DNA of 64,000 nucleotides, from the NCBI RefSeq assembly GCF_003149185.1, contig NZ_QGDO01000001.1, positions 620,001-684,000 on the forward strand, written 5' to 3'. This DNA comes from Sediminitomix flava (GTDB lineage Bacteria; Bacteroidota; Bacteroidia; Cytophagales; Flammeovirgaceae). A program made the position numbers and the translations under genes. The notes under the pieces are model-generated. The model worked only from the letters and a program-made list of their open reading frames with translations, did not search any database and had not been told where the DNA came from. This document shows positions 1 to 64,000 of this stretch, in pieces. Position 1 is the stretch's first letter. The number at the start of each line of letters is the position of its first letter.

Positions 1-2
1 TA

Positions 3-203
3 ATTCTTTTTGGGTTAATATTTTTCTTAACACAAAATGTAGAGCTACAAGCCCAACCATCAGTGGCTCTGAAGTACCAAACTTTTGAAGTTATAGGAAT
101 CAAGCTGATGACACATCATATTTTAGCTTTTGAAACCATAGCAATTTTCTTATTAATAGTACTTATCGGAGCAACTTATATTGCAGCCCGAGAAGAAAAA
201 TAA
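3..203 (+). CDS. nuoJ: NADH-quinone oxidoreductase subunit J-like, C-terminal fragment
   Basis: This is the last 66 codons of a gene that enters from the left edge; the reading frame is open from base 3. The fragment has a hydrophobic segment, a polar linker and a last membrane helix of the form LAFETIAIFLLIVLIGA. That resembles the conserved end of NuoJ, a membrane subunit of respiratory complex I. The usual next gene, nuoK, is absent: a reverse-strand methyltransferase and a shared hairpin follow at once. The assignment rests on one short conserved segment, so another small membrane protein is possible. Confidence 0.55.
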   Translation: MLFGLIFFLTQNVELQAQPSVALKYQTFEVIGIKLMTHHILAFETIAIFLLIVLIGATYIAAREEK

Positions 204-211
204 AAGATGAA

Positions 212-262
212 GTGTTGGGCTTTTAGTTTCTTAATATGACAAGCCAACGGAAAGCCCAACAC
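212..262. terminator. Hairpin between nuoJ-like gene and methyltransferase
   Basis: A perfect 12-bp stem, GTGTTGGGCTTT (212-223) with AAAGCCCAACAC (251-262). On the reverse strand it is followed by a T-rich run, so it fits best as the terminator of the methyltransferase, whose last codons lie inside it. It would also close the forward transcript. Confidence 0.65.
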
Positions 263-951
263 CAACTTACCTGAACACTTCTCCACCCCATCCCTTCATA
301 AAAAACACTCAATTCTTTCTTTTTAAATGCACGCTTAACTGAAAGCTTTGCATCATACTTCGTCATATAAGACTTAGAAAAGAAGTGGGTAAGAAAAGCG
401 ATTGAGTAATAGGCGAACCAATGCCTATGTATATCATTTATAACAACGCCAAATGTAGCACCAGACTGCCATTTCTTAATCAAGCTTTCTAATTCAATTG
501 AGTTAAAATGATGGAGAAATAATGTCGATATAATAATATCACAATTCATTGAATTCTTCTCAAATACGTTTTTAACAGAAAATTCAATATCATGACCTAA
601 ACTCTTGCTTTTAGCATATGCTATTACATGCGGATTTGCATCAATACCGACTAATTTCAATCTTTCAAACTCTCCTCTGAAAGATTCATCAATTAATCTC
701 AACATTTCACCACTACCGCAGCCCATATCAACAATTACAATTTCATCATTCTTATTTCTTCCATGAAGAAGCTTCCTAACACCTCGTAACGTCGGATTAT
801 TTCCTCCTAGCCACTTATTGATAACATCTAACTCCGCAAGCGTTTGTCTTAACCCATCATCATTAATTGATAAGTCGTCCATGATTTCTTCTTCTTGAGC
901 TCTTTCTAAAAATGACATAGTAACTGTTTGTTCAAAAATTAGAGAATTCAT
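223..951 (-). CDS. Class I SAM-dependent methyltransferase
   Basis: A 242-residue class I methyltransferase. Motif I, VDMGCGSGE, lies at residues 74-82; the acidic end of strand 2 is in LVGIDANPH near 100-108; a FLHHF segment follows in the place of the post-II region. The later signature NDIHRHWFAYY and the SVKRAF segment resemble a methyltransferase family often found beside type III polyketide synthases and flavin oxidoreductases in Bacteroidetes, but no such partner is visible here. The substrate is therefore unknown. An internal Met at residue 12 is an alternative start. It is transcribed towards the nuoJ-like gene. Confidence 0.85.
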   Translation of the reverse strand: MNSLIFEQTVTMSFLERAQEEEIMDDLSINDDGLRQTLAELDVINKWLGGNNPTLRGVRKLLHGRNKNDEIVIVDMGCGSGEMLRLIDESFRGEFERLKLVGIDANPHVIAYAKSKSLGHDIEFSVKNVFEKNSMNCDIIISTLFLHHFNSIELESLIKKWQSGATFGVVINDIHRHWFAYYSIAFLTHFFSKSYMTKYDAKLSVKRAFKKKELSVFYEGMGWRSVQVSWCWAFRWLVILRN

Positions 952-1226
952 CTAATGTAAAAAATCACATTAGACATTAAGAATATACCAATAAAAATAT
1001 TGTTGATTTAGAAATCTTTCTAAAATTTGAGTAAAAATCGGATAATCAAGCAGTAACCAATTTCAATAATCCAATTAATAATAGCATTTTATTTAGATAT
1101 ATCAGTTTATCTTTTATTTCGATAAAATTACTTGAGTATGGATTTTTTTATTTTTTCAGAGGAACGTATTTTTAAAAATCAATTAATATAACTTAACCTT
1201 TTTAACTACACGTTGAAATTATAGTT
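952..1226. other. Divergent intergenic region
   Basis: AT-rich spacer between two divergent genes. The only structure I see is a small hairpin, TTTTAT-ttcg-ATAAAA, at 1112-1127. No convincing promoter could be assigned. Confidence 0.4.
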
Positions 1227-2027
1227 ATGAACCAATTTCATACTAAGATTAAGCTAAAGACTATCATTTTTTCTCTACTCTTATCATTCTTAAGTAGTTC
1301 TCTGTTTGCTGCCGAAATGGTAGTTACAGGGATTTATCAGGGAACCAACTTATACATCGAAAATCCTCAGGATGAATCGGGTATATTTTGTATCACAGAG
1401 TTGTTAATCAATGATGAATTAGTGGAGTCTATTCCTAAAAAAACAGCCTTCGAATTAGACCTAAGTCATTTAGAAGAAGGTAAACCCATTACTATTAAAA
1501 TCTTTCATCACACCCATTGTCAACCTAGATTACTCAACCCAAATGCAATTCAGAAAAAGGGATTTTTCGAATTTGTAAAAATTGATGCAGACCAAGATTT
1601 CTTATCATGGGAAACAACTGGTGAGTCTCTAAATGGTGTTTTCTATCTTCTGAAGTTCGAACACAACGAGTGGAAAAACCTTAAAGTCCTTCCAGGAAAA
1701 GAAAGTGATAGAAATAACCTTTATCAAGCAGAGGCCTCACATCACTCTGGTGTAAACCGTTACAAAATCAAATACCTTGAAAACTCTGGTAAAATCCACT
1801 TCTCTAATGAAATGGTTTTTGAAGCTGAGAACGAAAAAGTTACATTTTACCCGAAAAGAGTTAATGAAGAATTAAACTTCTCTCACCCTGTAAAGTTTCG
1901 TATTCTTGACAAACACGGGAAAGAAATTTCAAAAGGAAACGGAATCAAAGTGGATTGTAAAAATCTAAATAGTGGAATGTATTACGTTTGCTTTGATAAC
2001 CAAACAGAAAAATTCTTCAAGAAGTAA
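1227..2027 (+). CDS. Secreted protein with T9SS-like C-terminus, unknown function
   Basis: A 266-residue exported protein. Residues 1-29 form a signal peptide (basic start, hydrophobic core, end at Leu-Phe-Ala-Ala). The mature part begins with a beta-rich domain containing GIYQGTNLYIENP and cysteines near CITE and HCQPR. A middle beta domain follows, with an HSGVNRYKIKY segment typical of extracellular beta-sandwiches. The last 50 or so residues (FRILDKHGKEIS, then LNSGMYYV) resemble a type IX secretion C-terminal signal. It looks like a family common in Cytophagales whose function I do not know. It stands alone, closed by a strong terminator. Confidence 0.75.
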   Translation: MNQFHTKIKLKTIIFSLLLSFLSSSLFAAEMVVTGIYQGTNLYIENPQDESGIFCITELLINDELVESIPKKTAFELDLSHLEEGKPITIKIFHHTHCQPRLLNPNAIQKKGFFEFVKIDADQDFLSWETTGESLNGVFYLLKFEHNEWKNLKVLPGKESDRNNLYQAEASHHSGVNRYKIKYLENSGKIHFSNEMVFEAENEKVTFYPKRVNEELNFSHPVKFRILDKHGKEISKGNGIKVDCKNLNSGMYYVCFDNQTEKFFKK

Positions 2028-2056
2028 CAAGATTTCAGTTAGATTTTTCCAATCAC

Positions 2057-2098
2057 AAAAAACTCTCATCTAAATATAATTAGATGAGAGTTTTTTTT
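2057..2098. terminator. Bidirectional terminator
   Basis: Perfect stem AACTCTCATCTA / TAGATGAGAGTT with an 8-base loop, flanked by A-run and T-run. It separates the convergent genes ending at 2027 and 2113. Confidence 0.9.
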
Positions 2099-2112
2099 AT
2101 ATCAGCGCCATT

Positions 2113-3051
2113 TTACCGAATTGAAGCAGGTAATAAATCTGAAAATCTTTCTTCAAGCTCAAGCATTCCATGATAAGCAGTGAGTTGACTTTTTCCAATT
2201 TGCTCAAGTCTAATAAAACTCTTCCGATCATCATCCCAATAAATCCAAACCTTACACTTCTCCGATTTTGTGATTGAATTTTCAGCTTTAAAATAAAGAC
2301 CTTGAAGACCTGGTTCTCTATAATATTGTTTTCCTTTGAATGGTAATATATTTGGAGGTACTTTATCTTCTTCCAATTTCTTCAATATGTCGGCATCAAT
2401 TTTAAATAGATTTTCTGGTTTTGCAAACGCTACCTGCAGGTGTTCTCCTATTCTTTTCCAATACACAAACGCTGTCTCGATACCTGACATAACACTCAAA
2501 CATCTTTCAGACTCGGCATTTTCATAATCAAATTGAGCTTCTGAAATGATCGCCCATGTCTTGAGATCGAAGTCAAAAAGATCTTTCGTCTTTAATTGAT
2601 CAATAGTGATTCTTGATGGATCAAAGTCATGATCTCTCCGAATATTTCTAGGATTAAATGCTGAGGTATACACAGAAGAAGTCGATCTTTCACCTTTTTT
2701 CAAATGATAGTTATGCTTGACAAGTAATTCTGTTAGGGTCTTACGTGCTATTCGTTTATTTTCTTTCCTTACCAAAAAAGGTAAAATAGGTAATGCAATC
2801 AACCATCCTATACCAAATCCACCAAATAAAGTAAGCCAAAAAACTAACTGAATAACCCAATTATTCAAATACCCAAAACTTCCTCCAACAAGTACATGGA
2901 AAAAGTACACCCCAAAAATTGTCTTTCTTCTTTGCTGATAAAGAACTCTAAACTCTTTCTGAATCCCCTCAGGCAACTTTAAAATTGTTTTAACAATACT
3001 TTGAGGTAAATCTTCGAGCTCTTGATATAACTGGATGTTTGATTCATTCAT
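2113..3051 (-). CDS. Membrane protein of unknown function, N-terminal double membrane span
   Basis: A 312-residue protein with a cytoplasmic-type start (acidic, no signal peptide), then two closely spaced hydrophobic helices at about residues 44-62 and 66-93, and a long hydrophilic C-terminus rich in charged residues. The short loop between the helices recalls TM2-type domains, but the diagnostic motif is not clear. The C-terminal 200 residues match nothing I recognise. It is divergent from porX with about 150 bp between them; no functional link is shown by this alone. Confidence 0.7.
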   Translation of the reverse strand: MNESNIQLYQELEDLPQSIVKTILKLPEGIQKEFRVLYQQRRKTIFGVYFFHVLVGGSFGYLNNWVIQLVFWLTLFGGFGIGWLIALPILPFLVRKENKRIARKTLTELLVKHNYHLKKGERSTSSVYTSAFNPRNIRRDHDFDPSRITIDQLKTKDLFDFDLKTWAIISEAQFDYENAESERCLSVMSGIETAFVYWKRIGEHLQVAFAKPENLFKIDADILKKLEEDKVPPNILPFKGKQYYREPGLQGLYFKAENSITKSEKCKVWIYWDDDRKSFIRLEQIGKSQLTAYHGMLELEERFSDLLPASIR

Positions 3052-3201
3052 AAAAAGTACATTGATTTAAGTAGGTATTTTTAATTATTACTCCCTGCTT
3101 TGGTAAAACGTTTCAACTCCTAATGCTTTTTCTGTATATTTCCTTTCAAAAATACCTTAATCTCCCCGATTCAACGGTTTTGTTAAGCATAAAAATCAAC
3201 C

Positions 3202-4764
3202 ATGACAAATCAAAATTATAACATTCTTTGGGCTGACGATGAAATTGATTTATTGAAGCCTCATATTTTATTCTTAGAGCAAAAAGGTTGTTCTATTACT
3301 CCTGTTAATTCGGGAGGCGATGCCGTTGATTTATGTCAATCTACATTTTTTGATCTAATTTTTCTAGATGAAAATATGCCTGGAATGACCGGGCTTGAAA
3401 CATTAGAAGCCATCAAGCAATTCAGACCAAACACTCCTGTAGTTATGATCACTAAGAGTGAAGAGGAATACATCATGGAGGAAGCTATTGGGGCTAAAAT
3501 TGCAGATTATTTAATCAAACCAATTAATCCTAGCCAAATTCTATTGTCTATTAAAAAACTTCTTGACACAAAAAGAATCGTCACTCAAAAGACAAATTTA
3601 AGCTATCAACAAGAATTTCAAAGCATTAGCAGTGCTATTGGCGATGAACTAGATCATGAAGATTGGGCTGATTTATATAAAAAACTAATTCATTGGGATT
3701 TAGAAATTAATCAGACTGAACACAAAAGCATGGGCGATGTAATGCAAATGCAAAAAACAGAAGCAAATGTAAACTTCACCAAATTCATTAAAGCTAATTA
3801 TTTAGATTGGATTACTGGTGATAATGAAGAGAAACCTATCTTTTCTGATCAATTAATTAAGGAAAAAGTTATCCCACATCTTTCGGATGAAAGGCCTTTA
3901 TTCTTTTTCTTAATTGATAACCTCCGTTTGGATCAATGGAAAGAATTAGAACCTCTTATTTCAGAGTACTTTACTTTTGAAGAGGACACTACTTACTTCT
4001 CTATTCTTCCAACTACAACATCATATGCCAGAAATGCCATATTCGCAGGAATGTCACCATTAGACATTAGTCAAAAATTGCCAGAATATTGGGTGTCTGA
4101 TAATGAAGAAGAGGGGAAAAACAACTATGAATCTGAATTGCTAGGGCTACAACTCAAAAAATACAGACCACAAACAAAGTATTCTTACAATAAAATTATT
4201 CATACTCAGCAGAGTAAACAGGTTTTGGAAAGCCTTCCAAACTTGATGAATAACGACTTAAATGCAATTGTCATCAATTTTGTAGACATGCTATCTCATG
4301 CCCGTACAGATCTGCAAATGATGAAAACGTTAGCTCCTGATGAAGCGGCATATCGTAGTCTTACAAAATCGTGGTTTTTGCATTCAATTTGGTTTGAAAT
4401 GCTTAAGTTTTTAGCCAATAAAGATGTTGAAGTGATCATTACTACAGATCATGGAACGGTTCGTGTTCAGAAACCACAGAAAATTGTTGGCGATAGAAAT
4501 ACAAATACTAACCTTAGATATAAGCAGGGAAAAAGTCTGAATTACGATCGTAAACATGTGTTTGGAGTAGCAGACCCTGAAGAAATTGGTCTACCGAAGC
4601 AAGAAGTCTCTTCTTCATATGCTTTTGCGTCTGAAGATCAATTCTTCGCTTACCCAAACAACTATAATCATTATGTGAAGTACTACAAAGATACATTCCA
4701 ACATGGCGGTATTTCTCTAGAAGAAATGATAATCCCTTTTGTTAGAATGAAACCAAAGAATTAA
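3202..4764 (+). CDS. porX: PorX: response regulator with PglZ domain, T9SS regulator
   Basis: A 520-residue two-domain protein. Residues 1-122 are a receiver domain: acidic pocket WADDE, phospho-acceptor D56 in LIFLDENMPG, T84 and K106. A helical linker follows, then a PglZ/alkaline-phosphatase-fold domain from about 200, with metal ligand D239 in FFLIDNLRLD, the Thr-rich active-site strand PTTTSYARN (271-278), TTDHGT and a terminal FQHGG. This architecture is PorX, which with the PorY kinase controls type IX secretion genes in Bacteroidetes. No kinase gene is adjacent. The start ATG fits the family length. Confidence 0.95.
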   Translation: MTNQNYNILWADDEIDLLKPHILFLEQKGCSITPVNSGGDAVDLCQSTFFDLIFLDENMPGMTGLETLEAIKQFRPNTPVVMITKSEEEYIMEEAIGAKIADYLIKPINPSQILLSIKKLLDTKRIVTQKTNLSYQQEFQSISSAIGDELDHEDWADLYKKLIHWDLEINQTEHKSMGDVMQMQKTEANVNFTKFIKANYLDWITGDNEEKPIFSDQLIKEKVIPHLSDERPLFFFLIDNLRLDQWKELEPLISEYFTFEEDTTYFSILPTTTSYARNAIFAGMSPLDISQKLPEYWVSDNEEEGKNNYESELLGLQLKKYRPQTKYSYNKIIHTQQSKQVLESLPNLMNNDLNAIVINFVDMLSHARTDLQMMKTLAPDEAAYRSLTKSWFLHSIWFEMLKFLANKDVEVIITTDHGTVRVQKPQKIVGDRNTNTNLRYKQGKSLNYDRKHVFGVADPEEIGLPKQEVSSSYAFASEDQFFAYPNNYNHYVKYYKDTFQHGGISLEEMIIPFVRMKPKN

Positions 4765-4773
4765 TACCACAAA

Positions 4774-4814
4774 AAAAGAGTCATCCTAAAATGCTATTTA
4801 GGATGACTCTTTTG
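4774..4814. terminator. Bidirectional terminator between porX and dnaJ
   Basis: Stem AAAAGAGTCATCCTAAA with its complement TTAGGATGACTCTTTT around a short loop, flanked by A- and T-runs. It serves the convergent porX and dnaJ transcripts. Confidence 0.9.
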
Positions 4815-4835
4815 TATATGCTTTCTTCAAGAATT

Positions 4836-5993
4836 CTACTTGAATGAATTCTTAATCTTCTCGAAGAATCCTTCTTCTTTTTTCCCTTGCTTGTGAGGGT
4901 CAAAGTTTGGAGAATCCTTTAAGCCTTCAAGAATATCTCGTTCCTCTGAAGAAACCTTTGTAGGAGTATAAACATTCACATGAATCAATTGATCACCGTG
5001 CCCATATCCATTGATTTCTTTGATTCCTTTTCCTCTCAAACGAAGAACTTTACCACTTTGCGTACCTGGTTCAATTGGAACTTTTACTTTTCCATTGATA
5101 GTTGGAACCTCTACTGAAGTACCTAATACAGCATCAACAAAGCTGATATGAAGATCGTAATGAACATTTACTCCATCACGAATTAGTTCTTTCTCCTCAA
5201 CTTCTTTGATCACAATTAGTAGATCACCAGCAACACCACCACGTTTCGGCATGTTACCTTTACCACTCATTGTCAGTTGCATTCCTTCAGTTACACCTGC
5301 AGGAATTTTAATATTTAGAACTTCTTCTTTGTAGACACGTCCGTCTCCGTTACAAGTCTCACATTTAGATTCTACGATTTGACCTTCTCCTTCACAAGTA
5401 GGACATGTTTGCGTAGAAACCATCTGACCTAGCATGGTATTGACAACTTTTCTAGTTTGTCCTGTACCATTACAAGTATGACAAGTTTTTAGTGAAGAAC
5501 CATCTTTTGCTCCATTACCATTACAAGTAGGACAGGTAACGTATCTTTTAATCTTAACTTTTTTCTCAACACCATTGGCAATTTCTTCCAATGTTAGCTT
5601 TAGAGTGATTCTAAGGTCTGAACCTTTACGAACACGACGACCGCCTTGACCACGACCGCCACCTCCGAAGAAATCACCGAATCCACCTCCGAATCCGCCG
5701 CCACCAAAGATGTCTCCGAAATGAGAGAAGATATCATCCATGTTCATACCACCAGCACCAAAATCGCCATCTACACCTTGGTGTCCAAACTGGTCGTAAC
5801 GTTGTTTTTTATCAGCGTTACTCAACACTTCATAAGCTTCAGCAGCTTCTTTAAATTTCTCTTCCGCCTCTTTGTCACCAGGGTTTTTATCTGGGTGGTA
5901 TTTGATTGCAATTTTTCTGTAAGCCTTCTTAATTTCGCTTTCAGAAGCATCACGACTCAAACCTAATACCTCGTAATAATCTCTCTTAGCCAT
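4836..5993 (-). CDS. dnaJ: Chaperone DnaJ (Hsp40)
   Basis: A full-length 385-residue type I DnaJ. The J domain has its HPD motif at residues 33-35. A Gly/Phe-rich stretch covers about 75-118. Four CxxCxGxG zinc motifs start at cysteines 154, 171, 197 and 211. Two C-terminal substrate-binding domains and a short tail complete it. It stimulates DnaK ATPase and hands over unfolded clients in the cytoplasm. It lies 53 bp downstream of grpE, so the two are probably co-transcribed; dnaK is not in the window. Confidence 0.98.
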
Positions 5994-6046
5994 TTATCTG
6001 TTGATTATGAATATCTTTTTGGGAGTTGAAAAGTAATATGTTAGCC

Positions 6047-6652
6047 CTATGCTCCAACAACTACTTTTGCATATCTAATTACCTTATCATTTAGAGTGTA
6101 ACCTTTCTCGATTACATCCACAACTTTACCTTTAAGATCGTCTGATGGTGCAGGAATCTGTGTAATAGCTTCGTGGATATCCATATCGAAGTCTTTTCCT
6201 GTACTATCTTCTATTTCTTTAAGACCTTTACCCTCTAATTGTTTGGCAAGTTTTGATTTGATAAGGTCTAAACCTTCCATAATCTTCTCGCCTTCCTCGG
6301 TTTCAGTCTTCGTATTTTTTTGAGCTCTTTCGAAGTCATCCAAAATAGTAAGCACATCCTTGATCAATTCTTCATTAGCGTTTTTGATCAAGTCTAATTT
6401 TTCTTTGGATGTTCTACGTCTATAGTTTTCAAATTCTGAATAAAGACGTAGATATTTATCTTTCATCTCACCTAATTCTTGCTGCACTTTTCCCAATTCC
6501 TCTTCGTTTGATGATACTTCCGCAGTTTCTTGCTCCTCAACATTATCGGTATCTTGATCTTCAGCTGTAGTTTCCTCTACTTGATTTTCTACCGTATCTT
6601 CTTGATTAATTTCCTGTTCTGGATTCAAGTTTTCGTTCTTATCTTCTGCCAT
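6047..6652 (-). CDS. grpE: Nucleotide exchange factor GrpE
   Basis: A 201-residue GrpE. Residues 1-55 are very acidic and probably disordered. A long coiled coil follows (about 50-100, with YLRLYSEFENYRRR), and the C-terminal beta domain carries DIHEAITQIP and GYTLNDKVIRYAKVVV. GrpE releases ADP from DnaK. It is the first gene of a grpE-dnaJ unit. I see no CIRCE element upstream. Confidence 0.97.
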   Translation of the reverse strand: MAEDKNENLNPEQEINQEDTVENQVEETTAEDQDTDNVEEQETAEVSSNEEELGKVQQELGEMKDKYLRLYSEFENYRRRTSKEKLDLIKNANEELIKDVLTILDDFERAQKNTKTETEEGEKIMEGLDLIKSKLAKQLEGKGLKEIEDSTGKDFDMDIHEAITQIPAPSDDLKGKVVDVIEKGYTLNDKVIRYAKVVVGA

Positions 6653-6701
6653 TGGTTCGTATCGATTTAATTACTTACTATGCTCATGGCATAACAAAAT
6701 T

Positions 6702-6748
6702 ATTGCCAAGCACTTTATTATGTCATCATGACATCAATGCTCGGCAAT
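6702..6748 (-). terminator. Long inverted repeat between amidohydrolase and grpE
   Basis: Outer arms ATTGCCAAGCA (6702-6712) and TGCTCGGCAAT (6738-6748) pair with one mismatch, and an inner palindrome ATGTCA-tca-TGACAT (6720-6734) lies between them. On the reverse strand it is followed by AATTTTGTT, so it probably ends the amidohydrolase transcript. Because it also lies in front of grpE, a regulatory role is possible. Confidence 0.55.
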
Positions 6749-6791
6749 AAATTTCAAATACTAAGACATAATTGCATTTTTTATGACACAT

Positions 6792-7985
6792 TTACAGTTG
6801 TTCCAATTCAGAAACTGCCAAGTATGCCATTAGGCCTGCTCCTATTTCTAGGGCTGACTCGTCTATATCAAAAGTAGGTGTATGAACTCCTGAAACAATC
6901 CCTTTTTCTTCATTCCTTGTACCTAATCTATAGAAACAAGCATCCATCTCTTGTGAAAAGAATGAAAAATCTTCCGCAGCTAACCACAAATCCAAATCCA
7001 CAACATTTTCTTCGCCCATATAATCTATAGCGGCTTCTTTTGCTCTTGCACTCATAGCTGGCTCATTAATCAAACACGGGTATCCTTTCATGATATTTAT
7101 TTCAACTTCACCACCCATGCTTTCTGCAATACCCTCTGCCATTTTTTTAATTTTGACATGAGCATCACCTCTCCACTCCTCATTCATTGTACGGAAAGTA
7201 CCTTCTACTTTTACCTCATTAGGGATAACATTTGTAGCTCCTTCTGCAATGACTTTTCCAAAAGAAAGCACTGAAGGAATTTTTGGGCTACAGTTTCTAC
7301 TAATGATTTGTTGTAATGCAACAATAATGTGAGAAGTAATCAATACAGGGTCAATATTCATTTCTGGGATTGCACCATGACCTCCTTTACCTTTCACAGT
7401 CATATAAATTTCATCTGCACTAGCCATGTACATCCCTTGTCTAAATCCTACTTTTCCTACAGGAATAAGAGGCATGACATGCTGTCCGAAGATTTTTTGT
7501 GGTGCTGGATTTTGCAGAACACCATCTTTGATCATCAATGAAGCTCCACCTGGCAATTTTTCTTCTCCTGGTTGGAAGATCAATTTTACAGTTCCTTCAA
7601 ACTCATCTTTAACTTGATTGAGAATATATGCAGCACCTAAAAGAGAAGAAGTATGAGCATCATGCCCACAAGCATGCATCACGCCTTCATTTTTTGATTT
7701 GTAAGAAACATCATTTGCCTCATGAATTGGAAGTGCATCCATATCAGCTCTTAGTGCAATTACTTTTTTATCAGGGTTTTTCCCTTTAATCAATCCTACG
7801 ACTCCTGTATCTGCAACTCCTTCTTGCGTTTCGATGCCATAAGCTTTTAATTCTTCAGCTACGAATTTTGCTGTTTGTGTTTCTTTAAAAGAAAGTTCTG
7901 GATTCGCATGCAGATGTCTTCTGATATCGATTACTTTATCCAACCTTTCTTTTGCTATATCTCTAATTTTATCTCTCAAGCTCAT
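6792..7985 (-). CDS. M20D-family amidohydrolase/peptidase
   Basis: A 397-residue M20 metallohydrolase without signal peptide. The binuclear site is visible: ADMDALP (residues 80-86), HACGHDAHT (C106, H108), the catalytic Glu in FQPGEE (141-142), H169 and the late AAEDFSFF segment. The lid domain begins near 185 with GKGGHGAIP. The family (hippurate hydrolase, N-acyl-amino acid amidohydrolase, IAA-amino acid hydrolase type) removes acyl groups from amino acids; the exact substrate cannot be read from the sequence. The gene lies 54 bp after hisI without an intervening terminator. Confidence 0.88.
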   Translation of the reverse strand: MSLRDKIRDIAKERLDKVIDIRRHLHANPELSFKETQTAKFVAEELKAYGIETQEGVADTGVVGLIKGKNPDKKVIALRADMDALPIHEANDVSYKSKNEGVMHACGHDAHTSSLLGAAYILNQVKDEFEGTVKLIFQPGEEKLPGGASLMIKDGVLQNPAPQKIFGQHVMPLIPVGKVGFRQGMYMASADEIYMTVKGKGGHGAIPEMNIDPVLITSHIIVALQQIISRNCSPKIPSVLSFGKVIAEGATNVIPNEVKVEGTFRTMNEEWRGDAHVKIKKMAEGIAESMGGEVEINIMKGYPCLINEPAMSARAKEAAIDYMGEENVVDLDLWLAAEDFSFFSQEMDACFYRLGTRNEEKGIVSGVHTPTFDIDESALEIGAGLMAYLAVSELEQL

Positions 7986-8039
7986 AATTATTCTTGTTTT
8001 TATGATGAAAACAATCTCATATGAAAGTTAAAAAAATAC

Positions 8040-8438
8040 TTACTTCTCTATGAATTCAAGTTCTCCCTCTTCCTCAGTCAAATTCATTTTTCGGTAGAAA
8101 CACGAAGTTCGTGCAGTCCCTTTTTTACTTTTGGTATGACATGCACCACGTCCTTCTTTCTCTACGATATAAATTATTGCATCTTGATCACAATCCACTC
8201 GGATCTCTACAACTTTCAATGTATCTCCCGAAGTTAATCCCTTCGTCCATAGCTCATTTCGCGAAGTACTCCAAAATGTTGCATATTTTGAACGAAGAGT
8301 TTCCTCAAAAGCTTCCTTGTTAGCATAACCCAACATTAGAATTTCTTTTGACTTCACTTCCTGCACAACAACAGGCAATAGTCCATTTCTCTTTTCGAAC
8401 TGTAAACTAAGAATATCTCCTTCTTCTAGTTTATTCAT
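8040..8438 (-). CDS. hisI: Phosphoribosyl-AMP cyclohydrolase HisI
   Basis: A 132-residue stand-alone HisI, the third step of histidine synthesis (opening the adenine ring of PR-AMP). Seen: the substrate segments LMLGYANKEA and FWSTSRNELWTKG, the metal cluster VDCDQDA (D82, C83, D84, D86) and the second cysteine pair C100 and C113 in the CHTK...SCFYR segment. The HisE pyrophosphohydrolase domain is not fused, and no other his gene is nearby. Confidence 0.95.
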   Translation of the reverse strand: MNKLEEGDILSLQFEKRNGLLPVVVQEVKSKEILMLGYANKEAFEETLRSKYATFWSTSRNELWTKGLTSGDTLKVVEIRVDCDQDAIIYIVEKEGRGACHTKSKKGTARTSCFYRKMNLTEEEGELEFIEK

Positions 8439-8482
8439 TTTGTTAGAATATTTACAGATACTTAAAAAATGATGTATAATAA

Positions 8483-8508
8483 AGCCCTTTCCAAAAAGAA
8501 AGGGCTGC
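8483..8508 (-). terminator. Terminator of lysA
   Basis: Perfect stem AGCCCTTTC / GAAAGGGCT around CAAAAA, just downstream of the lysA stop codon. T-rich sequence lies on both sides, so it may work in both directions. Confidence 0.75.
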
Positions 8509-8516
8509 TATTTTTT

Positions 8517-9773
8517 TTATTGTTGAACTGTTTCAGACTCGAAGAAATCAACCTGATTTCTTACAATATCATCCATAGTCTCTCTTTTCCTTATCAATCT
8601 TGCCTCTCCTTTGTAAATAAGAACCTCTGCAGCTCTGAGTCTTGAGTTGTAGTTATTACTCATCATAAAGCCATAAGCCCCTGCATTTTTTATCGCAAGG
8701 ATATCTCCTTCATGAACTTCATTCAACTTTCGATTATGACCAAAAGTATCTGTCTCACAAATATATCCTACTACATCATAGATACGTTCCTTACCCTTAG
8801 GGTTACTGATGTTTACAATATGGTGATAAGCATCGTACATCATTGGACGAATTAAATGATTTTGTCCAGCATCTACACCTACAAAAACAGCTGCTAAACC
8901 ATGTTTGATCACATTGGTTTCTACAAGCAGTAAACCTGATTCACTCACCAAGTATTTACCAGGTTCGAACCAAAGCTCAAGTTCTCTACCATAAGATTTA
9001 CAGAAGCTTTTGAAAGCATCCCCTAACACTTTACCAACTTCCTCAATATTTGTGGTAACGTCACCTTCTTTGTAAGCAACTTTAAATCCACTACCCAGAT
9101 CGATAAATTCAAGATCATCAAAACCTTCAGTTGCTTCAAATAATACATTTGCAGCTTGTAAGAATACTTGGCTATCCAAGATATCTGACCCTGAGTGCAT
9201 ATGTAAACCGACAACTTTGATATTATGATTCTCTACCACTTTTCTAACATGTGGCATTTGGAAAACCGAAATCCCAAACTTTGAACCGATATGACCTACT
9301 GAAATTTTTGAATTTCCTCCAGCCATAATATGAGGATTCACTCTGATACAACAAGGAACTGATGAGCCATAATGATTTCCAAATTGCTCCAAAATGGAAA
9401 TATTATCAATATTGATCATAACTCCTAACTCAACCGCTTCTTGAATTTCTTCAAAAGAAACACAGTTAGGTGTAAATATAATTTGATCTGGAGTAAAACC
9501 AGCTAATAACGCAAGTTGAACTTCTTGGATGGAAACCGTATCAATATCTGAGCCTAGCTTTTTGAAAAGCTTTAAAACACTAAGGTTTGTCAACGATTTA
9601 CAAGCGTATTTCACCTTAAGATTGATTCCATCAAACGCATTCTTCAATCGATTATATTGTTGCTCCATTTTATCTCCGTCATAAAGATAAAGTGGGCTAC
9701 CATGTGTTTTTACAATATCAAGTACATTTAGTCCTTGGATTTCATACTGACCGTTCTGCGCGTTCAACTCCAT
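8517..9773 (-). CDS. lysA: Diaminopimelate decarboxylase
   Basis: A 418-residue fold-type III PLP enzyme. The PLP lysine is K59 in KYACKSLTN. HMHSGSD and the phosphate-binding LGSGFKV lie in the barrel, and the C-terminal domain has CETDTFG and the AGAYGF segment with catalytic Tyr. It converts meso-diaminopimelate to lysine, the last step of lysine synthesis. It has its own terminator and a candidate promoter upstream, so it is probably monocistronic. Confidence 0.95.
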   Translation of the reverse strand: MELNAQNGQYEIQGLNVLDIVKTHGSPLYLYDGDKMEQQYNRLKNAFDGINLKVKYACKSLTNLSVLKLFKKLGSDIDTVSIQEVQLALLAGFTPDQIIFTPNCVSFEEIQEAVELGVMINIDNISILEQFGNHYGSSVPCCIRVNPHIMAGGNSKISVGHIGSKFGISVFQMPHVRKVVENHNIKVVGLHMHSGSDILDSQVFLQAANVLFEATEGFDDLEFIDLGSGFKVAYKEGDVTTNIEEVGKVLGDAFKSFCKSYGRELELWFEPGKYLVSESGLLLVETNVIKHGLAAVFVGVDAGQNHLIRPMMYDAYHHIVNISNPKGKERIYDVVGYICETDTFGHNRKLNEVHEGDILAIKNAGAYGFMMSNNYNSRLRAAEVLIYKGEARLIRKRETMDDIVRNQVDFFESETVQQ

Positions 9774-9827
9774 TTTATTCTGATCTATTTATAATTCAAT
9801 AATTGAGTTTTCTAAAAATTTTGTATC

Positions 9828-9835
9828 CAAATTTA
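9828..9835 (-). promoter_or_regulatory. Candidate -7 element for lysA
   Basis: On the reverse strand this reads TAAATTTG, a match to the Bacteroidetes TAnnTTTG -7 consensus, about 55 bases before the lysA start codon. No clear -33 TTTG partner is seen. Confidence 0.4.
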
Positions 9836-9914
9836 TATCATTTTTCATAAAACGAATAAATAAGGGTGAAAAATTATCAAATTTATAAAAAAGCTGTTAC
9901 AAGCCATTTTACAT

Positions 9915-9984
9915 ATAACACAAAGTGTTATTTATATAACTTTACGTAATTATCTTCACAACTAGATCCCTCAAACAGATCTAG
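9915..9984. repeat. Two perfect inverted repeats in the lysA / phosphatase intergenic region
   Basis: ATAACAC-aaa-GTGTTAT at 9915-9931 and CTAGATC-n9-GATCTAG at 9962-9984. They sit in the 348-bp divergent gap, which holds no supported gene. They could be operators or small hairpins. Confidence 0.45.
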
Positions 9985-10076
9985 GTAAAATGAAAATGCA
10001 AACAGAAATAATGCTATTATGGCACAATTTTTTCGATATACGACGTTTCATCTATATAACTATTTTTATAAATAAT

Positions 10077-10084
10077 TATATTTG
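10077..10084 (+). promoter_or_regulatory. Candidate -7 element for membrane SpoIIE phosphatase
   Basis: TATATTTG matches the TAnnTTTG consensus, about 38 bases before the start codon. The -33 element is not obvious. Confidence 0.4.
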
Positions 10085-10121
10085 AGCAATTTCAGATAAA
10101 GCCAATTTGAATTAACTGGAC

Positions 10122-11654
10122 ATGAACTTATTTCACAAGATTGTACTAAAAACTACCACACCATTTTTACCTAAGGGCTTAAATAATACGCACCCAAATT
10201 ATTACAGTTTAATTACTGCTGTATTAATGGGTATCATTGGAACTATTTTAAATGGTCTTGGTGTATTAAACTACTACTTCCAACTTCACCTTGAATTAAC
10301 ATCATATTTCCTACTAGCATTAACTTTAGGGAATATTGCAGCAATTGCTTGTATTAAATATAATCTACCTAAATTTTTAACAGTTAATTTAGCATGTTCT
10401 ATAGCGTTCTTCTCAGCTATAGGTATGACATTAGAAACAGGAGGCACAACTTCTCCTAATGTATTACTATTAGCTGCAGTCCCAGGATATGGTTTTTTAT
10501 TAGGCGGAAGAAAATCAACAATCTTTTGGTTTATTTCTATAATTACTTTTTTCGGTATTTTTGATAATATCATTACATCACTCAACATTGAATTAAAAAC
10601 GGTAATTTTAGATCCTGAAGAAAATCAATTACTCTTCATTAATAACTTCTTAGGTATCATAGTTTGGTTAATTGTTACACTTTTTATTTTCAATCAAGGA
10701 AACTTACTTGATAAAAAAGAAATACAAAAACAGTCTGATCAAATTGAAAATCAATATGAGGAGCTGATGGAATCTTCTGAAGAAGTAAACGCAGCAAACC
10801 AACAACTGAATCATCAGAATAATCAAATTATTTCTAGTATAAACTACGCTCAGCGTATTCAAAGTGCACTTTTGCCTAATGAGGAGAAAATGAAAGTCTA
10901 TTTACCAGAAACTTTCATTATCTATAAACCAAAAGATATTGTAAGTGGAGACTTTTACTGGTTTAACCATATTGATGGCAACTCAATTTTAATTACTGCT
11001 GACTGTACAGGGCATGGTGTTCCTGGAGCCTTTATGTCAATCATTGGCTACCAATTATTACAAGAAATTGTTTTAATGCGTAAAATTATAGCTCCAGACA
11101 AAATCTTAAAGACTCTACGTTACCGTCTTCCTATGCTATTAAAACAAGATTCAAACGAGAATCAAGATGGTATGGATATAAGCGTAACAGTAATCAATCA
11201 TCAAGATAATACTGTTCATTTCTCAGGAGCTAAATCAAACTTGGCTTACTTGAAAGATGGAAAAGCTCACCTACTTAAAGGAGATTCAATTACAATTGGT
11301 GGACATTCTATTCAACGAAAAGTCAAAAATAACTTCAAAATTCACGAGCTAAGCCTTAATGAAATAGATTCAATGTATCTATTCACAGATGGTTTCCAAG
11401 ATCAATTTGGAGGGAATGAGAACAAGAAATTCTTAAGAAAGAATATTTTAAAAGCTCTTGAGGAAGTCGCGCCATTAAATATGGAAGAACAAAAGACTGA
11501 GTTATTGAAAAAATTAATCAGTTGGAAAGGAAATAGAAATCAAACAGATGATATATTATTCATAGGTATCCCATCTGATAAGGTCGCTCAGTTTACTACA
11601 AAGCATAAAACAACAATGGTGAAAGAACCAGAAGATCTTGTAACAATATTATAA
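10122..11654 (+). CDS. Membrane-bound SpoIIE-type serine phosphatase
   Basis: A 510-residue protein. Residues 28-200 contain about six hydrophobic helices. A coiled-coil signalling linker follows (about 205-240, rich in Gln/Glu/Asn), then NYAQRIQSALLP and a SpoIIE/PP2C phosphatase domain to about 495, with DIVSGDFYWF, ADCTGHGVPGAFMS and FTDGFQDQFGG carrying the acidic metal ligands. It would dephosphorylate a Ser/Thr of an unknown partner, often an anti-sigma antagonist, in response to a membrane signal. No partner gene is nearby. The phosphatase domain resembles that of the gene at 51895. Confidence 0.88.
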   Translation: MNLFHKIVLKTTTPFLPKGLNNTHPNYYSLITAVLMGIIGTILNGLGVLNYYFQLHLELTSYFLLALTLGNIAAIACIKYNLPKFLTVNLACSIAFFSAIGMTLETGGTTSPNVLLLAAVPGYGFLLGGRKSTIFWFISIITFFGIFDNIITSLNIELKTVILDPEENQLLFINNFLGIIVWLIVTLFIFNQGNLLDKKEIQKQSDQIENQYEELMESSEEVNAANQQLNHQNNQIISSINYAQRIQSALLPNEEKMKVYLPETFIIYKPKDIVSGDFYWFNHIDGNSILITADCTGHGVPGAFMSIIGYQLLQEIVLMRKIIAPDKILKTLRYRLPMLLKQDSNENQDGMDISVTVINHQDNTVHFSGAKSNLAYLKDGKAHLLKGDSITIGGHSIQRKVKNNFKIHELSLNEIDSMYLFTDGFQDQFGGNENKKFLRKNILKALEEVAPLNMEEQKTELLKKLISWKGNRNQTDDILFIGIPSDKVAQFTTKHKTTMVKEPEDLVTIL

Positions 11655-11679
11655 GCTTTATGAAATGACTTCATAATGA

Positions 11680-11713
11680 AAGTTCAAAAGTTATTCTTTT
11701 GAACTTTTTTTTA
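11680..11713 (+). terminator. Terminator of membrane phosphatase gene
   Basis: Perfect stem AAGTTCAAAAG / CTTTTGAACTT, loop TTATT, followed by a T-run. Confidence 0.9.
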
Positions 11714-11749
11714 TTCTCTAAAATGAAACTCCATTCTCTTCAGATTTTT

Positions 11750-11757
11750 TACTTTTG
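11750..11757 (+). promoter_or_regulatory. Candidate -7 element for ispF
   Basis: TACTTTTG matches TAnnTTTG and lies 20 bases before the ispF ATG, giving a very short leader. Confidence 0.45.
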
Positions 11758-11777
11758 TTTTAAATAAACATTGAAAT

Positions 11778-12257
11778 ATGAAAATTAGAGTAGGACAAGG
11801 ATACGACGTACACACTTTAGCTGAAGGAGAATCTTTATGGTTAGGTGGAATTAAGCTTGAACACACTCATGGCCTAGTAGGTCATTCTGATGCAGACGTA
11901 CTAATACATGCGATTTGTGATGCTATTTTGGGAGCAGCAAATATGAGAGATATTGGTTACCACTTTGCTGATACAGATCCCGAATTTAAGGGCATTGACA
12001 GTAAGATATTGTTAAAAGATGTAATGAAGTTAATTCGTGAGGAAGGATACGAAGTTAGTAATGTAGATAGCACGATTGTAGCTCAACGTCCAAAAATAAA
12101 TCCACATATCCCTGCTATGAAAACATGCCTTTCAAAAGTTATGGGCTTAGACGAAAACGATATTTCGATAAAAGCTACTACATCTGAAAAAATGGGTTTT
12201 GTAGGCCGTGAAGAAGGTATGGCAGTACACTCTGTTGCACTGCTTATAAAAAAATAA
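11778..12257 (+). CDS. ispF: 2-C-methyl-D-erythritol 2,4-cyclodiphosphate synthase
   Basis: A 159-residue IspF of normal length, the fifth step of the MEP pathway to isoprenoid precursors. Metal ligands D10 and H12 are in GYDVH and H44 in the GHSDADVLIHA segment; GYHFADTDP, the KATTSEKMGF loop and the C-terminal GREEGMAV are all present. It acts as a cytoplasmic trimer. No other MEP gene is nearby. Confidence 0.97.
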   Translation: MKIRVGQGYDVHTLAEGESLWLGGIKLEHTHGLVGHSDADVLIHAICDAILGAANMRDIGYHFADTDPEFKGIDSKILLKDVMKLIREEGYEVSNVDSTIVAQRPKINPHIPAMKTCLSKVMGLDENDISIKATTSEKMGFVGREEGMAVHSVALLIKK

Positions 12258-12274
12258 TCAATTTGTACGGCTTC

Positions 12275-12306
12275 ATCCTCTTGATACACTCAGGAGGATT
12301 TTTTTA
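12275..12306 (+). terminator. Terminator of ispF
   Basis: A 6-bp stem ATCCTC / GAGGAT with a 13-base loop followed by seven T. It is weak compared with others here and runs into the end of the next, convergent gene. Confidence 0.6.
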
Positions 12307-12810
12307 TATCTTTTGAAGAATTTCATTCCCCACTTCCTTCACTCTCAAGCTCCCCCATATCATCTGATTTCTGATACTAGAAATTGCAGTTTGTCTTGAA
12401 AAATCATTTTTATTGATTAACTCAGACAAAGTGTACATACAGTTGATTTTAACTGTATCTTCTGAAATTGAAGAACACAACCAAAAACAAAGCAGCTCAA
12501 CAATAAATAGTTTTTCTTTAACAGAGAAGTTTAGATTTTTTAGAAGTGATGCCCACAATTCTTTTTGGATTTGAGTATTAACTCTTGGTAAACGACGAAT
12601 TAGTTCTTCTTTTAATTCATAATCTAAATCTTTTTCATCACTCCAATAATTAGAAAGATACTTAGCACAATCTCTCAATTGGCTCTCATCTTGAACCGTA
12701 AATAAAATACGAACACAATCAACCTCTTCAGGTCTTTCCTCTTCTATTCCCTGATTGATCTCCTCATTCAAACTTTCTTGGATTTCACTTTTTTGTTCCT
12801 TTAGCATCAT
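12304..12810 (-). CDS. Hypothetical helical protein
   Basis: A 168-residue protein I do not recognise. It starts with a very acidic segment (about residues 1-30). The rest is predicted mainly helical, with leucine-rich amphipathic stretches such as ELIRRLPRVNTQ and KLFIVELLCFWLC. It has no signal peptide and no clear membrane span. The helical layout could fit a short HEAT-like repeat protein, but no motif proves it. It is convergent with ispF. Confidence 0.6.
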   Translation of the reverse strand: MMLKEQKSEIQESLNEEINQGIEEERPEEVDCVRILFTVQDESQLRDCAKYLSNYWSDEKDLDYELKEELIRRLPRVNTQIQKELWASLLKNLNFSVKEKLFIVELLCFWLCSSISEDTVKINCMYTLSELINKNDFSRQTAISSIRNQMIWGSLRVKEVGNEILQKI

Positions 12811-13152
12811 TATGTAGTTGCAAGATTTGGGGAAAAGGCAAAAGAATACAGATGTTTTTAAAAAAAATTACTGTAAACGCTTTTAAAATAACACATGAAA
12901 TTTATGAATTTTTTTGATTAAAAAAAACCATATAATGCAACTATTTATTCCTATGGTTCAATTCAACTATATTTTATCCAATCCAAACCCCTAAAAAGCA
13001 CAAATAAAGTGTACTAAATACATGATTATCAATACATTAATTCAGAATGGATTTCTTTTATTTTCTACCTAAGTCACTATATTTGTACATATTAATATCT
13101 AATTAAACTCTTTAACATCAGAGTTCAGTCTAATCATCTACCACTTTATAAC
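12811..13152. promoter_or_regulatory. Intergenic region with candidate -7 element
   Basis: A 342-bp AT-rich gap between divergent genes. The only feature I can support is TATATTTG at 13078-13085, a TAnnTTTG match about 70 bases before the next forward gene. I see no gene or strong hairpin. Confidence 0.35.
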
Positions 13153-13431
13153 ATGCAAAAAGAATCGAATCAACTCATCGAGCAAGCTTGTGTAGAAGCT
13201 CTAGAAAAATTCAAAAAAACCAAGAAGAATGATTATACGCCAATCATCGAAAAAATAGAATTCCTACTTGGTAGCTATCGCTATGACAGAAACCCTGTTG
13301 GCTTATATGAGGTAGCAGAAGAGTCATTAAGTGAATTCAAGAAAATGAGACAAAAAAATGCTAGATCAGTAGCAAAAAAGTTAGTTGAAAATTTAAATAA
13401 AGCAATCTCAACTAGAGAAGCTTTAAACTAG
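13153..13431 (+). CDS. Small hypothetical protein
   Basis: A 92-residue basic and largely helical protein (SLSEFKKMRQ, KKLVENLNKAI), no signal peptide or membrane span. I do not recognise a family. Its coding nature is supported by an isolated reading frame, a candidate promoter about 70 bases upstream and a strong hairpin straight after the stop codon. Confidence 0.65.
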   Translation: MQKESNQLIEQACVEALEKFKKTKKNDYTPIIEKIEFLLGSYRYDRNPVGLYEVAEESLSEFKKMRQKNARSVAKKLVENLNKAISTREALN

Positions 13432-13433
13432 AC

Positions 13434-13474
13434 TTTAATGTTTTGAGTGGGCTTTAGCCCCTCAAAACATTAAA
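13434..13474. terminator. Long hairpin between convergent genes
   Basis: TTTAATGTTTTGAG pairs perfectly with CTCAAAACATTAAA (14 bp), and the interior GGGCTTTAGCCC can pair further. It overlaps the last codons of the reverse-strand gene. It has no separate T-run, so it is probably a bidirectional stop with the T-rich part inside the stem. Confidence 0.65.
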
Positions 13475-14089
13475 TAAATACACGCCTAAAAAACCGCTTA
13501 CGAAACCGAAAAAAGCCCCATACCAAACTTGTTTAAGGGTATGTACTTTCAAAAGTAACCTCGAACTCATTACGAAGCCTGAAATAATCAGTAATACCAT
13601 CATTAAGTAAAAACTGTGGTAACTTTTTAAACCATAACAAACTATTTCTGCTAAGAAAATACCTAAGAGTCCTGTTATAGAGGTTGAATGTGCACTGATT
13701 TTGAAAAATACATTCGAGAAATTAAGGACTAAAAGAACCAAACTAATACCAGCAAAACTTGCAGACACCATTCCCCCTACTTTCATTACCTCAGAGAACG
13801 AATAGAGTAAGCCTAAATTAATAAAAAGCATCATTAAGTAAGGTAACCTCCGTTCTTCCCGAGCAGGCATTTGTAAGCTCTTCACAATACCAACTTTGTA
13901 CATAAACCATATCCAAAGCAGTGGTAAACATATACTGAAAACAAAAATAAACCCCAAGATGAACCACATCCCTTTTTCATTGATCAGCAATGCGAAATCA
14001 TAGAAATAGAATAGCATAGCCGTCATCCATAAGGGCATGAATATAGGATGAAGAATATAGGAGAGTAATTTTGCTAATTTATTTTGCAT
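13454..14089 (-). CDS. PAP2-like integral membrane protein
   Basis: A 211-residue membrane protein with about six hydrophobic helices. The conserved residues are in the C-terminal half: KISAHSTS near 131-138, and SSRLLLKVHTLKQVWYG followed by a Gly-rich helix near 175-200. These fit the SGH and SRxxxxxH motifs of PAP2-type lipid phosphatases as found in Bacteroidetes, though the first motif (KxxxxxxRP) is weak (MPAREERRLPY). It may act on a lipid pyrophosphate or be a non-catalytic relative. Confidence 0.65.
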   Translation of the reverse strand: MQNKLAKLLSYILHPIFMPLWMTAMLFYFYDFALLINEKGMWFILGFIFVFSICLPLLWIWFMYKVGIVKSLQMPAREERRLPYLMMLFINLGLLYSFSEVMKVGGMVSASFAGISLVLLVLNFSNVFFKISAHSTSITGLLGIFLAEIVCYGLKSYHSFYLMMVLLIISGFVMSSRLLLKVHTLKQVWYGAFFGFVSGFLGVYLFNVLRG

Positions 14090-14097
14090 ACTACATA

Positions 14098-14144
14098 AAA
14101 GAAAAAGACTGAACTGAGTATCAAAACCACTCAGTTCAGTCTTT
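14098..14144 (-). terminator. Terminator of rpoN
   Basis: Perfect 16-bp stem AAAGACTGAACTGAGT / ACTCAGTTCAGTCTTT with a 9-base loop. On the reverse strand it is followed by TTTTTCTTTT. Confidence 0.93.
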
Positions 14145-14168
14145 GGTTTGAAAATAATCTCAACTAAA

Positions 14169-15635
14169 CTATAACTTTTTTCTCAATCTTGCCACAGGCA
14201 TACCCATTTGTTCTCGGTATTTTGCAACAGTCCTTCTTGCAATGTTATAGCCTCTAATTTTAAGTAATTTTTCTATCTTCTCATCAGAAAGAGGCTTACG
14301 CTTATCCTCATCATCTATGATGTTCTTAATAACGTGTTTCACCTCCTTACTACTCACTTCTTCTCCCGTATCAGTAGAAATACTCTCAGAAAAGAAATAC
14401 TTCAATTGGTAGATCCCTAAATCGGTTTGTACAGCTTTACTGTTCGCTACACGAGAAACCGTAGAAATATCCATATTGATGATTTCTGCAATATCTTTAA
14501 GAATCATAGGCTTCAGTCTTCCTTCATCACCTGAAAGGAAAAATGGTTTCTGATAATCTACAATTGCATTCATTGTCTTTAAAAGTGTTTCCTGACGTTG
14601 ACGAATTGCATCAATAAACCATTTCGCAGCATCCAACTTTTGCTTAACGAAGGTTACCGTTTGTTTCATCTTACGATCCTTTTTCTCACTCTTCTCATAA
14701 GAGTCAATCATTTCTGCATAAGATCTACTGATTTTTAATTCTGGAGCATTACGAGAGTTTAGACTGACTTCTAACTTTCCATTAATCTCCTTTACAATAA
14801 AATCAGGCGTTATGTATTGTGTTTTGGCATAAGATGATGTAAACCCACCTGGCTTAGGTGTCAGCTTCAAGATTACATCGAAAGCCTCTTTCAGTTCTTC
14901 ATCGGTTACACCTAACTTTTTCTGGATTTTAGTAAAGTGTTTCTTTTTAAACTCTTCAAAGGTTAATAGAATTACCTTCCTAGCTATTTTAGTTATCTTG
15001 TCATTCTGGGGTCTTCGCTGAAGCTGGAGATCAAGACATTCTTGAAGGTCACGGGCGGCAATACCTGCTGGTTCGAAAGTTTGTATCTTTTTGAGGATAT
15101 CTTCTACTTCATCTAGGTTTGTATCTATGTTTTGGAGAAAGGCAAGATCATTAACGATAGCCTCTAACTCTCTACGGATATAGCCATCATTATCAATACT
15201 ACCTACAAGTTGTTTCCCAATCACCAATTGCCTTTCATCTAACTTCAAAAAGCCCAACTGGTCCATTAGGTTATCCATTAATGATTCTGACATAGCGATA
15301 GGCATATCTCGGTCTTCTTCATCACCTGAAGGACCGTCTCCTTGCATTTTATAGCCGCCAGCATCATCATAATTGGCATATTCTTCTAAACTGATATCTT
15401 CAACTTCATCAAAATTTTCATCATCAGCACTATCTACAGTTTCTTCGTACTCAGAAGTCTCTTCTTCTGAATAAGTCTCGTCCTCTTTTCCTTCTTCTAA
15501 AGCAGGATTTATTTCCAACTCCTCTTCAATTCGGGTTTGTAGCTCTGCTGTAGGTATCTGCAATAGTTTGATAAACTGTATCTGCTGAGGAGATAAGTTT
15601 TGTCTTAAACTCTGAGTTAAATTTAATTTTTGCAT
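14169..15635 (-). CDS. rpoN: RNA polymerase sigma-54 factor
   Basis: A 488-residue RpoN. The Gln/Leu-rich activator-interacting region I is at the N-terminus (LRQNLSPQQIQFIKLLQIP, about 9-27). An unusually acidic region II covers about 45-110, then come the core-binding domain, the HTH with DISTVSRVANSKAVQT and the RpoN box ARRTVAKYRE at 466-475. It directs transcription from -24/-12 promoters with AAA+ activators; none of these is encoded in the window. It has its own terminator. Confidence 0.97.
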   Translation of the reverse strand: MQKLNLTQSLRQNLSPQQIQFIKLLQIPTAELQTRIEEELEINPALEEGKEDETYSEEETSEYEETVDSADDENFDEVEDISLEEYANYDDAGGYKMQGDGPSGDEEDRDMPIAMSESLMDNLMDQLGFLKLDERQLVIGKQLVGSIDNDGYIRRELEAIVNDLAFLQNIDTNLDEVEDILKKIQTFEPAGIAARDLQECLDLQLQRRPQNDKITKIARKVILLTFEEFKKKHFTKIQKKLGVTDEELKEAFDVILKLTPKPGGFTSSYAKTQYITPDFIVKEINGKLEVSLNSRNAPELKISRSYAEMIDSYEKSEKKDRKMKQTVTFVKQKLDAAKWFIDAIRQRQETLLKTMNAIVDYQKPFFLSGDEGRLKPMILKDIAEIINMDISTVSRVANSKAVQTDLGIYQLKYFFSESISTDTGEEVSSKEVKHVIKNIIDDEDKRKPLSDEKIEKLLKIRGYNIARRTVAKYREQMGMPVARLRKKL

Positions 15636-16002
15636 ACCTAATATTATTTGGTTTAGCTTTTGGGTAAATGAAAACCAAAAAGCCTTTAACTGTTAATCAA
15701 ATACGGTTCAAAAAATGAAAGGTTTGAGTTAAGTGATAAATTAACCTCTCTAATTTCTTCCAAAAAATAGTAAATTATTTTGAGCCCACATAAAATCATG
15801 CCAAAAAAATATATGAATGTATATTTTTTTGAAAAATGCTTGTTATTTCAATTTATTCAGCTTAAAAGACAGTTCGTGAAATTACAGAAACACAATGTTT
15901 ACAACCTAACTTAAACCTCTCATTTTAGTAAAAATCAAATATTCCTTTCAAAATGGATATGATTGATTTAGCTTTAACTATATCTGGTAAAATTTGATTG
16001 TT
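15636..16002. repeat. Divergent intergenic region with perfect AT-rich palindrome
   Basis: The gap upstream of rpoN and of a hydrolase. It holds an 11-bp perfect inverted repeat, seven A plus TATA (15803-15813) with TATA plus seven T (15820-15830), loop TGAATG. I see no gene here. Confidence 0.5.
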
Positions 16003-16848
16003 ATGCTGAAGAAAGTTGAATTTATTCTTAACTCACCGAAAAATGATAAGCGTTTCCTACTTGATGCTCGTTGGAAAGAAAATTCAAAGAAAAAACCTTT
16101 AATCATTTTCACACATGGTTTTAAAGGCTTTAAAGACTGGGGCGCTTTTGATATCATTGCTGACCAGTTTGCCGAAAAGGGATATGTTTTCCTAAAGTTT
16201 AATTTTTCCAATAACGGGACAACTTTAGACTACCCTTATGAAATTACAGACTTCCATAGCTTCGCAAGAAATACATTTACGAAAGAGTTAAATGATTATG
16301 ATACTATTCTTGAATATCTGAATAGTGAGTCTTGTTTTATTCCTAATATAGATTTAGATAAAATTTATCTTGTGGGTCATAGCAGAGGTGGAGGCATTGG
16401 ACTTTGTCTTACAGCTCAAGACCCTCGAATCAAGAAACTCGCTACTTGGGCATCGGTTCCTTCTTTAAATCGTTTTTTCACAAAAGATCAATTAGAAAAA
16501 TGGGAAAATGAAGGTGTTATTCATGTTTTAAATGGAAGAACACAAGAGCAACTGCCACTTCATTATGAACTTGTAGAAGACTTTGAAGCTAACAGAAATA
16601 AGTTAGACCTTGATATTCTTCTCCCAAAAATAAATGTTCCTACGCTTGTTATCCACGGAGATGAAGATGAAACAGTTCCTGTGCAGGCAGCTGATTTAAT
16701 CGTTAGTCATTGCCCGACTGCAGAAAAGAAAATAATCAAAGGAACAGGTCACACTTTTGGCGTTGCACATCCTTTTGAGGAATCAGAATTACCATCAACA
16801 ATACAAGAAGTTGTTGATCTCACCATCGGATTTTTCGATAAAGTCTAA
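16003..16848 (+). CDS. Alpha/beta hydrolase
   Basis: About 281 residues from the ATG at 16003; an in-frame TTG at 15994 is less likely. It is a serine hydrolase of the alpha/beta fold: oxyanion HG in FTHGFKGFKDWG, nucleophile Ser in GHSRGGG, acid Asp in HGDEDETVP and the catalytic His in GTGHTFGV. It has no signal peptide, so it is cytoplasmic. The family covers dienelactone-hydrolase-like and acyl esterase-like enzymes; the substrate is not clear. It is followed 60 bp later by the YigZ-like gene. Confidence 0.85.
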   Translation: MLKKVEFILNSPKNDKRFLLDARWKENSKKKPLIIFTHGFKGFKDWGAFDIIADQFAEKGYVFLKFNFSNNGTTLDYPYEITDFHSFARNTFTKELNDYDTILEYLNSESCFIPNIDLDKIYLVGHSRGGGIGLCLTAQDPRIKKLATWASVPSLNRFFTKDQLEKWENEGVIHVLNGRTQEQLPLHYELVEDFEANRNKLDLDILLPKINVPTLVIHGDEDETVPVQAADLIVSHCPTAEKKIIKGTGHTFGVAHPFEESELPSTIQEVVDLTIGFFDKV

Positions 16849-16867
16849 GTAGACTCACAATTTTTTG

Positions 16868-16875
16868 TACTTTTG
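16868..16875 (+). promoter_or_regulatory. Candidate -7 element for yigZ-like gene
   Basis: TACTTTTG matches TAnnTTTG about 34 bases before the start codon. Confidence 0.4.
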
Positions 16876-16908
16876 TGTGCTTAAGTATTAAGAAAAAGCC
16901 AATTAAAT

Positions 16909-17511
16909 ATGGAAGATTCATATTTGACCATAGAGGGAACATCAGAAGGATTATATAAAGAGAAAGGAAGTAAGTTCTTGGCTTTCGCTTATCGGGTTCG
17001 ATCTGAAGAAGAAGTTCGAGAGATTGTTCAAGGTTTACGTAAGACTTATTATGATGCTCGTCATTGGTGTTATGCCTATATACTTGGAGCTGACAAAAAA
17101 AAGTTCAGGGCTAATGATGATGGTGAACCAGGAAACTCTGCTGGTGCTCCAATTCTTGGACAAATTCGTTCGAAAGAATTAACGGATACTTTAGTAGTTG
17201 TTGTCCGTTATTTTGGGGGAACAAAATTAGGTGTTTCAGGTTTAATTAATGCCTACAAAACATCTGCTGCAGAAGCTCTTGAAGAAGCGGATATCATTGA
17301 AGAATTCTTGATGAAGACGATCAAAGTAACCTTCGAATATCCTTTGATGAATGAGGTGATGAAAGTTGGTAAAACATTTGATCTTGACTTCGGAAAACAA
17401 ACCTTTGATACCGAATGCCATATCGAATTTATGGTTAGAGAGAAGCTTTTTGATCAAGTTTTTGCAAAACTAGATGATATAGATGGAGTTAGAGTGAATA
17501 TTTTAAGCTAG
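16909..17511 (+). CDS. YigZ/IMPACT family protein
   Basis: A 200-residue protein of the YigZ family. The N-terminal domain holds KEKGSKFLAF, DARHWCYAY, DDGEPGNSAGAPIL and VVRYFGGTKLGVSGL, the signature of the family. The C-terminal ferredoxin-like domain (about 135-200) matches the second YigZ domain, so the length is normal. The family is linked to translation regulation in eukaryotes (IMPACT); its bacterial role is poorly defined. Confidence 0.93.
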   Translation: MEDSYLTIEGTSEGLYKEKGSKFLAFAYRVRSEEEVREIVQGLRKTYYDARHWCYAYILGADKKKFRANDDGEPGNSAGAPILGQIRSKELTDTLVVVVRYFGGTKLGVSGLINAYKTSAAEALEEADIIEEFLMKTIKVTFEYPLMNEVMKVGKTFDLDFGKQTFDTECHIEFMVREKLFDQVFAKLDDIDGVRVNILS

Positions 17512-17644
17512 TTCACCAAAAATTCAAGGAATAAATTGTTCTCTTTTTGAACCTTTTGATTAATTTCCTCCATTCTAAGAATGTAAACAGGTCTTCGGAC
17601 AAAAATGATATAGTTACTTTGGTTATTTCCATTTGAGTAGCAAA

Positions 17645-18142
17645 ATGAATTACACTTTAGATGCCGTTAAAAAAGCCCTTCAAGAGAGTGGGCAAGCTTT
17701 CATTTATCGCAAAGATGCTGATAACGACGAAAGCCAAGTAAATTTCCTTTTCGTTGGTGAATATGAAGGAAAAGAAGTTCTTTTCGATTCTTTCATGTAC
17801 ATCTTAGAGATGGAGTTCTTTTCTGAGATTTATGAGGAAGCTGTAACCCTTACAGTAGAACAATTCCCTAAGTATGATGGAATGGACTTCAATGCTTTGG
17901 AAGGAGAGCATATTGATGCAATGGAACAAATTGCAGCTGAACTTGCGAAAGATGATGAGTACAAGGTTCAAGAACTTTTAGAAGTTGAGCCAAACATCGA
18001 AGATTCATCTATTGTAAACTTAGATATTTGTCTAAACCGTCCTGAAATCACAGAAAAAGACGTACAAGAATTCATCAATTCGTTTAAGTCTCCTGAAGGC
18101 GTAAAACTTGATGAAACGCTTTATGCTTTTGATATGGACTAA
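17645..18142 (+). CDS. Conserved-looking hypothetical acidic protein
   Basis: About 165 residues from the ATG at 17645; an in-frame TTG at 17633 would add four residues. The protein is strongly acidic, cytoplasmic and alternates beta and helical segments (FLFVGEYEGKEVLFDSF, then LDICLNRPEITEKDVQEF). I do not recognise a family. A TACTTTGG sequence about 30 bases upstream is a near match to the -7 consensus, and a strong terminator follows. Confidence 0.65.
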   Translation: MNYTLDAVKKALQESGQAFIYRKDADNDESQVNFLFVGEYEGKEVLFDSFMYILEMEFFSEIYEEAVTLTVEQFPKYDGMDFNALEGEHIDAMEQIAAELAKDDEYKVQELLEVEPNIEDSSIVNLDICLNRPEITEKDVQEFINSFKSPEGVKLDETLYAFDMD

Positions 18143-18161
18143 TTGATATAATCAAAATATG

Positions 18162-18214
18162 AAAGCCCTCATTACTTTAGCAAAAGTTAAAGCGATGAGG
18201 GCTTTTGTTTTTCT
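18162..18214. terminator. Bidirectional terminator
   Basis: Stem AAAGCCCTCAT (18162-18172) / ATGAGGGCTTT (18195-18205) followed by a T-rich run. It serves the forward hypothetical gene and probably the convergent histidine phosphatase gene. Confidence 0.85.
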
Positions 18215-18227
18215 AATTGATACTTTT

Positions 18228-18848
18228 TTAGAATCTGTATTCACCCAAAAAAGCTCTTTCATTCATCGAAACAATGACATATGCACCATTCACAATCTTA
18301 ACCACATTCAGACAGCCATTTCCTTGAATAACCTTCCGATAAGCACTTAAGGGTAAACCTAAAAACTCCAACATCAATAATCTATTCACACAATCATGTC
18401 CAATTAACACTACCGTTTCACTCTCGTGTGATTTCTCAATTTTCTGAATAATATTTCTTGCCCGAACTTGTACATCTTGCAACGATTCACCATCCTCAAA
18501 TACATATCTCTCGGGATGCTCCAACCACATCAACCATTGGTCCGGATGCTTTTCTCTAAATTCTTTATGCAATTTAGCCTGCCATATTCCGTAGTCAATA
18601 TCCACTAACAATGGTAGTTGTTGACTTTGTAACTCAAATGTATCCGCTATATATTTCCCAGTATTGATTGCTCTATCAAAAGGACTAGTGTACAATGTTG
18701 AAGGCTGCCAATGACTACCAATGTAACGCCCTAACATTTGAGCCTGACGCTGCCCTTTTTCATTTAATTCTATATTTGCGCGACCACTAAAATAGTTATT
18801 CTTATTCCAATCCGTTTCACCATGTCGTGCTAACAAAATTGTTGTCAT
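18228..18848 (-). CDS. Histidine phosphatase family protein (phosphoglycerate mutase-like)
   Basis: A 206-residue protein of the RHG superfamily. The phospho-acceptor His is in ARHGETDWN (about 7-15). SGRANIELNEKG, the Arg in TSPFDRAINTG and the second catalytic His in VLIGHDCVNR are visible. The usual acidic residue before YGxW appears as Asp-Ile-Asp in LLVDIDYGIWQ. Members include GpmB-like phosphatases and cobalamin or sugar phosphatases; the substrate here cannot be assigned. Confidence 0.88.
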   Translation of the reverse strand: MTTILLARHGETDWNKNNYFSGRANIELNEKGQRQAQMLGRYIGSHWQPSTLYTSPFDRAINTGKYIADTFELQSQQLPLLVDIDYGIWQAKLHKEFREKHPDQWLMWLEHPERYVFEDGESLQDVQVRARNIIQKIEKSHESETVVLIGHDCVNRLLMLEFLGLPLSAYRKVIQGNGCLNVVKIVNGAYVIVSMNERAFLGEYRF

Positions 18849-18972
18849 ATCATCTCTGTTTGATATGTCAGTAAGCTAAAATACTTTCTTATAGTTCCTC
18901 TATTTGAATTACTGAGCTTGAAGATTTTCACATTCACATTTAATACAATTTTTCGTGATTAAGCTAAAATTC

Positions 18973-19072
18973 AGTCTAAATAGAGACTAGACTTTCAAAA
19001 ATTTTAGAAAATTGTGTAATTTTCTAGCTTTAGTTGAAATAAACTTCAACAATAAAGGATAATAGTCCTTTA
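18973..19072. repeat. Four consecutive inverted repeats upstream of M1 peptidase
   Basis: AGTCTA/TAGACT (18973-18978, 18988-18993), TAGAAAATT-gtgt-AATTTTCTA (19005-19026), GTTGAA-n6-TTCAAC (19033-19050) and TAAAGGA-n6-TCCTTTA (19053-19072). They end 66 bases before the M1 peptidase start, in a gap of 290 bp with no gene. They may form a structured leader or stacked operators. Confidence 0.5.
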
Positions 19073-19138
19073 CAATAAACTATGTCTCAAATTGATCTAT
19101 TTGACGATTCGATCATCTCACTTTAGAAATTTAATTTT

Positions 19139-20989
19139 ATGAAGAAGAATCTTCTACTTTTTGCTTCTTGGGCATTGACTTTCGGGTTTGGATATGCTCA
19201 GAGCACAACTTGGCAACAAGCTATCGATTACAAAATGGACATCGACTTCGATGTGAACACACATCGTTATGATGGTGAACAAGAAGCTACACTAACAAAT
19301 AATTCTCCAGATACGCTTACAAGAGTTTTTTATCACTTATACTTCAATGCCTTCCAACCAGGAAGCATGATGGATGTAAGATCGCGTAGTATCAAAGATC
19401 CTGATCACCGTGTGAAAGATCGTATTTCTCACCTTTCTGAAGACGAGATTGGTTATCAAAGAATCAATAGTCTTAAGCAAAATGGTAAAGTACTAGAATA
19501 TAAGGTTGAAGGGACTATTCTTGAAGTAGAATTGGCTAAACCAATTGCTCCAGGTGAAAAAGCTACTTTTAAGATGGACTTTGAAGCACAAGTTCCAGTT
19601 CAAATCCGTCGTTCGGGACGTTACAACAAAGAAGGCGTAGCCTACTCAATGGCTCAGTGGTACCCTAAAATGTGTAACTATGATGCACAAGGGTGGCATG
19701 CAAACCCTTACGTAGGGCGTGAATTCTACGGTATTTGGGGAGATTTCGATGTAAAAATCTCGATAGATGAGAAATTTGTAGTTGCATCTACAGGTTACAT
19801 CCAAAATCCAAAAGAAGTTGGATATGGCTATGAAGGTGTTGAAAAAGGTAAAGCTAAAAATGGCAAGATCAAATGGCATTTTGTAGCTCCTAATGTACAT
19901 GACTTCACTTGGGCTGCTGATCCTGACTTCACTCATGATGTAGTACAAATGAAAGACGGACCTGCTCTACACCTATTCTACAAAAAGAATATGGATCAAA
20001 AGTACATTGATGCGTGGAAAAAACTACCTGAAGACATTGACAAAGTATTTACTTTCTTAAATGAAAATTACGGTAAATACCCTTATGATGTATACAATGT
20101 TGTTCAAGGTGGTGATGGCGGAATGGAATACGCTATGCTTACTCTTGTAACAGGACAGAGAAACTACAATAGCTTATTAGGGGTAACAATTCATGAATTA
20201 CTACATAGTTGGTATCAATTTGTATTGGCAAGTAACGAAAGCCTTTACTCATGGATGGATGAAGGATTTAACACTTATGTAGGTAATGAAGTAGACAAGC
20301 ACGTATTTAATAAATCTAATGTTCATTTAGGCATTTATAAAGGCTATCAAGCTTTGGTTGAATCAGGGCAAGAAGAACCTCTTTCAACTCACGCTGACCA
20401 CTTCAACACAAACAGAGCTTACTCTATTGCTTCTTACGTAAAAGGAGCTGTATTCTTGGAGCAAATGGGCTATGTGATTGGTAAAGAAAACTTGAACCAA
20501 GGTATGTTGAATTACTATAACACATGGAAATTCAAACACCCAGACGTAAACTCTATTATTCGTGTAATGGAGAAACAATCAGGAATCGAATTGGACTGGT
20601 ACAAAGAGTATTTTGTTTTTACAACGAAAACAATTGACTACGCTATCCGTCAAACATTCTCTGATGAAACAAGTACTACTGTTACTTTAGAGCGAATTGG
20701 TAAAATGCCAATGCCTATTGACCTTGAAGTAGAATACACGGATGGAAGCAAAGAAATTTTCTATATTCCATTGCGAGTGATGAGAGGTGAAAAACCAGTT
20801 GAAAACGATACAAAACGTACTCAGTTAAACGATTGGCCTTGGACACACCCATCATACACTTTAACAATTCCTACTTCTGCCAAAAACATTAAGAAGATTG
20901 AAATTGATCCTTCTTTAAGAATGGCTGACATAGATAGAAGCAACAATAGCGTTGAATTCCAACAAGCAACAACAGGAGCGGGTATTTAA
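19139..20989 (+). CDS. Exported M1 family metallopeptidase
   Basis: A 616-residue gluzincin with a signal peptide (residues 1-20, ending Gly-Tyr-Ala-Gln). The N-terminal beta domain includes FYHLYFNAF, followed by the catalytic domain: exopeptidase loop GGDGGMEYAM (325-333) and zinc site H352-E353-x-x-H356 with E375 in WMDEGFNTY. No C-terminal sorting domain is evident, so it is probably periplasmic. The family releases N-terminal amino acids from peptides. It is monocistronic, with four small inverted repeats upstream and a strong terminator downstream. Confidence 0.93.
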   Translation: MKKNLLLFASWALTFGFGYAQSTTWQQAIDYKMDIDFDVNTHRYDGEQEATLTNNSPDTLTRVFYHLYFNAFQPGSMMDVRSRSIKDPDHRVKDRISHLSEDEIGYQRINSLKQNGKVLEYKVEGTILEVELAKPIAPGEKATFKMDFEAQVPVQIRRSGRYNKEGVAYSMAQWYPKMCNYDAQGWHANPYVGREFYGIWGDFDVKISIDEKFVVASTGYIQNPKEVGYGYEGVEKGKAKNGKIKWHFVAPNVHDFTWAADPDFTHDVVQMKDGPALHLFYKKNMDQKYIDAWKKLPEDIDKVFTFLNENYGKYPYDVYNVVQGGDGGMEYAMLTLVTGQRNYNSLLGVTIHELLHSWYQFVLASNESLYSWMDEGFNTYVGNEVDKHVFNKSNVHLGIYKGYQALVESGQEEPLSTHADHFNTNRAYSIASYVKGAVFLEQMGYVIGKENLNQGMLNYYNTWKFKHPDVNSIIRVMEKQSGIELDWYKEYFVFTTKTIDYAIRQTFSDETSTTVTLERIGKMPMPIDLEVEYTDGSKEIFYIPLRVMRGEKPVENDTKRTQLNDWPWTHPSYTLTIPTSAKNIKKIEIDPSLRMADIDRSNNSVEFQQATTGAGI

Positions 20990-21009
20990 TCTATTCCTAC
21001 TGATATAAT

Positions 21010-21046
21010 AAAAGCCTCTTTTACTTAATGTGAAAGAGGCTTTTTT
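21010..21046 (+). terminator. Terminator of M1 peptidase gene
   Basis: Stem AAAAGCCTCTTT / AAAGAGGCTTTT with an 11-base loop, followed by T residues. Confidence 0.92.
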
Positions 21047-21161
21047 CATACCCACTATACTCTCACATTCTCTTATTCAAATTAAAACTTCAGTCTTTAT
21101 AGGTTCTTTTATTGCTATTCAGTTTGTAATTTGAGGTAGTACCTAAACTATTACAATCGCT

Positions 21162-22058
21162 ATGAGTAGTACATTTTCTGATGTAAAGACAATGGAGGAA
21201 CACTTCATTAATACTTGGGATAAGCTCGTTGATAAGCTCATGGGATGGATTGAAGCCTCTATTCTGATTTTACCGAATATCTTAATCGGTCTGGTCACCA
21301 TCCTTCTTTTTTATTGGCTATCGAAATACCTACAAATTCTACTAAACCGAATTCTAAAAAACATCATACACCATTCCTCAATTCGGAATTTATTCACAAA
21401 TATATTGTCAATTGGTGTTTTTGTGATAGGCTGCCTACTTACGCTTTCCATACTCAACTTAGATGGTACTATAAAGTCTTTGCTTGCTGGAGCAGGAGTC
21501 GCAGGTTTGGCCATAAGTTTAGCGTTGCAAGGCACACTTTCAAATACCTTTTCAGGTATCTTTATTTCTATAAAAAATGAAATACAAGAAGGCGATTGGA
21601 TAGAAAGTAATGGCTATTTGGGACGAGTTGTAGAAATAAACCTCAGAAATACCAAACTTAAAGAGGCTGATAACAATATTGTGATTTTGCCCAACACCAT
21701 GATTCTTAATAACCCACTTAAGAATTACGGCCTTACACATCGATATCGAGCCACTATTAGTTGTGGTGTAGGCTATGAATCAGACCTTGAGCGCGTAAGA
21801 GAGTTAACAATTCTAGCCATTGAAAGTATTTTCCCTTCTCAAGGAATAGATGAGGAAATTGAATTTTATTATAAAGAATTTGGAGACAGTTCCATCAATT
21901 TCATTGTGAGGTTTTGGGTAGATGCGAAAGAAAGTAAACAAGCAATGCAAGTTGAAAGTGATGCAATTATGAAGATAAAGTCCATTTTTGACGAAAATAG
22001 TATAAATATACCTTTTCCAATCCGCACACTTATCTATCAACAAGACCGTCCTATTTGA
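21162..22058 (+). CDS. Small-conductance mechanosensitive channel (MscS family)
   Basis: A 298-residue inner-membrane channel close in size to E. coli MscS. Hydrophobic helices lie at about 30-55 and 75-98; the pore helix is the Gly/Ala-rich stretch SLLAGAGVAGLAISLALQG (about 107-126). The cytoplasmic beta domain follows with EIQEGDWIE and the conserved LPNTMILNNPLKNY. It would open on membrane tension to release solutes at osmotic downshock. Confidence 0.93.
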   Translation: MSSTFSDVKTMEEHFINTWDKLVDKLMGWIEASILILPNILIGLVTILLFYWLSKYLQILLNRILKNIIHHSSIRNLFTNILSIGVFVIGCLLTLSILNLDGTIKSLLAGAGVAGLAISLALQGTLSNTFSGIFISIKNEIQEGDWIESNGYLGRVVEINLRNTKLKEADNNIVILPNTMILNNPLKNYGLTHRYRATISCGVGYESDLERVRELTILAIESIFPSQGIDEEIEFYYKEFGDSSINFIVRFWVDAKESKQAMQVESDAIMKIKSIFDENSINIPFPIRTLIYQQDRPI

Positions 22059-22090
22059 AAGTGAGTAACAGCATTATTTGGACAAATGAA

Positions 22091-22116
22091 AAAGGCGAGG
22101 TAAAAACCTCGCCTTT
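22091..22116. terminator. Bidirectional terminator between mscS and iaaA
   Basis: Perfect 11-bp stem AAAGGCGAGGT / ACCTCGCCTTT with loop AAAA. It separates convergent units. Confidence 0.88.
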
Positions 22117-22140
22117 CATATTTAGAATAATATCAATTAA

Positions 22141-23073
22141 TTACTTCTTATCATAAATTGCTGTAAAAGCTTCCAAATTTGAAGAAACAGCTCCACGATA
22201 CATTCCTGCAGAGTTAAAACACAAATCGATATTTCCTTTAGCATCTACGGCAATAACTCCTCCTTCACCTTGCATTTTCACTAGCTTATCTTTAACTACT
22301 TTATCACAAGCTTCAGTTAGAGACAAACCTCCATACTCCATCATTGCAGAAATATCGTATGCCACTACAGCTCTAAGGAAGTACTCACCGTAACCTGTAC
22401 ATGAAATAGCACAAGTATCATTATTCGCATAAGTACCCGAACCTACAACAGAACTATCTCCTAACCTACCGAATCTTTTATTCGTCAGACCTCCAGTTGA
22501 AGTTGCTGCGGCTAAGTTTCCATTAAGATCAAGAGCTACAGCTCCTACAGTACCAAACTTACGTTCTCCATCATGATCTAAAACTACTTTGTCAGACCCC
22601 ATAGCAGCTTGCCACTGAAGGTATCTTTCTTCTGTATGAAAATATTCTTGATCTACGAACTCCATACCCTCTTGCTTTGCAAAAGTTTCAGCACCTTCGC
22701 CAATCAAATAAACAAAGTCTTCTGCCAAGAGAACTTTCTTTGCTAAAGAAATTGGATTTTTAATATGTTGTAAACCTGCAGCTGCTCCAGCTTGCAATCC
22801 TTTTCCATACATAATTGAAGCTTCAGTTTCATGGATTCCATTATTTCCATACACAGAACCTTTCCCGGCATTGAACAAAGGACAATCTTCTAAAACCTGT
22901 ACAGCTCTCTCTACAGCATCTAAACTGCTTCCTTCTCCTTTCAATATTTTCTCTCCTTCAAAAAGCGCTTCTGCAAGTGCCTCATGATAAGATTTTTCTT
23001 TTTCAGGAGTTAAATGTTCAGGTAATATAGTTCCAGCCCCGCCGTGAATAGCCAATGAATAATTATTGTTCAT
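22141..23073 (-). CDS. iaaA: Isoaspartyl peptidase / plant-type asparaginase
   Basis: A 310-residue N-terminal-nucleophile hydrolase. The autocleavage site and catalytic Thr is T175 in KFGTVGAVALD. IHGGAG near the N-terminus, FNAGKGSVYG and TSTGGLTNKRFGR(L)GDS complete the active site. There is no signal peptide, so it works in the cytoplasm. It splits beta-aspartyl dipeptides (and asparagine) to aspartate plus the second amino acid. It is the last gene of an operon with the carrier (20 bp upstream) and cyanophycinase, which points to beta-Asp-Arg as a natural substrate. Confidence 0.93.
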   Translation of the reverse strand: MNNNYSLAIHGGAGTILPEHLTPEKEKSYHEALAEALFEGEKILKGEGSSLDAVERAVQVLEDCPLFNAGKGSVYGNNGIHETEASIMYGKGLQAGAAAGLQHIKNPISLAKKVLLAEDFVYLIGEGAETFAKQEGMEFVDQEYFHTEERYLQWQAAMGSDKVVLDHDGERKFGTVGAVALDLNGNLAAATSTGGLTNKRFGRLGDSSVVGSGTYANNDTCAISCTGYGEYFLRAVVAYDISAMMEYGGLSLTEACDKVVKDKLVKMQGEGGVIAVDAKGNIDLCFNSAGMYRGAVSSNLEAFTAIYDKK

Positions 23074-23093
23074 TATTTAGTTTTTTGAGATAA

Positions 23094-24467
23094 TTAGAAT
23101 TGTAAAAAGATGCTAGGCGGTATTAAAAGAGCCATAGCTGTGAGTGTAAGAATGATAAATAGTGGGTAAAACCATTTTAACCATTCTCCATAAGATATTT
23201 TAGAGATTCCTAAAACTCCCATTGTTACTCCACTTGTAGGAATAATCATATTTGAAAGTCCATCTCCAAATTGGAAAGCGAGTACCGCAGTTTGTCTACT
23301 TACTCCCAACAAGTCTGAAAGCGGAGCCATAATTGGCATCGTCAATGCTGCTTGTCCTGATCCTGAAGGAAGGAAGAAGTTTAAAAATGATTGAGATAAG
23401 AACATCAACTCTATAGATGCTATTTTACCTATGCCATCTAAACCAGTTGACATACTATATAGAATTGTATCTATAATTTTACCATCTGTAGCTAAAATCA
23501 AGATACCTTTTGATAATCCAATAATTAATGCAGCAGGCAGCATTTCTTGTGCTCCTTTTTTAAAGGCTTCCGCTGCGGTATTCATTTCAGTTCTTGAAAC
23601 AATAGCACAAACAACTCCAAATGCTAAAAACAATGCGGCAATTTCCTCTATGTACCAACCGTATTCTTTCACCCCATAAACGAGCAGTACTAAAAGCACA
23701 AGGAAGCTAAACAGAATGAAGATTTGCGATAATGATAAAGCAGAGCTTTTTACTTCTAAGGAAGTCGCATTCCCTTCTAAGGTCTCTGTTTTTTGTTTAT
23801 CCAGTTTTCGGATGTAAAGAAGAATATAAATTGTAGTGATTGTAGTCAAAACAGCCCATACCAACAAACGATATTCCATACCACTAAAAGGAGTTAACCC
23901 TGCAATACTTTGTGCAATTCCAATGGTAAAAGGGTTACTAAAAGCTCCAGCAAAACCTACTCCTGCTCCAACAAAAGGAATGGCTAAACCTACAATTTTG
24001 TTGTACCCTAGGCTATCCGCAAGCGGCAAAGTGATCAATACAAATACAAGAACTTCTTCACTCATACCAAAAGATGCCCCTGCCAACGAAAAGAGTACGA
24101 TCAACAAAGCTATAGTTCCATACTTTAATTGAGGATACTTATGGCAAACAACAACCATTCGCTCCAAAGCTGTTTGTAATGCTCCCGATAGGGTAAATAA
24201 CTGAAAAGCGCCACCTACCAAAAGTACAAAAGCAATAATTTGAGCAACAGAAGACATTCCTTTCACTGGTGCTAAAAGCAAGTCCGTAATTCCTTGAGGA
24301 TTTGCATCAGTATACTTAAAAGAGCCAGGTACAATCTGTTCTTTATTGTTTACTACTTCTTTCGCAAACTCTCCCGCAGGAACAATCCAAGTCAAGATCC
24401 CAACTAAGATTAGAACCCCCGATACAATGATCAAAGTATCGGGAAGACGAAACTTCATTTTCTCCAT
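23094..24467 (-). CDS. YfcC-family membrane carrier
   Basis: A 457-residue inner-membrane protein with about 12 hydrophobic helices and the family's conserved start (RLPDTLIIVSGVLILVGILTWIVPAGEF is typical in layout), GASFGMSEEVLVF near 130-142, a VGAGVGFAGAFSNPFTIGIA segment near 166-185, and FLPSGSGQAALTMPIMAPL near 365-383. The YfcC/DcuC-like family carries dicarboxylates, amino acids or dipeptides. Placed between cyanophycinase and isoaspartyl peptidase (3 bp and 20 bp gaps), it probably imports the dipeptide or its amino acids. Confidence 0.88.
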   Translation of the reverse strand: MEKMKFRLPDTLIIVSGVLILVGILTWIVPAGEFAKEVVNNKEQIVPGSFKYTDANPQGITDLLLAPVKGMSSVAQIIAFVLLVGGAFQLFTLSGALQTALERMVVVCHKYPQLKYGTIALLIVLFSLAGASFGMSEEVLVFVLITLPLADSLGYNKIVGLAIPFVGAGVGFAGAFSNPFTIGIAQSIAGLTPFSGMEYRLLVWAVLTTITTIYILLYIRKLDKQKTETLEGNATSLEVKSSALSLSQIFILFSFLVLLVLLVYGVKEYGWYIEEIAALFLAFGVVCAIVSRTEMNTAAEAFKKGAQEMLPAALIIGLSKGILILATDGKIIDTILYSMSTGLDGIGKIASIELMFLSQSFLNFFLPSGSGQAALTMPIMAPLSDLLGVSRQTAVLAFQFGDGLSNMIIPTSGVTMGVLGISKISYGEWLKWFYPLFIILTLTAMALLIPPSIFLQF

Positions 24468-24470
24468 ATC

Positions 24471-25349
24471 TTAAATTTCAAACACATCACCAGGTACAAA
24501 CACATCTAGCTGAATAGAAGTAGCACCAATTTTATCTTCATAAACTTTTGGACTCTTCTGCTTATTCATCATTCTGATTACCTGAGATTCTCCAACTACT
24601 TCAATTTTCGTCCCTTCAGTCACTAGAATTGCTGTAGATTCGTCAATTCCGAGACCTACTTTAGAAGGGTTTTCTATCACGGCACTAATCAGTCTGTTAT
24701 AACGACTTCTTTTCACAAAGTGCTGATCAATAATTGCTTCAGGAAACAAACCTAGTCCTTCCGCTAACTCAATATTTTCTGATTCAATATTTCTGAATGT
24801 CGAATTGTATTCGGGATGCTTTTTCTCATTCCCAGTGATCATTGCTTGACTCATCAAAGCAGCACCTGCACTTGTTCCAGCTATAGTACCTCCATTTTTA
24901 TAACAGTCATGAATTGCTTGGATAAGTTGTGTGCCAGCTACTCTTTCCATAAATCGATTTTGATCACCTCCTGTGATATAAACCAACTTGGCTCCTCGAA
25001 TAGAATCCAACAAAGATGTATGAGGAGCTACACTATTTGCAATATCTTTTGGGAAAATAGCTGTATATCCCAAATCTGTAAATTGCTTACAACCATAATA
25101 AGCTGAAGTGTCAGGTTCTGAGCTAGACATAGGCAACACTACTGCGTAGTTATTATCTTTCCCAAGGTTAGCTTCCTCCCCTAAACGTTTAACCAAAGAT
25201 GGTGGCCTTTTCCCTCCACCTATTATAAAAAGTTTGCCTTTGTTAGTATTTACTTGCTCAACTAATGATGCTTCTGAAGTTTCTGTAACTTTTGAAGTAC
25301 ATGCGCTAAAAATCAGCCCTAAGAATAAGGCGATATACAATGGTTTCAT
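24471..25349 (-). CDS. cphB: Lipoprotein cyanophycinase-like S51 peptidase
   Basis: A 292-residue protein with a lipoprotein signal peptide: lipobox IFSAC, acylated C17. The mature part is a class-I-glutamine-amidotransferase-like S51 fold with nucleophile S160 in GTSAGAA, the YITGGDQNRF loop and DQHFVKRSRYNRL carrying the conserved His and Arg. This is the cyanophycinase pattern: hydrolysis of multi-Arg-poly-Asp to beta-Asp-Arg. The residues after Cys are not acidic, so a surface-export signal is not evident and a periplasm-facing anchor is possible. It is the first gene of the three-gene operon. Confidence 0.9.
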   Translation of the reverse strand: MKPLYIALFLGLIFSACTSKVTETSEASLVEQVNTNKGKLFIIGGGKRPPSLVKRLGEEANLGKDNNYAVVLPMSSSEPDTSAYYGCKQFTDLGYTAIFPKDIANSVAPHTSLLDSIRGAKLVYITGGDQNRFMERVAGTQLIQAIHDCYKNGGTIAGTSAGAALMSQAMITGNEKKHPEYNSTFRNIESENIELAEGLGLFPEAIIDQHFVKRSRYNRLISAVIENPSKVGLGIDESTAILVTEGTKIEVVGESQVIRMMNKQKSPKVYEDKIGATSIQLDVFVPGDVFEI

Positions 25350-25375
25350 AGAAAGAATTGATTTGAATATTTCAA

Positions 25376-25383
25376 CAAAAATA
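25376..25383 (-). promoter_or_regulatory. Candidate -7 element of cyanophycinase operon
   Basis: Reverse strand reads TATTTTTG, a TAnnTTTG match about 27 bases before the start codon. An ATTGTC sequence further upstream might be the -33 partner, but the spacing is long. Confidence 0.4.
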
Positions 25384-26023
25384 TTCAGGAGGAGATAAGA
25401 GACTTGACAATAAAATGGTGTTATTTGATGAGCAAGTTATAAATATTTAGGCTTTATTCATAATAGAATTCAATGAACTGAACTTATTTTGATAAAAAAT
25501 TGACTTTTTTTCATGCAATTAATTGCCTTGAATATTTACATTTATTAATATTGTTCCATTATCAGGAGACTTTTTAGATAAAGACAACAGACAAAAATGG
25601 CTATCTTTCAATCATTTAAACATATCGCATACTGCAAAACTGCTTCCCAAAGAGGATTGCAGCCGATATTTGATTGTTGATATCTCCCTCCTACTCTTCT
25701 TAACAACTTCCTATTTATTTCTTGGGTTTATACTGTTTCATTGTATATATGAAAATACAGGTCTATTTCTTATTCTCTTCATAGGATAAGCTGTATTCAT
25801 TTTCAAAAATACACAATGTTACATGCATGTTTCGATTCTTGATTTTTCTTAATTCAAGGCTGGGCTACTATTTCCCAAAATCTAAATATTCAATCTTCTA
25901 ACATTGAAATTTTGAGTTAGCTATCATATTCAAATTTGATAAAAGGAAGTTTCATTTCATTTTGACAGATAACGCTTACCTACTCAAAAATGAGTTAGGA
26001 TGGGCTTCTATATATCAAAAATT

Positions 26024-26106
26024 AACTAAGGCAGCGATCATACGCTTTCGTGGTTTTTGCTGTAAATCTTCTTTCTTATTTGTATGTAGCTGCCTTTAGT
26101 TTTTAA
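26024..26106 (+). terminator. Bulged stem-loop followed by T-run inside the gene-free region
   Basis: AACTAAGGCAGC (26024-26035) pairs with GCTGCCTTTAGTT (26089-26101) with one bulged T and is followed by T residues. The 53-base loop is longer than usual for a terminator. Confidence 0.4.
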
Positions 26107-26299
26107 AAATAATATTGCTATGGTTATTCAAACGAAATCTAGAGCAATTATCTATAGTGTGATAAATTAGTTTAGTGTGTTTCGAAAACAGTGACCTCTC
26201 ATTTTACAAAGTAATAAGCTGTTTTCTCATCATGTGTATGTATCAATTAGATAGAATGTATAAACGAACTGACAAGCAGTAATCATTTGGTTTTCTTGG

Positions 26300-26333
26300 A
26301 AAGGACTTTTCTATTTGAAGAGTCCTTTTTTTA
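26300..26333 (+). terminator. Orphan terminator without upstream forward gene
   Basis: AAAGGACT / AGTCCTTT with a 13-base loop and seven T. The nearest forward gene upstream ends at 22058, so it must end an unannotated transcript. Confidence 0.75.
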
Positions 26334-26397
26334 TTTCATTTTCTCAGATGTACCATTTTCAGTTAGAATGAAAAATAATTGAAGAATAGAAACAGGG

Positions 26398-26468
26398 TTT
26401 TGCACTCATTTACTTCAAAAACTTACATGCTCAACCTTTTTTTGTGCATTGTAGGAAAAAGTGCAAAA
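26398..26468. repeat. Spaced inverted repeat upstream of giant PKD gene
   Basis: TTTTGCACT (26398-26406) and AGTGCAAAA (26460-26468), 9 bp perfect, 53 bases apart, ending 110 bases before the start codon. Confidence 0.45.
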
Positions 26469-26578
26469 TTCTTGAACTGAATTAGAACTATATATCAATC
26501 TACTTATACGCTTTATAAGTTTCATGGTCTCTTCTTAACCGATAACAATTTAATTCTAAGCTACTAACCCAATTATAC

Positions 26579-29500
26579 ATGCAGACCAAGCTGAAAATAT
26601 TAATATATCTCTGCCTTTTTTGCATATCATTAACTAGCTATGCGCAAGAAGCTAACTTTACAACTTCCACCTCAGGGAGTGGATGTGGAGTCTTACAAGT
26701 ATCATTTCAGAACACCTCCGTTGGTGCTGACGCTGTTTCGTGGGATTTTGGAAATGGAAATTCTGCAACCATTGATAATCCAATTGCAGTATATACAACT
26801 CCAGGAACCTATACGGTAACACTGACTGTCACAGCAGGAGCTGCTACTGGATTGACAAAATCAGAAGAAATCACTCTAAACCCATTACCAACTATCCAAA
26901 ATATGACAGCCACACCTAACAGTGGTTGTTTTGGAGAGACTTTTGAATTTCAAGCTGATGTAAATTCAGAAGCTGTTGGAGGCATTAGTAGTTATTTCTG
27001 GAATTTTGGAGATGGTACTTTTTCTAGAGATGAAAATCCTAGCCACATCTATGAAAGTGCAGGAGTCTATGACGTAACCCTCGTTGTAGAAGATGCCAAT
27101 GGTTGTGTAATATCTCAAACATTCCCTGCCATGGTAACAGTCGGAAATGGATTCTTAGTTGATATTGCAAGTTCAGCCCCACTTCAGTATTGCTCAGCAC
27201 CACAAACAATTGAATTTTCAGCTGACGTTCCTACTGGAAACTATACTTTTGAATGGTTACTAGACGGTGTGGTTATTTCAACAGACTCTATAATAACACA
27301 AACCTTCAATACGATGCAAGATGATCCATACTTATTGGTATTGAATGTAACCGATGATGAATTGGGTTGTACCGTATCTGACCAAGTCAATATTAGACTT
27401 AGTGCTGCCATAGCCGCATTTACAACTGAAGAAACGGAAGGTTGTGAGCCTTTTACAGTCAATTTTGAAGAGCAAATAGAAAATATAGTTGACAGAAACA
27501 CCACAGAAGTGACTTGGGACTTTGGAGATGGAAATAGCATAAATGGTTTTCTTTCTGATGAAAATATAGCTACACCAAGCCATACTTATGACACTCCTGG
27601 TACATACACCGTATCAATGCAAGTCTTAGACAACACTAACAGTTGTACTGATTTTGTATCAGTTACAGATTACATTACAGTCTTTGAAAATGTGAGTATA
27701 GATTTCACGGCTGATGAAACCAACTTCTGTCAGAATAATCAAACAGTACAGTTTACCTCTTTAGTCACTGATGCCGATTCTATTATTTGGAATTTCGGAG
27801 ATGGAAACTTCCTGAGAGGTTCCGCATCAGACCCTGCAGTTTTAAATCCCTCTCACACATATTCCATCTTAGGAAGTTATGATGTAGAGTTAACAGTATT
27901 CACTACAACTGGATGTGAAACAATTGAATTGAAAGAAGCATATGTCAATTTAGCCGAATTGGATGCACAAATAAACGTTGCTCCAAATACAGCCTGTATT
28001 CCTTCTGATTTTCAAAGTGACACCCAATTAATCATAGGTGGATGTGCTCCGTATCAAGTTCAATTATTCGATGGAAGTGGAGCTGTTGTTCCTCTCACAT
28101 ATAATTGGCAAATCACAGGAGTAGATTTAAATGGGAATCCTTTTACCTCAAGTTCAACAGAACAAAACCCTCAGATAGTTTTCCCTGAAGCAGGTAATTA
28201 TTTTGTACAGCTGAGTATCTCTGCAGATGGTGGTTGTACAAGTTCTACTACTCTTTCTGACACCATAAAGGTCGGAATCTCACCAAGCTCATTAGATTTT
28301 AGCTCAGATGCCGCTTCTGAAATATGTAATGGAGATACAGTCCGATTTACCAACGAATCAGTTTTAAACACAGCAAATCCATTTCCTATCTCTACTTATT
28401 GGGATTTCACTCAATCAAATACAGTAATGGATGGTGGTAGTGGATTAACCAACGGGTTCTATGTTTATGATGATCAAAACCCTGGAATGAAAAGTGCTAA
28501 ATTATGGTACTTCTCAAATGGCTGTTGGGAGTGTATCGAAAAGGAAGTTACTGAGGTTAAGATGCCCAAAGCTGCAGCTGAACTTTATACCCCATTATGT
28601 GCGAGTGGAGATTCAGTCTATTTTATAAATAGATCAGTAATGACCTCAAATGCCACTCTAGATTGGACATTCACTGTTCAAGAAACAGGAGATGTCTTTA
28701 CATCATCAGATGAATACGTCGGAATACCGCTAGCTACGGGACAAACTGTAACTTGGGAACTCATCGTATCAGACCCTTTCGATCCATCAAATGACTTAAC
28801 CAAAAACCCTGATGGCTGTATTGACTTCACCACTGGAACTTATACCAAACCTAACTCTAGTTCTCCAAATTTTGAAAATGCCGTAATTTTCTCACAAACA
28901 GACACCGATGCTTGTGCTCCAAATACGTATTCTATAGTATCAAACATTGCTATCTCAGGTACTCAAATCACAGAATATGCATGGGATTTTGGTAATGGAG
29001 AAAGCCAGATATCCAGTTCTAATACTGCCAATATCACTTACGACATACCAGGAAACTATAGTGTCCGTCTTAAAATTACCACTGATAATGGTTGTGAATT
29101 TGAACATGTATATAATGATGAAATAATTGTTGGTGGTGTAACTGCCAATTTTGATTACTGTCCTGCAGGTACATGTCTTGACTCTGCTGTCACATTTTAT
29201 GACAACTCTGTTTCTGTATCTGAAATTCAACAATGGGAGTTTGATTTCGGTGATGGAAATACATCTATCATAACTAGTACTGATGACTTCCCATTCGAAT
29301 ACAGTTATACCGATTCCGTAGATTATATTTCACCTCTAGGAAATCCTTATCCACAACAAGATTTTTACACAGTGACTATGAGAGTTACAGCTGCAAACGG
29401 ATGTACAGATTCTACTTCTATGATCATCAGACCTACACGTCCTGTTCCTGAGGCGAAACAACCTTTCGACTTAGAATATGTCTGTGAAAATGATGTAAAA

Positions 29501-32500
29501 GGTGCTATGGTCAACTTTGAAGTTGAGCAAGACTCAACCCATGGTTTATTACCTCTGTTTGGTTTATTTTATGTAGATGGCGATCCTGATATGGATTTCT
29601 TCAATATTGGTACTTGGGCTACAGGTCCTAAATTTTATGAAGGAAGTGACCCTGCCAGACAATATACAGGAACCGTAATGGTATTCGACCAAAACAACTG
29701 TCCTAACACATCTACATTTACATTTGAAGTTGCAAAAGATACAATCATAGCTGACTTTACTGTAGATAATGGTAGTTCCAACTGTATTCCGCTTGAAGCA
29801 ACTTTTACTGCCGATGCTTTTCTAGATTCAGATGTTTTAGAAAGCCAAGGTTTAAATGGAATTGCATCCTATACTTGGAGCTTTGGAGATGGTATAGTTA
29901 TGACAGACTCAGTTCCGACTATCACCTATAATTACACCATTCCAAACACTGAAGGGTACGATGTTTCTTTAACTGTAACAGACTCTTTAGGTTGTTCTGT
30001 AACTATAGATAAGCCAAGATTCATCAAAGTTGGAGGCCCTGACGGAGACTACAGGATAGATAAAGAAATTGGTTATGCTCCTCTTACTGTAAACTTTGAA
30101 GGCTTCCCAATACCTACTAATGAAGACTTTAGTTTCCTTTGGGATTTTGGCGATGGTACCACAGGTCTTGGCGAAAGAGATTTAAGTATAACGGATAGTT
30201 TGTTATACACCACTCAACATACTTATACGCAACCTGGAATTTATAACCCTACTCTTGTATTATCAGATAGTGTAGGATGTACCTTATCCCCTCAAGTAAC
30301 TAGACAAATTGAAGTTTTGGCCTGTCCAGAATTAGCGATTATTGACACTGTTTTATGTGAGGGAGAAGGAGACTACGCTCTTAATCTACTATTGGATAGT
30401 ATTCAACTAGGTACAGCTAATGTCAGCTGGTTTATAGATGGAACAGAACAAACAGGACTAGCAAATCAGACAGACGTAAGTTTTACAGAGCAACTAGGTG
30501 AAAGATCAATAAGGGTTTTATTCGATATCGAATTTGACGGAGAAACTTACTGTACAACCGATTCTACTTTTACATTGACTTATCAAGAAAGTCCAAATAC
30601 GGCTTTCACAGTTTCAGACACCGCTGTCTGCCTTCTTGAAGATGGAACCTCAGAAGCAATTACACTGACAGATATTTCGACTCACCCAAGTGGTATTCCT
30701 CTATCAAACTTAACCTACTTTATTTTCAGACAATTTGATGGTGCATCTATCGCTTCTTTTGTAGGAAACATTGGTGGTGATAATACTTTTGATGGATTTA
30801 CAGAACCAGGAGTATATGAGATTGTAGCAACCATTGAATCTGAATTGGGGTGTGAAGCTTTTTCTCCTTTACAAGAAATTACGGTTACTCCACAACCAAA
30901 TGTTAGTATTCAAAATCAGAACCTCTGTGAAGGACTTACCTCTAGCTTTATTGCTTCAGCAAGTTTCCCTGCAGGAACTACAGGTATTACGATAACCTCC
31001 TATGAATGGGATTTTGAAAATGATGGAAATATAGAATCTACCGGAGACAGTGTTTCATTTACTTATCCAACTCAAGGGGAATATGTCAATAGACTTATCG
31101 TTACAACATCTGAAGGCTGTGATGTGGAAGTTTTAGACACCATACAAATCTTCCCTGTTGCAACCCCTACCGTAGCCACTACCTTTACTGCTTGTGAGGG
31201 TGACCCTTTAGAAATACCAATTTCTGCTATCATTGACAATTCTGTATTCAACACCGCTGCTGTGTCAAGTTTTGAGTGGGATATGGGAGACGGTACAGCC
31301 CCTATTAGTTTAGCAGCAGATGCAAATGGCGAAGCGACACTCACTTACACCTATTCAAATATTGGAAACTATCAGGCTAGTGTTCAAGTGCTTTCTGCTA
31401 GTGGTTGTTTATCAGACCCTGTGGTTATAGACATCACAGTTGAGCCAACACCAATTCCAAGCTTTGAGATAAGTGAAGTCTGTTTTATCAGTGAAGGAAA
31501 TGTGAGAGTAATTTTTGATGCTTCAAATACAACAGGTCCTGTTACCGCTTATCATTGGGATTTTGAGAGTAATGGCACAGACAATCGTAGTGTAACAGAA
31601 GATACCGTACACCATACATTTACGCCAGGCACTCATATTGTACAACTTGTTTCAGAAAATAACGGATGTACAGATACGATCTCTCAAATCATAGATGTAC
31701 CAAGTATTGATTTTGGCTTTGAATTCGGTTCTTGTAATCCACTTACTGTAAACTTCACTGCGGTAGATGATGACTTAATTGGAAAATCTGGATTTACCTA
31801 CAATTGGGTAATTGATGGGCAGAACCTCACAGGAGAAGAAGTTTCTGTGACCTTCGATGCCTCAAAAAATAACACAACGATTTCAGCTAGTCTTACCATC
31901 GGTTTTACTACTGCTACAAATCCTGCGGATTGTGGAAATGATTATGTAATCACAAAAAATATCACCCTAGACGCCGATTTATCAAATTTAAGACAAGAGA
32001 TATTACCCGCTTCTCCAGATCCACTTATTGCATGCCTAGGCGATCCATTATCTTTATCAGGAGTTGGTGTTGATATTAATGGCAATGAAGTCTTATCCTA
32101 TACTTGGGATTATTACCTCACAAGTGACAATTCAGGTCAAGGTATCATTGATGGCAACACTCAAGATGTAGAACTCATATTCACTGCTGCGGGTAATTAC
32201 ACACTCGAATTGGTTATGGAAACCATTGATCCAAGTTGTAATTTAACTGTTACTAGAAATATTGAGGTATTTGAAAAACCAATTGCTACCATAACTGCTG
32301 ATGAAGTGATATGTGAAGGTGAAACACTCGAGCTGTTCTCTTCTGGCTCAAGTTGGAATACAACAAATAACCCTGTCACTTTTAGATGGTACAAAACAGA
32401 TGGAAGTTTACTGCTTATGGATACTGTGATTACATCTTCAACAGAATCATATGTAGTAAGTAATACCCTCTTGCCAATAGGTTTCCATAATTTCTACCTT

Positions 32501-34525
32501 GAAATTGACGATGGCAATTGTGCCACACAAAGCGACACTTTAGAAATTGAGATAAAAGCAAATCCAATTGCTGAATTTGAAGTAATTCAAAAATGTGAAG
32601 GAGATACCATTGTCATTGAAGATCGTTCTACTTTGACTCCCGATATTCCTCACACCTATCTGTGGACGGTAAATGATGCCACAAATACATCCGTATTTAC
32701 CTCTACTGAACAGAACTTGAGTATCCCTACTAGCTTGACAACTGGAAGTTATGAAGTTTTCTTAACGGTAACTTCAGCGGAAACCTGCTCAAATACGATT
32801 AGTGAAACCATTCAAGTAACTCCAGTTCCATTTGCTGAATTTTCTACAACTGATGCTTTATGTGTAGAAAGTCCGATCACCTTTACAAATGAAACTGCAT
32901 ATGCAGGAAGTGCAGACTTGACTTACCTTTGGACATTTGGAGATGGAAGTAGTTCTACTCGACAAAATCCATTACCTAAGACTTACACAAGTGCTGGTGC
33001 ATATACCGTGACTTTAAGTGTTAGCTCTGCTGATGGTTGCTTAGGACGAACAGAGCAAACGATAGAAATACAAGACCGTCCGATAGTTACTTTAGAACCT
33101 AATTTTGGACCAATCTGTGGAGATGCATCTATCACACTGACACCACGAGAAGATAGAAATGATGCCGAGCTTAGCTATTTCTGGGAAATAGGTACGACCA
33201 CAGGAGGTATAGTTTCTGCAAATTCGTTGACTAACTATGAAATCATTTTAAGTGCATCTGATATAACGGAAGAGGAAGTTACAGCGAATGTATCATTGTA
33301 TGTCATGTCTGATATCACGGGTTGTTTTTCCGACACCGTAGAAACAACTGTAATATTTAGAGGGCTTCCAGTAGCTGAAGCAGATCTGGGTGATGATATT
33401 CAAGTGTGTGAAAGTGATAACCCTCTCATTGGTAAAGAAGCTAATCCATCTGGAAATTACAGTTATTCATGGCGAGTGATCACTCAAACTGGTGAAGGGC
33501 CTTCTACCGTTCAAATTGATTTTGAAAATTTAAATGCAGCCCAATTACAAATTCGAGAAGCAATATACAACCCGAATAATCTGACTAGCGGTAGTGCTAT
33601 TTTTGAATTAGAAAGAGTAGTCACAGATGAAAGTTTTTCTGGAGATCCTCAGTTCTCTCAGTGTCAAGCTTCCGATACAATTATTGTAGAAATCGTTCTA
33701 AACCCAGAGCTTCAATATGTAGATTCATTTGAAGCCTGTGCTGGGGAAGATATTCTCATTGTTCCAGATGCTAATGCTAGATATAATTTCTATGACTATA
33801 CTTGGAATGTGATCGGAAGTAATGCCTCAAGTATAACTATTCAAGATGCTGATAATCCTTATGAAGCACGAGTTATTCTTAATGCAGACTCTGCCTTGCT
33901 ACAGCAAGCGAATATTTCTTCAACAATTGAAGTAGTAGCTACACTCGACAATTGCGAGGTCAGAGATACCATTTCGGTCAACTTCCTTGGAAATCCATTA
34001 TTTGCATTCCCAAGCGAATATGAATTCTGTGAGCTCGAACAGCAAAATTTCACTGTAAACTTTAATCTACCAACTTCTGAATATTTACTTACTTGGGAGC
34101 AGCTTGATACAGATGGTAATGTCATATCAAGCACTACTGGTACTACTATGAACCCAGAACAGGGAGGTGGAATTTATCGAATAGTTGCGACTACGGTGTC
34201 AACAGGTTGTACTTTTGAATACATTGTCACCATAACAGATCGATGTGCTCCTCAAATTGCTTACCCTAATGCATTTACACCTAATGGTGATGGTAGAAAC
34301 GATGGTTTTAGATTAAAAGAGCAGTATGCTAGTAACTTCCTTCTTAAAATATATGACAGATGGGGAGTTGTTGTTTTCGAAACCAATGATAGTTCTATCC
34401 CCTGGGATGGCACTTATAATGGTAAAGAGATGCCTCAAGGAGTTTATACTTACAAGGTGGAATATGATGATGAAATCAACAATGAACAAGTTGTCAACTT
34501 TGGAAGTATCACACTACTGAGATAA
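26579..34525 (+). CDS. Giant PKD-repeat secreted protein with gliding-associated C-terminus
   Basis: A 2648-residue extracellular protein. The signal peptide covers residues 1-22 (ends Ser-Tyr-Ala-Gln). The body is a chain of PKD-type Ig-like domains marked by at least a dozen WDFGDG-like motifs (for example WDFGNG near 55, WNFGDG, WSFGDG, WDMGDG, WTFGDG), each about 80-110 residues, with many paired cysteines. The last 95 or so residues (YPNAFTPNGDGRNDGF, IYDRWG, WDGTYNGKEMPQGVYTY) form the gliding motility-associated C-terminal domain, a type B T9SS signal. Likely a surface adhesin or matrix protein; no enzymatic domain is seen. It is monocistronic. Confidence 0.92.
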   Translation: MQTKLKILIYLCLFCISLTSYAQEANFTTSTSGSGCGVLQVSFQNTSVGADAVSWDFGNGNSATIDNPIAVYTTPGTYTVTLTVTAGAATGLTKSEEITLNPLPTIQNMTATPNSGCFGETFEFQADVNSEAVGGISSYFWNFGDGTFSRDENPSHIYESAGVYDVTLVVEDANGCVISQTFPAMVTVGNGFLVDIASSAPLQYCSAPQTIEFSADVPTGNYTFEWLLDGVVISTDSIITQTFNTMQDDPYLLVLNVTDDELGCTVSDQVNIRLSAAIAAFTTEETEGCEPFTVNFEEQIENIVDRNTTEVTWDFGDGNSINGFLSDENIATPSHTYDTPGTYTVSMQVLDNTNSCTDFVSVTDYITVFENVSIDFTADETNFCQNNQTVQFTSLVTDADSIIWNFGDGNFLRGSASDPAVLNPSHTYSILGSYDVELTVFTTTGCETIELKEAYVNLAELDAQINVAPNTACIPSDFQSDTQLIIGGCAPYQVQLFDGSGAVVPLTYNWQITGVDLNGNPFTSSSTEQNPQIVFPEAGNYFVQLSISADGGCTSSTTLSDTIKVGISPSSLDFSSDAASEICNGDTVRFTNESVLNTANPFPISTYWDFTQSNTVMDGGSGLTNGFYVYDDQNPGMKSAKLWYFSNGCWECIEKEVTEVKMPKAAAELYTPLCASGDSVYFINRSVMTSNATLDWTFTVQETGDVFTSSDEYVGIPLATGQTVTWELIVSDPFDPSNDLTKNPDGCIDFTTGTYTKPNSSSPNFENAVIFSQTDTDACAPNTYSIVSNIAISGTQITEYAWDFGNGESQISSSNTANITYDIPGNYSVRLKITTDNGCEFEHVYNDEIIVGGVTANFDYCPAGTCLDSAVTFYDNSVSVSEIQQWEFDFGDGNTSIITSTDDFPFEYSYTDSVDYISPLGNPYPQQDFYTVTMRVTAANGCTDSTSMIIRPTRPVPEAKQPFDLEYVCENDVKGAMVNFEVEQDSTHGLLPLFGLFYVDGDPDMDFFNIGTWATGPKFYEGSDPARQYTGTVMVFDQNNCPNTSTFTFEVAKDTIIADFTVDNGSSNCIPLEATFTADAFLDSDVLESQGLNGIASYTWSFGDGIVMTDSVPTITYNYTIPNTEGYDVSLTVTDSLGCSVTIDKPRFIKVGGPDGDYRIDKEIGYAPLTVNFEGFPIPTNEDFSFLWDFGDGTTGLGERDLSITDSLLYTTQHTYTQPGIYNPTLVLSDSVGCTLSPQVTRQIEVLACPELAIIDTVLCEGEGDYALNLLLDSIQLGTANVSWFIDGTEQTGLANQTDVSFTEQLGERSIRVLFDIEFDGETYCTTDSTFTLTYQESPNTAFTVSDTAVCLLEDGTSEAITLTDISTHPSGIPLSNLTYFIFRQFDGASIASFVGNIGGDNTFDGFTEPGVYEIVATIESELGCEAFSPLQEITVTPQPNVSIQNQNLCEGLTSSFIASASFPAGTTGITITSYEWDFENDGNIESTGDSVSFTYPTQGEYVNRLIVTTSEGCDVEVLDTIQIFPVATPTVATTFTACEGDPLEIPISAIIDNSVFNTAAVSSFEWDMGDGTAPISLAADANGEATLTYTYSNIGNYQASVQVLSASGCLSDPVVIDITVEPTPIPSFEISEVCFISEGNVRVIFDASNTTGPVTAYHWDFESNGTDNRSVTEDTVHHTFTPGTHIVQLVSENNGCTDTISQIIDVPSIDFGFEFGSCNPLTVNFTAVDDDLIGKSGFTYNWVIDGQNLTGEEVSVTFDASKNNTTISASLTIGFTTATNPADCGNDYVITKNITLDADLSNLRQEILPASPDPLIACLGDPLSLSGVGVDINGNEVLSYTWDYYLTSDNSGQGIIDGNTQDVELIFTAAGNYTLELVMETIDPSCNLTVTRNIEVFEKPIATITADEVICEGETLELFSSGSSWNTTNNPVTFRWYKTDGSLLLMDTVITSSTESYVVSNTLLPIGFHNFYLEIDDGNCATQSDTLEIEIKANPIAEFEVIQKCEGDTIVIEDRSTLTPDIPHTYLWTVNDATNTSVFTSTEQNLSIPTSLTTGSYEVFLTVTSAETCSNTISETIQVTPVPFAEFSTTDALCVESPITFTNETAYAGSADLTYLWTFGDGSSSTRQNPLPKTYTSAGAYTVTLSVSSADGCLGRTEQTIEIQDRPIVTLEPNFGPICGDASITLTPREDRNDAELSYFWEIGTTTGGIVSANSLTNYEIILSASDITEEEVTANVSLYVMSDITGCFSDTVETTVIFRGLPVAEADLGDDIQVCESDNPLIGKEANPSGNYSYSWRVITQTGEGPSTVQIDFENLNAAQLQIREAIYNPNNLTSGSAIFELERVVTDESFSGDPQFSQCQASDTIIVEIVLNPELQYVDSFEACAGEDILIVPDANARYNFYDYTWNVIGSNASSITIQDADNPYEARVILNADSALLQQANISSTIEVVATLDNCEVRDTISVNFLGNPLFAFPSEYEFCELEQQNFTVNFNLPTSEYLLTWEQLDTDGNVISSTTGTTMNPEQGGGIYRIVATTVSTGCTFEYIVTITDRCAPQIAYPNAFTPNGDGRNDGFRLKEQYASNFLLKIYDRWGVVVFETNDSSIPWDGTYNGKEMPQGVYTYKVEYDDEINNEQVVNFGSITLLR

Positions 34526-34546
34526 ATAATACATCAATCAAAAATT

Positions 34547-34588
34547 AAAATCCTGATATCAGATTCATTTGCGATATCAGGATTTTTT
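34547..34588 (+). terminator. Terminator of giant PKD gene
   Basis: Stem AAAATCCTGATATC / GATATCAGGATTTT with a 12-base loop, then T residues. Confidence 0.93.
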
Positions 34589-34735
34589 CGTTTTAAAAAA
34601 TAGAACTAAAACATAGTAAAAAGGCTCCTCTGAAGAGCTTAAATCTTATTAGCTAAAAAATAATCCCAAATACAGAAAATTTAGCCTTAAAAAGTGTTTA
34701 GGCATTAATTAGATACAATTAATGTTCTAGTGTAA

Positions 34736-34765
34736 GACAGATGTATTTGACATAAATACATTGTC
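34736..34765. promoter_or_regulatory. Bulged 12-bp inverted repeat upstream of speA (candidate operator)
   Basis: GACA-g-ATGTATTT (34736-34748) pairs with AAATACATTGTC (34754-34765): 12 bp with one bulged G and loop GACAT. It ends 23 bases before a TAGATTTG element, so it covers the -33 region and is better read as a protein-binding site than as an RNA hairpin. Confidence 0.55.
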
Positions 34766-34788
34766 CATAAACTCTATATTAACAAACT

Positions 34789-34796
34789 TAGATTTG
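34789..34796 (+). promoter_or_regulatory. Candidate -7 element of speA
   Basis: TAGATTTG matches TAnnTTTG, 12 bases before the ATG, which implies a leader of only a few bases. Confidence 0.45.
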
Positions 34797-34808
34797 CTTA
34801 AGGGCTAA

Positions 34809-36200
34809 ATGAAAAATTACTTTGATCTGATTGATCAAACCTTCGATTTCCCAACTGAAGAGTTTGATGTAAAAGAAGGAACATTATCATTTAACAATGT
34901 TCCAATCATGGAGCTTATTGAAAAATATGGTACTCCTCTGAAGTTATGCTATCTGCCAAAAATCAGTCAACAGATACAACGTGCTCAACGAGTTTTCAAA
35001 GAAGCTATTAAGAAACAAAATTACCAAGGTGATTATATCTACACCTACTGTACCAAGTCGAGCCACTTCAAACATGTGATTAAAGAGACATTGAAGAACA
35101 ATGCTCAACTTGAAACATCTTCACATTATGACATTGAGATCATTAAAAGTTTATACAAAAGTGGAGATATAACAAATGACATCACGATTCTTTGTAATGG
35201 CTTCAAACCCGAACCATACAAAAAAGCTATTGTAGATCTTATAAAAATGGGATTTCACAATTGTATTCCTATCGTAGATAACATTGAAGAAATTGATTAT
35301 TATGACGAGCATCTCGATAGAGTTGTAAATGTAGGTATACGAGTTGCAGCAGATGAAGAACCCGACTTTGGAATGTACACCTCACGACTTGGTATCCGAT
35401 ACAGTGAGGTAGTAAACCTCTATCAAGAAAAGATTGCTCCTAATCCCAATTTCAAATTAAAACTCCTTCACTTCTTTATAAATTCTGGGATAAGAGATAC
35501 ACAATATTATTGGACTGAACTTAACAAGTTTATTTATAAGTACACCGAATTGAAAGCACTTACTCCCGATATTGACAGTGTAGATATTGGTGGTGGATTC
35601 CCAATAAAGTACTCCCTTTCTTATAATTACGATCACGAGTACATGGCTTCGGCAATCGTGGAAGTTATAAAAGATGTTTGTGACGGAAAAAAAACACCTA
35701 CACCACATATCATAACTGAGTTTGGAAGTTACACTGTTGGAGAAAGTGGAGCAATCATATATTCTGTACTTGATGAAAAGCTTCAAAATGACAAAGAAGC
35801 GTGGTATATCATAGATGGTTCATTTATAACTCATCTGCCAGATAGTTGGGGAAAAAACCACAAATTCATCATGTTAGCTATCAACAACTGGAATAATCGT
35901 TTCAAACAGGTACACCTTGGAGGTATCACCTGTGATTCAGATGACTTTTATAACTCTGAAGCCCATAGTGCTAACATCTATTTGCCTGCTTTCGACAAAA
36001 AAGATGAAAAACAATATATTGGAATGTTCCACACCGGAGCTTACCAAGAAGCTATTGCGGGCTATGGAGGAATATCACATTGTTTGATACCAGACCCAAA
36101 AATGATCATCATTGATAAAGATGAAAACGGGAATCACAAGTATGAAATATTCAAAGAACAAACAAGTTCTGAAAAAATGCTTGACATACTTGGGTACTAA
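34809..36200 (+). CDS. speA: Arginine decarboxylase (Bacteroidetes type, fold III PLP)
   Basis: A 463-residue alanine-racemase-fold PLP decarboxylase. The PLP lysine is K83 in YCTKSSHFK. HFFINSGIRDT, VDIGGGFPIKYS (phosphate loop) and GGITCDSDDFYNSE in the C-terminal domain match the shorter arginine decarboxylase of Flavobacteria and Cytophagia, including the closing EIFKEQTSSEKMLDILGY style tail. It makes agmatine, the first step of polyamine synthesis from arginine. It is monocistronic. It could consume arginine released by the cyanophycin operon, but that link is only an inference. Confidence 0.93.
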   Translation: MKNYFDLIDQTFDFPTEEFDVKEGTLSFNNVPIMELIEKYGTPLKLCYLPKISQQIQRAQRVFKEAIKKQNYQGDYIYTYCTKSSHFKHVIKETLKNNAQLETSSHYDIEIIKSLYKSGDITNDITILCNGFKPEPYKKAIVDLIKMGFHNCIPIVDNIEEIDYYDEHLDRVVNVGIRVAADEEPDFGMYTSRLGIRYSEVVNLYQEKIAPNPNFKLKLLHFFINSGIRDTQYYWTELNKFIYKYTELKALTPDIDSVDIGGGFPIKYSLSYNYDHEYMASAIVEVIKDVCDGKKTPTPHIITEFGSYTVGESGAIIYSVLDEKLQNDKEAWYIIDGSFITHLPDSWGKNHKFIMLAINNWNNRFKQVHLGGITCDSDDFYNSEAHSANIYLPAFDKKDEKQYIGMFHTGAYQEAIAGYGGISHCLIPDPKMIIIDKDENGNHKYEIFKEQTSSEKMLDILGY

Positions 36201-36230
36201 GAAACTCTAATTCATCCAAAAAGATATTTG

Positions 36231-36267
36231 CCTACTTCTAAAAATACTTGAAGTAGGTATTTTTTTG
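36231..36267 (+). terminator. Terminator of speA
   Basis: CCTACTTC / GAAGTAGG with an 11-base loop and a run of seven T. Confidence 0.9.
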
Positions 36268-36446
36268 CCTCTTTTTTCAACGCTCATTCCCGAAATAAGT
36301 CTTAAAACTTCTTAAACCTACTCATGTACTAAGTTCATCGGAAAGGTTAAAATTTTATGGCCGAAATCAATCAGTTTTGAACATCTAGGTTTACAACCAC
36401 TTATGACACAAGGCTAAAAATAAAGACTCAAAAAACTATCATTTCT

Positions 36447-39400
36447 ATGAACATTGTAAGACGAATAGGTTACTTACTACTGTTTCTACTACTGCCTCTG
36501 GTACTTTCCGCACAAGAAGTCAGTGTAAGCGGAACAGTAACAGACGAAACTGGAGCGCCATTGCCAGGCGTAAGTATTTTGGTTGAAGGAACATCTAAAG
36601 GGGTTACTACCGATTTCGATGGTAATTATACCCTAAATGGCATTTCCAATGACGATAATTTGGTATTCTCATATGTAGGATATTTGGACCAAAGAGTTAC
36701 GGTCGGGAATCAATCTATAATCGATATTAAAATGGCTCCTGATGTAGATGAGCTTGAAGAGGTTGTCGTTGTAGGTTATGGAGCTCAGAAAAAAGAAGAT
36801 AACACAGGTTCATTAAAAGCTGTATCAACAGCTGAATTTAACAAAGGGGCATTAACTTCTCCTGACCAACTACTTACAGGTAAAGTTGCTGGGGTATCTA
36901 TCACTTCAAACAGTGGAGCTCCAGGTGCACAAAACTCTATTAGAATTAGAGGTGGTACTTCTGTAAATGCGAGTAACGAACCTTTGTATGTAATTGATGG
37001 AGTTCCAATTGACAACTCAGCATTCAACCCTGGTGGATTTGATGCCGGTAGAAACCCTCTAAACTCGATCAACCCTTCAGATATTGAATCATTTACTGTA
37101 CTAAAAGATGCTTCGGCTACAGCTATTTATGGTTCTAGAGCAGCAAACGGAGTAATTTTGATTACCACTAAAAAAGGTAAAGCTGGAAAGGTTTCTTTTT
37201 CATACGATGGATTTATCTCATTCAGTCAAGACTTCGGTTCTCCTGATCAACTTTCACCTCAATCTTACAGAGATTATGTAACTACAGAATTTCCAGATAG
37301 AGCAGGTTTATTAGGTGAAGCAAATACAAACTGGTATGACGAAACTTTACAGACTGGTATTGGTCAAAGCCATACAGTGAGTTATTCTGCAGGTGCTGAA
37401 AAATTCAATGTTAGAACCTCTATCGGATACTTTAGCCAAGAGGGTATTCTTAAAAACTCAGAAACGGAAAGGGTAACATTCAATATTGCATCTCAAAGTA
37501 CACTACTAGATAGTCACCTTAAACTAGACATCAACTTCAAAGGTGCTCAAAATGAAGATAAGTTTGTAAACGGTGGTGTAGTTGGTAGTGCAATTCGATT
37601 TGACCCAACTCAACCGATCAGAGACCCTGAAAGTATCTATGGTGGATACTTCGAATATGAGAACATCAACGCTCCTAAAAACCCTATTGCACTTCAAAAT
37701 GAAATTGAAGATAATGGTACTTCATACAGGGGATTAGGTAACGTAAAACTCGATTACAAACTTCATTTCTATGACAAACTATCAGCGATCTTAAACTTAG
37801 GTGTTGATATTAATACAGGACACCGTAGACGTTACGACCCTTACTTCTTACGTGAGCAATTCGGAAGCGACAACGGTAATGGTCAGATCAGAAATGAAAA
37901 CTTCAGTAGAGTCAATAACTTGATGGATATCTACTTAAACTGGAGAGAAGAATTTGAAGAAATTCATAGCCGTGTAGATGTTACTTTAGGTTACTCTTGG
38001 CAAAGATTTATTTCAGAATTCCCAGGTTATAGAGCCTTCAATATTGGTAATGACATCTTGGGAGAAAATGCCGCTAGTTTTGCAGGAGACAGTCAAGTTT
38101 TCTTCAACAAACAAGCCAATAAACTGATCTCGTTCTGGGGTAGATTGAACTACTCATTCTACAACAGATACAATATCACTTTCACATTGCGTAGAGATGG
38201 TTCATCAAGATTTGGAGAAGATAACCGTTGGGGTACCTTCCCTTCTATTGCCTTTGCATGGAGAATTATCGACGAACCTTGGATGAGAGCTACAGACGGT
38301 TGGTTAGCAGATCTGAAACTTCGTGCAGGTTTCGGTATTACGGGTAACCAAGAAATTGGAGATTACAACTTCCTTTCTACTTATACATTTAGTGATAACA
38401 GAGCAAGCTATCCTATCGGAAGTGGTTTCGAACCTACAGTAAGAGCAAACGGATTTGATTCTGGTCTAAAATGGGAAGAAACAAAACAATGGAACGTTGG
38501 TATCGAAGCGGGATTTGCTGAAGGTAAATACAATGTAGAAGTCGATTGGTATCTAAAAGATACGGAAGACCTTCTTTTTGAAATTTCTGTACCAGGTGGT
38601 TCCAACCTTACCAACGTGATTCTGACAAACATTGGATCATTAAGAAATACAGGAGTTGAATTTACGTTCGATGCCGTTGCATTAGATAGACCAAACTTCC
38701 AATGGAATGTAGGCTTGAATGCTGCTTACAATGTGAATGAAATTAGAAGTCTAGATGTAATTGACAGTGATGATTTCTTAGGATTCCAAACCGGAGGTAT
38801 ATCAGGGGGTACTGGTAACACCATCCAAATTTTGAGAGAAGGAGAGCCTGTAAATTCATTCTTTGTATTTGAGCACATTTTCCAAGATGGATTACCATTG
38901 GTAGACGGTGTAGACCACAACGGAGATGGTAACGCAAACAACCTTGACATCTATGTTGATCAGAATGGTGATGGAATTATCAATGACCTTGATAAAACAG
39001 TATACAAAAAACCTGCTGCCGATTGGATTTTAGGACTTACTTCTACGATGTACTTCTGGAATTTCGACCTCTTATTTACTCTTCGAAGCAACTTGAACAA
39101 CTGGGTTTATAACAACAATAAATCCGACCTACTTCAAACTAACTCAATTAGAAATGGAGACTTCTTGTCAAACGTTGATAAAAGAGTTCGTCAAATTCCA
39201 TTCAGAGAACCACAATACTTCTCAGACTACTTCCTTGAAAGCGGTAGTTTCCTAAAACTAGATAACATTACGCTAGGATACACTTTCAATGACCTTGTTG
39301 ATAACATGAACTTGAGAGCATATGTAACAGCCCAAAACTTATTCCTAGTCTCTGGTTACGATGGTATTGACCCTGAAACACCTACAGGTATAGACAATAA

Positions 39401-39452
39401 TGTTTACCCTCGCTCGAGAACTTGGTTGATTGGTCTTAGTCTTGGTTTTTAA
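36447..39452 (+). CDS. SusC/RagA-type TonB-dependent outer membrane transporter
   Basis: A 1001-residue SusC-like protein. Signal peptide 1-22 (SAQEVSVSG junction). Residues 23-110 are a carboxypeptidase-regulatory-like domain (VSGTVTDETGAPLPGVSI, DGNYTLNG, SYVGYLDQ). The TonB box region is VVVGYGAQKK, followed by a plug with GVSITSNSGAPG, YVIDGVPID and DASATAIYGSRAANGVI. The 22-strand barrel ends in LIGLSLGF with a terminal Phe. It imports oligosaccharides in complex with the SusD protein encoded 20 bp downstream. Confidence 0.97.
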   Translation: MNIVRRIGYLLLFLLLPLVLSAQEVSVSGTVTDETGAPLPGVSILVEGTSKGVTTDFDGNYTLNGISNDDNLVFSYVGYLDQRVTVGNQSIIDIKMAPDVDELEEVVVVGYGAQKKEDNTGSLKAVSTAEFNKGALTSPDQLLTGKVAGVSITSNSGAPGAQNSIRIRGGTSVNASNEPLYVIDGVPIDNSAFNPGGFDAGRNPLNSINPSDIESFTVLKDASATAIYGSRAANGVILITTKKGKAGKVSFSYDGFISFSQDFGSPDQLSPQSYRDYVTTEFPDRAGLLGEANTNWYDETLQTGIGQSHTVSYSAGAEKFNVRTSIGYFSQEGILKNSETERVTFNIASQSTLLDSHLKLDINFKGAQNEDKFVNGGVVGSAIRFDPTQPIRDPESIYGGYFEYENINAPKNPIALQNEIEDNGTSYRGLGNVKLDYKLHFYDKLSAILNLGVDINTGHRRRYDPYFLREQFGSDNGNGQIRNENFSRVNNLMDIYLNWREEFEEIHSRVDVTLGYSWQRFISEFPGYRAFNIGNDILGENAASFAGDSQVFFNKQANKLISFWGRLNYSFYNRYNITFTLRRDGSSRFGEDNRWGTFPSIAFAWRIIDEPWMRATDGWLADLKLRAGFGITGNQEIGDYNFLSTYTFSDNRASYPIGSGFEPTVRANGFDSGLKWEETKQWNVGIEAGFAEGKYNVEVDWYLKDTEDLLFEISVPGGSNLTNVILTNIGSLRNTGVEFTFDAVALDRPNFQWNVGLNAAYNVNEIRSLDVIDSDDFLGFQTGGISGGTGNTIQILREGEPVNSFFVFEHIFQDGLPLVDGVDHNGDGNANNLDIYVDQNGDGIINDLDKTVYKKPAADWILGLTSTMYFWNFDLLFTLRSNLNNWVYNNNKSDLLQTNSIRNGDFLSNVDKRVRQIPFREPQYFSDYFLESGSFLKLDNITLGYTFNDLVDNMNLRAYVTAQNLFLVSGYDGIDPETPTGIDNNVYPRSRTWLIGLSLGF

Positions 39453-39472
39453 TCCTAATCTTGATTTTAGCA

Positions 39473-41101
39473 ATGAAAAAATACATACATAAAATATTTG
39501 TACTTCTATGCTTAGTATCGGTAGGGAGTGCATGTACAGACTTAGATGAGGAACCATTTACACTCATCACCGAAGTAAACGTATACAATGAACCATCGTC
39601 ATACCGTACCTTCCTAAATAAGTTGTACGCTGGTCTTGCTCTAACAGGGCAAGCAGGTCCTGCTGGTAACGGTGATATCAAACAAATCGATGAAGGTTTT
39701 TCAAGTTATCTAAGACAATATTGGCAACTTCAGCAAATCCCTACAGATGAAGTAGTTATTGGATGGGGTGATGCAGGTCTTCCAGATATTGTTCGTCTAA
39801 CCTGGTCTTCTGATAACCAGTTTAACAGAGCCGTTTATGACCGTATCTATTTCCAAATTTCTCAAATCAATGAATTCTTAAGGGAAACTACTGATGAGAA
39901 ATTAGCGAGTAGAAGCACACCAGATTCAGTTCTACAAATTATGCCTCAGTATAGAGCTGAAGCGAGATACCTTAGAGCGCTGAGTTATTTTCATGGTATT
40001 GATCTTTATGGTGATATCCCATTACTCACCGAGACAAATTCGAGTGTAGGATTAACTCCTCCAGAACAATCTACAAGAGAAGAGGTATTTACCTTCATTA
40101 CAACAGATTTACTTGATCTTGAAAGTGATTTATCTCCAGCCGCATCTGCTGACTATGGTAGAGCGAGTCAAGCCTCTGCATGGACATTACTATCTAAATT
40201 GTACTTAAATTCTGAAGTTTATGTTGGACAGGCAAAATACGACAGTGCAAGAATCTTTGCCGAACTTGTTATTGACGAATCCGAATTTGGTGGCGGAAGT
40301 GCATTTACTCTAGAAGAAAATTATGCTGAACTATTTGGTGCAGATAATGATCGAAGAAAAGAAACAATCTTCTCTATAAATTTTGATGGAGAGAACTCTC
40401 AAACCTTCGGGGGGACGACATTCCTAGTGTTTGCAGCTATCGGCGGAAATATGGATCCATTCGAATACGGTGTGAATGGTGGTTGGTGGGGCTTAAGAAC
40501 AACTCAAAACCTTGTCAACACCTTTGAAGAAGTTGCTCCTGTTGAAGATGATGGAACAAGTACAGATTCTCGAGCTATTTTCTTTACAGATGGTCAAGAA
40601 AGAGATATTACAGACGACAATCAATTGGGTAACTTCCAAGTAGGTTATGCTGTTCCTAAGTTCACAAACGTGAGATCAGATGGGCAAGCTGCTGGAAACA
40701 ACTCATTCCCAGATACAGACTTCTCACTGTTCAGATTAGCAGATGTATATCTTATGTATGTTGAAGCTGTTGAAAGAGGTGCTAACCAAGGAGGATATGC
40801 CCCTGTCGACTTAGTCAACGAGATTAGAAATAGAGCTTTTGGAGACGGCAATCAGAATATTACAGATGCTGATATTGATCTTGACTTCATCATTGCTGAA
40901 AGATCAAGAGAATTGTATTGGGAAGGGCACCGCAGAACTGACCTTATCAGATTCGGGCTATTCACAAGTGCTGACTACCTATGGCCATTCAAAGGTGGTC
41001 CTGTAGAAGGCCGAGCAGCAGATGAGTTCCGAGACCTGTACCCGATTCCTTCTACTGAGCTTATTGCCAACCCTAATTTGACTCAAAATCCTGGATATTA
41101 A
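39473..41101 (+). CDS. SusD/RagB-family nutrient-binding lipoprotein
   Basis: About 542 residues from the ATG at 39473; the in-frame TTG at 39461 precedes it but the signal peptide begins at this ATG. Lipobox VGSAC, followed by the acidic TDLDEEP, which fits a surface-export signal. The SusD pattern is clear: QYRAEARYLRALSYFHGIDLYGDIPLLTE (helical TPR part), RLADVYLMYVEAVERG and the terminal YWEGHRRTDLIRFG with YPIPSTELIANPNLTQNPGY. It caps the SusC barrel and binds glycans at the cell surface. Confidence 0.96.
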   Translation: MKKYIHKIFVLLCLVSVGSACTDLDEEPFTLITEVNVYNEPSSYRTFLNKLYAGLALTGQAGPAGNGDIKQIDEGFSSYLRQYWQLQQIPTDEVVIGWGDAGLPDIVRLTWSSDNQFNRAVYDRIYFQISQINEFLRETTDEKLASRSTPDSVLQIMPQYRAEARYLRALSYFHGIDLYGDIPLLTETNSSVGLTPPEQSTREEVFTFITTDLLDLESDLSPAASADYGRASQASAWTLLSKLYLNSEVYVGQAKYDSARIFAELVIDESEFGGGSAFTLEENYAELFGADNDRRKETIFSINFDGENSQTFGGTTFLVFAAIGGNMDPFEYGVNGGWWGLRTTQNLVNTFEEVAPVEDDGTSTDSRAIFFTDGQERDITDDNQLGNFQVGYAVPKFTNVRSDGQAAGNNSFPDTDFSLFRLADVYLMYVEAVERGANQGGYAPVDLVNEIRNRAFGDGNQNITDADIDLDFIIAERSRELYWEGHRRTDLIRFGLFTSADYLWPFKGGPVEGRAADEFRDLYPIPSTELIANPNLTQNPGY

Positions 41102-41125
41102 AGTCTAATCAATGTTTCATAGATT

Positions 41126-41160
41126 AAGGTTGCTTCTTAGTGGGAGCAACCTTTTATTTT
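41126..41160 (+). terminator. Terminator after susCD pair
   Basis: AAGGTTGCT / AGCAACCTT with a 10-base loop, then TTATTTTG. It separates the pair from the glycosidase gene, which therefore may have its own promoter. Confidence 0.85.
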
Positions 41161-41237
41161 GTTAAAGGATTTACATATCAACAGTATCAACTACATTAGT
41201 TTACTATCTTACACTTATATTTTTTAAGAAAGTAATT

Positions 41238-43916
41238 ATGAAATTAAAGACACTGGCTTTTTTAAGTGCAGCCCTCCTCACTGCATGTTCCTCTCAGAAT
41301 CATAAAAATGAGGAATTTATCTACTCTTCTCCCGAATTTTCAATTAGTAAAAATGAAGTTGTACAAGGAAAATTCACTGCTGAAATCATCGGTAGTAAAC
41401 AAATATCATCAGACTATCAATCTCCAAAACACCTCAATTATAGTCCTGTAATTGATTTTAAGTTTGCCATTAATCAAAAAGATAATGAACTAGACTTTGG
41501 TGTTAACCATAGAGTTTTCATCCAACCTAACGGAAATGAATATGAAACACCCATTATAAAGTTTGGTGAACAGTTTTCTGATCAAAATCAACCGACAGAT
41601 AACAAACCTTTAGCGCCGAATACTAAAGTTACATTCAGACTAGATATGAATGAGGTTTTAAAATCATTTGAAGAAAAAGGATTCTACGAGACTATTCATG
41701 GCGATAAAATAGCAAAGGTCGATTTTAAAGAGGTTTGTATAGCCGGAGGTTCATACCCTCTTCGTTGGGATTTTGAAAATCTTGGAGGAAATAATGGAGA
41801 ACGTCTCACTGATGAAGATAATGACGGAATTTATGAAACTACTATCGTTCTCAATCCACATAATGAGGATCTAAAAACAAAGAATGTTTGGACTCTAGAA
41901 GAAGATATTAGCAACTTTCCTCAATTAAATACAGATATTCCTTTAATGGATGCCGCTTATAATTTGACACTTGAAGAAGTCATTAAACTAAGCGAAGCTG
42001 ATGGTACTTTCAGAACTGGAGAAAAATGGGCTGGTGTTTGGACTCGTGATGTGAGTTATGCCATAATTTTAGGCCTCGCTCAAGTTGACCCCGAAAGATG
42101 TAAAACATCATTGAGAAAAAAAGTAAAAAGAAACCGAATCGTACAAGACACGGGTTCTGGTGGAGCATGGCCTGTATCTACAGATAGAATTGTATGGACA
42201 CTAGCCGCATGGGAAATTTATAAAGTAACAGGTGATAATGATTGGTTAGAAGAGGTCTTCCAAATTATTAAAAATACAGTCGATGATGACCTAGAAGTCA
42301 TTTGGAATACCAAAGAAATTGTAAAAGGAGAAACTTCATTTACTGATTGGAGAAAGCAAACTTACCCAAGATGGATGGATAATGTAGATATCTCACAATC
42401 AACTGGCCTGAGTACGAATATTGTCTACTACCAGTCTCTTAAGATTCTACATGAAATGGGGCAAGTTCTTGGGAAAGAAAATATAGAGAAATATAACTTA
42501 AAAGCAGACCATCTTAAGGCTGAAATTAATGCCAACTTTTGGCTAGAAGACAAAGGCTATTACGCACAATACCAATATGGTCGTTTCAATAAAATAACCT
42601 CACCAAACTCTGAAGCACTTGGTGAAGCATTTGCCGTACTATTCGGTATAGGTGATCAGAAACGATCAAATCGAGTAATTGCTAACACTCCTAACATGAC
42701 TTACGGAATCCCAACAGTTTACCCTCAACTAAATGGTATTCCTCCTTATCACAATGATAGTGTTTGGCCTTTCGTACAAATGTTTTGGAACCTTGCTGCT
42801 GCACAAGTAGGGAATGAAGCAATACTAGAACATGGATTAGCTTCTATTTACAGAGCATTAGCTTTGTTCTTAACTAACAAAGAAAACATGGTTGCTTCCA
42901 CAGGGGATTTCGCAGGTACCGAACTAAATTCAAACTATCAGCTTTGGAGTGTGGCTGGTTCACTAGGCTTAGTGTATAAGATTTTTTTCGGAATGGATTT
43001 TCAGGCAGAACAATTGAAATTTAGCCCTGTAATTCCTCAGGCTTATCAAGGGCAAAAAACACTTACAAATTTCACTTACCGAAATGCAATTCTAGATATC
43101 ACTATTTCTGGACATGGAAATAAAATAAAAAGTTTTAAAGTGGATGGCATAGAACAAGATGCAGCTATTTCCTCATCTTTAGAAGGTAAACATCAAATTG
43201 AAATTCAACTAGCAAATAACTCGTTTAAAGACGCTCCTCTTCAACTTGTGGAAAACCATGTGATGCTCCCTACACCAGAAACTACTCTGACCAAGAATAT
43301 CATTAGTTGGGAGAAAATTGAAGGAGCTCAGAAGTACGAGATTTTTGTAAATGGAAAACTGAAAGAAACTACTGATAAAACTTCAATTAAAATTGAGGAA
43401 CAGAACTTCCAAGAGGTTTCCGTAAGAGCTATAGACACCGAAGGATTTGTTTCATTCCTTTCAGAGCCTATTAAAGTTTATAATGAGAAAAATGAAAGTC
43501 TAATCGAAGCAGAACGTTTTGCTAAAATAAGCGACAAAAAACTCACTGATTTCACAGGAATTGGAGCTATTGAAATCTCAAAATTGGCTAATCGTAACTT
43601 TGTATTTGATGTAAAAGTCCCTGCCGATGGGGAATATTTAATTGACTTCAGGTATTCAAATGGAAGCGGACCTTGGAATACAGATAATAAATGTGCGCTA
43701 CGTACACTATTCTTAGAAAATAATAAAATAGGTAGTGTTGTTATGGCACAAAGAGGCACTGATGAATGGTCGAATTGGTCATACTCGAACTCGAACAAAG
43801 TGTATTTGAAAAAAGGAAAAAATCAACTTTCATTAAAGTTTGAAGACTATGATGAGAATATGAATGTAGATATAAATAATGCCCTCATTGACTATATCCG
43901 TCTTATCAAACTTTAA
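41238..43916 (+). CDS. Six-hairpin glycosidase lipoprotein with C-terminal carbohydrate-binding-like domain
   Basis: An 892-residue lipoprotein: lipobox LLTAC, C17, followed by a SSQNHKNEE stretch. Residues about 60-220 look like beta-sandwich binding domains (FIQPNGNEYETP; GGSYPLRWDF, then DEDNDGIYETTI, like starch-binding E-set domains). The middle, about 235-590, is an (alpha/alpha)6 barrel of the six-hairpin superfamily: WAGVWTRDVSYAI, GGAWPVSTDRIVW, PPYHNDSVWPF. A fibronectin-like linker and a CBM6/35-like end (SLIEAERFA, NNALIDYIRLIKL) follow. Relatives are often labelled glycogen debranching or rhamnosidase-like; the specificity is open. It is next to a SusCD pair. Confidence 0.82.
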   Translation: MKLKTLAFLSAALLTACSSQNHKNEEFIYSSPEFSISKNEVVQGKFTAEIIGSKQISSDYQSPKHLNYSPVIDFKFAINQKDNELDFGVNHRVFIQPNGNEYETPIIKFGEQFSDQNQPTDNKPLAPNTKVTFRLDMNEVLKSFEEKGFYETIHGDKIAKVDFKEVCIAGGSYPLRWDFENLGGNNGERLTDEDNDGIYETTIVLNPHNEDLKTKNVWTLEEDISNFPQLNTDIPLMDAAYNLTLEEVIKLSEADGTFRTGEKWAGVWTRDVSYAIILGLAQVDPERCKTSLRKKVKRNRIVQDTGSGGAWPVSTDRIVWTLAAWEIYKVTGDNDWLEEVFQIIKNTVDDDLEVIWNTKEIVKGETSFTDWRKQTYPRWMDNVDISQSTGLSTNIVYYQSLKILHEMGQVLGKENIEKYNLKADHLKAEINANFWLEDKGYYAQYQYGRFNKITSPNSEALGEAFAVLFGIGDQKRSNRVIANTPNMTYGIPTVYPQLNGIPPYHNDSVWPFVQMFWNLAAAQVGNEAILEHGLASIYRALALFLTNKENMVASTGDFAGTELNSNYQLWSVAGSLGLVYKIFFGMDFQAEQLKFSPVIPQAYQGQKTLTNFTYRNAILDITISGHGNKIKSFKVDGIEQDAAISSSLEGKHQIEIQLANNSFKDAPLQLVENHVMLPTPETTLTKNIISWEKIEGAQKYEIFVNGKLKETTDKTSIKIEEQNFQEVSVRAIDTEGFVSFLSEPIKVYNEKNESLIEAERFAKISDKKLTDFTGIGAIEISKLANRNFVFDVKVPADGEYLIDFRYSNGSGPWNTDNKCALRTLFLENNKIGSVVMAQRGTDEWSNWSYSNSNKVYLKKGKNQLSLKFEDYDENMNVDINNALIDYIRLIKL

Positions 43917-43936
43917 TTGTTATCACAATATCAGCT

Positions 43937-43970
43937 ATCCTCACCTAAATCTCTTTAGGTGAGGATTTTT
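43937..43970 (+). terminator. Terminator of glycosidase gene
   Basis: Perfect 13-bp stem ATCCTCACCTAAA / TTTAGGTGAGGAT with loop TCTC and a T-run. Confidence 0.93.
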
Positions 43971-44446
43971 AGTATCTGAACATTACTCAAATTATCACTT
44001 GTTCAATCATATGGTAGTTTTCCTATCAAAAAGAAATACTTTTCAGAATCTTTAAAAGAAGACAACTTCAAAACACACTCACAAACAATTATTTAGAAAC
44101 TATCAATGCTAATTTCATCAAAAGTAGAATGTGCTTTTTCACTTGTTTTAGAATACTTCTAACACCACACATCAATATTAACAGACTGTGAATCTGTCTA
44201 TTAAACAAATTCTAATTCAAGTCAAAATCCTTATAATTCCCCATAAATAGTTAAACTCATAAAAGACGTTCATTCATAATTTGAAGTCGCTCTTTTCTTC
44301 AGTTTATCTTCTATAAACATTCGTAACACTAGAGAAATACAATCGAGATAATAGCTTTATTATTTGGTAATCTTAAGACTGTACAATTGCAAAAAATGTC
44401 AAGAAAAAGGTGTGGATGATATTTACTACCTAGCTATAACCCAGAT
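43971..44446. other. Intergenic region upstream of TonB-dependent receptor
   Basis: About 475 bases without a supported gene. I see only a weak ACAGA / TCTGT stem near 44180 and no convincing promoter element. Confidence 0.4.
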
Positions 44447-47170
44447 ATGAAAAAACTTATACTCTTTTGTTTTTTTGCTACTCTTTCAATTGTAGCATTA
44501 AGTCAAGAGAAGAGAAAACTAACAGGGACAGTCAAAGATGAAGCTACAGGAGAAGAAGTAATTGGCGCAAACGTCTTGATTAAAGGAACAACCATAGGTA
44601 AAGCCACAGATATCTATGGGAAATTTGAACTTGAAATAGAACCTGGCTTTTATACCCTCAAAGTATCTTATGTGGGTTATAAAGATTTAGAGAAAGAAGT
44701 TGACCTCACCAATAATGATTTAGACGTAGAAGTTTTACTTCCTGTAGATGCTGAAGAACTAGAGGAAGTTGTTGTAAAAGGTCAGATTGATAAAACCTCC
44801 GATGAAGCATTACTGGTGGAACGAAAAAAAGCAGCTAGTATGGTTCAGAGTATTGGAGCCGAAAAATTAGCTGTACAGGGTGTTTCAAATGTGGAAGAAG
44901 GCGTTGCCAAAATCTCAGGTATAGCCAAAGTAGGAAGCAAAGGCGTTTACGTACGCGGACTTGGTGACAGGTATAATAGCGTAATGATGAATGACCTCCC
45001 GATTCCTTCAACCGACCCCGATAAGAAGGTTATGCCACTTCAAATTTTTCCAACCGATATTGTAGAAAATATATCTGTTGCTAAAACTTTTCAAGCAGAT
45101 CAATACGGTGATTTTGGAGGTGCAACAGTTATGATTGATACAAGAAGAGCTCCTCTTTCTCCATTCTTAGATATTTCACTTGGAGCATCGGGAAATACAA
45201 TTACTACTTTTCAAGATTTCAGAGTACAAAACAGTGGTAATAATTTCGGATTCAAGAATTCTGACTCAGACAATCCACTGGGTGTTGATGGAAATAATAA
45301 CCCTGTTCTTCCTACAGATGGTGATCCTTTCCCTAAAGGCTTCAACCAATCGACATACAATGCTCCAATAGATTTTGGAGGAAATGTAACTGGAGGAAAA
45401 CTCTTTCCTATTGGAAATATGGGCTTAGGGTTTATGGCTACACTAGGCTATGAATATGACTATAGAAGAGTGGAAGGAATTGTGAGAAACCTTGATGCCA
45501 ATGGGCGAGATTTATCATCATTTGATCTTGAAGACTGGAAACTGTCGACCTTAACAACAGCATTAGCAAACTTCAACTTAGACATCAACGATAATAACAA
45601 CCTTGGCTTGAACTTATTATTTGTCAATGACTCAAAGAATTTGGTTGAAGATAGAGCAGGTTTTGTTGACGATCTAGATCGTGATGATATTTTATTCCGA
45701 AGAAGAACATTTCTACAAAGCCAAGTTTTTATAGCTCAACTAAAAGGAGAACATATTTTAAACGAGCGTTTTGATTTGGAATGGGGAGGTTCTTTTGCCA
45801 ATACCAATCGTTATGAACCCGATCGAAAGCAGTTGGCATTTCAAGGTTATTCGCCAGGCGTAGATTCAGTCAACTTCTTGACAAATAGTAGAGCCGACAA
45901 TCACCGATTTTTCGGCGATATGGACGATCAAGAGTATTCTGGATTGGCTAAAGTGAACTACAAGCACGGAAGTGTCGGGGAAACTTACAAAGGAAGACTT
46001 TCATTTGGAGGGCAAGTCAAATTGAAAACTAGAGATGTTACGAACTTTCAGTATAATATTCGATTTTTCGGAAACCCTAGAGTTGATGTAAACAACCCAG
46101 ATGCCTTTCTAAACAATAGCAATTTTGGTTCAGCATACGAATACACCAACGGTATCGACGTTGCTCAGCATAAATTTATGGTAGATCAGAATGTCTACGG
46201 AGGGTTTTTACTTTATGATTGGAATCTTACAGAAATCTGGAAGCTTGTTTTAGGAATTAGATTTGAACATGGTAGTCAGGAAGTTTCTTTCAGAACTTTA
46301 CAAGACAACTTTAATAGTCCGTTCAGAAGTGAAGATTATACAACCAACGATCCTCTACCATCTTTGACTGTTAAGTATGCAAGATCAGAAAAAGTCAACT
46401 ATCGATTTGCTTTTAGTAAAACCCTAACGCGTCCAAGATTCTTGGAACTGATTCCATTCCAGTACCAAAGATCAGACAGAAGGTTGATAGAAGGTAATCC
46501 CGATCTTGAAAATTCTAATAACTACAATCTAGATTTCCAATACGAATACTTCCCTAATCCTGGAGAGTTGATTTCAGTAACATTATTTGGAAAAATATTC
46601 GATAATCCAATCGAACAAATCAGTGTACCCCAAGGAGGAGGAGCTTTATACACGTTCATAAATACGGATTTAGCTCATTTATTTGGAGTCGAGTTTGAAT
46701 TCTCAAAGAAACTTGGCGCACATTGGGATTTAGACTTTAATGCATCATTGCTTTATTCTAGAATTGAACTAGGCAATAGTGTCGATGCACAGCGTATGAC
46801 AAACAACAACCGTCCACTAGAAGGGGCATCTCCTTACATCATTAATTTATCAGGTTCTTATCACGATCAGCTTACAGATGCTTGGTACACTACAGCGACT
46901 TTAGTTTTCAATGTATTTGGTGAAAGATTGAATTCTGCAGGAGCACAAGGTGTAGGTGATATTTATGAAAAATCAGTCCCAACTCTCGATTTGGTTTGGA
47001 AAAATAAGCTGAATGAGAAATGGAAAATTGATGCCAAACTAAGCAACATACTCAATCCAGAAATTCGATATGAACAAAAGGAATTCGGAGATAGCTCAAT
47101 TCGAGACATTGAAGTATTCAATATTAAATACGGAATAACTTATGGTTTGTCCGTAGGATATATTTTCTAA
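44447..47170 (+). CDS. TonB-dependent receptor with N-terminal carboxypeptidase-like domain
   Basis: A 907-residue outer-membrane receptor that is not SusC-type. Signal peptide 1-19; residues 22-105 form a carboxypeptidase-regulatory-like domain (LTGTVKDEATGEEVIGANV, TDIYGKFELE, SYVGYKD). The TonB box is near EEVVVKG. The plug carries GVYVRGLGDRYNSVMMNDLPIPSTDPDKK-type sequence and FGGATVMIDT. The barrel ends YGLSVGYIF. Substrate unknown. It is 25 bp upstream of a beta-helix-like lipoprotein with which it is surely co-transcribed. Confidence 0.92.
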   Translation: MKKLILFCFFATLSIVALSQEKRKLTGTVKDEATGEEVIGANVLIKGTTIGKATDIYGKFELEIEPGFYTLKVSYVGYKDLEKEVDLTNNDLDVEVLLPVDAEELEEVVVKGQIDKTSDEALLVERKKAASMVQSIGAEKLAVQGVSNVEEGVAKISGIAKVGSKGVYVRGLGDRYNSVMMNDLPIPSTDPDKKVMPLQIFPTDIVENISVAKTFQADQYGDFGGATVMIDTRRAPLSPFLDISLGASGNTITTFQDFRVQNSGNNFGFKNSDSDNPLGVDGNNNPVLPTDGDPFPKGFNQSTYNAPIDFGGNVTGGKLFPIGNMGLGFMATLGYEYDYRRVEGIVRNLDANGRDLSSFDLEDWKLSTLTTALANFNLDINDNNNLGLNLLFVNDSKNLVEDRAGFVDDLDRDDILFRRRTFLQSQVFIAQLKGEHILNERFDLEWGGSFANTNRYEPDRKQLAFQGYSPGVDSVNFLTNSRADNHRFFGDMDDQEYSGLAKVNYKHGSVGETYKGRLSFGGQVKLKTRDVTNFQYNIRFFGNPRVDVNNPDAFLNNSNFGSAYEYTNGIDVAQHKFMVDQNVYGGFLLYDWNLTEIWKLVLGIRFEHGSQEVSFRTLQDNFNSPFRSEDYTTNDPLPSLTVKYARSEKVNYRFAFSKTLTRPRFLELIPFQYQRSDRRLIEGNPDLENSNNYNLDFQYEYFPNPGELISVTLFGKIFDNPIEQISVPQGGGALYTFINTDLAHLFGVEFEFSKKLGAHWDLDFNASLLYSRIELGNSVDAQRMTNNNRPLEGASPYIINLSGSYHDQLTDAWYTTATLVFNVFGERLNSAGAQGVGDIYEKSVPTLDLVWKNKLNEKWKIDAKLSNILNPEIRYEQKEFGDSSIRDIEVFNIKYGITYGLSVGYIF

Positions 47171-47195
47171 AACATAAAATCAAAGAAAACCCAAA

Positions 47196-48407
47196 ATGAA
47201 ACTTTTAAAGTATTCGTTCTTTCTGTTGTTATCATTAGTGATTACAACTTCATGCGATGATGATGACGACAGTTCAGGAGGAGGTTCTGAATGTATTGAG
47301 AATCTTGATGGCAACCTTATCTGTCGTAATATCCGTGATGGAGAAACACTAACACTACTTGAAGATTCAACTTATCGAATAGAACAAGGAATCTTCGTTG
47401 AAGAAGGAGGAACTCTAATTATTCAGCCAGGAGTGGTTGTAGAAGCTCAAGCTATTGGTTCTTCTCCATTTCTCTTAGTTGAAGCAGGAGCTACGATCAG
47501 AGCTATTGGTACTCGTGCGAAACCAATCATTTTTACATCTGATGCAGACACTCCAAGACCTGGTGACTGGGGAGGTATAATCCTAAATGGCTTAGCTCCT
47601 GTAAATGCGGGTGATGATGTAGTTGCAGAAGTTGGCGACGCTAGATACGGCGGAAGTGACGAAGAAGATGACTCAGGAGAATTAAGATATGTAATTGTAG
47701 CCTACGGAGGTGATCAGATTAACAGTGAAAAAGAACATAACGGATTCACATTTAACGGTGTAGGTAGTGGGACAGAATTGGCTTGGCTCATGGCTTATGA
47801 ATGTTCTGATGACGGAATGGAATGGTTTGGAGGAACTGTTGAGGGTTCTAACCTAGTAACAGTCGGTTCAGAAGATGATTTATTTGATTGGACTTTCGGA
47901 TGGACAGGAAGTGCTACTAATATATACGGCAAACAGTTTGAAGATGCCAATCGAGGTGGCGATAGAGGAATTGAGGCAGATAACAATGAAACCAATAATG
48001 CACTTACTCCAGTATCTTCACCTACAATCTCAAACCTTACTCTACTCGGAAATGGAAGAGATGTTTCTGGAATGAAACTAAGAAGAGGAACTGGGTTCAA
48101 GTTCTCTAATGTAGTAATTGATGGTTTTGGAGGTATAGGAATTGACATTGAGAGTGAGCTTTCATTAGCTCAAGTAGCGGATGGAGATGCTACTTTTGAA
48201 AACATTTCTGTTGATACAGATAGCATTGATTTTACAGTCAATTTGAGCCTTCCAGAAGGTACAGAACCAAGTGAAGATAACTTGGCTGATTCTACAGCTA
48301 CTGTAGAGGCAATTGAAACAGCTTTAGAAGGCTCTGAGCCAACAGGAGCTCCTCAAGATTTGATTGATTTCTCAGAGGAAATGATTGACCTTATTGACGC
48401 CTTGTAA
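47196..48407 (+). CDS. Beta-helix-like lipoprotein paired with TonB-dependent receptor
   Basis: A 403-residue lipoprotein, lipobox ITTSC followed directly by five Asp, which fits a Bacteroidetes surface lipoprotein export signal. The mature part has repeated short beta strands (EEGGTLIIQPGVVVEA, LLVEAGATIRAIGT, IIFTSD, GDWGGIILNG), the pattern of a right-handed parallel beta-helix, with many Asp/Gly turns (SDDGMEWFGGTVEGSN). The last 60 residues are acidic and helical. It probably binds the ligand of the upstream receptor, in the manner of SusD, though no family is proven. Confidence 0.8.
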   Translation: MKLLKYSFFLLLSLVITTSCDDDDDSSGGGSECIENLDGNLICRNIRDGETLTLLEDSTYRIEQGIFVEEGGTLIIQPGVVVEAQAIGSSPFLLVEAGATIRAIGTRAKPIIFTSDADTPRPGDWGGIILNGLAPVNAGDDVVAEVGDARYGGSDEEDDSGELRYVIVAYGGDQINSEKEHNGFTFNGVGSGTELAWLMAYECSDDGMEWFGGTVEGSNLVTVGSEDDLFDWTFGWTGSATNIYGKQFEDANRGGDRGIEADNNETNNALTPVSSPTISNLTLLGNGRDVSGMKLRRGTGFKFSNVVIDGFGGIGIDIESELSLAQVADGDATFENISVDTDSIDFTVNLSLPEGTEPSEDNLADSTATVEAIETALEGSEPTGAPQDLIDFSEEMIDLIDAL

Positions 48408-48498
48408 TTTATAAAACGATCAATATAATCATCCACTTAGCCTCGTGCTAATTGTCTGACTTGTCTTGAGTTTATACACAGGTAATCTAAGTTGTTAT

Positions 48499-48531
48499 AA
48501 GATTCTATTCCATTGGAATAGAATCTTTTTG
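48499..48531. terminator. Bidirectional terminator
   Basis: Perfect 13-bp stem AAGATTCTATTCC / GGAATAGAATCTT with loop ATT and T-run. It lies between convergent genes. Confidence 0.92.
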
Positions 48532-48537
48532 TATGTT

Positions 48538-49209
48538 TTAATTTTCAAGGTCAGAAAATTCTAAATACAATGTTTTAAAATCAAATGAAGACTTTTTCTC
48601 CTCCAAAGGACTATTCTCTAAATCCTCAAAATGGATTCTGAAGATTGAATCTGACCATTCAAAATTAAGCGAAGAATACACAGGACTTCTCAACTCAATA
48701 ATGTGGTCAAAGTCAGGCTTTGCAGAAATAAAATGCGCTGCAAACTGTTCTTTATCATTACCAAAGAAAATATAGGACGGGTATTCATCTTTAGTCCCAT
48801 TTTTTTCAAATTTTCTGAAGTGTATCGTTTTAATAAAGTTAACATCAAACTCCTCCGTGATAGCTTTTCCTCCTCTTTCAAAATGTCCTTTGTAAAGAAC
48901 AGCCTTAAATGACCTTGGCTTTTCCATCATCTCGGGTAAAACAAAAATCTCAGGGACTAAGGTATAAACCGTTTCACTTTGATCATTCTTTTTTGCATTT
49001 AGATAAGTTTCTAGCACGTCTGAAGGTAACTGAATTGTGGCAATTACTTGGTAATCGTGAGGTGAGTGAAACATGGGTAGGTGAGACACAAAAATCTCCT
49101 TTTCCCCAAATAAGAGCATACCATGTGTACTTGGTTTATCGGTATGATGATGTTGAGCAACACTAAAAAAACTGCTCAGTAAAAAGAATACTAAAAATAG
49201 TGGTTTCAT
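48538..49209 (-). CDS. Exported hypothetical protein with His-rich N-terminus
   Basis: The best start is the ATG at 49209, where a signal peptide begins (KPLFLVFFLLSSFFSVAQ), giving 223 residues; the frame is open upstream to 49275. After cleavage the protein begins with His-His-His. It contains HGMLLFGEKEIFVSHLPMFHSPHDYQ-type sequence, with seven or so His in the first 50 mature residues, which suggests metal binding. The rest is beta-rich. I recall similar periplasmic proteins of unknown role but cannot name a family. Confidence 0.7.
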   Translation of the reverse strand: MKPLFLVFFLLSSFFSVAQHHHTDKPSTHGMLLFGEKEIFVSHLPMFHSPHDYQVIATIQLPSDVLETYLNAKKNDQSETVYTLVPEIFVLPEMMEKPRSFKAVLYKGHFERGGKAITEEFDVNFIKTIHFRKFEKNGTKDEYPSYIFFGNDKEQFAAHFISAKPDFDHIIELRSPVYSSLNFEWSDSIFRIHFEDLENSPLEEKKSSFDFKTLYLEFSDLEN

Positions 49210-49275
49210 TAAAATGGTATTGTGTTTATAAATTTTCACTCTGTTTATAAAACGATCATTCTTTATTTTGTTCAA

Positions 49276-49703
49276 AAAAATAGAAATTAATCGTATAACA
49301 CTTAACTTAAAATAAACACCTTGATTAGTAAAAAGGTAAATCTCTACTTACTTTTGAGAGTCAAATTCAATGGGCTGAAAATATTTTTTTGATTTTAACA
49401 TATTGACTCAATCCCAATAATACAAATATCAGTCTAAAACAATTTTGTATTCACGAATACCAAAAACCTAAGTCAAAATGGATTTAAAAGCATTTTTTGA
49501 ATTAAATGACTTTAGTGTCTTTTTAACCTTACTTAAAAATTCTTTTGCAAAGACCTCAATCACCCTTGAGACAAGTTCATACACGACTAAAAATCAATAG
49601 TGATTCTCAATAAGTTTATATAATTTTACATCTAATTTTAGATTGGTGTGCTCAATCAAAATGAAATAATCGAAATAAAACTGGCTAATTTTTTTTCTAA
49701 ACT
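49276..49703. other. Intergenic region upstream of histidine kinase operon
   Basis: 428 bases, AT-rich. It includes a possible 40-codon frame at 49478-49600 (starting MDLKAFFELND), which has no supporting context and is doubtful. No strong hairpin or promoter match is seen. Confidence 0.35.
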
Positions 49704-51407
49704 ATGCTTCAAAGTATTGTTACTGCTGCTGTAGGCATTGGTGCTGTGGCTACCGATGACCCTCAAGAAAAATCAAGGAAACAACTGCTCAATGGTTTGG
49801 CTATACTCATGAGTATGGGTGGAATTCTATGGGGTATTCTTGCTTCAGTATACGGATTTTACTACCTCTCCGTCATCCCGTTTGGATATACAGTCATGTC
49901 AGCTGTCAACCTTACCTATTTTCATTTTTCTAAAAACTTTAAGGTTGTCCGTTTTATACAAGTGCTAATGAGTTTACTGCTTCCATTCTTCTTTCAATGG
50001 GGAATCGGAGGTTTTGTAGCTTCAGGCGGCGTTATGCTTTGGGCATTGTTATCGCTTACAGGCTCAATCGCCTTCCAAGACAGAAACCATTCTAGACGTT
50101 GGTTAATAGCATATACCGTACTTATCATTTTTACGGGTGTAACAGATCAATATTGGGCAGAAAGAGGTTTATCTTTTCCTAGTGAGGTAACATCTCTCTT
50201 CTTTACCATAAATGTATCTGTAATATGTGCTATGGTACTGAGCTTAGTTTTATACTTTGTGAGTTTGAGAGATAAAGCCAATGACGAACTTCAAGAACTT
50301 ACAGAAAATCTAGAAGACAAGGTCACACAGCGTACACAAGAAATATCGGCTGCAAATGATGCCTTAAGTATGCAAAAACAAGAGCTTGAACTTGCGCTAG
50401 ACAACTTGAAAGCTACACAGTCACAGCTTGTACAGTCTGAAAAAATGGCTTCTCTAGGTACACTCATTGCAGGTATTGCCCACGAAATTAATACACCGCT
50501 AGGGGCAATTAGTGCTTCAATTAAGAATATATCGGAGTCTCTTACACTGACAGGAAATAACTTCCCTGAGCTAGCTAATATACTTTCTGAAGAAGACTTG
50601 AAACTTTTCTTTAGTATTGTTAGAAAAGCAGATGCACAGTCACAGGCACTTTCATCTAGAGAAGAACGCCAAATCAAAAGACGCCTTCGTTCTGAATTGG
50701 AAAATGAAGGAATTGAAAACGAAGACTCATTAGCTGATACTTTAGTAGATGCAAAAGTTTATGATCTAGAAGAAGTTTTACCACTTCTTAAGCAAAAGAA
50801 TGCTGCAATGATTCTTGAGAATCTTTACCACTTCTCAACCCTTATCAATGACAGTAAAAATATTTCTTTGGCAGTAAGTAAAGCATCTAAAGTAGTATTC
50901 GCCCTTAAGAGTTTTGCTCACAAAGACCTTGGAGGTGAAAAGCAAACTGCCAATGTAGTTGACAATGTTGAAACCGTATTGACCTTGTATCATAACCAAC
51001 TGAAACAAGGAATTGAAGTAGTTAGAAATTATGAAGAAGTACCTATGATAGGGTGTTTTGTTGACGAACTTAACCAAGTTTGGACAAACCTTCTTCACAA
51101 TGCACTACAAGCTATGAATCATAGTGGTGAGATTACCATCAACATTAAAAACTCAACGATACTATCCGAGTCTGGAGAAGAACTACCCGCCGTAAGTGTT
51201 GGAATGGCCGACAATGGCCCTGGTATTCCTGAAGAAATTCAGAATAGAATTTTTGAAGCCTTCTTTACCACTAAAAAACAAGGTGAAGGTACAGGTTTAG
51301 GACTTGACATTGTAAGTAAAATTGTCAAGAAACATGACGGTAAGATAGACGTAGACAGCAAACTGGGTGAAGGAACCGAGTTTATTATCACTTTACCTTT
51401 AGCATAA
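49704..51407 (+). CDS. Membrane sensor histidine kinase
   Basis: A 567-residue kinase. Residues about 28-188 contain six or so hydrophobic helices. A coiled coil follows (about 190-245), then the H box with H260 in AGIAHEINTPLGAI. The catalytic domain near the C-terminus has N box NQVWTNLLHNALQAM, DNGPGIP, FEAFFTTK and GEGTGLGL. Between the H box and the N box lie about 185 residues instead of the usual 100 or so; the extra part is helical and charged. It is 6 bp upstream of a receiver gene, so the two form a pair. Confidence 0.93.
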   Translation: MLQSIVTAAVGIGAVATDDPQEKSRKQLLNGLAILMSMGGILWGILASVYGFYYLSVIPFGYTVMSAVNLTYFHFSKNFKVVRFIQVLMSLLLPFFFQWGIGGFVASGGVMLWALLSLTGSIAFQDRNHSRRWLIAYTVLIIFTGVTDQYWAERGLSFPSEVTSLFFTINVSVICAMVLSLVLYFVSLRDKANDELQELTENLEDKVTQRTQEISAANDALSMQKQELELALDNLKATQSQLVQSEKMASLGTLIAGIAHEINTPLGAISASIKNISESLTLTGNNFPELANILSEEDLKLFFSIVRKADAQSQALSSREERQIKRRLRSELENEGIENEDSLADTLVDAKVYDLEEVLPLLKQKNAAMILENLYHFSTLINDSKNISLAVSKASKVVFALKSFAHKDLGGEKQTANVVDNVETVLTLYHNQLKQGIEVVRNYEEVPMIGCFVDELNQVWTNLLHNALQAMNHSGEITINIKNSTILSESGEELPAVSVGMADNGPGIPEEIQNRIFEAFFTTKKQGEGTGLGLDIVSKIVKKHDGKIDVDSKLGEGTEFIITLPLA

Positions 51408-51413
51408 AACAAG

Positions 51414-51806
51414 ATGAATAAGAAAGTTATATTATGTGTGGATGATGAGAAAATCATCTTGAATTCATTAAAGAAACAACTTAAAACGAGATTTGGTAGT
51501 GAGTTTCTGTATGAAATAGCTGAAAGTGCTGAAGAGGGGCTAGAGATTTTGGATGAATTATTTGAAGACAATATGGAAGCTCCAATTATTGTCTCTGACT
51601 GGTATATGCCAGGCATCAAAGGAGATGAATTTTTACAACGTGTACACGAAATACGTCCTGATATCGTTAAAATTCTACTTACAGGGCAAGCTGACACCGC
51701 AATTATAGAAAGTGCAAAAAAAGATGGCTATCTAAATGAGGTTTTCTACAAGCCTTGGAGCCAAGATGAGCTGATGAGTAGTATTGAATCGCATTTAGGA
51801 CTTTAA
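51414..51806 (+). CDS. Single-domain response regulator
   Basis: A 130-residue receiver domain without output. Acidic pocket CVDDEK (D10, D11), phospho-acceptor D62 in IIVSDWYMPG, Thr in LLTGQAD and Lys in FYKPW. It closely resembles the receiver of the next gene (CVDDE, SDYIMPG, LLTGQAD, PKPWEP), so the two probably arose by duplication. As a single-domain receiver it may shuttle or buffer phosphate from the kinase encoded just upstream. Confidence 0.94.
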   Translation: MNKKVILCVDDEKIILNSLKKQLKTRFGSEFLYEIAESAEEGLEILDELFEDNMEAPIIVSDWYMPGIKGDEFLQRVHEIRPDIVKILLTGQADTAIIESAKKDGYLNEVFYKPWSQDELMSSIESHLGL

Positions 51807-51894
51807 ACTATATATTTTTTCAACCAAGCTATTTTGAAAGAGTGCTTTACCTCACACTTTCAAATTTCAATTATCAACACAAATTCTACTTTCG

Positions 51895-53283
51895 ATGAGA
51901 AAACGAGCTATACTATGCGTTGACGATGAAAGAATCATTTTAACTGGTCTCAAGAAACAATTGAAACTAGTTTTAGGTGATGACTTCATTGTAGAAACGG
52001 CTGAAAGTGGGGATGAAGGGCTAGAAGTACATGCAGAATTGCTAGAAGATGGTTACGACATTCCTGTTGTAATCTCTGACTACATTATGCCCGGAATGAA
52101 AGGAGATGAATTTCTCAAAAATATTTACGATCAAAAAGCAGAAACTATCAGTATTCTTCTGACAGGACAAGCAGATACAGATGCTGTTGGAAATGCTGTA
52201 AACGAAGCAAATCTTTATCGATATATCCCGAAACCTTGGGAGCCTGAAGATGTACAGCTCACCGTAAAAGAAGCCATCCAAAAATATGATGCTGCACTCC
52301 AAATTGAGAGTCAGAACGCTGAACTTACAGAGCTTAATGAAGGTCTCGAGAAGAAAGTTGAGGCACGTACCGAGGAGTTACAAACCGTAAATGAAGAACT
52401 ACAAAGTCTGAATGAAGAACTAACGCAAACACTAGAAACCGTTAGTGACCAAAAAGACGAGCTAGAAATAAAGAGCAAGAAAATTCTTGATAGTATTCAA
52501 TACGCTCAACGAATTCAGAAAGCTGTTCTTCCTTCAAAAAGTCTTTTGACTGATTCTTTTTCAAAACACTTTATTTTCTTTCAACCAAGAGATATTGTAA
52601 GTGGAGACTTCTATTGGTGTAGAACAATTGAAAACAGAATCTATATCTGTGTAGCTGACTGTACAGGACATGGTGTTCCTGGTGCATTTATGAGTATGTT
52701 GGGAATTGCTCACCTCAACCAAATTGACTCTAGCTATAAAGGAAATGCAGCACAATGTTTAGATGAATTAAGAGATTATGTAAAAACATCTCTTGGTCAA
52801 ACAGGCGAACTAGGTGAGCAACAAGACGGAATGGATATGGCTTTTTGTATCATAGATACAGATACAAAAATCATCCAATATGCTGGGGCTTATAACCCTA
52901 TCTTCATCATGAGAGAGAAAGGGCAGCCTATTCCTGAGATTTCAAATCGTACTCAATTCTACGAACAAGATGATTTGGTATTGATCAGAGTAAAAGGGAA
53001 CCCACAACCTATTGGGGTTTATCCTAAAGAAACACCATTTGCCAACGTTGAAATTAAGATTGAAGAAAACGATCTCATCTACCTTATATCTGATGGATTT
53101 GTTGATCAAGTTGGAGGTGATAAAGGAAAGAAATTCATGAGTCCAAAACTCAGAAAACTTCTTTTTGAATGTCACAATTTATCCATGCAAGAGAAACATG
53201 ATCTTATCAAGAAGACATTTAATGATTGGAAAGGAAATTATGAACAAGTTGATGATGTAACAGCACTTGGTTTCCAACTCTAA
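51895..53283 (+). CDS. Receiver-SpoIIE phosphatase (RsbU-like response regulator)
   Basis: A 462-residue protein. Residues 1-125 are a receiver (D10, D11, phospho-acceptor D62, KPW near 115). A long coiled coil covers about 135-200 (EGLEKKVEARTEELQTV and NEELQSLNEEL repeats). The SpoIIE-type phosphatase domain follows: YAQRIQKAVLP, DIVSGDFYWC, ADCTGHGVPGAFMSM, LISDGFVDQVGG. Phosphorylation by the neighbouring kinase would control removal of phosphate from an unknown Ser/Thr-phosphorylated partner. It is 88 bp after the single receiver; no terminator lies between them. Confidence 0.93.
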   Translation: MRKRAILCVDDERIILTGLKKQLKLVLGDDFIVETAESGDEGLEVHAELLEDGYDIPVVISDYIMPGMKGDEFLKNIYDQKAETISILLTGQADTDAVGNAVNEANLYRYIPKPWEPEDVQLTVKEAIQKYDAALQIESQNAELTELNEGLEKKVEARTEELQTVNEELQSLNEELTQTLETVSDQKDELEIKSKKILDSIQYAQRIQKAVLPSKSLLTDSFSKHFIFFQPRDIVSGDFYWCRTIENRIYICVADCTGHGVPGAFMSMLGIAHLNQIDSSYKGNAAQCLDELRDYVKTSLGQTGELGEQQDGMDMAFCIIDTDTKIIQYAGAYNPIFIMREKGQPIPEISNRTQFYEQDDLVLIRVKGNPQPIGVYPKETPFANVEIKIEENDLIYLISDGFVDQVGGDKGKKFMSPKLRKLLFECHNLSMQEKHDLIKKTFNDWKGNYEQVDDVTALGFQL

Positions 53284-53304
53284 CATTCATAATAATAATC
53301 GTAA

Positions 53305-53348
53305 AAAAACCTCTGATTGAGTCTCTACTTGACCAGAGGTTTTATTTT
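53305..53348 (+). terminator. Terminator of kinase-receiver-phosphatase operon
   Basis: AAACCTCTG / CAGAGGTTT with an 18-base loop, then TTATTTTAT. Confidence 0.8.
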
Positions 53349-53407
53349 ATACAAAAACTAATCATATCACTAAATAAAGACCCGATTTAACTATTCAAAC
53401 ATTAAAC

Positions 53408-53532
53408 TATTGTTAACAATGCACTTATTTTTCAATTTTTATTTTGATTAAATTCAAATAATCAGTAAATAATACTAGAAACACTTCGAAGCTGTTGTTT
53501 TTAATTCTGAAATAAATGCATTAATCAGAATT
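53408..53532. repeat. Palindrome and inverted repeat upstream of tonB-like gene
   Basis: ATTGTTAACAAT (53408-53419) is a perfect palindrome. AATTCTGA (53503-53510) pairs with TCAGAATT (53525-53532), ending 40 bases before the start codon. Both could be operator sites. Confidence 0.45.
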
Positions 53533-53571
53533 TTATTCATCAAATATTCAAACCTTAAATTCTAAAGTAAT

Positions 53572-54573
53572 ATGAATGTACCACAGGTTTATGAATTACT
53601 AAATTCGATCTGGATTCCATCTGTAGCAGCCTTTTTTACAAGTTCAATTGCCTTACTTGGAATCCGAAATGCAATCATTGACAAAACAAATGCGAAATAT
53701 GCTTTAAAGAAAAGTTTAAAGTTTTTAGCCATGACGTTTTGTATTGTTTTAACTACGTATACGCTTAATACGGCACAAGAAAGTCTTACAGTTCTGAATA
53801 CTGCTTTGCTATTTTTTGGTTTAATGGCATTTTTTATTGAGACGATGAAGTCTTTCTCGCAACTTAAAAAGGAAGAGCAAACAGAGAACAAAAAGAGCGT
53901 ACTAATCAAAAAATATGCTTTTGCAGATTTGAGTAATTACCGTTTCTCAATTGCGAATATTGGGGTACTAATGAGTCTTTTTGTGGTACTTACAGCAATG
54001 GAATTCCCAACCTTTGAACCTGAAAAAGTTGTCATTTGGACTTTAGATGCACAGGCAGAGGATACACCTCTTCTACCTCCTACAGTTCCGATTGAACAAC
54101 CCAAACCACCTAAAGTTGTTGTTCCTAAGCTAACTCCAGTTCCTGACGATAAGGCTATAGACGAAATTGATATAGAAATACCAGACTTCATTGAAGACCT
54201 ATCTGTAGATGATTTCTCTGATGATGAATTTGTAGAACCAATCGAGGAATTCGTAGAACCTTTTGTCCTTATTGCAGAAAAGAGTGCTGTTCCAGAAATG
54301 GGAATGACAAATTATTTAAAATGGGTAGCCAAAAACATCGATTATCCTTCTCAAGCAAGACGAATGGGAGTAGAAGGAAAAGTCTATGTACAATTTATTG
54401 TAGAAAAAGATGGTAGCGTTTCTCAGATTCAAATTGCAAGAGGTATTGGCGGAGGTTGTGATGAAGAGGCGATTCGTGTCATCAAAAAAGCGCCGAAATG
54501 GACTCCAGCTTCTCAAAGAGGTCGATCTGTTCGTCAGCGATTAATCATCCCGATTAATTTTAAAATGAACTAA
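53572..54573 (+). CDS. TonB-family protein with multi-helix N-terminus
   Basis: A 333-residue TonB-type energy transducer. Instead of one N-terminal anchor it has four hydrophobic segments, at about 12-30, 48-64, 72-90 and 125-143. A proline- and acid-rich linker follows (PLLPPTVPIEQPKPPK, then many Glu/Asp, about 170-235) to cross the periplasm. The C-terminal TonB domain covers about 245-333 (YPSQARRMGVEGKVYVQFIVEKDG, APKWTPASQRGRSV, LIIPINFKMN). It would power TonB-dependent receptors such as those in this window. No ExbB/ExbD genes are adjacent. Confidence 0.9.
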   Translation: MNVPQVYELLNSIWIPSVAAFFTSSIALLGIRNAIIDKTNAKYALKKSLKFLAMTFCIVLTTYTLNTAQESLTVLNTALLFFGLMAFFIETMKSFSQLKKEEQTENKKSVLIKKYAFADLSNYRFSIANIGVLMSLFVVLTAMEFPTFEPEKVVIWTLDAQAEDTPLLPPTVPIEQPKPPKVVVPKLTPVPDDKAIDEIDIEIPDFIEDLSVDDFSDDEFVEPIEEFVEPFVLIAEKSAVPEMGMTNYLKWVAKNIDYPSQARRMGVEGKVYVQFIVEKDGSVSQIQIARGIGGGCDEEAIRVIKKAPKWTPASQRGRSVRQRLIIPINFKMN

Positions 54574-54594
54574 TAAAATCTAGTTAGATATAAT

Positions 54595-54637
54595 AAAGCC
54601 TGTAAATGTTAGTACATACATTTACAGGCTTTTTTTA
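54595..54637 (+). terminator. Terminator of tonB-like gene
   Basis: Perfect 14-bp stem AAAGCCTGTAAATG / CATTTACAGGCTTT with a 10-base loop and T-run. Confidence 0.93.
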
Positions 54638-54699
54638 TCCTTTCCACTTTTTACCATCAGAGGTATTTTTTTCACCTTTATTGACCTCCTTATTCAACA

Positions 54700-54707
54700 T
54701 AGCTTTG
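54700..54707 (+). promoter_or_regulatory. Candidate promoter of pirin operon
   Basis: TAGCTTTG matches TAnnTTTG, and TTG at 54681-54683 may be the -33 element (16-base spacer). The start codon is only about 9 bases further on, so the mRNA would be nearly leaderless. Confidence 0.5.
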
Positions 54708-54715
54708 TAAAAATA

Positions 54716-55579
54716 ATGAAAGCTATGAAAACGCTAAAAACAATTAAAAGTATAACTACACACTCAAAAATTGATGGAGTAGTTCCTGGAGTCAAAGGAC
54801 AGAGAGCCTTTCCGACACATTCGCTTCGTAATACAGATCCATTCATTATGTTGGACCATATTGGTCCACAAAAGTTATCCAAGGATTACTTTATGGATGG
54901 ACATGCACATCCGCATAGAGGTTTCGAAACCATAACATTTATGTTTGAAGGAGTGATGGAGCATATTGACTCACTGGGAAATTCTGCAACCTTAAAATCT
55001 GGCTCAGTCCAACGAATGAATGCTGGAAAAGGAATTATTCATGGTGGAGATATGAGTGTAGCAGATTCTCAAATATTTCATGAAATCCAACTTTGGGTAA
55101 ATCTGCCTTCTTCTCAAAAACTCTCAGAACCCAATATTCATAATGTCCATGATCATCAGATTCCTGTAATTGAAAAAGGAAAAGTAAAAATCAGAATAGT
55201 CTCAGGGAAACAGCAAAACATTATAGGCCCCATCAAAACGGTTCATCCTATTAATGCCTTTCATATCATTTCAAATGAAGATAGAATACTTTCAATCTCT
55301 GATCTTCCAAGCACTCACAATACCTATTTATACCTCATGAAAGGTCAGATTTCCATCAATGACCAAATACTTGAAAGCTATAACACAATCAGCTTTAACA
55401 AGGATGGTGATCAAATAGAATTTGAAGTTAAAGAAGGCTCGGAACTTTTGATTTTATCTGGAGAACCAATCAATGAACCTGTAGCTATGGGAGGCCCTTT
55501 TGTGATGAACACCAATGAAGAAATTGAACAAGCCTATGCTGATTACAGAGATGGTAAATTCGGGAAAGTCACTGTCTAA
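54716..55579 (+). CDS. Pirin family protein
   Basis: A 287-residue bicupin. The N-terminal cupin has the pirin signature: FIMLDHIGP, HAHPHRGFETIT with the metal-binding His pair, then GKGIIHGGD and FHEIQLWVNLP. The C-terminal cupin is degenerate (NAFHIIS, YLYLMKGQISIN) as usual. It ends with GGPFVMNTNEEI, a pirin C-terminal motif. Pirins are iron cupins, some with quercetinase activity; the role here is unknown. It is the first gene of a unit with a second pirin (36 bp) and an AraC regulator. Confidence 0.94.
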   Translation: MKAMKTLKTIKSITTHSKIDGVVPGVKGQRAFPTHSLRNTDPFIMLDHIGPQKLSKDYFMDGHAHPHRGFETITFMFEGVMEHIDSLGNSATLKSGSVQRMNAGKGIIHGGDMSVADSQIFHEIQLWVNLPSSQKLSEPNIHNVHDHQIPVIEKGKVKIRIVSGKQQNIIGPIKTVHPINAFHIISNEDRILSISDLPSTHNTYLYLMKGQISINDQILESYNTISFNKDGDQIEFEVKEGSELLILSGEPINEPVAMGGPFVMNTNEEIEQAYADYRDGKFGKVTV

Positions 55580-55615
55580 AATAAATTAAATCTAAAACCT
55601 AAACTATTTATTAAA

Positions 55616-56443
55616 ATGAAAGAATCTAGAAACTTAAAAAGAATTCAAGAAGCAAGAAATGGCATTCAACATATTGTAAACAGTGAAGTTAGAAACGAGC
55701 TGAAACCTATTGTTTTTTTTGATGCAGGAAAATTCAATAATACAGCAAATGGTTTCAAAATAGATAGTCATCCTCACTCTGGCATTGGAATCATCACTTA
55801 TTTTCATGGAACAGACCTTCATCACTCAGATAGTGGTCATAATAAAGGAATTATTCATGACGGAGGTGTGCAATGGATAAGAGCAGGTGGTGGAGTTTGG
55901 CACGAAGAAGCCTACAGAAGAAAACATGATGCCCCACTTTTAGGAAGTTGGAGTGGTTCTATTCATCAACTTTGGGTTCAGCTTCCTCCTGAGTTTGAAG
56001 AAAGCGATGTAGCCTACGCTAACTTAAAAAAAGAAGATATTCCTACAGTAGCCAATGTAAAAGTAATTGCAGGTGAGTACCAAGGTACAACAGGTCTATT
56101 CGACATTCCTTTAAACCTTACGTATTTAGATGTTTATTTGAATGAAGGAGAAGAATGGTCATTCAAAACACCCAAAGGACAAACTACAGGTTTCATTTAT
56201 ACCCGAGAAGGAGAACTAGCCTTAGGGAGCGATCTTATTGCAAATTCATCGATGGGAATTTTAGAAAATAACGAAGGTCATATAAAAGTACAGGCGCTAT
56301 CAAAAGAAAGTCATTTCATTCTTGTAACTGCAGAGCCTTCAAGTTTTCCAATACTCGCACAGGGTGGACAAATACATACCAATAGAGCTTCATTGGAACG
56401 AAGTTTAGTTAGAATTCAAGAATTAGGGCTAATTAATCATTAA
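55616..56443 (+). CDS. Second pirin family protein
   Basis: A 275-residue pirin, shorter and divergent from its neighbour: SHPHSGIGIITYF holds the two metal His, then GGVQWIRAGGGVWHEE and IHQLWVQLPPEFEE. The C-terminal cupin carries LNEGEEWSF and AQGGQIHTNRASL. The segment N-terminal to the cupin is shortened, starting with RNGIQHIVN. It is probably not a recent duplicate, because identity to the first pirin is confined to the motifs. It overlaps in function or forms a hetero-pair; neither can be told from sequence. Confidence 0.9.
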   Translation: MKESRNLKRIQEARNGIQHIVNSEVRNELKPIVFFDAGKFNNTANGFKIDSHPHSGIGIITYFHGTDLHHSDSGHNKGIIHDGGVQWIRAGGGVWHEEAYRRKHDAPLLGSWSGSIHQLWVQLPPEFEESDVAYANLKKEDIPTVANVKVIAGEYQGTTGLFDIPLNLTYLDVYLNEGEEWSFKTPKGQTTGFIYTREGELALGSDLIANSSMGILENNEGHIKVQALSKESHFILVTAEPSSFPILAQGGQIHTNRASLERSLVRIQELGLINH

Positions 56444-56451
56444 ATTGCATA

Positions 56452-57327
56452 ATGACTCCGAATGAAGATATTGTTTTTTTCAAAGGGGAAGATACTGGAA
56501 AAGGTCTTCCCTTTGGTATTGTAAACTCTGATAATTTACTGAGTGGAACAGGTATTTTCACGCCTTCACTCAGAGATTTTCATGTTATTTTTTGGTTTAA
56601 AAAAGGCTCAGGAAAATACTACATCGACTTTAAAGAGTATGAACTAAAACCCAATACACTGATCTTAGTACCCAGAGATCAAGTACACTATTTTGCACCA
56701 CTTAATCAGGAAGAATGTGAAATTGAGTCTATCGTATTTCATCCCGATTACTTGTACAGAAACGATAATGACATTCAGCATCTTTTCTACTTCACTGTTG
56801 CAGATCACATAGAGGGAAAACAAATTCTTACACTTGAAAAGGAAGAATGCGAACACCTCACAATATTAAGCACTCAGATGAAAGATGTGTACTACCATTG
56901 GGATAGAGAAAAAAGCGAACAAGCCTTTTATCATTGGCTATGCTTGTACCTTATTTATGTAGAAAGACTAGCTTCTGCCCAATTTGATACAGAAACCTTA
57001 GACGAGAATGCTAAACTACTTTTATCTTTCAATGAGCTTTTAGAAGCCAACTATAAAACAGAATACAAGGTGGAGTACTACATGGAAAAGCTCCAACTCA
57101 ATGTAAAGTCTTTCGCTAAACTTACTAAAGAACGCTACAAACTTTCCCCTAAAGCAGTCATTGATCAAAGAAGAATATTAGAAATCAAAAGGCTATTGAA
57201 AGGAACAGACACCCCTGTTAAGACAATCGCCTATGAACTTGGTTTTGACGAACCTACAAACATGGTGAAATACTTTAAAAAGCACACAGGCCTTACCCCA
57301 GTCGCATTTAGAACAGATAAAGCTTAA
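56452..57327 (+). CDS. AraC-family transcriptional regulator
   Basis: A 291-residue regulator. Residues 1-150 form a cupin-like sensing domain (FHVIFWFKKGSGKYYIDF, LILVPRDQVHYF). The C-terminal AraC/XylS DNA-binding domain, about 190-288, has two helix-turn-helix units: MEKLQLNVKSFAKLTKERY and IAYELGFDEPTNMVKYFKKHTGLTP. It starts 8 bp after the second pirin gene, so it is co-transcribed with the pirins and may control them. Confidence 0.95.
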   Translation: MTPNEDIVFFKGEDTGKGLPFGIVNSDNLLSGTGIFTPSLRDFHVIFWFKKGSGKYYIDFKEYELKPNTLILVPRDQVHYFAPLNQEECEIESIVFHPDYLYRNDNDIQHLFYFTVADHIEGKQILTLEKEECEHLTILSTQMKDVYYHWDREKSEQAFYHWLCLYLIYVERLASAQFDTETLDENAKLLLSFNELLEANYKTEYKVEYYMEKLQLNVKSFAKLTKERYKLSPKAVIDQRRILEIKRLLKGTDTPVKTIAYELGFDEPTNMVKYFKKHTGLTPVAFRTDKA

Positions 57328-57330
57328 TAA

Positions 57331-57363
57331 TACTTTTGCATTCTACGATAGTTTATATATTTG
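57331..57363 (+). promoter_or_regulatory. Two candidate -7 elements upstream of hydrolase
   Basis: TACTTTTG at 57331-57338 and TATATTTG at 57356-57363 both match TAnnTTTG and lie about 47-80 bases before the hydrolase ATG. They suggest separate transcription from the AraC gene. Confidence 0.4.
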
Positions 57364-57410
57364 CTAAATCTTAGATTTCAATACTTTTTAATACGACTAA
57401 CACTTTAAGG

Positions 57411-58385
57411 ATGAAAAAAATAACTTACTTGGTGGCCATTCTATTGGGAATCGCTGTTCTTTTCTATCTGATGCTTCCAAGGTTTTTATATTCAATGGTA
57501 ACAGAATTCGAGCCTTTTACCTTTGAAAAAGTATATTCAGACACCAGCCTAATTAGACATTTCGGCATCAAAAACCATAAGACACCAAAAGATTATGGCT
57601 ATGAGAATTCGGAAGATATTACTTTTTATTCTTTACTAGACAGTCAGAAACTTAGTGCATGGTATGTCCCTGCCAAAAAAGAATCAGATAGTACTTTATT
57701 CTTTATTCATGGAAGAACATCCAACCGATTAAAAACCATGAAGTACTTAGAAATGATGCGTGAAACACAGTTAGATACCCTTTATAATGTATTCATTGCT
57801 GACTTTAGAAATTCTGGTGAATCTGCAAATCAAGACTTGACAATCCAAAAAACATATATGGGATATAAGTTTGCTGAAGATTTGGCAGGAGGTATTGAAT
57901 ATTTGAAGAAAGAAAAGGGACAGAAAAAATTCACACTTTACGGCTTTTCGATGGGTGCTATGACCATATTCACCTATATCGGACGTGAAGACCTCAAACA
58001 TGACATTTCATCTATTGACAAGATCATTGTTGATAGTCCTTTATCAAATGTTCCAGCACTCATCCACGACCAATCTTCATCGATGCACGTGCCAGATGCC
58101 ATATTTGATGAAGCCATCGATTTGGTCAATCACGACATCAATGGTTACTTCAATAAATTGACCATGGCTGATCAACTAAAAGACTTTGATAAGCCGATAC
58201 TAGTTTTACAAAGTAAGACAGACCCTACTACCCCACTGAAATATACAGAATCCGAGTTGAAGAAAATGAAAGGAAAAAATATTCAAACTTGGATCGTAGA
58301 AGATGCAGGACACGTAAAGATGTATTCTAAACCAAAATACCACAAAGAGTACATTCAGCGTGTAAATACATTTTTAAGAAATTAA
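57411..58385 (+). CDS. Membrane-anchored alpha/beta hydrolase
   Basis: A 324-residue serine hydrolase with an uncleaved-looking N-terminal helix (about 4-23), so it is probably anchored in the inner membrane facing the periplasm. HG oxyanion site in FFIHGRTSN, nucleophile in YGFSMGAM, acid in LQSKTDPTTP and catalytic His in EDAGHVKMY. The layout resembles the DUF-type S9/S33 hydrolases of Bacteroidetes. The substrate is unknown. Confidence 0.87.
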   Translation: MKKITYLVAILLGIAVLFYLMLPRFLYSMVTEFEPFTFEKVYSDTSLIRHFGIKNHKTPKDYGYENSEDITFYSLLDSQKLSAWYVPAKKESDSTLFFIHGRTSNRLKTMKYLEMMRETQLDTLYNVFIADFRNSGESANQDLTIQKTYMGYKFAEDLAGGIEYLKKEKGQKKFTLYGFSMGAMTIFTYIGREDLKHDISSIDKIIVDSPLSNVPALIHDQSSSMHVPDAIFDEAIDLVNHDINGYFNKLTMADQLKDFDKPILVLQSKTDPTTPLKYTESELKKMKGKNIQTWIVEDAGHVKMYSKPKYHKEYIQRVNTFLRN

Positions 58386-58418
58386 TTGGAAAAAAATTCC
58401 GCTTAAGTATTCAAAATG

Positions 58419-58455
58419 AACCTCTTTCATCTACAATATGAAAGAGGTTTTTTTT
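58419..58455 (+). terminator. Terminator of hydrolase gene
   Basis: Perfect 12-bp stem AACCTCTTTCAT / ATGAAAGAGGTT with a 7-base loop and eight T. Confidence 0.93.
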
Positions 58456-58557
58456 CACTTTTTTCTCATAAAAGCGCTTGCATTTCTACATAATCCTTAA
58501 TTAACGATCTGTTTACAGGAAAAAAACATAAAAACTAATCGTTTTAATTATATAAGT

Positions 58558-58602
58558 CATACATTAGCGTATGTTTATTCGTCAGCACCCATATTAGCTG
58601 AC
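58558..58602 (+). promoter_or_regulatory. Two leader hairpins upstream of RRM gene
   Basis: CATAC-attagc-GTATG (58558-58573) and GTCAGC-n10-GCTGAC (58581-58602), 22 bases before the ATG. ATTAGC occurs in the first loop and again across the end of the second loop and its 3' arm. This fits a leader that controls expression of the RNA-binding protein. Confidence 0.5.
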
Positions 58603-58623
58603 ATTATAATTTTTATTTTCGTT

Positions 58624-58926
58624 ATGAATATTTTTGTTGCCAGATTAAATTACGCCACTAAAGAAGAAGATTTACGAGCTACTTTCGAAGCTTTTGGAGA
58701 GGTGAGTTCTGCTAAAATCATCATGGACAGAGAAACAAACCGTTCTAAAGGTTTCGGTTTTGTGGAAATGGCTGACGATGAAGCTGGAGAAATTGCTATC
58801 CAGAATTTGAATGATACTGAGCTTGACGGAAGAACTATTGTTGTTAAGAAGGCTGAGCCAAGAGAAAACAACCGTAGCAACAACCGTTACAACCGTGAAA
58901 ATTCTTGGAACAACGACAGATACTAA
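58624..58926 (+). CDS. RRM-type RNA-binding protein
   Basis: A 100-residue protein with one RNA recognition motif: RNP2 IFVARL (3-8) and RNP1 KGFGFVEM (about 42-49). The tail after residue 80 is rich in Asn and Arg (ENNRSNNRYNREN) and probably disordered. Such small glycine- or asparagine-tailed RRM proteins are common in Bacteroidetes, which often lack classical CspA/Hfq sets; they are thought to act as RNA chaperones. It is monocistronic with a structured leader. Confidence 0.95.
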   Translation: MNIFVARLNYATKEEDLRATFEAFGEVSSAKIIMDRETNRSKGFGFVEMADDEAGEIAIQNLNDTELDGRTIVVKKAEPRENNRSNNRYNRENSWNNDRY

Positions 58927-58979
58927 TATCTGCTTGTTCATTTAGATATGACATCTCTTTCTACTGATAGAGATATTTG

Positions 58980-59016
58980 GGCGATTCCAATTTTTGGAAT
59001 CGCCTTTTTATTTTTA
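58980..59016 (+). terminator. Terminator of RRM gene
   Basis: Perfect 11-bp stem GGCGATTCCAA / TTGGAATCGCC with loop TTT, followed by TTTTTATTTTT. Confidence 0.95.
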
Positions 59017-59099
59017 ATCGATCAAATAGCCCTTTTATCAACTATCAACGGATTTGAGTTTATCGAAATAGAAATACCATTCGTCGGATTATGAAAGCA

Positions 59100-59189
59100 C
59101 TTAGTAGAAGTAGCCGAACGACTTCTTCTTGGTCAAGGTTCTGTTGGTGTAATTCAAGAAACAACAGTACGACAACCTAAGAACCAAGA
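59100..59189 (+). promoter_or_regulatory. Conserved structured leader of first LruC gene
   Basis: CTTAGTAGAAGT begins exactly 110 bases before the ATG, followed at +16 by GAACG. A nested stem follows: TCTTGGT/ACCAAGA (59127-59133, 59183-59189), AGGTT/AACCT (59136-59140, 59174-59178) and CTGTTG/CAACAG (59141-59146, 59162-59167). Confidence 0.55.
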
Positions 59190-59209
59190 CTAAAACCTAA
59201 CTATATTCG

Positions 59210-60529
59210 ATGAGAAAATTAACTTATCTAGGCTTAATCTGTGCAACAACAACCTCACTCTTTTCTTGTACACAAGAAGAAAACATACCTACGCTTTCCA
59301 ACCAGAATAATGTAACTACAATTACAGAAATGAAAGATGTTCAGGTTCCAGAACAATTTTCATGGTCAGCAAGTCTTCCATTAGATTTGAACATTCAATT
59401 TCAGAATATTGGAGAAACAAACTTCAACTTAGAGAATGAGCTTGTTCTTCTGATGGATATGGATGGAAACCATCTTACTCAAGCTTTCATAAAAGATAAT
59501 ACAGTTTCATTTTCAGGAAAATTACCTCATTCCCTAAATAAACTACAGGTATATTTCCCCAAAACTCAGAATATCCTTGAGGTTTATCCTAATGAAGGTG
59601 ATGTATGGATGGAAGTAGCAGACCTTAGTACAAATGCCGTATTTGAAAATGAGTTTTTGTACATTGACGGTCTTAAGTACTTCGATTACCAAGCAAAAAG
59701 TAATGCTAGAGTACAAACAAGTGGAGACGCTGATAATGATGGCGTAGCAGATGAATTTGATTCATTTCCCAATGACCCCAACAAAGCCTTTAACGAAAGA
59801 TATCCACTATCAGGTTATCACTCAACATTATTTGAAGACCTTTGGCCATACCAAGGAGATTATGATTTCAACGATGTTGTTGTTTCTACGATCATCAATA
59901 CGATTAAAGATCCTCAAAATAATATAATCCAACTATCAGTAAGTATAGACATTGATGCTAACGGCGGAGACTTTAACTCAGATATCATGCTTCGTCTGCT
60001 AAAATCTGACAAGACATCATTCGGACAACAGATTATTTCAAGTGTAGGTGGTGCTGATGGTTTTGAGCCTGGTTTGCAGGAAGTATCAAGTAACCTCATA
60101 AAAGTGATTTCAAACAATCAAAACTTAGGTTACAAAAACAATGGAGATGGAGCGAATGGTGATATTGAAAATAAGAGTTTTTCAATCGTAATTGACCCTG
60201 CTTTAGAAATAAAGAGCATTGACCCTAATATATTTATCTGCCGCACTTTTGATCGTTCACATGAAATTCATGGCAGTGATTATCCAGCAACCGTTAGTTT
60301 CAATTCTGCTATGCTAAATACAGGAAATGACAATGGTAACTTTATGACATCTGATGGGTATCCATGGAGAATTGAAATTTTTTCAAGCACAAAATTCTAC
60401 CACCCAAAAGAAGGGGTAAGTATTGTCAACGCATATCCTGACTTTGCGAATTGGGTACAAAACAATAAACAAAGTTATACGGACTGGATGGAAACACCTC
60501 AAATGAGTAAAGTATTTGTTCAGGAATAG
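59210..60529 (+). CDS. LruC-domain lipoprotein, first copy
   Basis: A 439-residue lipoprotein: lipobox LFSC, followed by TQEEN, which fits surface export. Residues about 40-165 form a beta domain (VPEQFSWSASLPLDL, FPKTQNILEVYP). A calcium-binding thrombospondin-3-like repeat DADNDGVADEFDSFPNDPN precedes the LruC domain, which starts with FEDLWPYQGDYDFNDVVVS and runs to the end. LruC proteins are cell-surface lipoproteins of unknown role. The next gene is a longer tandem copy. Confidence 0.9.
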   Translation: MRKLTYLGLICATTTSLFSCTQEENIPTLSNQNNVTTITEMKDVQVPEQFSWSASLPLDLNIQFQNIGETNFNLENELVLLMDMDGNHLTQAFIKDNTVSFSGKLPHSLNKLQVYFPKTQNILEVYPNEGDVWMEVADLSTNAVFENEFLYIDGLKYFDYQAKSNARVQTSGDADNDGVADEFDSFPNDPNKAFNERYPLSGYHSTLFEDLWPYQGDYDFNDVVVSTIINTIKDPQNNIIQLSVSIDIDANGGDFNSDIMLRLLKSDKTSFGQQIISSVGGADGFEPGLQEVSSNLIKVISNNQNLGYKNNGDGANGDIENKSFSIVIDPALEIKSIDPNIFICRTFDRSHEIHGSDYPATVSFNSAMLNTGNDNGNFMTSDGYPWRIEIFSSTKFYHPKEGVSIVNAYPDFANWVQNNKQSYTDWMETPQMSKVFVQE

Positions 60530-60556
60530 AATCTATTCCATAGCTAATTAAGTCAG

Positions 60557-60591
60557 AAGCCCTTGTAATCGTGATTACAAGGGCTTTTTTT
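60557..60591 (+). terminator. Terminator of first LruC gene
   Basis: AAGCCCTTGTAATC / GATTACAAGGGCTT, 14-bp stem with a very short loop, followed by a T-run. Confidence 0.93.
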
Positions 60592-60685
60592 ATACATCAA
60601 ATTCAATTCTTAAGTCTCAAAAATGGATTTCCTACATGTGTAATTTTATCGAAATATCAGTACTGTTTATCGGGTAAAACTCCTG

Positions 60686-60776
60686 CTTAGTAGAAGTGCA
60701 TGAACGTAGCTTTCAAAGACAGGGTTCTACTGATGAATTAAGAAACAATACGACTTACACAACCTACACTAGAACC
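60686..60776 (+). promoter_or_regulatory. Conserved leader of second LruC gene
   Basis: CTTAGTAGAAGT begins exactly 110 bases before the ATG, with GAACG at +16, as in the first copy. AAGAAACAA lies at a similar place (60740). GGTTCTA (60723-60729) pairs with TAGAACC (60770-60776), ending 20 bases before the start, so a hairpin is kept although the sequence has drifted. Confidence 0.5.
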
Positions 60777-60795
60777 TAATACCAACTAGAAACTA

Positions 60796-62601
60796 ATGAG
60801 AATATTAACTTACCTAAGCTTTTTATGTGCTGCTTTATTTTCTTGTACGCAAGAAGAAAACGTTCCTACTCTTATTACACAACAGACTAATACAGGAACG
60901 ATAAGCACAATGAACGAACTTCAAGTTCCTGATCAATTTTCTTGGTCTGCGAGCCTTCCTCTTGATCTAACCGTAGAATTTCAAAATATTGGTGAGACCA
61001 ATTTCAACCTAGAAAATGAATTGGTACTGCTTTTAGATATGGAAGGAAATCAACTGACGCAAGCACTTATAAAAAACAATAGTGTTTCTTTTACTGGAAA
61101 ACTTCCGCATACTTTAAGCAAGCTTCAAATCTACTTCCCAAAAACTCAAAATGTATTGGAAGTACTTCCTGATGAAGGTGATATTTTTATGGAGGTCGCA
61201 ACTTTTAGTCCTTCAGATATTCTGGAAATAGACAATCAATATCCATTCATTAATGGATTGAAGTACTTGGCACTTGATGTAGAAAAAAACTCGAATAGCA
61301 ATAAGAGAGTCCAATCAACGAACTTACTTCAAGATGGCACTTTAGATGGTAGCCTTACGGTACTACCCAATGATAACTGGTGGCCGCACTTCCTATTAAA
61401 TGAAGGTGGATGGTATACATCATCAAGATCAAACTATCAAGCAATACACGGAACTGAAAGTAATAATCAATTTGCAGAGCCTCTTGAAACACACTTACTA
61501 CTAGGTCAAACTATTGATATTTCGGCAGGTGGTGAATATGAACTTTCAGCTGATATCAAACATATGCATCTGTATTTTCACATCATGTATTATTCAGGCG
61601 CTGAAACTGTAGGAAGCAGTAATGTTATTTCTCAAGATCAAAGAACACATGCTAATGGTTCTCATCATTGGAAAAATAAATCATTTTCATTCACACCTCC
61701 TCAAGGGGCTACTAAAGCTACAATTTATATTTCGGGTTATGACCAAGGAAATGGCTCTGCTAAAATAGATAACATTACATTGACGGGCACAGTTTTAGAC
61801 AGCGATAATGATGGAGTAAATGATGATATCGATATCTATCCGAATGATGCTACAAAAGCTTTCTTTGAGAGATATCCTGCAGAAGGTTATAGATCTGTTC
61901 TTTTTGAAGATTTATGGCCTTACCAAGGAGATTATGATTTTAATGATGTAGTGGTTTCCACAATAGTGAACACCATTAAAAATGCAGATAATAATATTGT
62001 ACACCTATCAATTAGTATGGACATAGATGCAAATGGAGGAGACTTCAATTCAGATGTAATGATCCGACTTTTGAAAGCTGATAAAACTCCATTTGAACAA
62101 CAAATTATAACGAGTGTAGGTGGAGCAAATGGCTATGAACCTGGTACGGAAGAAATTTCAAGTAACCTTATCAAGGTAATATCAAATAATCAGAAATTAG
62201 GTTATAAAAATAATGGAGATGGAGCAAATGGAGATGTTCAGAATAAAAGGTTTTCTATTGTTATTGATCCTGCATTGGAGATAAAAAACATTGATCCAGA
62301 AATCTTTATCTGTCGTACTTTTGATCGATCTCATGAAATTCATGGAGATGGATACCCTGTAACATCAAACTTTAATTCAGCAATGCAAAATACAGGACAT
62401 GACGGTGGAAACTTTATGACTTCAGAAGGCTACCCTTGGAGACTTGAGATATTTTCAAGTACAAAGTTCGACCATCCTAAAGAAGGTGTGAGCATCATCA
62501 ATGCCTATCCACAATTTGCCAATTGGGTACAAAACAACAAACAAAGTTATACGGATTGGATGGAGACTCCTTTAGAAAGTAAAGTCTTTGATATGGACTA
62601 A
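60796..62601 (+). CDS. LruC-domain lipoprotein, second copy with inserted domain
   Basis: A 601-residue paralogue of the preceding gene; the N-terminal part and the LruC domain align closely (DFNDVVVST, NNGDGANGD, FICRTFDRSHEIHG). Lipobox ALFSC then TQEEN. Between the two shared parts, about residues 175-333, sits an extra beta-sandwich with aromatic residues (NDNWWPHF, GGWYTSS) and a KIDNITLTGT end, like a carbohydrate-binding module. The calcium-type repeat DSDNDGVNDDIDIYPND follows it. A domain gain after duplication, or loss from the first copy, would explain this. Confidence 0.9.
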   Translation: MRILTYLSFLCAALFSCTQEENVPTLITQQTNTGTISTMNELQVPDQFSWSASLPLDLTVEFQNIGETNFNLENELVLLLDMEGNQLTQALIKNNSVSFTGKLPHTLSKLQIYFPKTQNVLEVLPDEGDIFMEVATFSPSDILEIDNQYPFINGLKYLALDVEKNSNSNKRVQSTNLLQDGTLDGSLTVLPNDNWWPHFLLNEGGWYTSSRSNYQAIHGTESNNQFAEPLETHLLLGQTIDISAGGEYELSADIKHMHLYFHIMYYSGAETVGSSNVISQDQRTHANGSHHWKNKSFSFTPPQGATKATIYISGYDQGNGSAKIDNITLTGTVLDSDNDGVNDDIDIYPNDATKAFFERYPAEGYRSVLFEDLWPYQGDYDFNDVVVSTIVNTIKNADNNIVHLSISMDIDANGGDFNSDVMIRLLKADKTPFEQQIITSVGGANGYEPGTEEISSNLIKVISNNQKLGYKNNGDGANGDVQNKRFSIVIDPALEIKNIDPEIFICRTFDRSHEIHGDGYPVTSNFNSAMQNTGHDGGNFMTSEGYPWRLEIFSSTKFDHPKEGVSIINAYPQFANWVQNNKQSYTDWMETPLESKVFDMD

Positions 62602-62905
62602 AATAGAACTTCAATCCTAAAGTCTCATTGTGAGATACCTTAGTCAATAGATTAAAAATAAAGAACCTTTTAGAAGATGATAACATCCTACAAAAGGTTC
62701 TTATTTGTTTGTCAGCTTTGTTATTTCAGAAAAATAGTTTGATAGTCAAAAGTAAATTTCCAACTAAAAAATTCGCAAATACCGATCAATCCCCTACTCA
62801 ATTCAGAACTTTAATTCGATAACCGCTCATAATTATCTTGTTCTAAACAACTCACTTTTGACCTATCAATACTTATCTTTCTTCCTATTTATACAGATAC
62901 TATTA
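62602..62905. other. Intergenic region between convergent genes
   Basis: About 300 bases with a terminator near its left end; nothing else recognisable. Confidence 0.4.
62661..62712. terminator. Bidirectional terminator after second LruC gene
   Basis: AAGAACCTTTT / AAAAGGTTCTT, 11 bp with a 20-base loop, T-rich on both strands. It may also serve the SusD gene converging from the right, although it is 200 bp away. Confidence 0.8.
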
Positions 62906-64000
62906 CTACCAGTTCGGATTCTGAGTAAGATTAGTAGCCGCCACTAACTCTGATTGAGGGATTGGCCATAAAGCATGTTTAGCCTGATATCCCAAATCAC
63001 CTAACTCTCTTTCTGCTAACCCCCATCTCTTTAAGTCTACATATCTCTGTCCTTCAAAAGCAAGTTCAAGGAAACGCTCTTTTACAATGGCTTCAAACAA
63101 ATCGTTGCCAGTTACTCCCATCAGAGGAGTCAATGAAACTCTTTCTCTTACTTTATTCAATTCAACCAAGGCTTGTGCATCATTCCCAGATTTATGGTAA
63201 GCCTCTGCCGCCATAAGTAATACATCAGAAAAGCGAAGCAATCTCCAGTTTGAACCATAGTTTAATGCCGTTTCTCCATTAGTACTGGTCTCATCTAAAT
63301 AAGTACCAAACTTAGCTCTGAAGAAGCCTTCAAAATCATGGAATTCACTAAAATCAGGTGTTACAAGTTCATCCTCTGCTACTCCTGCATCTCTTTGTGC
63401 TTGCAAGTCTGAATCAATAAATTCTTGAGCGGTAATAATTACAGCAGATCGTCTTACTACATCACCTTCTGCTTCATAAGCATCGTAAAGTTTCGGACTT
63501 GGCAACAAGAATCCCCAGCCATCCAACATATCTAAATCAACAACAGCTCCAGCTCTTGGCCCCATCAATTGTGTATGGATATTAGATTGTGCTCTTTGTC
63601 CCCAAGGGAAATTCCCCCAGTTATACGCTTGAGAATTAGAATATGAACCCTCAAGAATTGACTCTACTCCAAACTCGCCTTCTGTACTAAAAACAGTTGC
63701 ATAATCCATCTCCAACTGATATTCTCCAGAAGAAATTACAGAAGCAAATGTACTTGCTGCCTCGCTATATTTCTCTTGGAAAAGGTAAGCCTTTCCTAGT
63801 AAAGTTTGTGCTGTTCCTTTAGAAATACGGAATTGATCAGCAGAAGAATACTCACTTTTTAGAGGCAAATCCGCAATTGCTTCCGTTAAATCTTTTTCAA
63901 TTTGTTGATAAACTTCAGCCGCGGGTGTTCTTGCTTGGTTATACTCAGAAACGATAAGTTCCTCAAGCACCAAAGGAACATCTCCCCAAAGAGAAACCAA
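62906..64000 (-). CDS. SusD/RagB-family lipoprotein, C-terminal part (cut by window edge)
   Basis: The last 364 or so residues of a SusD protein; the frame is open to the edge, so its start lies outside. Typical parts: PLVLEE, the TPR helices GTAQTLLGKAYLFQEKYSEAASTF, SDVLLMAAEAYHKSGN, ERFLELAFEGQRYVDLKRWG and the end ALWPIPQSELVAATNLTQNPNW. A susC gene should lie further right on the same strand. It belongs to a second nutrient-uptake locus. Confidence 0.93.
   Translation of the reverse strand: MVSLWGDVPLVLEELIVSEYNQARTPAAEVYQQIEKDLTEAIADLPLKSEYSSADQFRISKGTAQTLLGKAYLFQEKYSEAASTFASVISSGEYQLEMDYATVFSTEGEFGVESILEGSYSNSQAYNWGNFPWGQRAQSNIHTQLMGPRAGAVVDLDMLDGWGFLLPSPKLYDAYEAEGDVVRRSAVIITAQEFIDSDLQAQRDAGVAEDELVTPDFSEFHDFEGFFRAKFGTYLDETSTNGETALNYGSNWRLLRFSDVLLMAAEAYHKSGNDAQALVELNKVRERVSLTPLMGVTGNDLFEAIVKERFLELAFEGQRYVDLKRWGLAERELGDLGYQAKHALWPIPQSELVAATNLTQNPNW

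Follow-up and report, generated by a model that had tools for sequence, protein, structure and literature searches.

The sites of LytTR response regulators are paired direct repeats approximately 21–22 bp apart. In the part of PMC3878776 that describes predicted motifs of hybrid two-component systems (HTCSs) in Bacteroides, tandem sites average 21 bp apart, and a 21-bp periodicity is given for AraC-family rhamnose regulators in part of PMC3870299. Within a stretch of 64,000 nt of the Sediminitomix flava genome (the window), we found three tandem 21-bp direct repeats in the leader of each of two tandem genes for LruC-domain proteins, A and B, and a third such array (C) on another contig. Like the AraC-type HTCS operators of Bacteroides, as that part of PMC3878776 portrays them, the LruC arrays are direct repeats about 21 bp apart before surface-protein genes, and they have an HTCS gene in their neighbourhood. 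They differ in having three sites rather than the two of that account, and in preceding single LruC genes and one geneless unit, whereas the HTCS targets given there are susC/susD loci. The neighbouring HTCS also has a different candidate operator, and the LruC array is a predicted site. With the rhamnose operators, as described in part of PMC3870299, the arrays have the 21-bp direct-repeat periodicity in common, while the targets are unrelated. Our literature search found no report on the regulation of LruC-domain proteins in Bacteroidota, and the titles found for the LruC domain all concerned Leptospira or leptospirosis. From the sequence, we judge the block that contains the repeats to be a real control array of a familiar type, kept by selection and shared by the leaders.

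Gene A (59,210–60,529, + strand, 439 aa) and gene B (60,796–62,601, + strand, 601 aa) both encode LruC-domain proteins with a start that looks lipoprotein-like by eye. They score 137.6 and 141.2 bits, respectively, against TIGR04456, above its curated cut-off of 36 bits, and in the alignment B has an extra stretch of ~160 residues relative to A. Upstream of A lies the intrinsic terminator of an RRM gene (58,979–59,005, + strand), so a separate promoter past that terminator is probably required for A. Between A and B there is a terminator-like hairpin with a T run (60,555–60,588, + strand; z −6.33), which is absent from a separate terminator-scan list; B, too, would therefore probably need its own promoter. 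At four-fold sites, A and B agree in 40 of 113 cases, which is the chance level (shuffle mean 39.5, sd 4.5), and a recent duplication is thus ruled out. Judged by their sequences, these tandem paralogues arose from an old duplication.

An earlier note on this region had drawn attention to CTTAGTAGAAGT at −110 in both leaders, followed by GAACG at the same offset, and both observations were confirmed. The 12-mer begins at 59,100 and 60,686, for ATGs at 59,210 and 60,796, and GAACG begins at 59,116 and 60,702. These are the two exact copies of CTTAGTAGAAGT in the window, and CTTAGTAGAAGT-N4-GAACG has leaders A and B as its only exact places in the genome. Another 12-mer that the two leaders share exactly, TTTATCGAAATA, lies at −151 in each and had been missed. 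Among 780 pairs of upstream regions of the window, leaders A and B rank first in both in-register score (23; next best 19) and longest run (12; next longest 8), and out of 200,000 simulated pairs none reached the score and four reached the run. The leader block from −154 to −50 (105 bp) is identical in register at 62 of 105 positions, whereas its flanks agree at 48/146 and 17/49. It includes GGTTCT at −73 (59,137–59,142 in A and 60,723–60,728 in B, both + strand), which may belong to a promoter or to the 3′ arm of a stem and begins 16 bases past GAACG in A, B and C alike.

The suggestion that the 12-mer might mark other surface-protein genes was not borne out. The genome search gave no further exact copy with GAACG, near matches with GAACG in the own genome were rarer than those of the reversed control (26 versus 58), and none of the matches listed in the family-wide search was an exact copy from another genome. 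A regulon defined by TTTATCGAAATA alone was likewise rejected, with 8 exact copies and, at no more than one mismatch, 104+89 matches versus 94+104 for the control. A leader model built from A and B alone did retrieve the third copy, C, in the 6.6-Mb genome, ungapped over 101 positions (24.8 bits, E 1.3e-4); the runner-up in the own genome reached 13.5 bits, and matches in the 17 other family genomes peaked at 19.1 bits. Copy C is without the exact 12-mer CTTAGTAGAAGT, and it precedes a terminator-bounded unit, with a terminator at L181:2336-2368, in which no protein gene is recognisable. No remnant of a third LruC gene was detected behind it (best tblastn E 5.8).

In our collection the genus is represented by this one genome and the family by 17 others. 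In the own genome, A, B and C were the sole matches of leader model R3 to stand out from noise, with two further weak ones at 13.1 and 12.8 bits, and the model had no clear match in the 17 other genomes. When ten weak own-genome model matches were checked, eight fell within reading frames of 80 aa or more, and the remaining two (L239 and L240) coincided with a terminator-like hairpin and a gene boundary; seven of the better matches in other family genomes, when inspected, all lay inside stop-free frames of at least 100 codons. Leader model R2 found nothing at E ≤10 in 31 LruC loci, many of them represented by a short upstream stretch only. Two scans of genome contigs yielded no relative and 15 relatives, respectively, the latter at 25–33% identity and mostly across the LruC domain. 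A protein match to A/B was obtained in 42 of 390 genomes of the order, with up to three candidates per genome being scored, and among the matches listed outside the own genome all start past model position 270 and none spans the N-terminal part of A/B.

The earlier note had conceded that simple recent duplication would remain as the reason if the motif were absent from orthologous loci and had no further genomic copies. A clear motif is indeed missing from the 17 other family genomes, but there is a third genomic copy, albeit without the exact 12-mer, and the duplication is old. The block might still be functionless similarity left over from the duplication or from local gene conversion, a reading that fits the tandem arrangement of the two paralogues and the lack of a clear copy in related genomes. 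We consider this very unlikely, as the synonymous sites of A and B are fully randomised, the conserved blocks are spaced rather than forming one converted tract, and the spacing is retained in the third copy on another contig. The saturation of synonymous sites beside a conserved leader block, together with the third copy, supports the proposal that selection has maintained a control unit since the duplication. A copied promoter may thus persist after the genes that it drives have lost their identity at synonymous sites.

The three tandem 21-bp direct repeats of each leader have a consensus of about TTtATcGAA...A.AC. Units 1, 2 and 3 occupy 59,059–59,079, 59,080–59,100 and 59,101–59,121 in leader A, and 60,645–60,665, 60,666–60,686 and 60,687–60,707 in leader B, all on the + strand; in A, CTTAGTAGAAGT begins one base before unit 3 and GAACG (59,116–59,120) lies near the end of that unit. 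Each array, in A, B and C, sits between an upstream terminator-like hairpin and its gene or unit. Across lags 8–45, the autocorrelation of the leaders was highest at 42 and 21 (0.49 and 0.46), with 0.20–0.39 at the remaining lags. For the three leaders together, a lag-plus-double-lag statistic, picked after the lag table had been seen, was reached by 0 or 1 of 2000 column shuffles under four column choices, and a single-lag statistic by 3, 7, 17 and 42 of 2000; a more local repeat statistic, tried first, was not significant (58/400). Taken singly, A and C each rank within the top 0.09% of the 18,268 63-mers of the window at lag 21/42, or within the top 0.28% with free lag. B is weak on its own (top 10% at lag 21/42, 38% with free lag), and its best lag is 23 or 13 in wider column ranges. 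As the three leaders are homologous, the repeats in common could partly be inherited rather than separately maintained. The LytTR core, which we take to be of the GTT type, is not apparent by eye in the LruC repeats.

We propose that the block before A, B and unit C would act as a transcriptional control region, in which the three tandem 21-bp direct repeats serve, along one face of the DNA, as binding sites for the subunits of a helix-turn-helix regulator. The regulator, at best guess an AraC-type protein (an HTCS or an AraC regulator acting alone), would then switch a promoter just downstream, leading to joint expression of both surface lipoproteins. We lean towards this combined reading of an AraC-read three-repeat operator with co-expressed lipoproteins; within it, protein binding, the AraC type, activation and the transcription start site are features that we infer. 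An AraC-family regulator encoded at 56,452–57,327 (+ strand; HTH_18, E 4.4e-19) is a candidate reader of the repeats by vicinity and family, and AraC-type genes beyond the window lie at L259:4696-8868 (a full HTCS) and L259:11744-12709. The HTCS gene lies ~5 kb beyond gene B, and the susC-like gene adjoining it is preceded by a 22-bp-spaced GGAACAT repeat, so that this HTCS, the nearest to the LruC genes, probably has a different operator. Such a repeat was present at one of three susC-like genes examined; repeats of 21–22 bp are therefore no general mark here. A phased operator of two old paralogues and an orphan unit would offer a testable link between LruC surface proteins and AraC-type sensing.

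The same leaders could instead carry an alternative-sigma (ECF-type) promoter, with GAACG as the −35 and GGTTCT as the −10 element, and the upstream repeats serving as activator sites or spacer. GAACG-N16-GGTTCT is identically spaced in A, B and C, which are its sole exact matches in the genome, and the GAAC-N18-GTT of the leaders resembles what we take to be ECF promoter geometry. By our estimate, however, ~1–2 exact matches are expected from base composition, matches with at most one mismatch are rarer than in the reversed control (53 versus 105), and GAACG also fits as the end of repeat unit 3. ECF-type promoters do occur in a flavobacterium, but the −10 region of the motif set out in part of PMC9723704 contains a CGT box that is absent from the leaders. 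Such a promoter is, in our view, unlikely. The −7 box of the Bacteroidota primary promoter, TAnnTTTG, is enriched upstream of genes in the window; no exact box occurs in leaders A, B and C, and near-matches number two in B and one in C.

Inverted repeats ending ~20 bases before each start had also been described, and they are present (TCTTGGT/ACCAAGA in A; GGTTCTA/TAGAACC in B, seen there by eye and in the fold), but they are ordinary: perfect 7-bp arms arose in 169/500 and 114/500 simulated leaders. The accompanying statement that the paired sequences differ is only partly right, since GGTTCT and AGAACC occur in both leaders, although the distance of AGAACC to the ATG does differ. Copy C has no AGAACC and no hairpin near −20, and the stability of whole-leader folds is ordinary (z −1.42 for A, +0.56 for B and −0.07 for C); the hairpin was consequently rejected as a conserved element. 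A conserved leader RNA might alternatively use another stem, in which TTAGTAGAA pairs with TTCTRYTGR ~30 bases downstream to form 8–9 pairs that control translation or early termination. This stem has eight consecutive column pairs that are standard in all three leaders, four of the pairs being variable; its length was reached by 5/1000 column shuffles and its length plus variation by 3/1000. Moreover, 96.3% of cells are paired, versus 33–74% in slid versions, with one double change, and isolated B and C segments mostly fold into this stem. By contrast, leader A has its own fold without the stem (constrained energy −1.0 kcal/mol), partner shuffles are uninformative with three sequences (337/500 reach the observed value), and the RNAalifold energy varies with the columns (7, 23, 25, 82 and 106 of 1000 shuffles were as low). 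The stem leaves the conserved −151 and −130 blocks unexplained. Besides the ordinary whole-leader folds, an Rfam 15 search of 58,930–60,900 gave 15 matches at E ≤5, all under their gathering scores. We rate control by such a stem as quite unlikely, and of the forms that a selected control unit might take, the conserved leader RNA named in the earlier note is less favoured than a DNA-level operator of three 21-bp repeats.

It is tempting to speculate that unit C, rather than being a dead remnant, is a terminator-bounded non-coding RNA under the LruC control region, co-induced with the genes, or that its RNA or operator competes for the regulator, the three members then making up a circuit that includes its own decoy or small RNA, although we regard this as very doubtful. 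The body of C has no second copy, and whatever else it matches across 18 genomes is short, at best 28 bases (E 0.006). ORFs near copy C are listed at C7:58000-71500 and 76500-92000; a Pfam scan covered one of these, a sigma-54 activator, together with five of L181.

A small leader peptide was rejected, as mismatches are not consistently more frequent at third codon positions (first/second/third: A–B 15/14/16, A–C 11/12/7, B–C 11/11/15). One leader frame runs open up to a stop, over 30 codons in leader A, 30 in B and 23 in C, with an earlier stop 3 or 4 codons upstream in each, and in A and B this open frame starts with TTA.

The leader block shared by the two tandem LruC genes, A (59210..60529, plus strand) and B (60796..62601, plus strand), is real and under selection. 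It is a direct-repeat control region of a known kind, common to two old paralogues, and one orphan copy (copy C) exists besides theirs. Both products are LruC-domain proteins (TIGR04456, 137.6 and 141.2 bits) with, as judged by eye, a lipoprotein-like start. The gene B product (window 60796-62601) carries ~160 residues absent from A, lying after the N-terminal part and ahead of the LruC domain; this stretch gave a sub-threshold match to the carbohydrate-binding domain PF02018 (20.3 bits, cut-off 25.9). An earlier note had claimed an identical motif at -110 with GAACG at an equal offset, and both claims held: CTTAGTAGAAGT starts at 59100 and 60686, before ATGs at 59210 and 60796, and GAACG lies at 59116 and 60702. 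A second block, TTTATCGAAATA at -151, is also identical at 12/12 positions. In the organism's own genome (6.6 Mb, 39 contigs), which we would assign to Bacteroidota on the basis of its genes and relatives, exact CTTAGTAGAAGT-N4-GAACG was confined to two places, leaders A and B, and near matches (<=3 mismatches) numbered 26, versus 58 for the reversed control.

Between the aligned codons of A and B, 40 of 113 four-fold sites agreed, against 39.5 (sd 4.5) after shuffling within codon families. The synonymous sites therefore retain no memory of common descent, and recent duplication is excluded. Leader identity, in register, was 62/105 from -154 to -50, with flanks at 48/146 upstream and 17/49 downstream. 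The proposal that a control unit was retained by selection after duplication was thus supported, as the block is still alike while synonymous sites are randomized. When the upstream regions of the window were compared in 780 pairs, A-B came out on top (score 23, run 12), ahead of a best score of 19 and a longest run of 8 for the others; none of 200,000 simulated pairs attained its score and four attained its run. Conservation falls into spaced blocks separated by diverged stretches, a pattern that resembles the outcome of selection more than that of a single conversion tract. As the collection contains one genome of this genus, the leaders compared were A, B and C of that genome, with model searches across the family besides.

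A sequence model, R1 (105 columns), was trained on just the leaders of A and B and run over the 18 genomes of the family. After A and B themselves (95.0 and 94.6 bits), the third match was copy C, at G000:C7:72941-73041 of the same genome (24.8 bits, E 1.3e-4, 101 positions without a gap). Elsewhere in that genome no match exceeded 13.5 bits, and the best of the 17 other genomes reached 19.1 bits; matches of any kind at E up to 5 occurred in 16/18. Copy C lacks the exact 12-mer CTTAGTAGAAGT, and retains TTA.CGAAA, AC..TT..TCG, TT..TAGAA and GAACG-N16-GGTTCT at spacing identical to A and B. Models retrained with C (R2 and R3) scored at most 150 first-look candidates per genome, a limit that did not apply to R1. 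In the 18 genomes nothing besides A, B and C rose above noise with them, C being high by construction. Seven of the better matches in other genomes were inspected, and all seven lay inside open frames of at least 100 codons, as chance matches would.

Copy C is the most interesting loose end. It stands in front of a unit (together L181:1942-2368; G000:C7:72941-73367) that is bounded by terminators and has no recognizable protein gene: a terminator-like hairpin follows the preceding gene (L181:1850-1878), a terminator closes the unit (L181:2336-2368), the longest forward frame between them is 43 aa, and no LruC remnant was found behind the copy. Neighbouring genes include those for lycopene cyclase and a hydroxylase-family protein, and on the other side an outer-membrane receptor-like protein.

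Self-identity of the three aligned leaders was highest at lags 42 (0.49) and 21 (0.46), the remaining lags within 8-45 giving 0.20-0.39. This corresponds to three phased 21-bp units, starting at 59059, 59080 and 59101 in A and at 60645, 60666 and 60687 in B. From these starts, CTTAGTAGAAGT is the beginning of unit 3 plus one preceding base, and GAACG falls close to the end of that unit. Two positions, T2 and G7, are the same in all nine units, and three more (T1, T5 and C19) are each present in eight. A lag-plus-double-lag statistic was attained by 1, 0, 0 and 1 of 2000 column shuffles under four column choices, and a single-lag statistic by 3 to 42 of 2000; a more local repeat statistic, tried first, was not significant (58/400). 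Each scored on its own against the 18,268 63-mers of the window, leaders A and C ranked within the top 0.09% at lag 21/42 and the top 0.28% when any lag was allowed; leader B reached only the top 10% and 38%, respectively.

Terminator-like hairpins precede A (58979-59005) and B (60555-60588), so each gene probably needs its own promoter within the ~200 bases that hold the block. Upstream of window genes, the primary -7 box TAnnTTTG was enriched (12 versus 5.6 expected; 4/200 simulations as high). No exact copy was present in leaders A, B or C, with two near matches in B and one in C, a result compatible with a promoter that is activated or uses an alternative sigma factor. The genome has exact GAACG-N16-GGTTCT in three places, namely leaders A, B and C; by our own estimate this is near the number given by composition.

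The inverted-repeat hairpin claimed before the starts proved ordinary. All three leaders keep another, putative stem (TTAGTAGAA x TTCTRYTGR), whose length was attained by 5/1000 column shuffles. Its folding-energy significance in these three sequences shifted with the choice of columns (7 to 106 of 1000), and leader A folds otherwise. One reading frame of the leader runs open to its stop codon over 30 codons in A, 30 in B and 23 in C (window 59101-59193 and 60687-60779; L181:1984-2055), with no common start codon and no consistent third-position excess of changes.

According to PMC3878776, the operators predicted in Bacteroides for hybrid two-component systems (HTCS) of AraC type are direct repeats, with tandem sites 21 bp apart on average; PMC3870299 describes direct repeats of 21-bp periodicity for AraC-family rhamnose regulators. 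The LruC array has this spacing in common with both, and our best guess from the geometry is that an AraC-type protein would read it. An AraC-type gene lies in the window (56452-57327); just past it, ~5 kb beyond gene B, is a complete HTCS with propeller, kinase, receiver and HTH_18 (L259:4696-8868), and farther on a second AraC gene (L259:11744-12709). The susC-like gene beside the HTCS has its own upstream direct repeat (L259:4580-4696, minus strand; 22-bp spacing, GGAACAT core, 10/12 identical), a candidate operator of that regulator. For a further two susC-like genes of the window, none of the best repeats had 21-22-bp spacing, and R3 had no match in the loci L259-L261. Together, these three observations argue against a simple link between the array and the HTCS. 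The minus-strand region adjoining gene B (window 62906-64000 and L259:1481-11525) is a probable polysaccharide-utilization locus with susD-like (by eye) and susC-like genes, the HTCS regulator and a sulfatase. Beyond it, the opposite strand carries an AraC gene and a GH3 gene.
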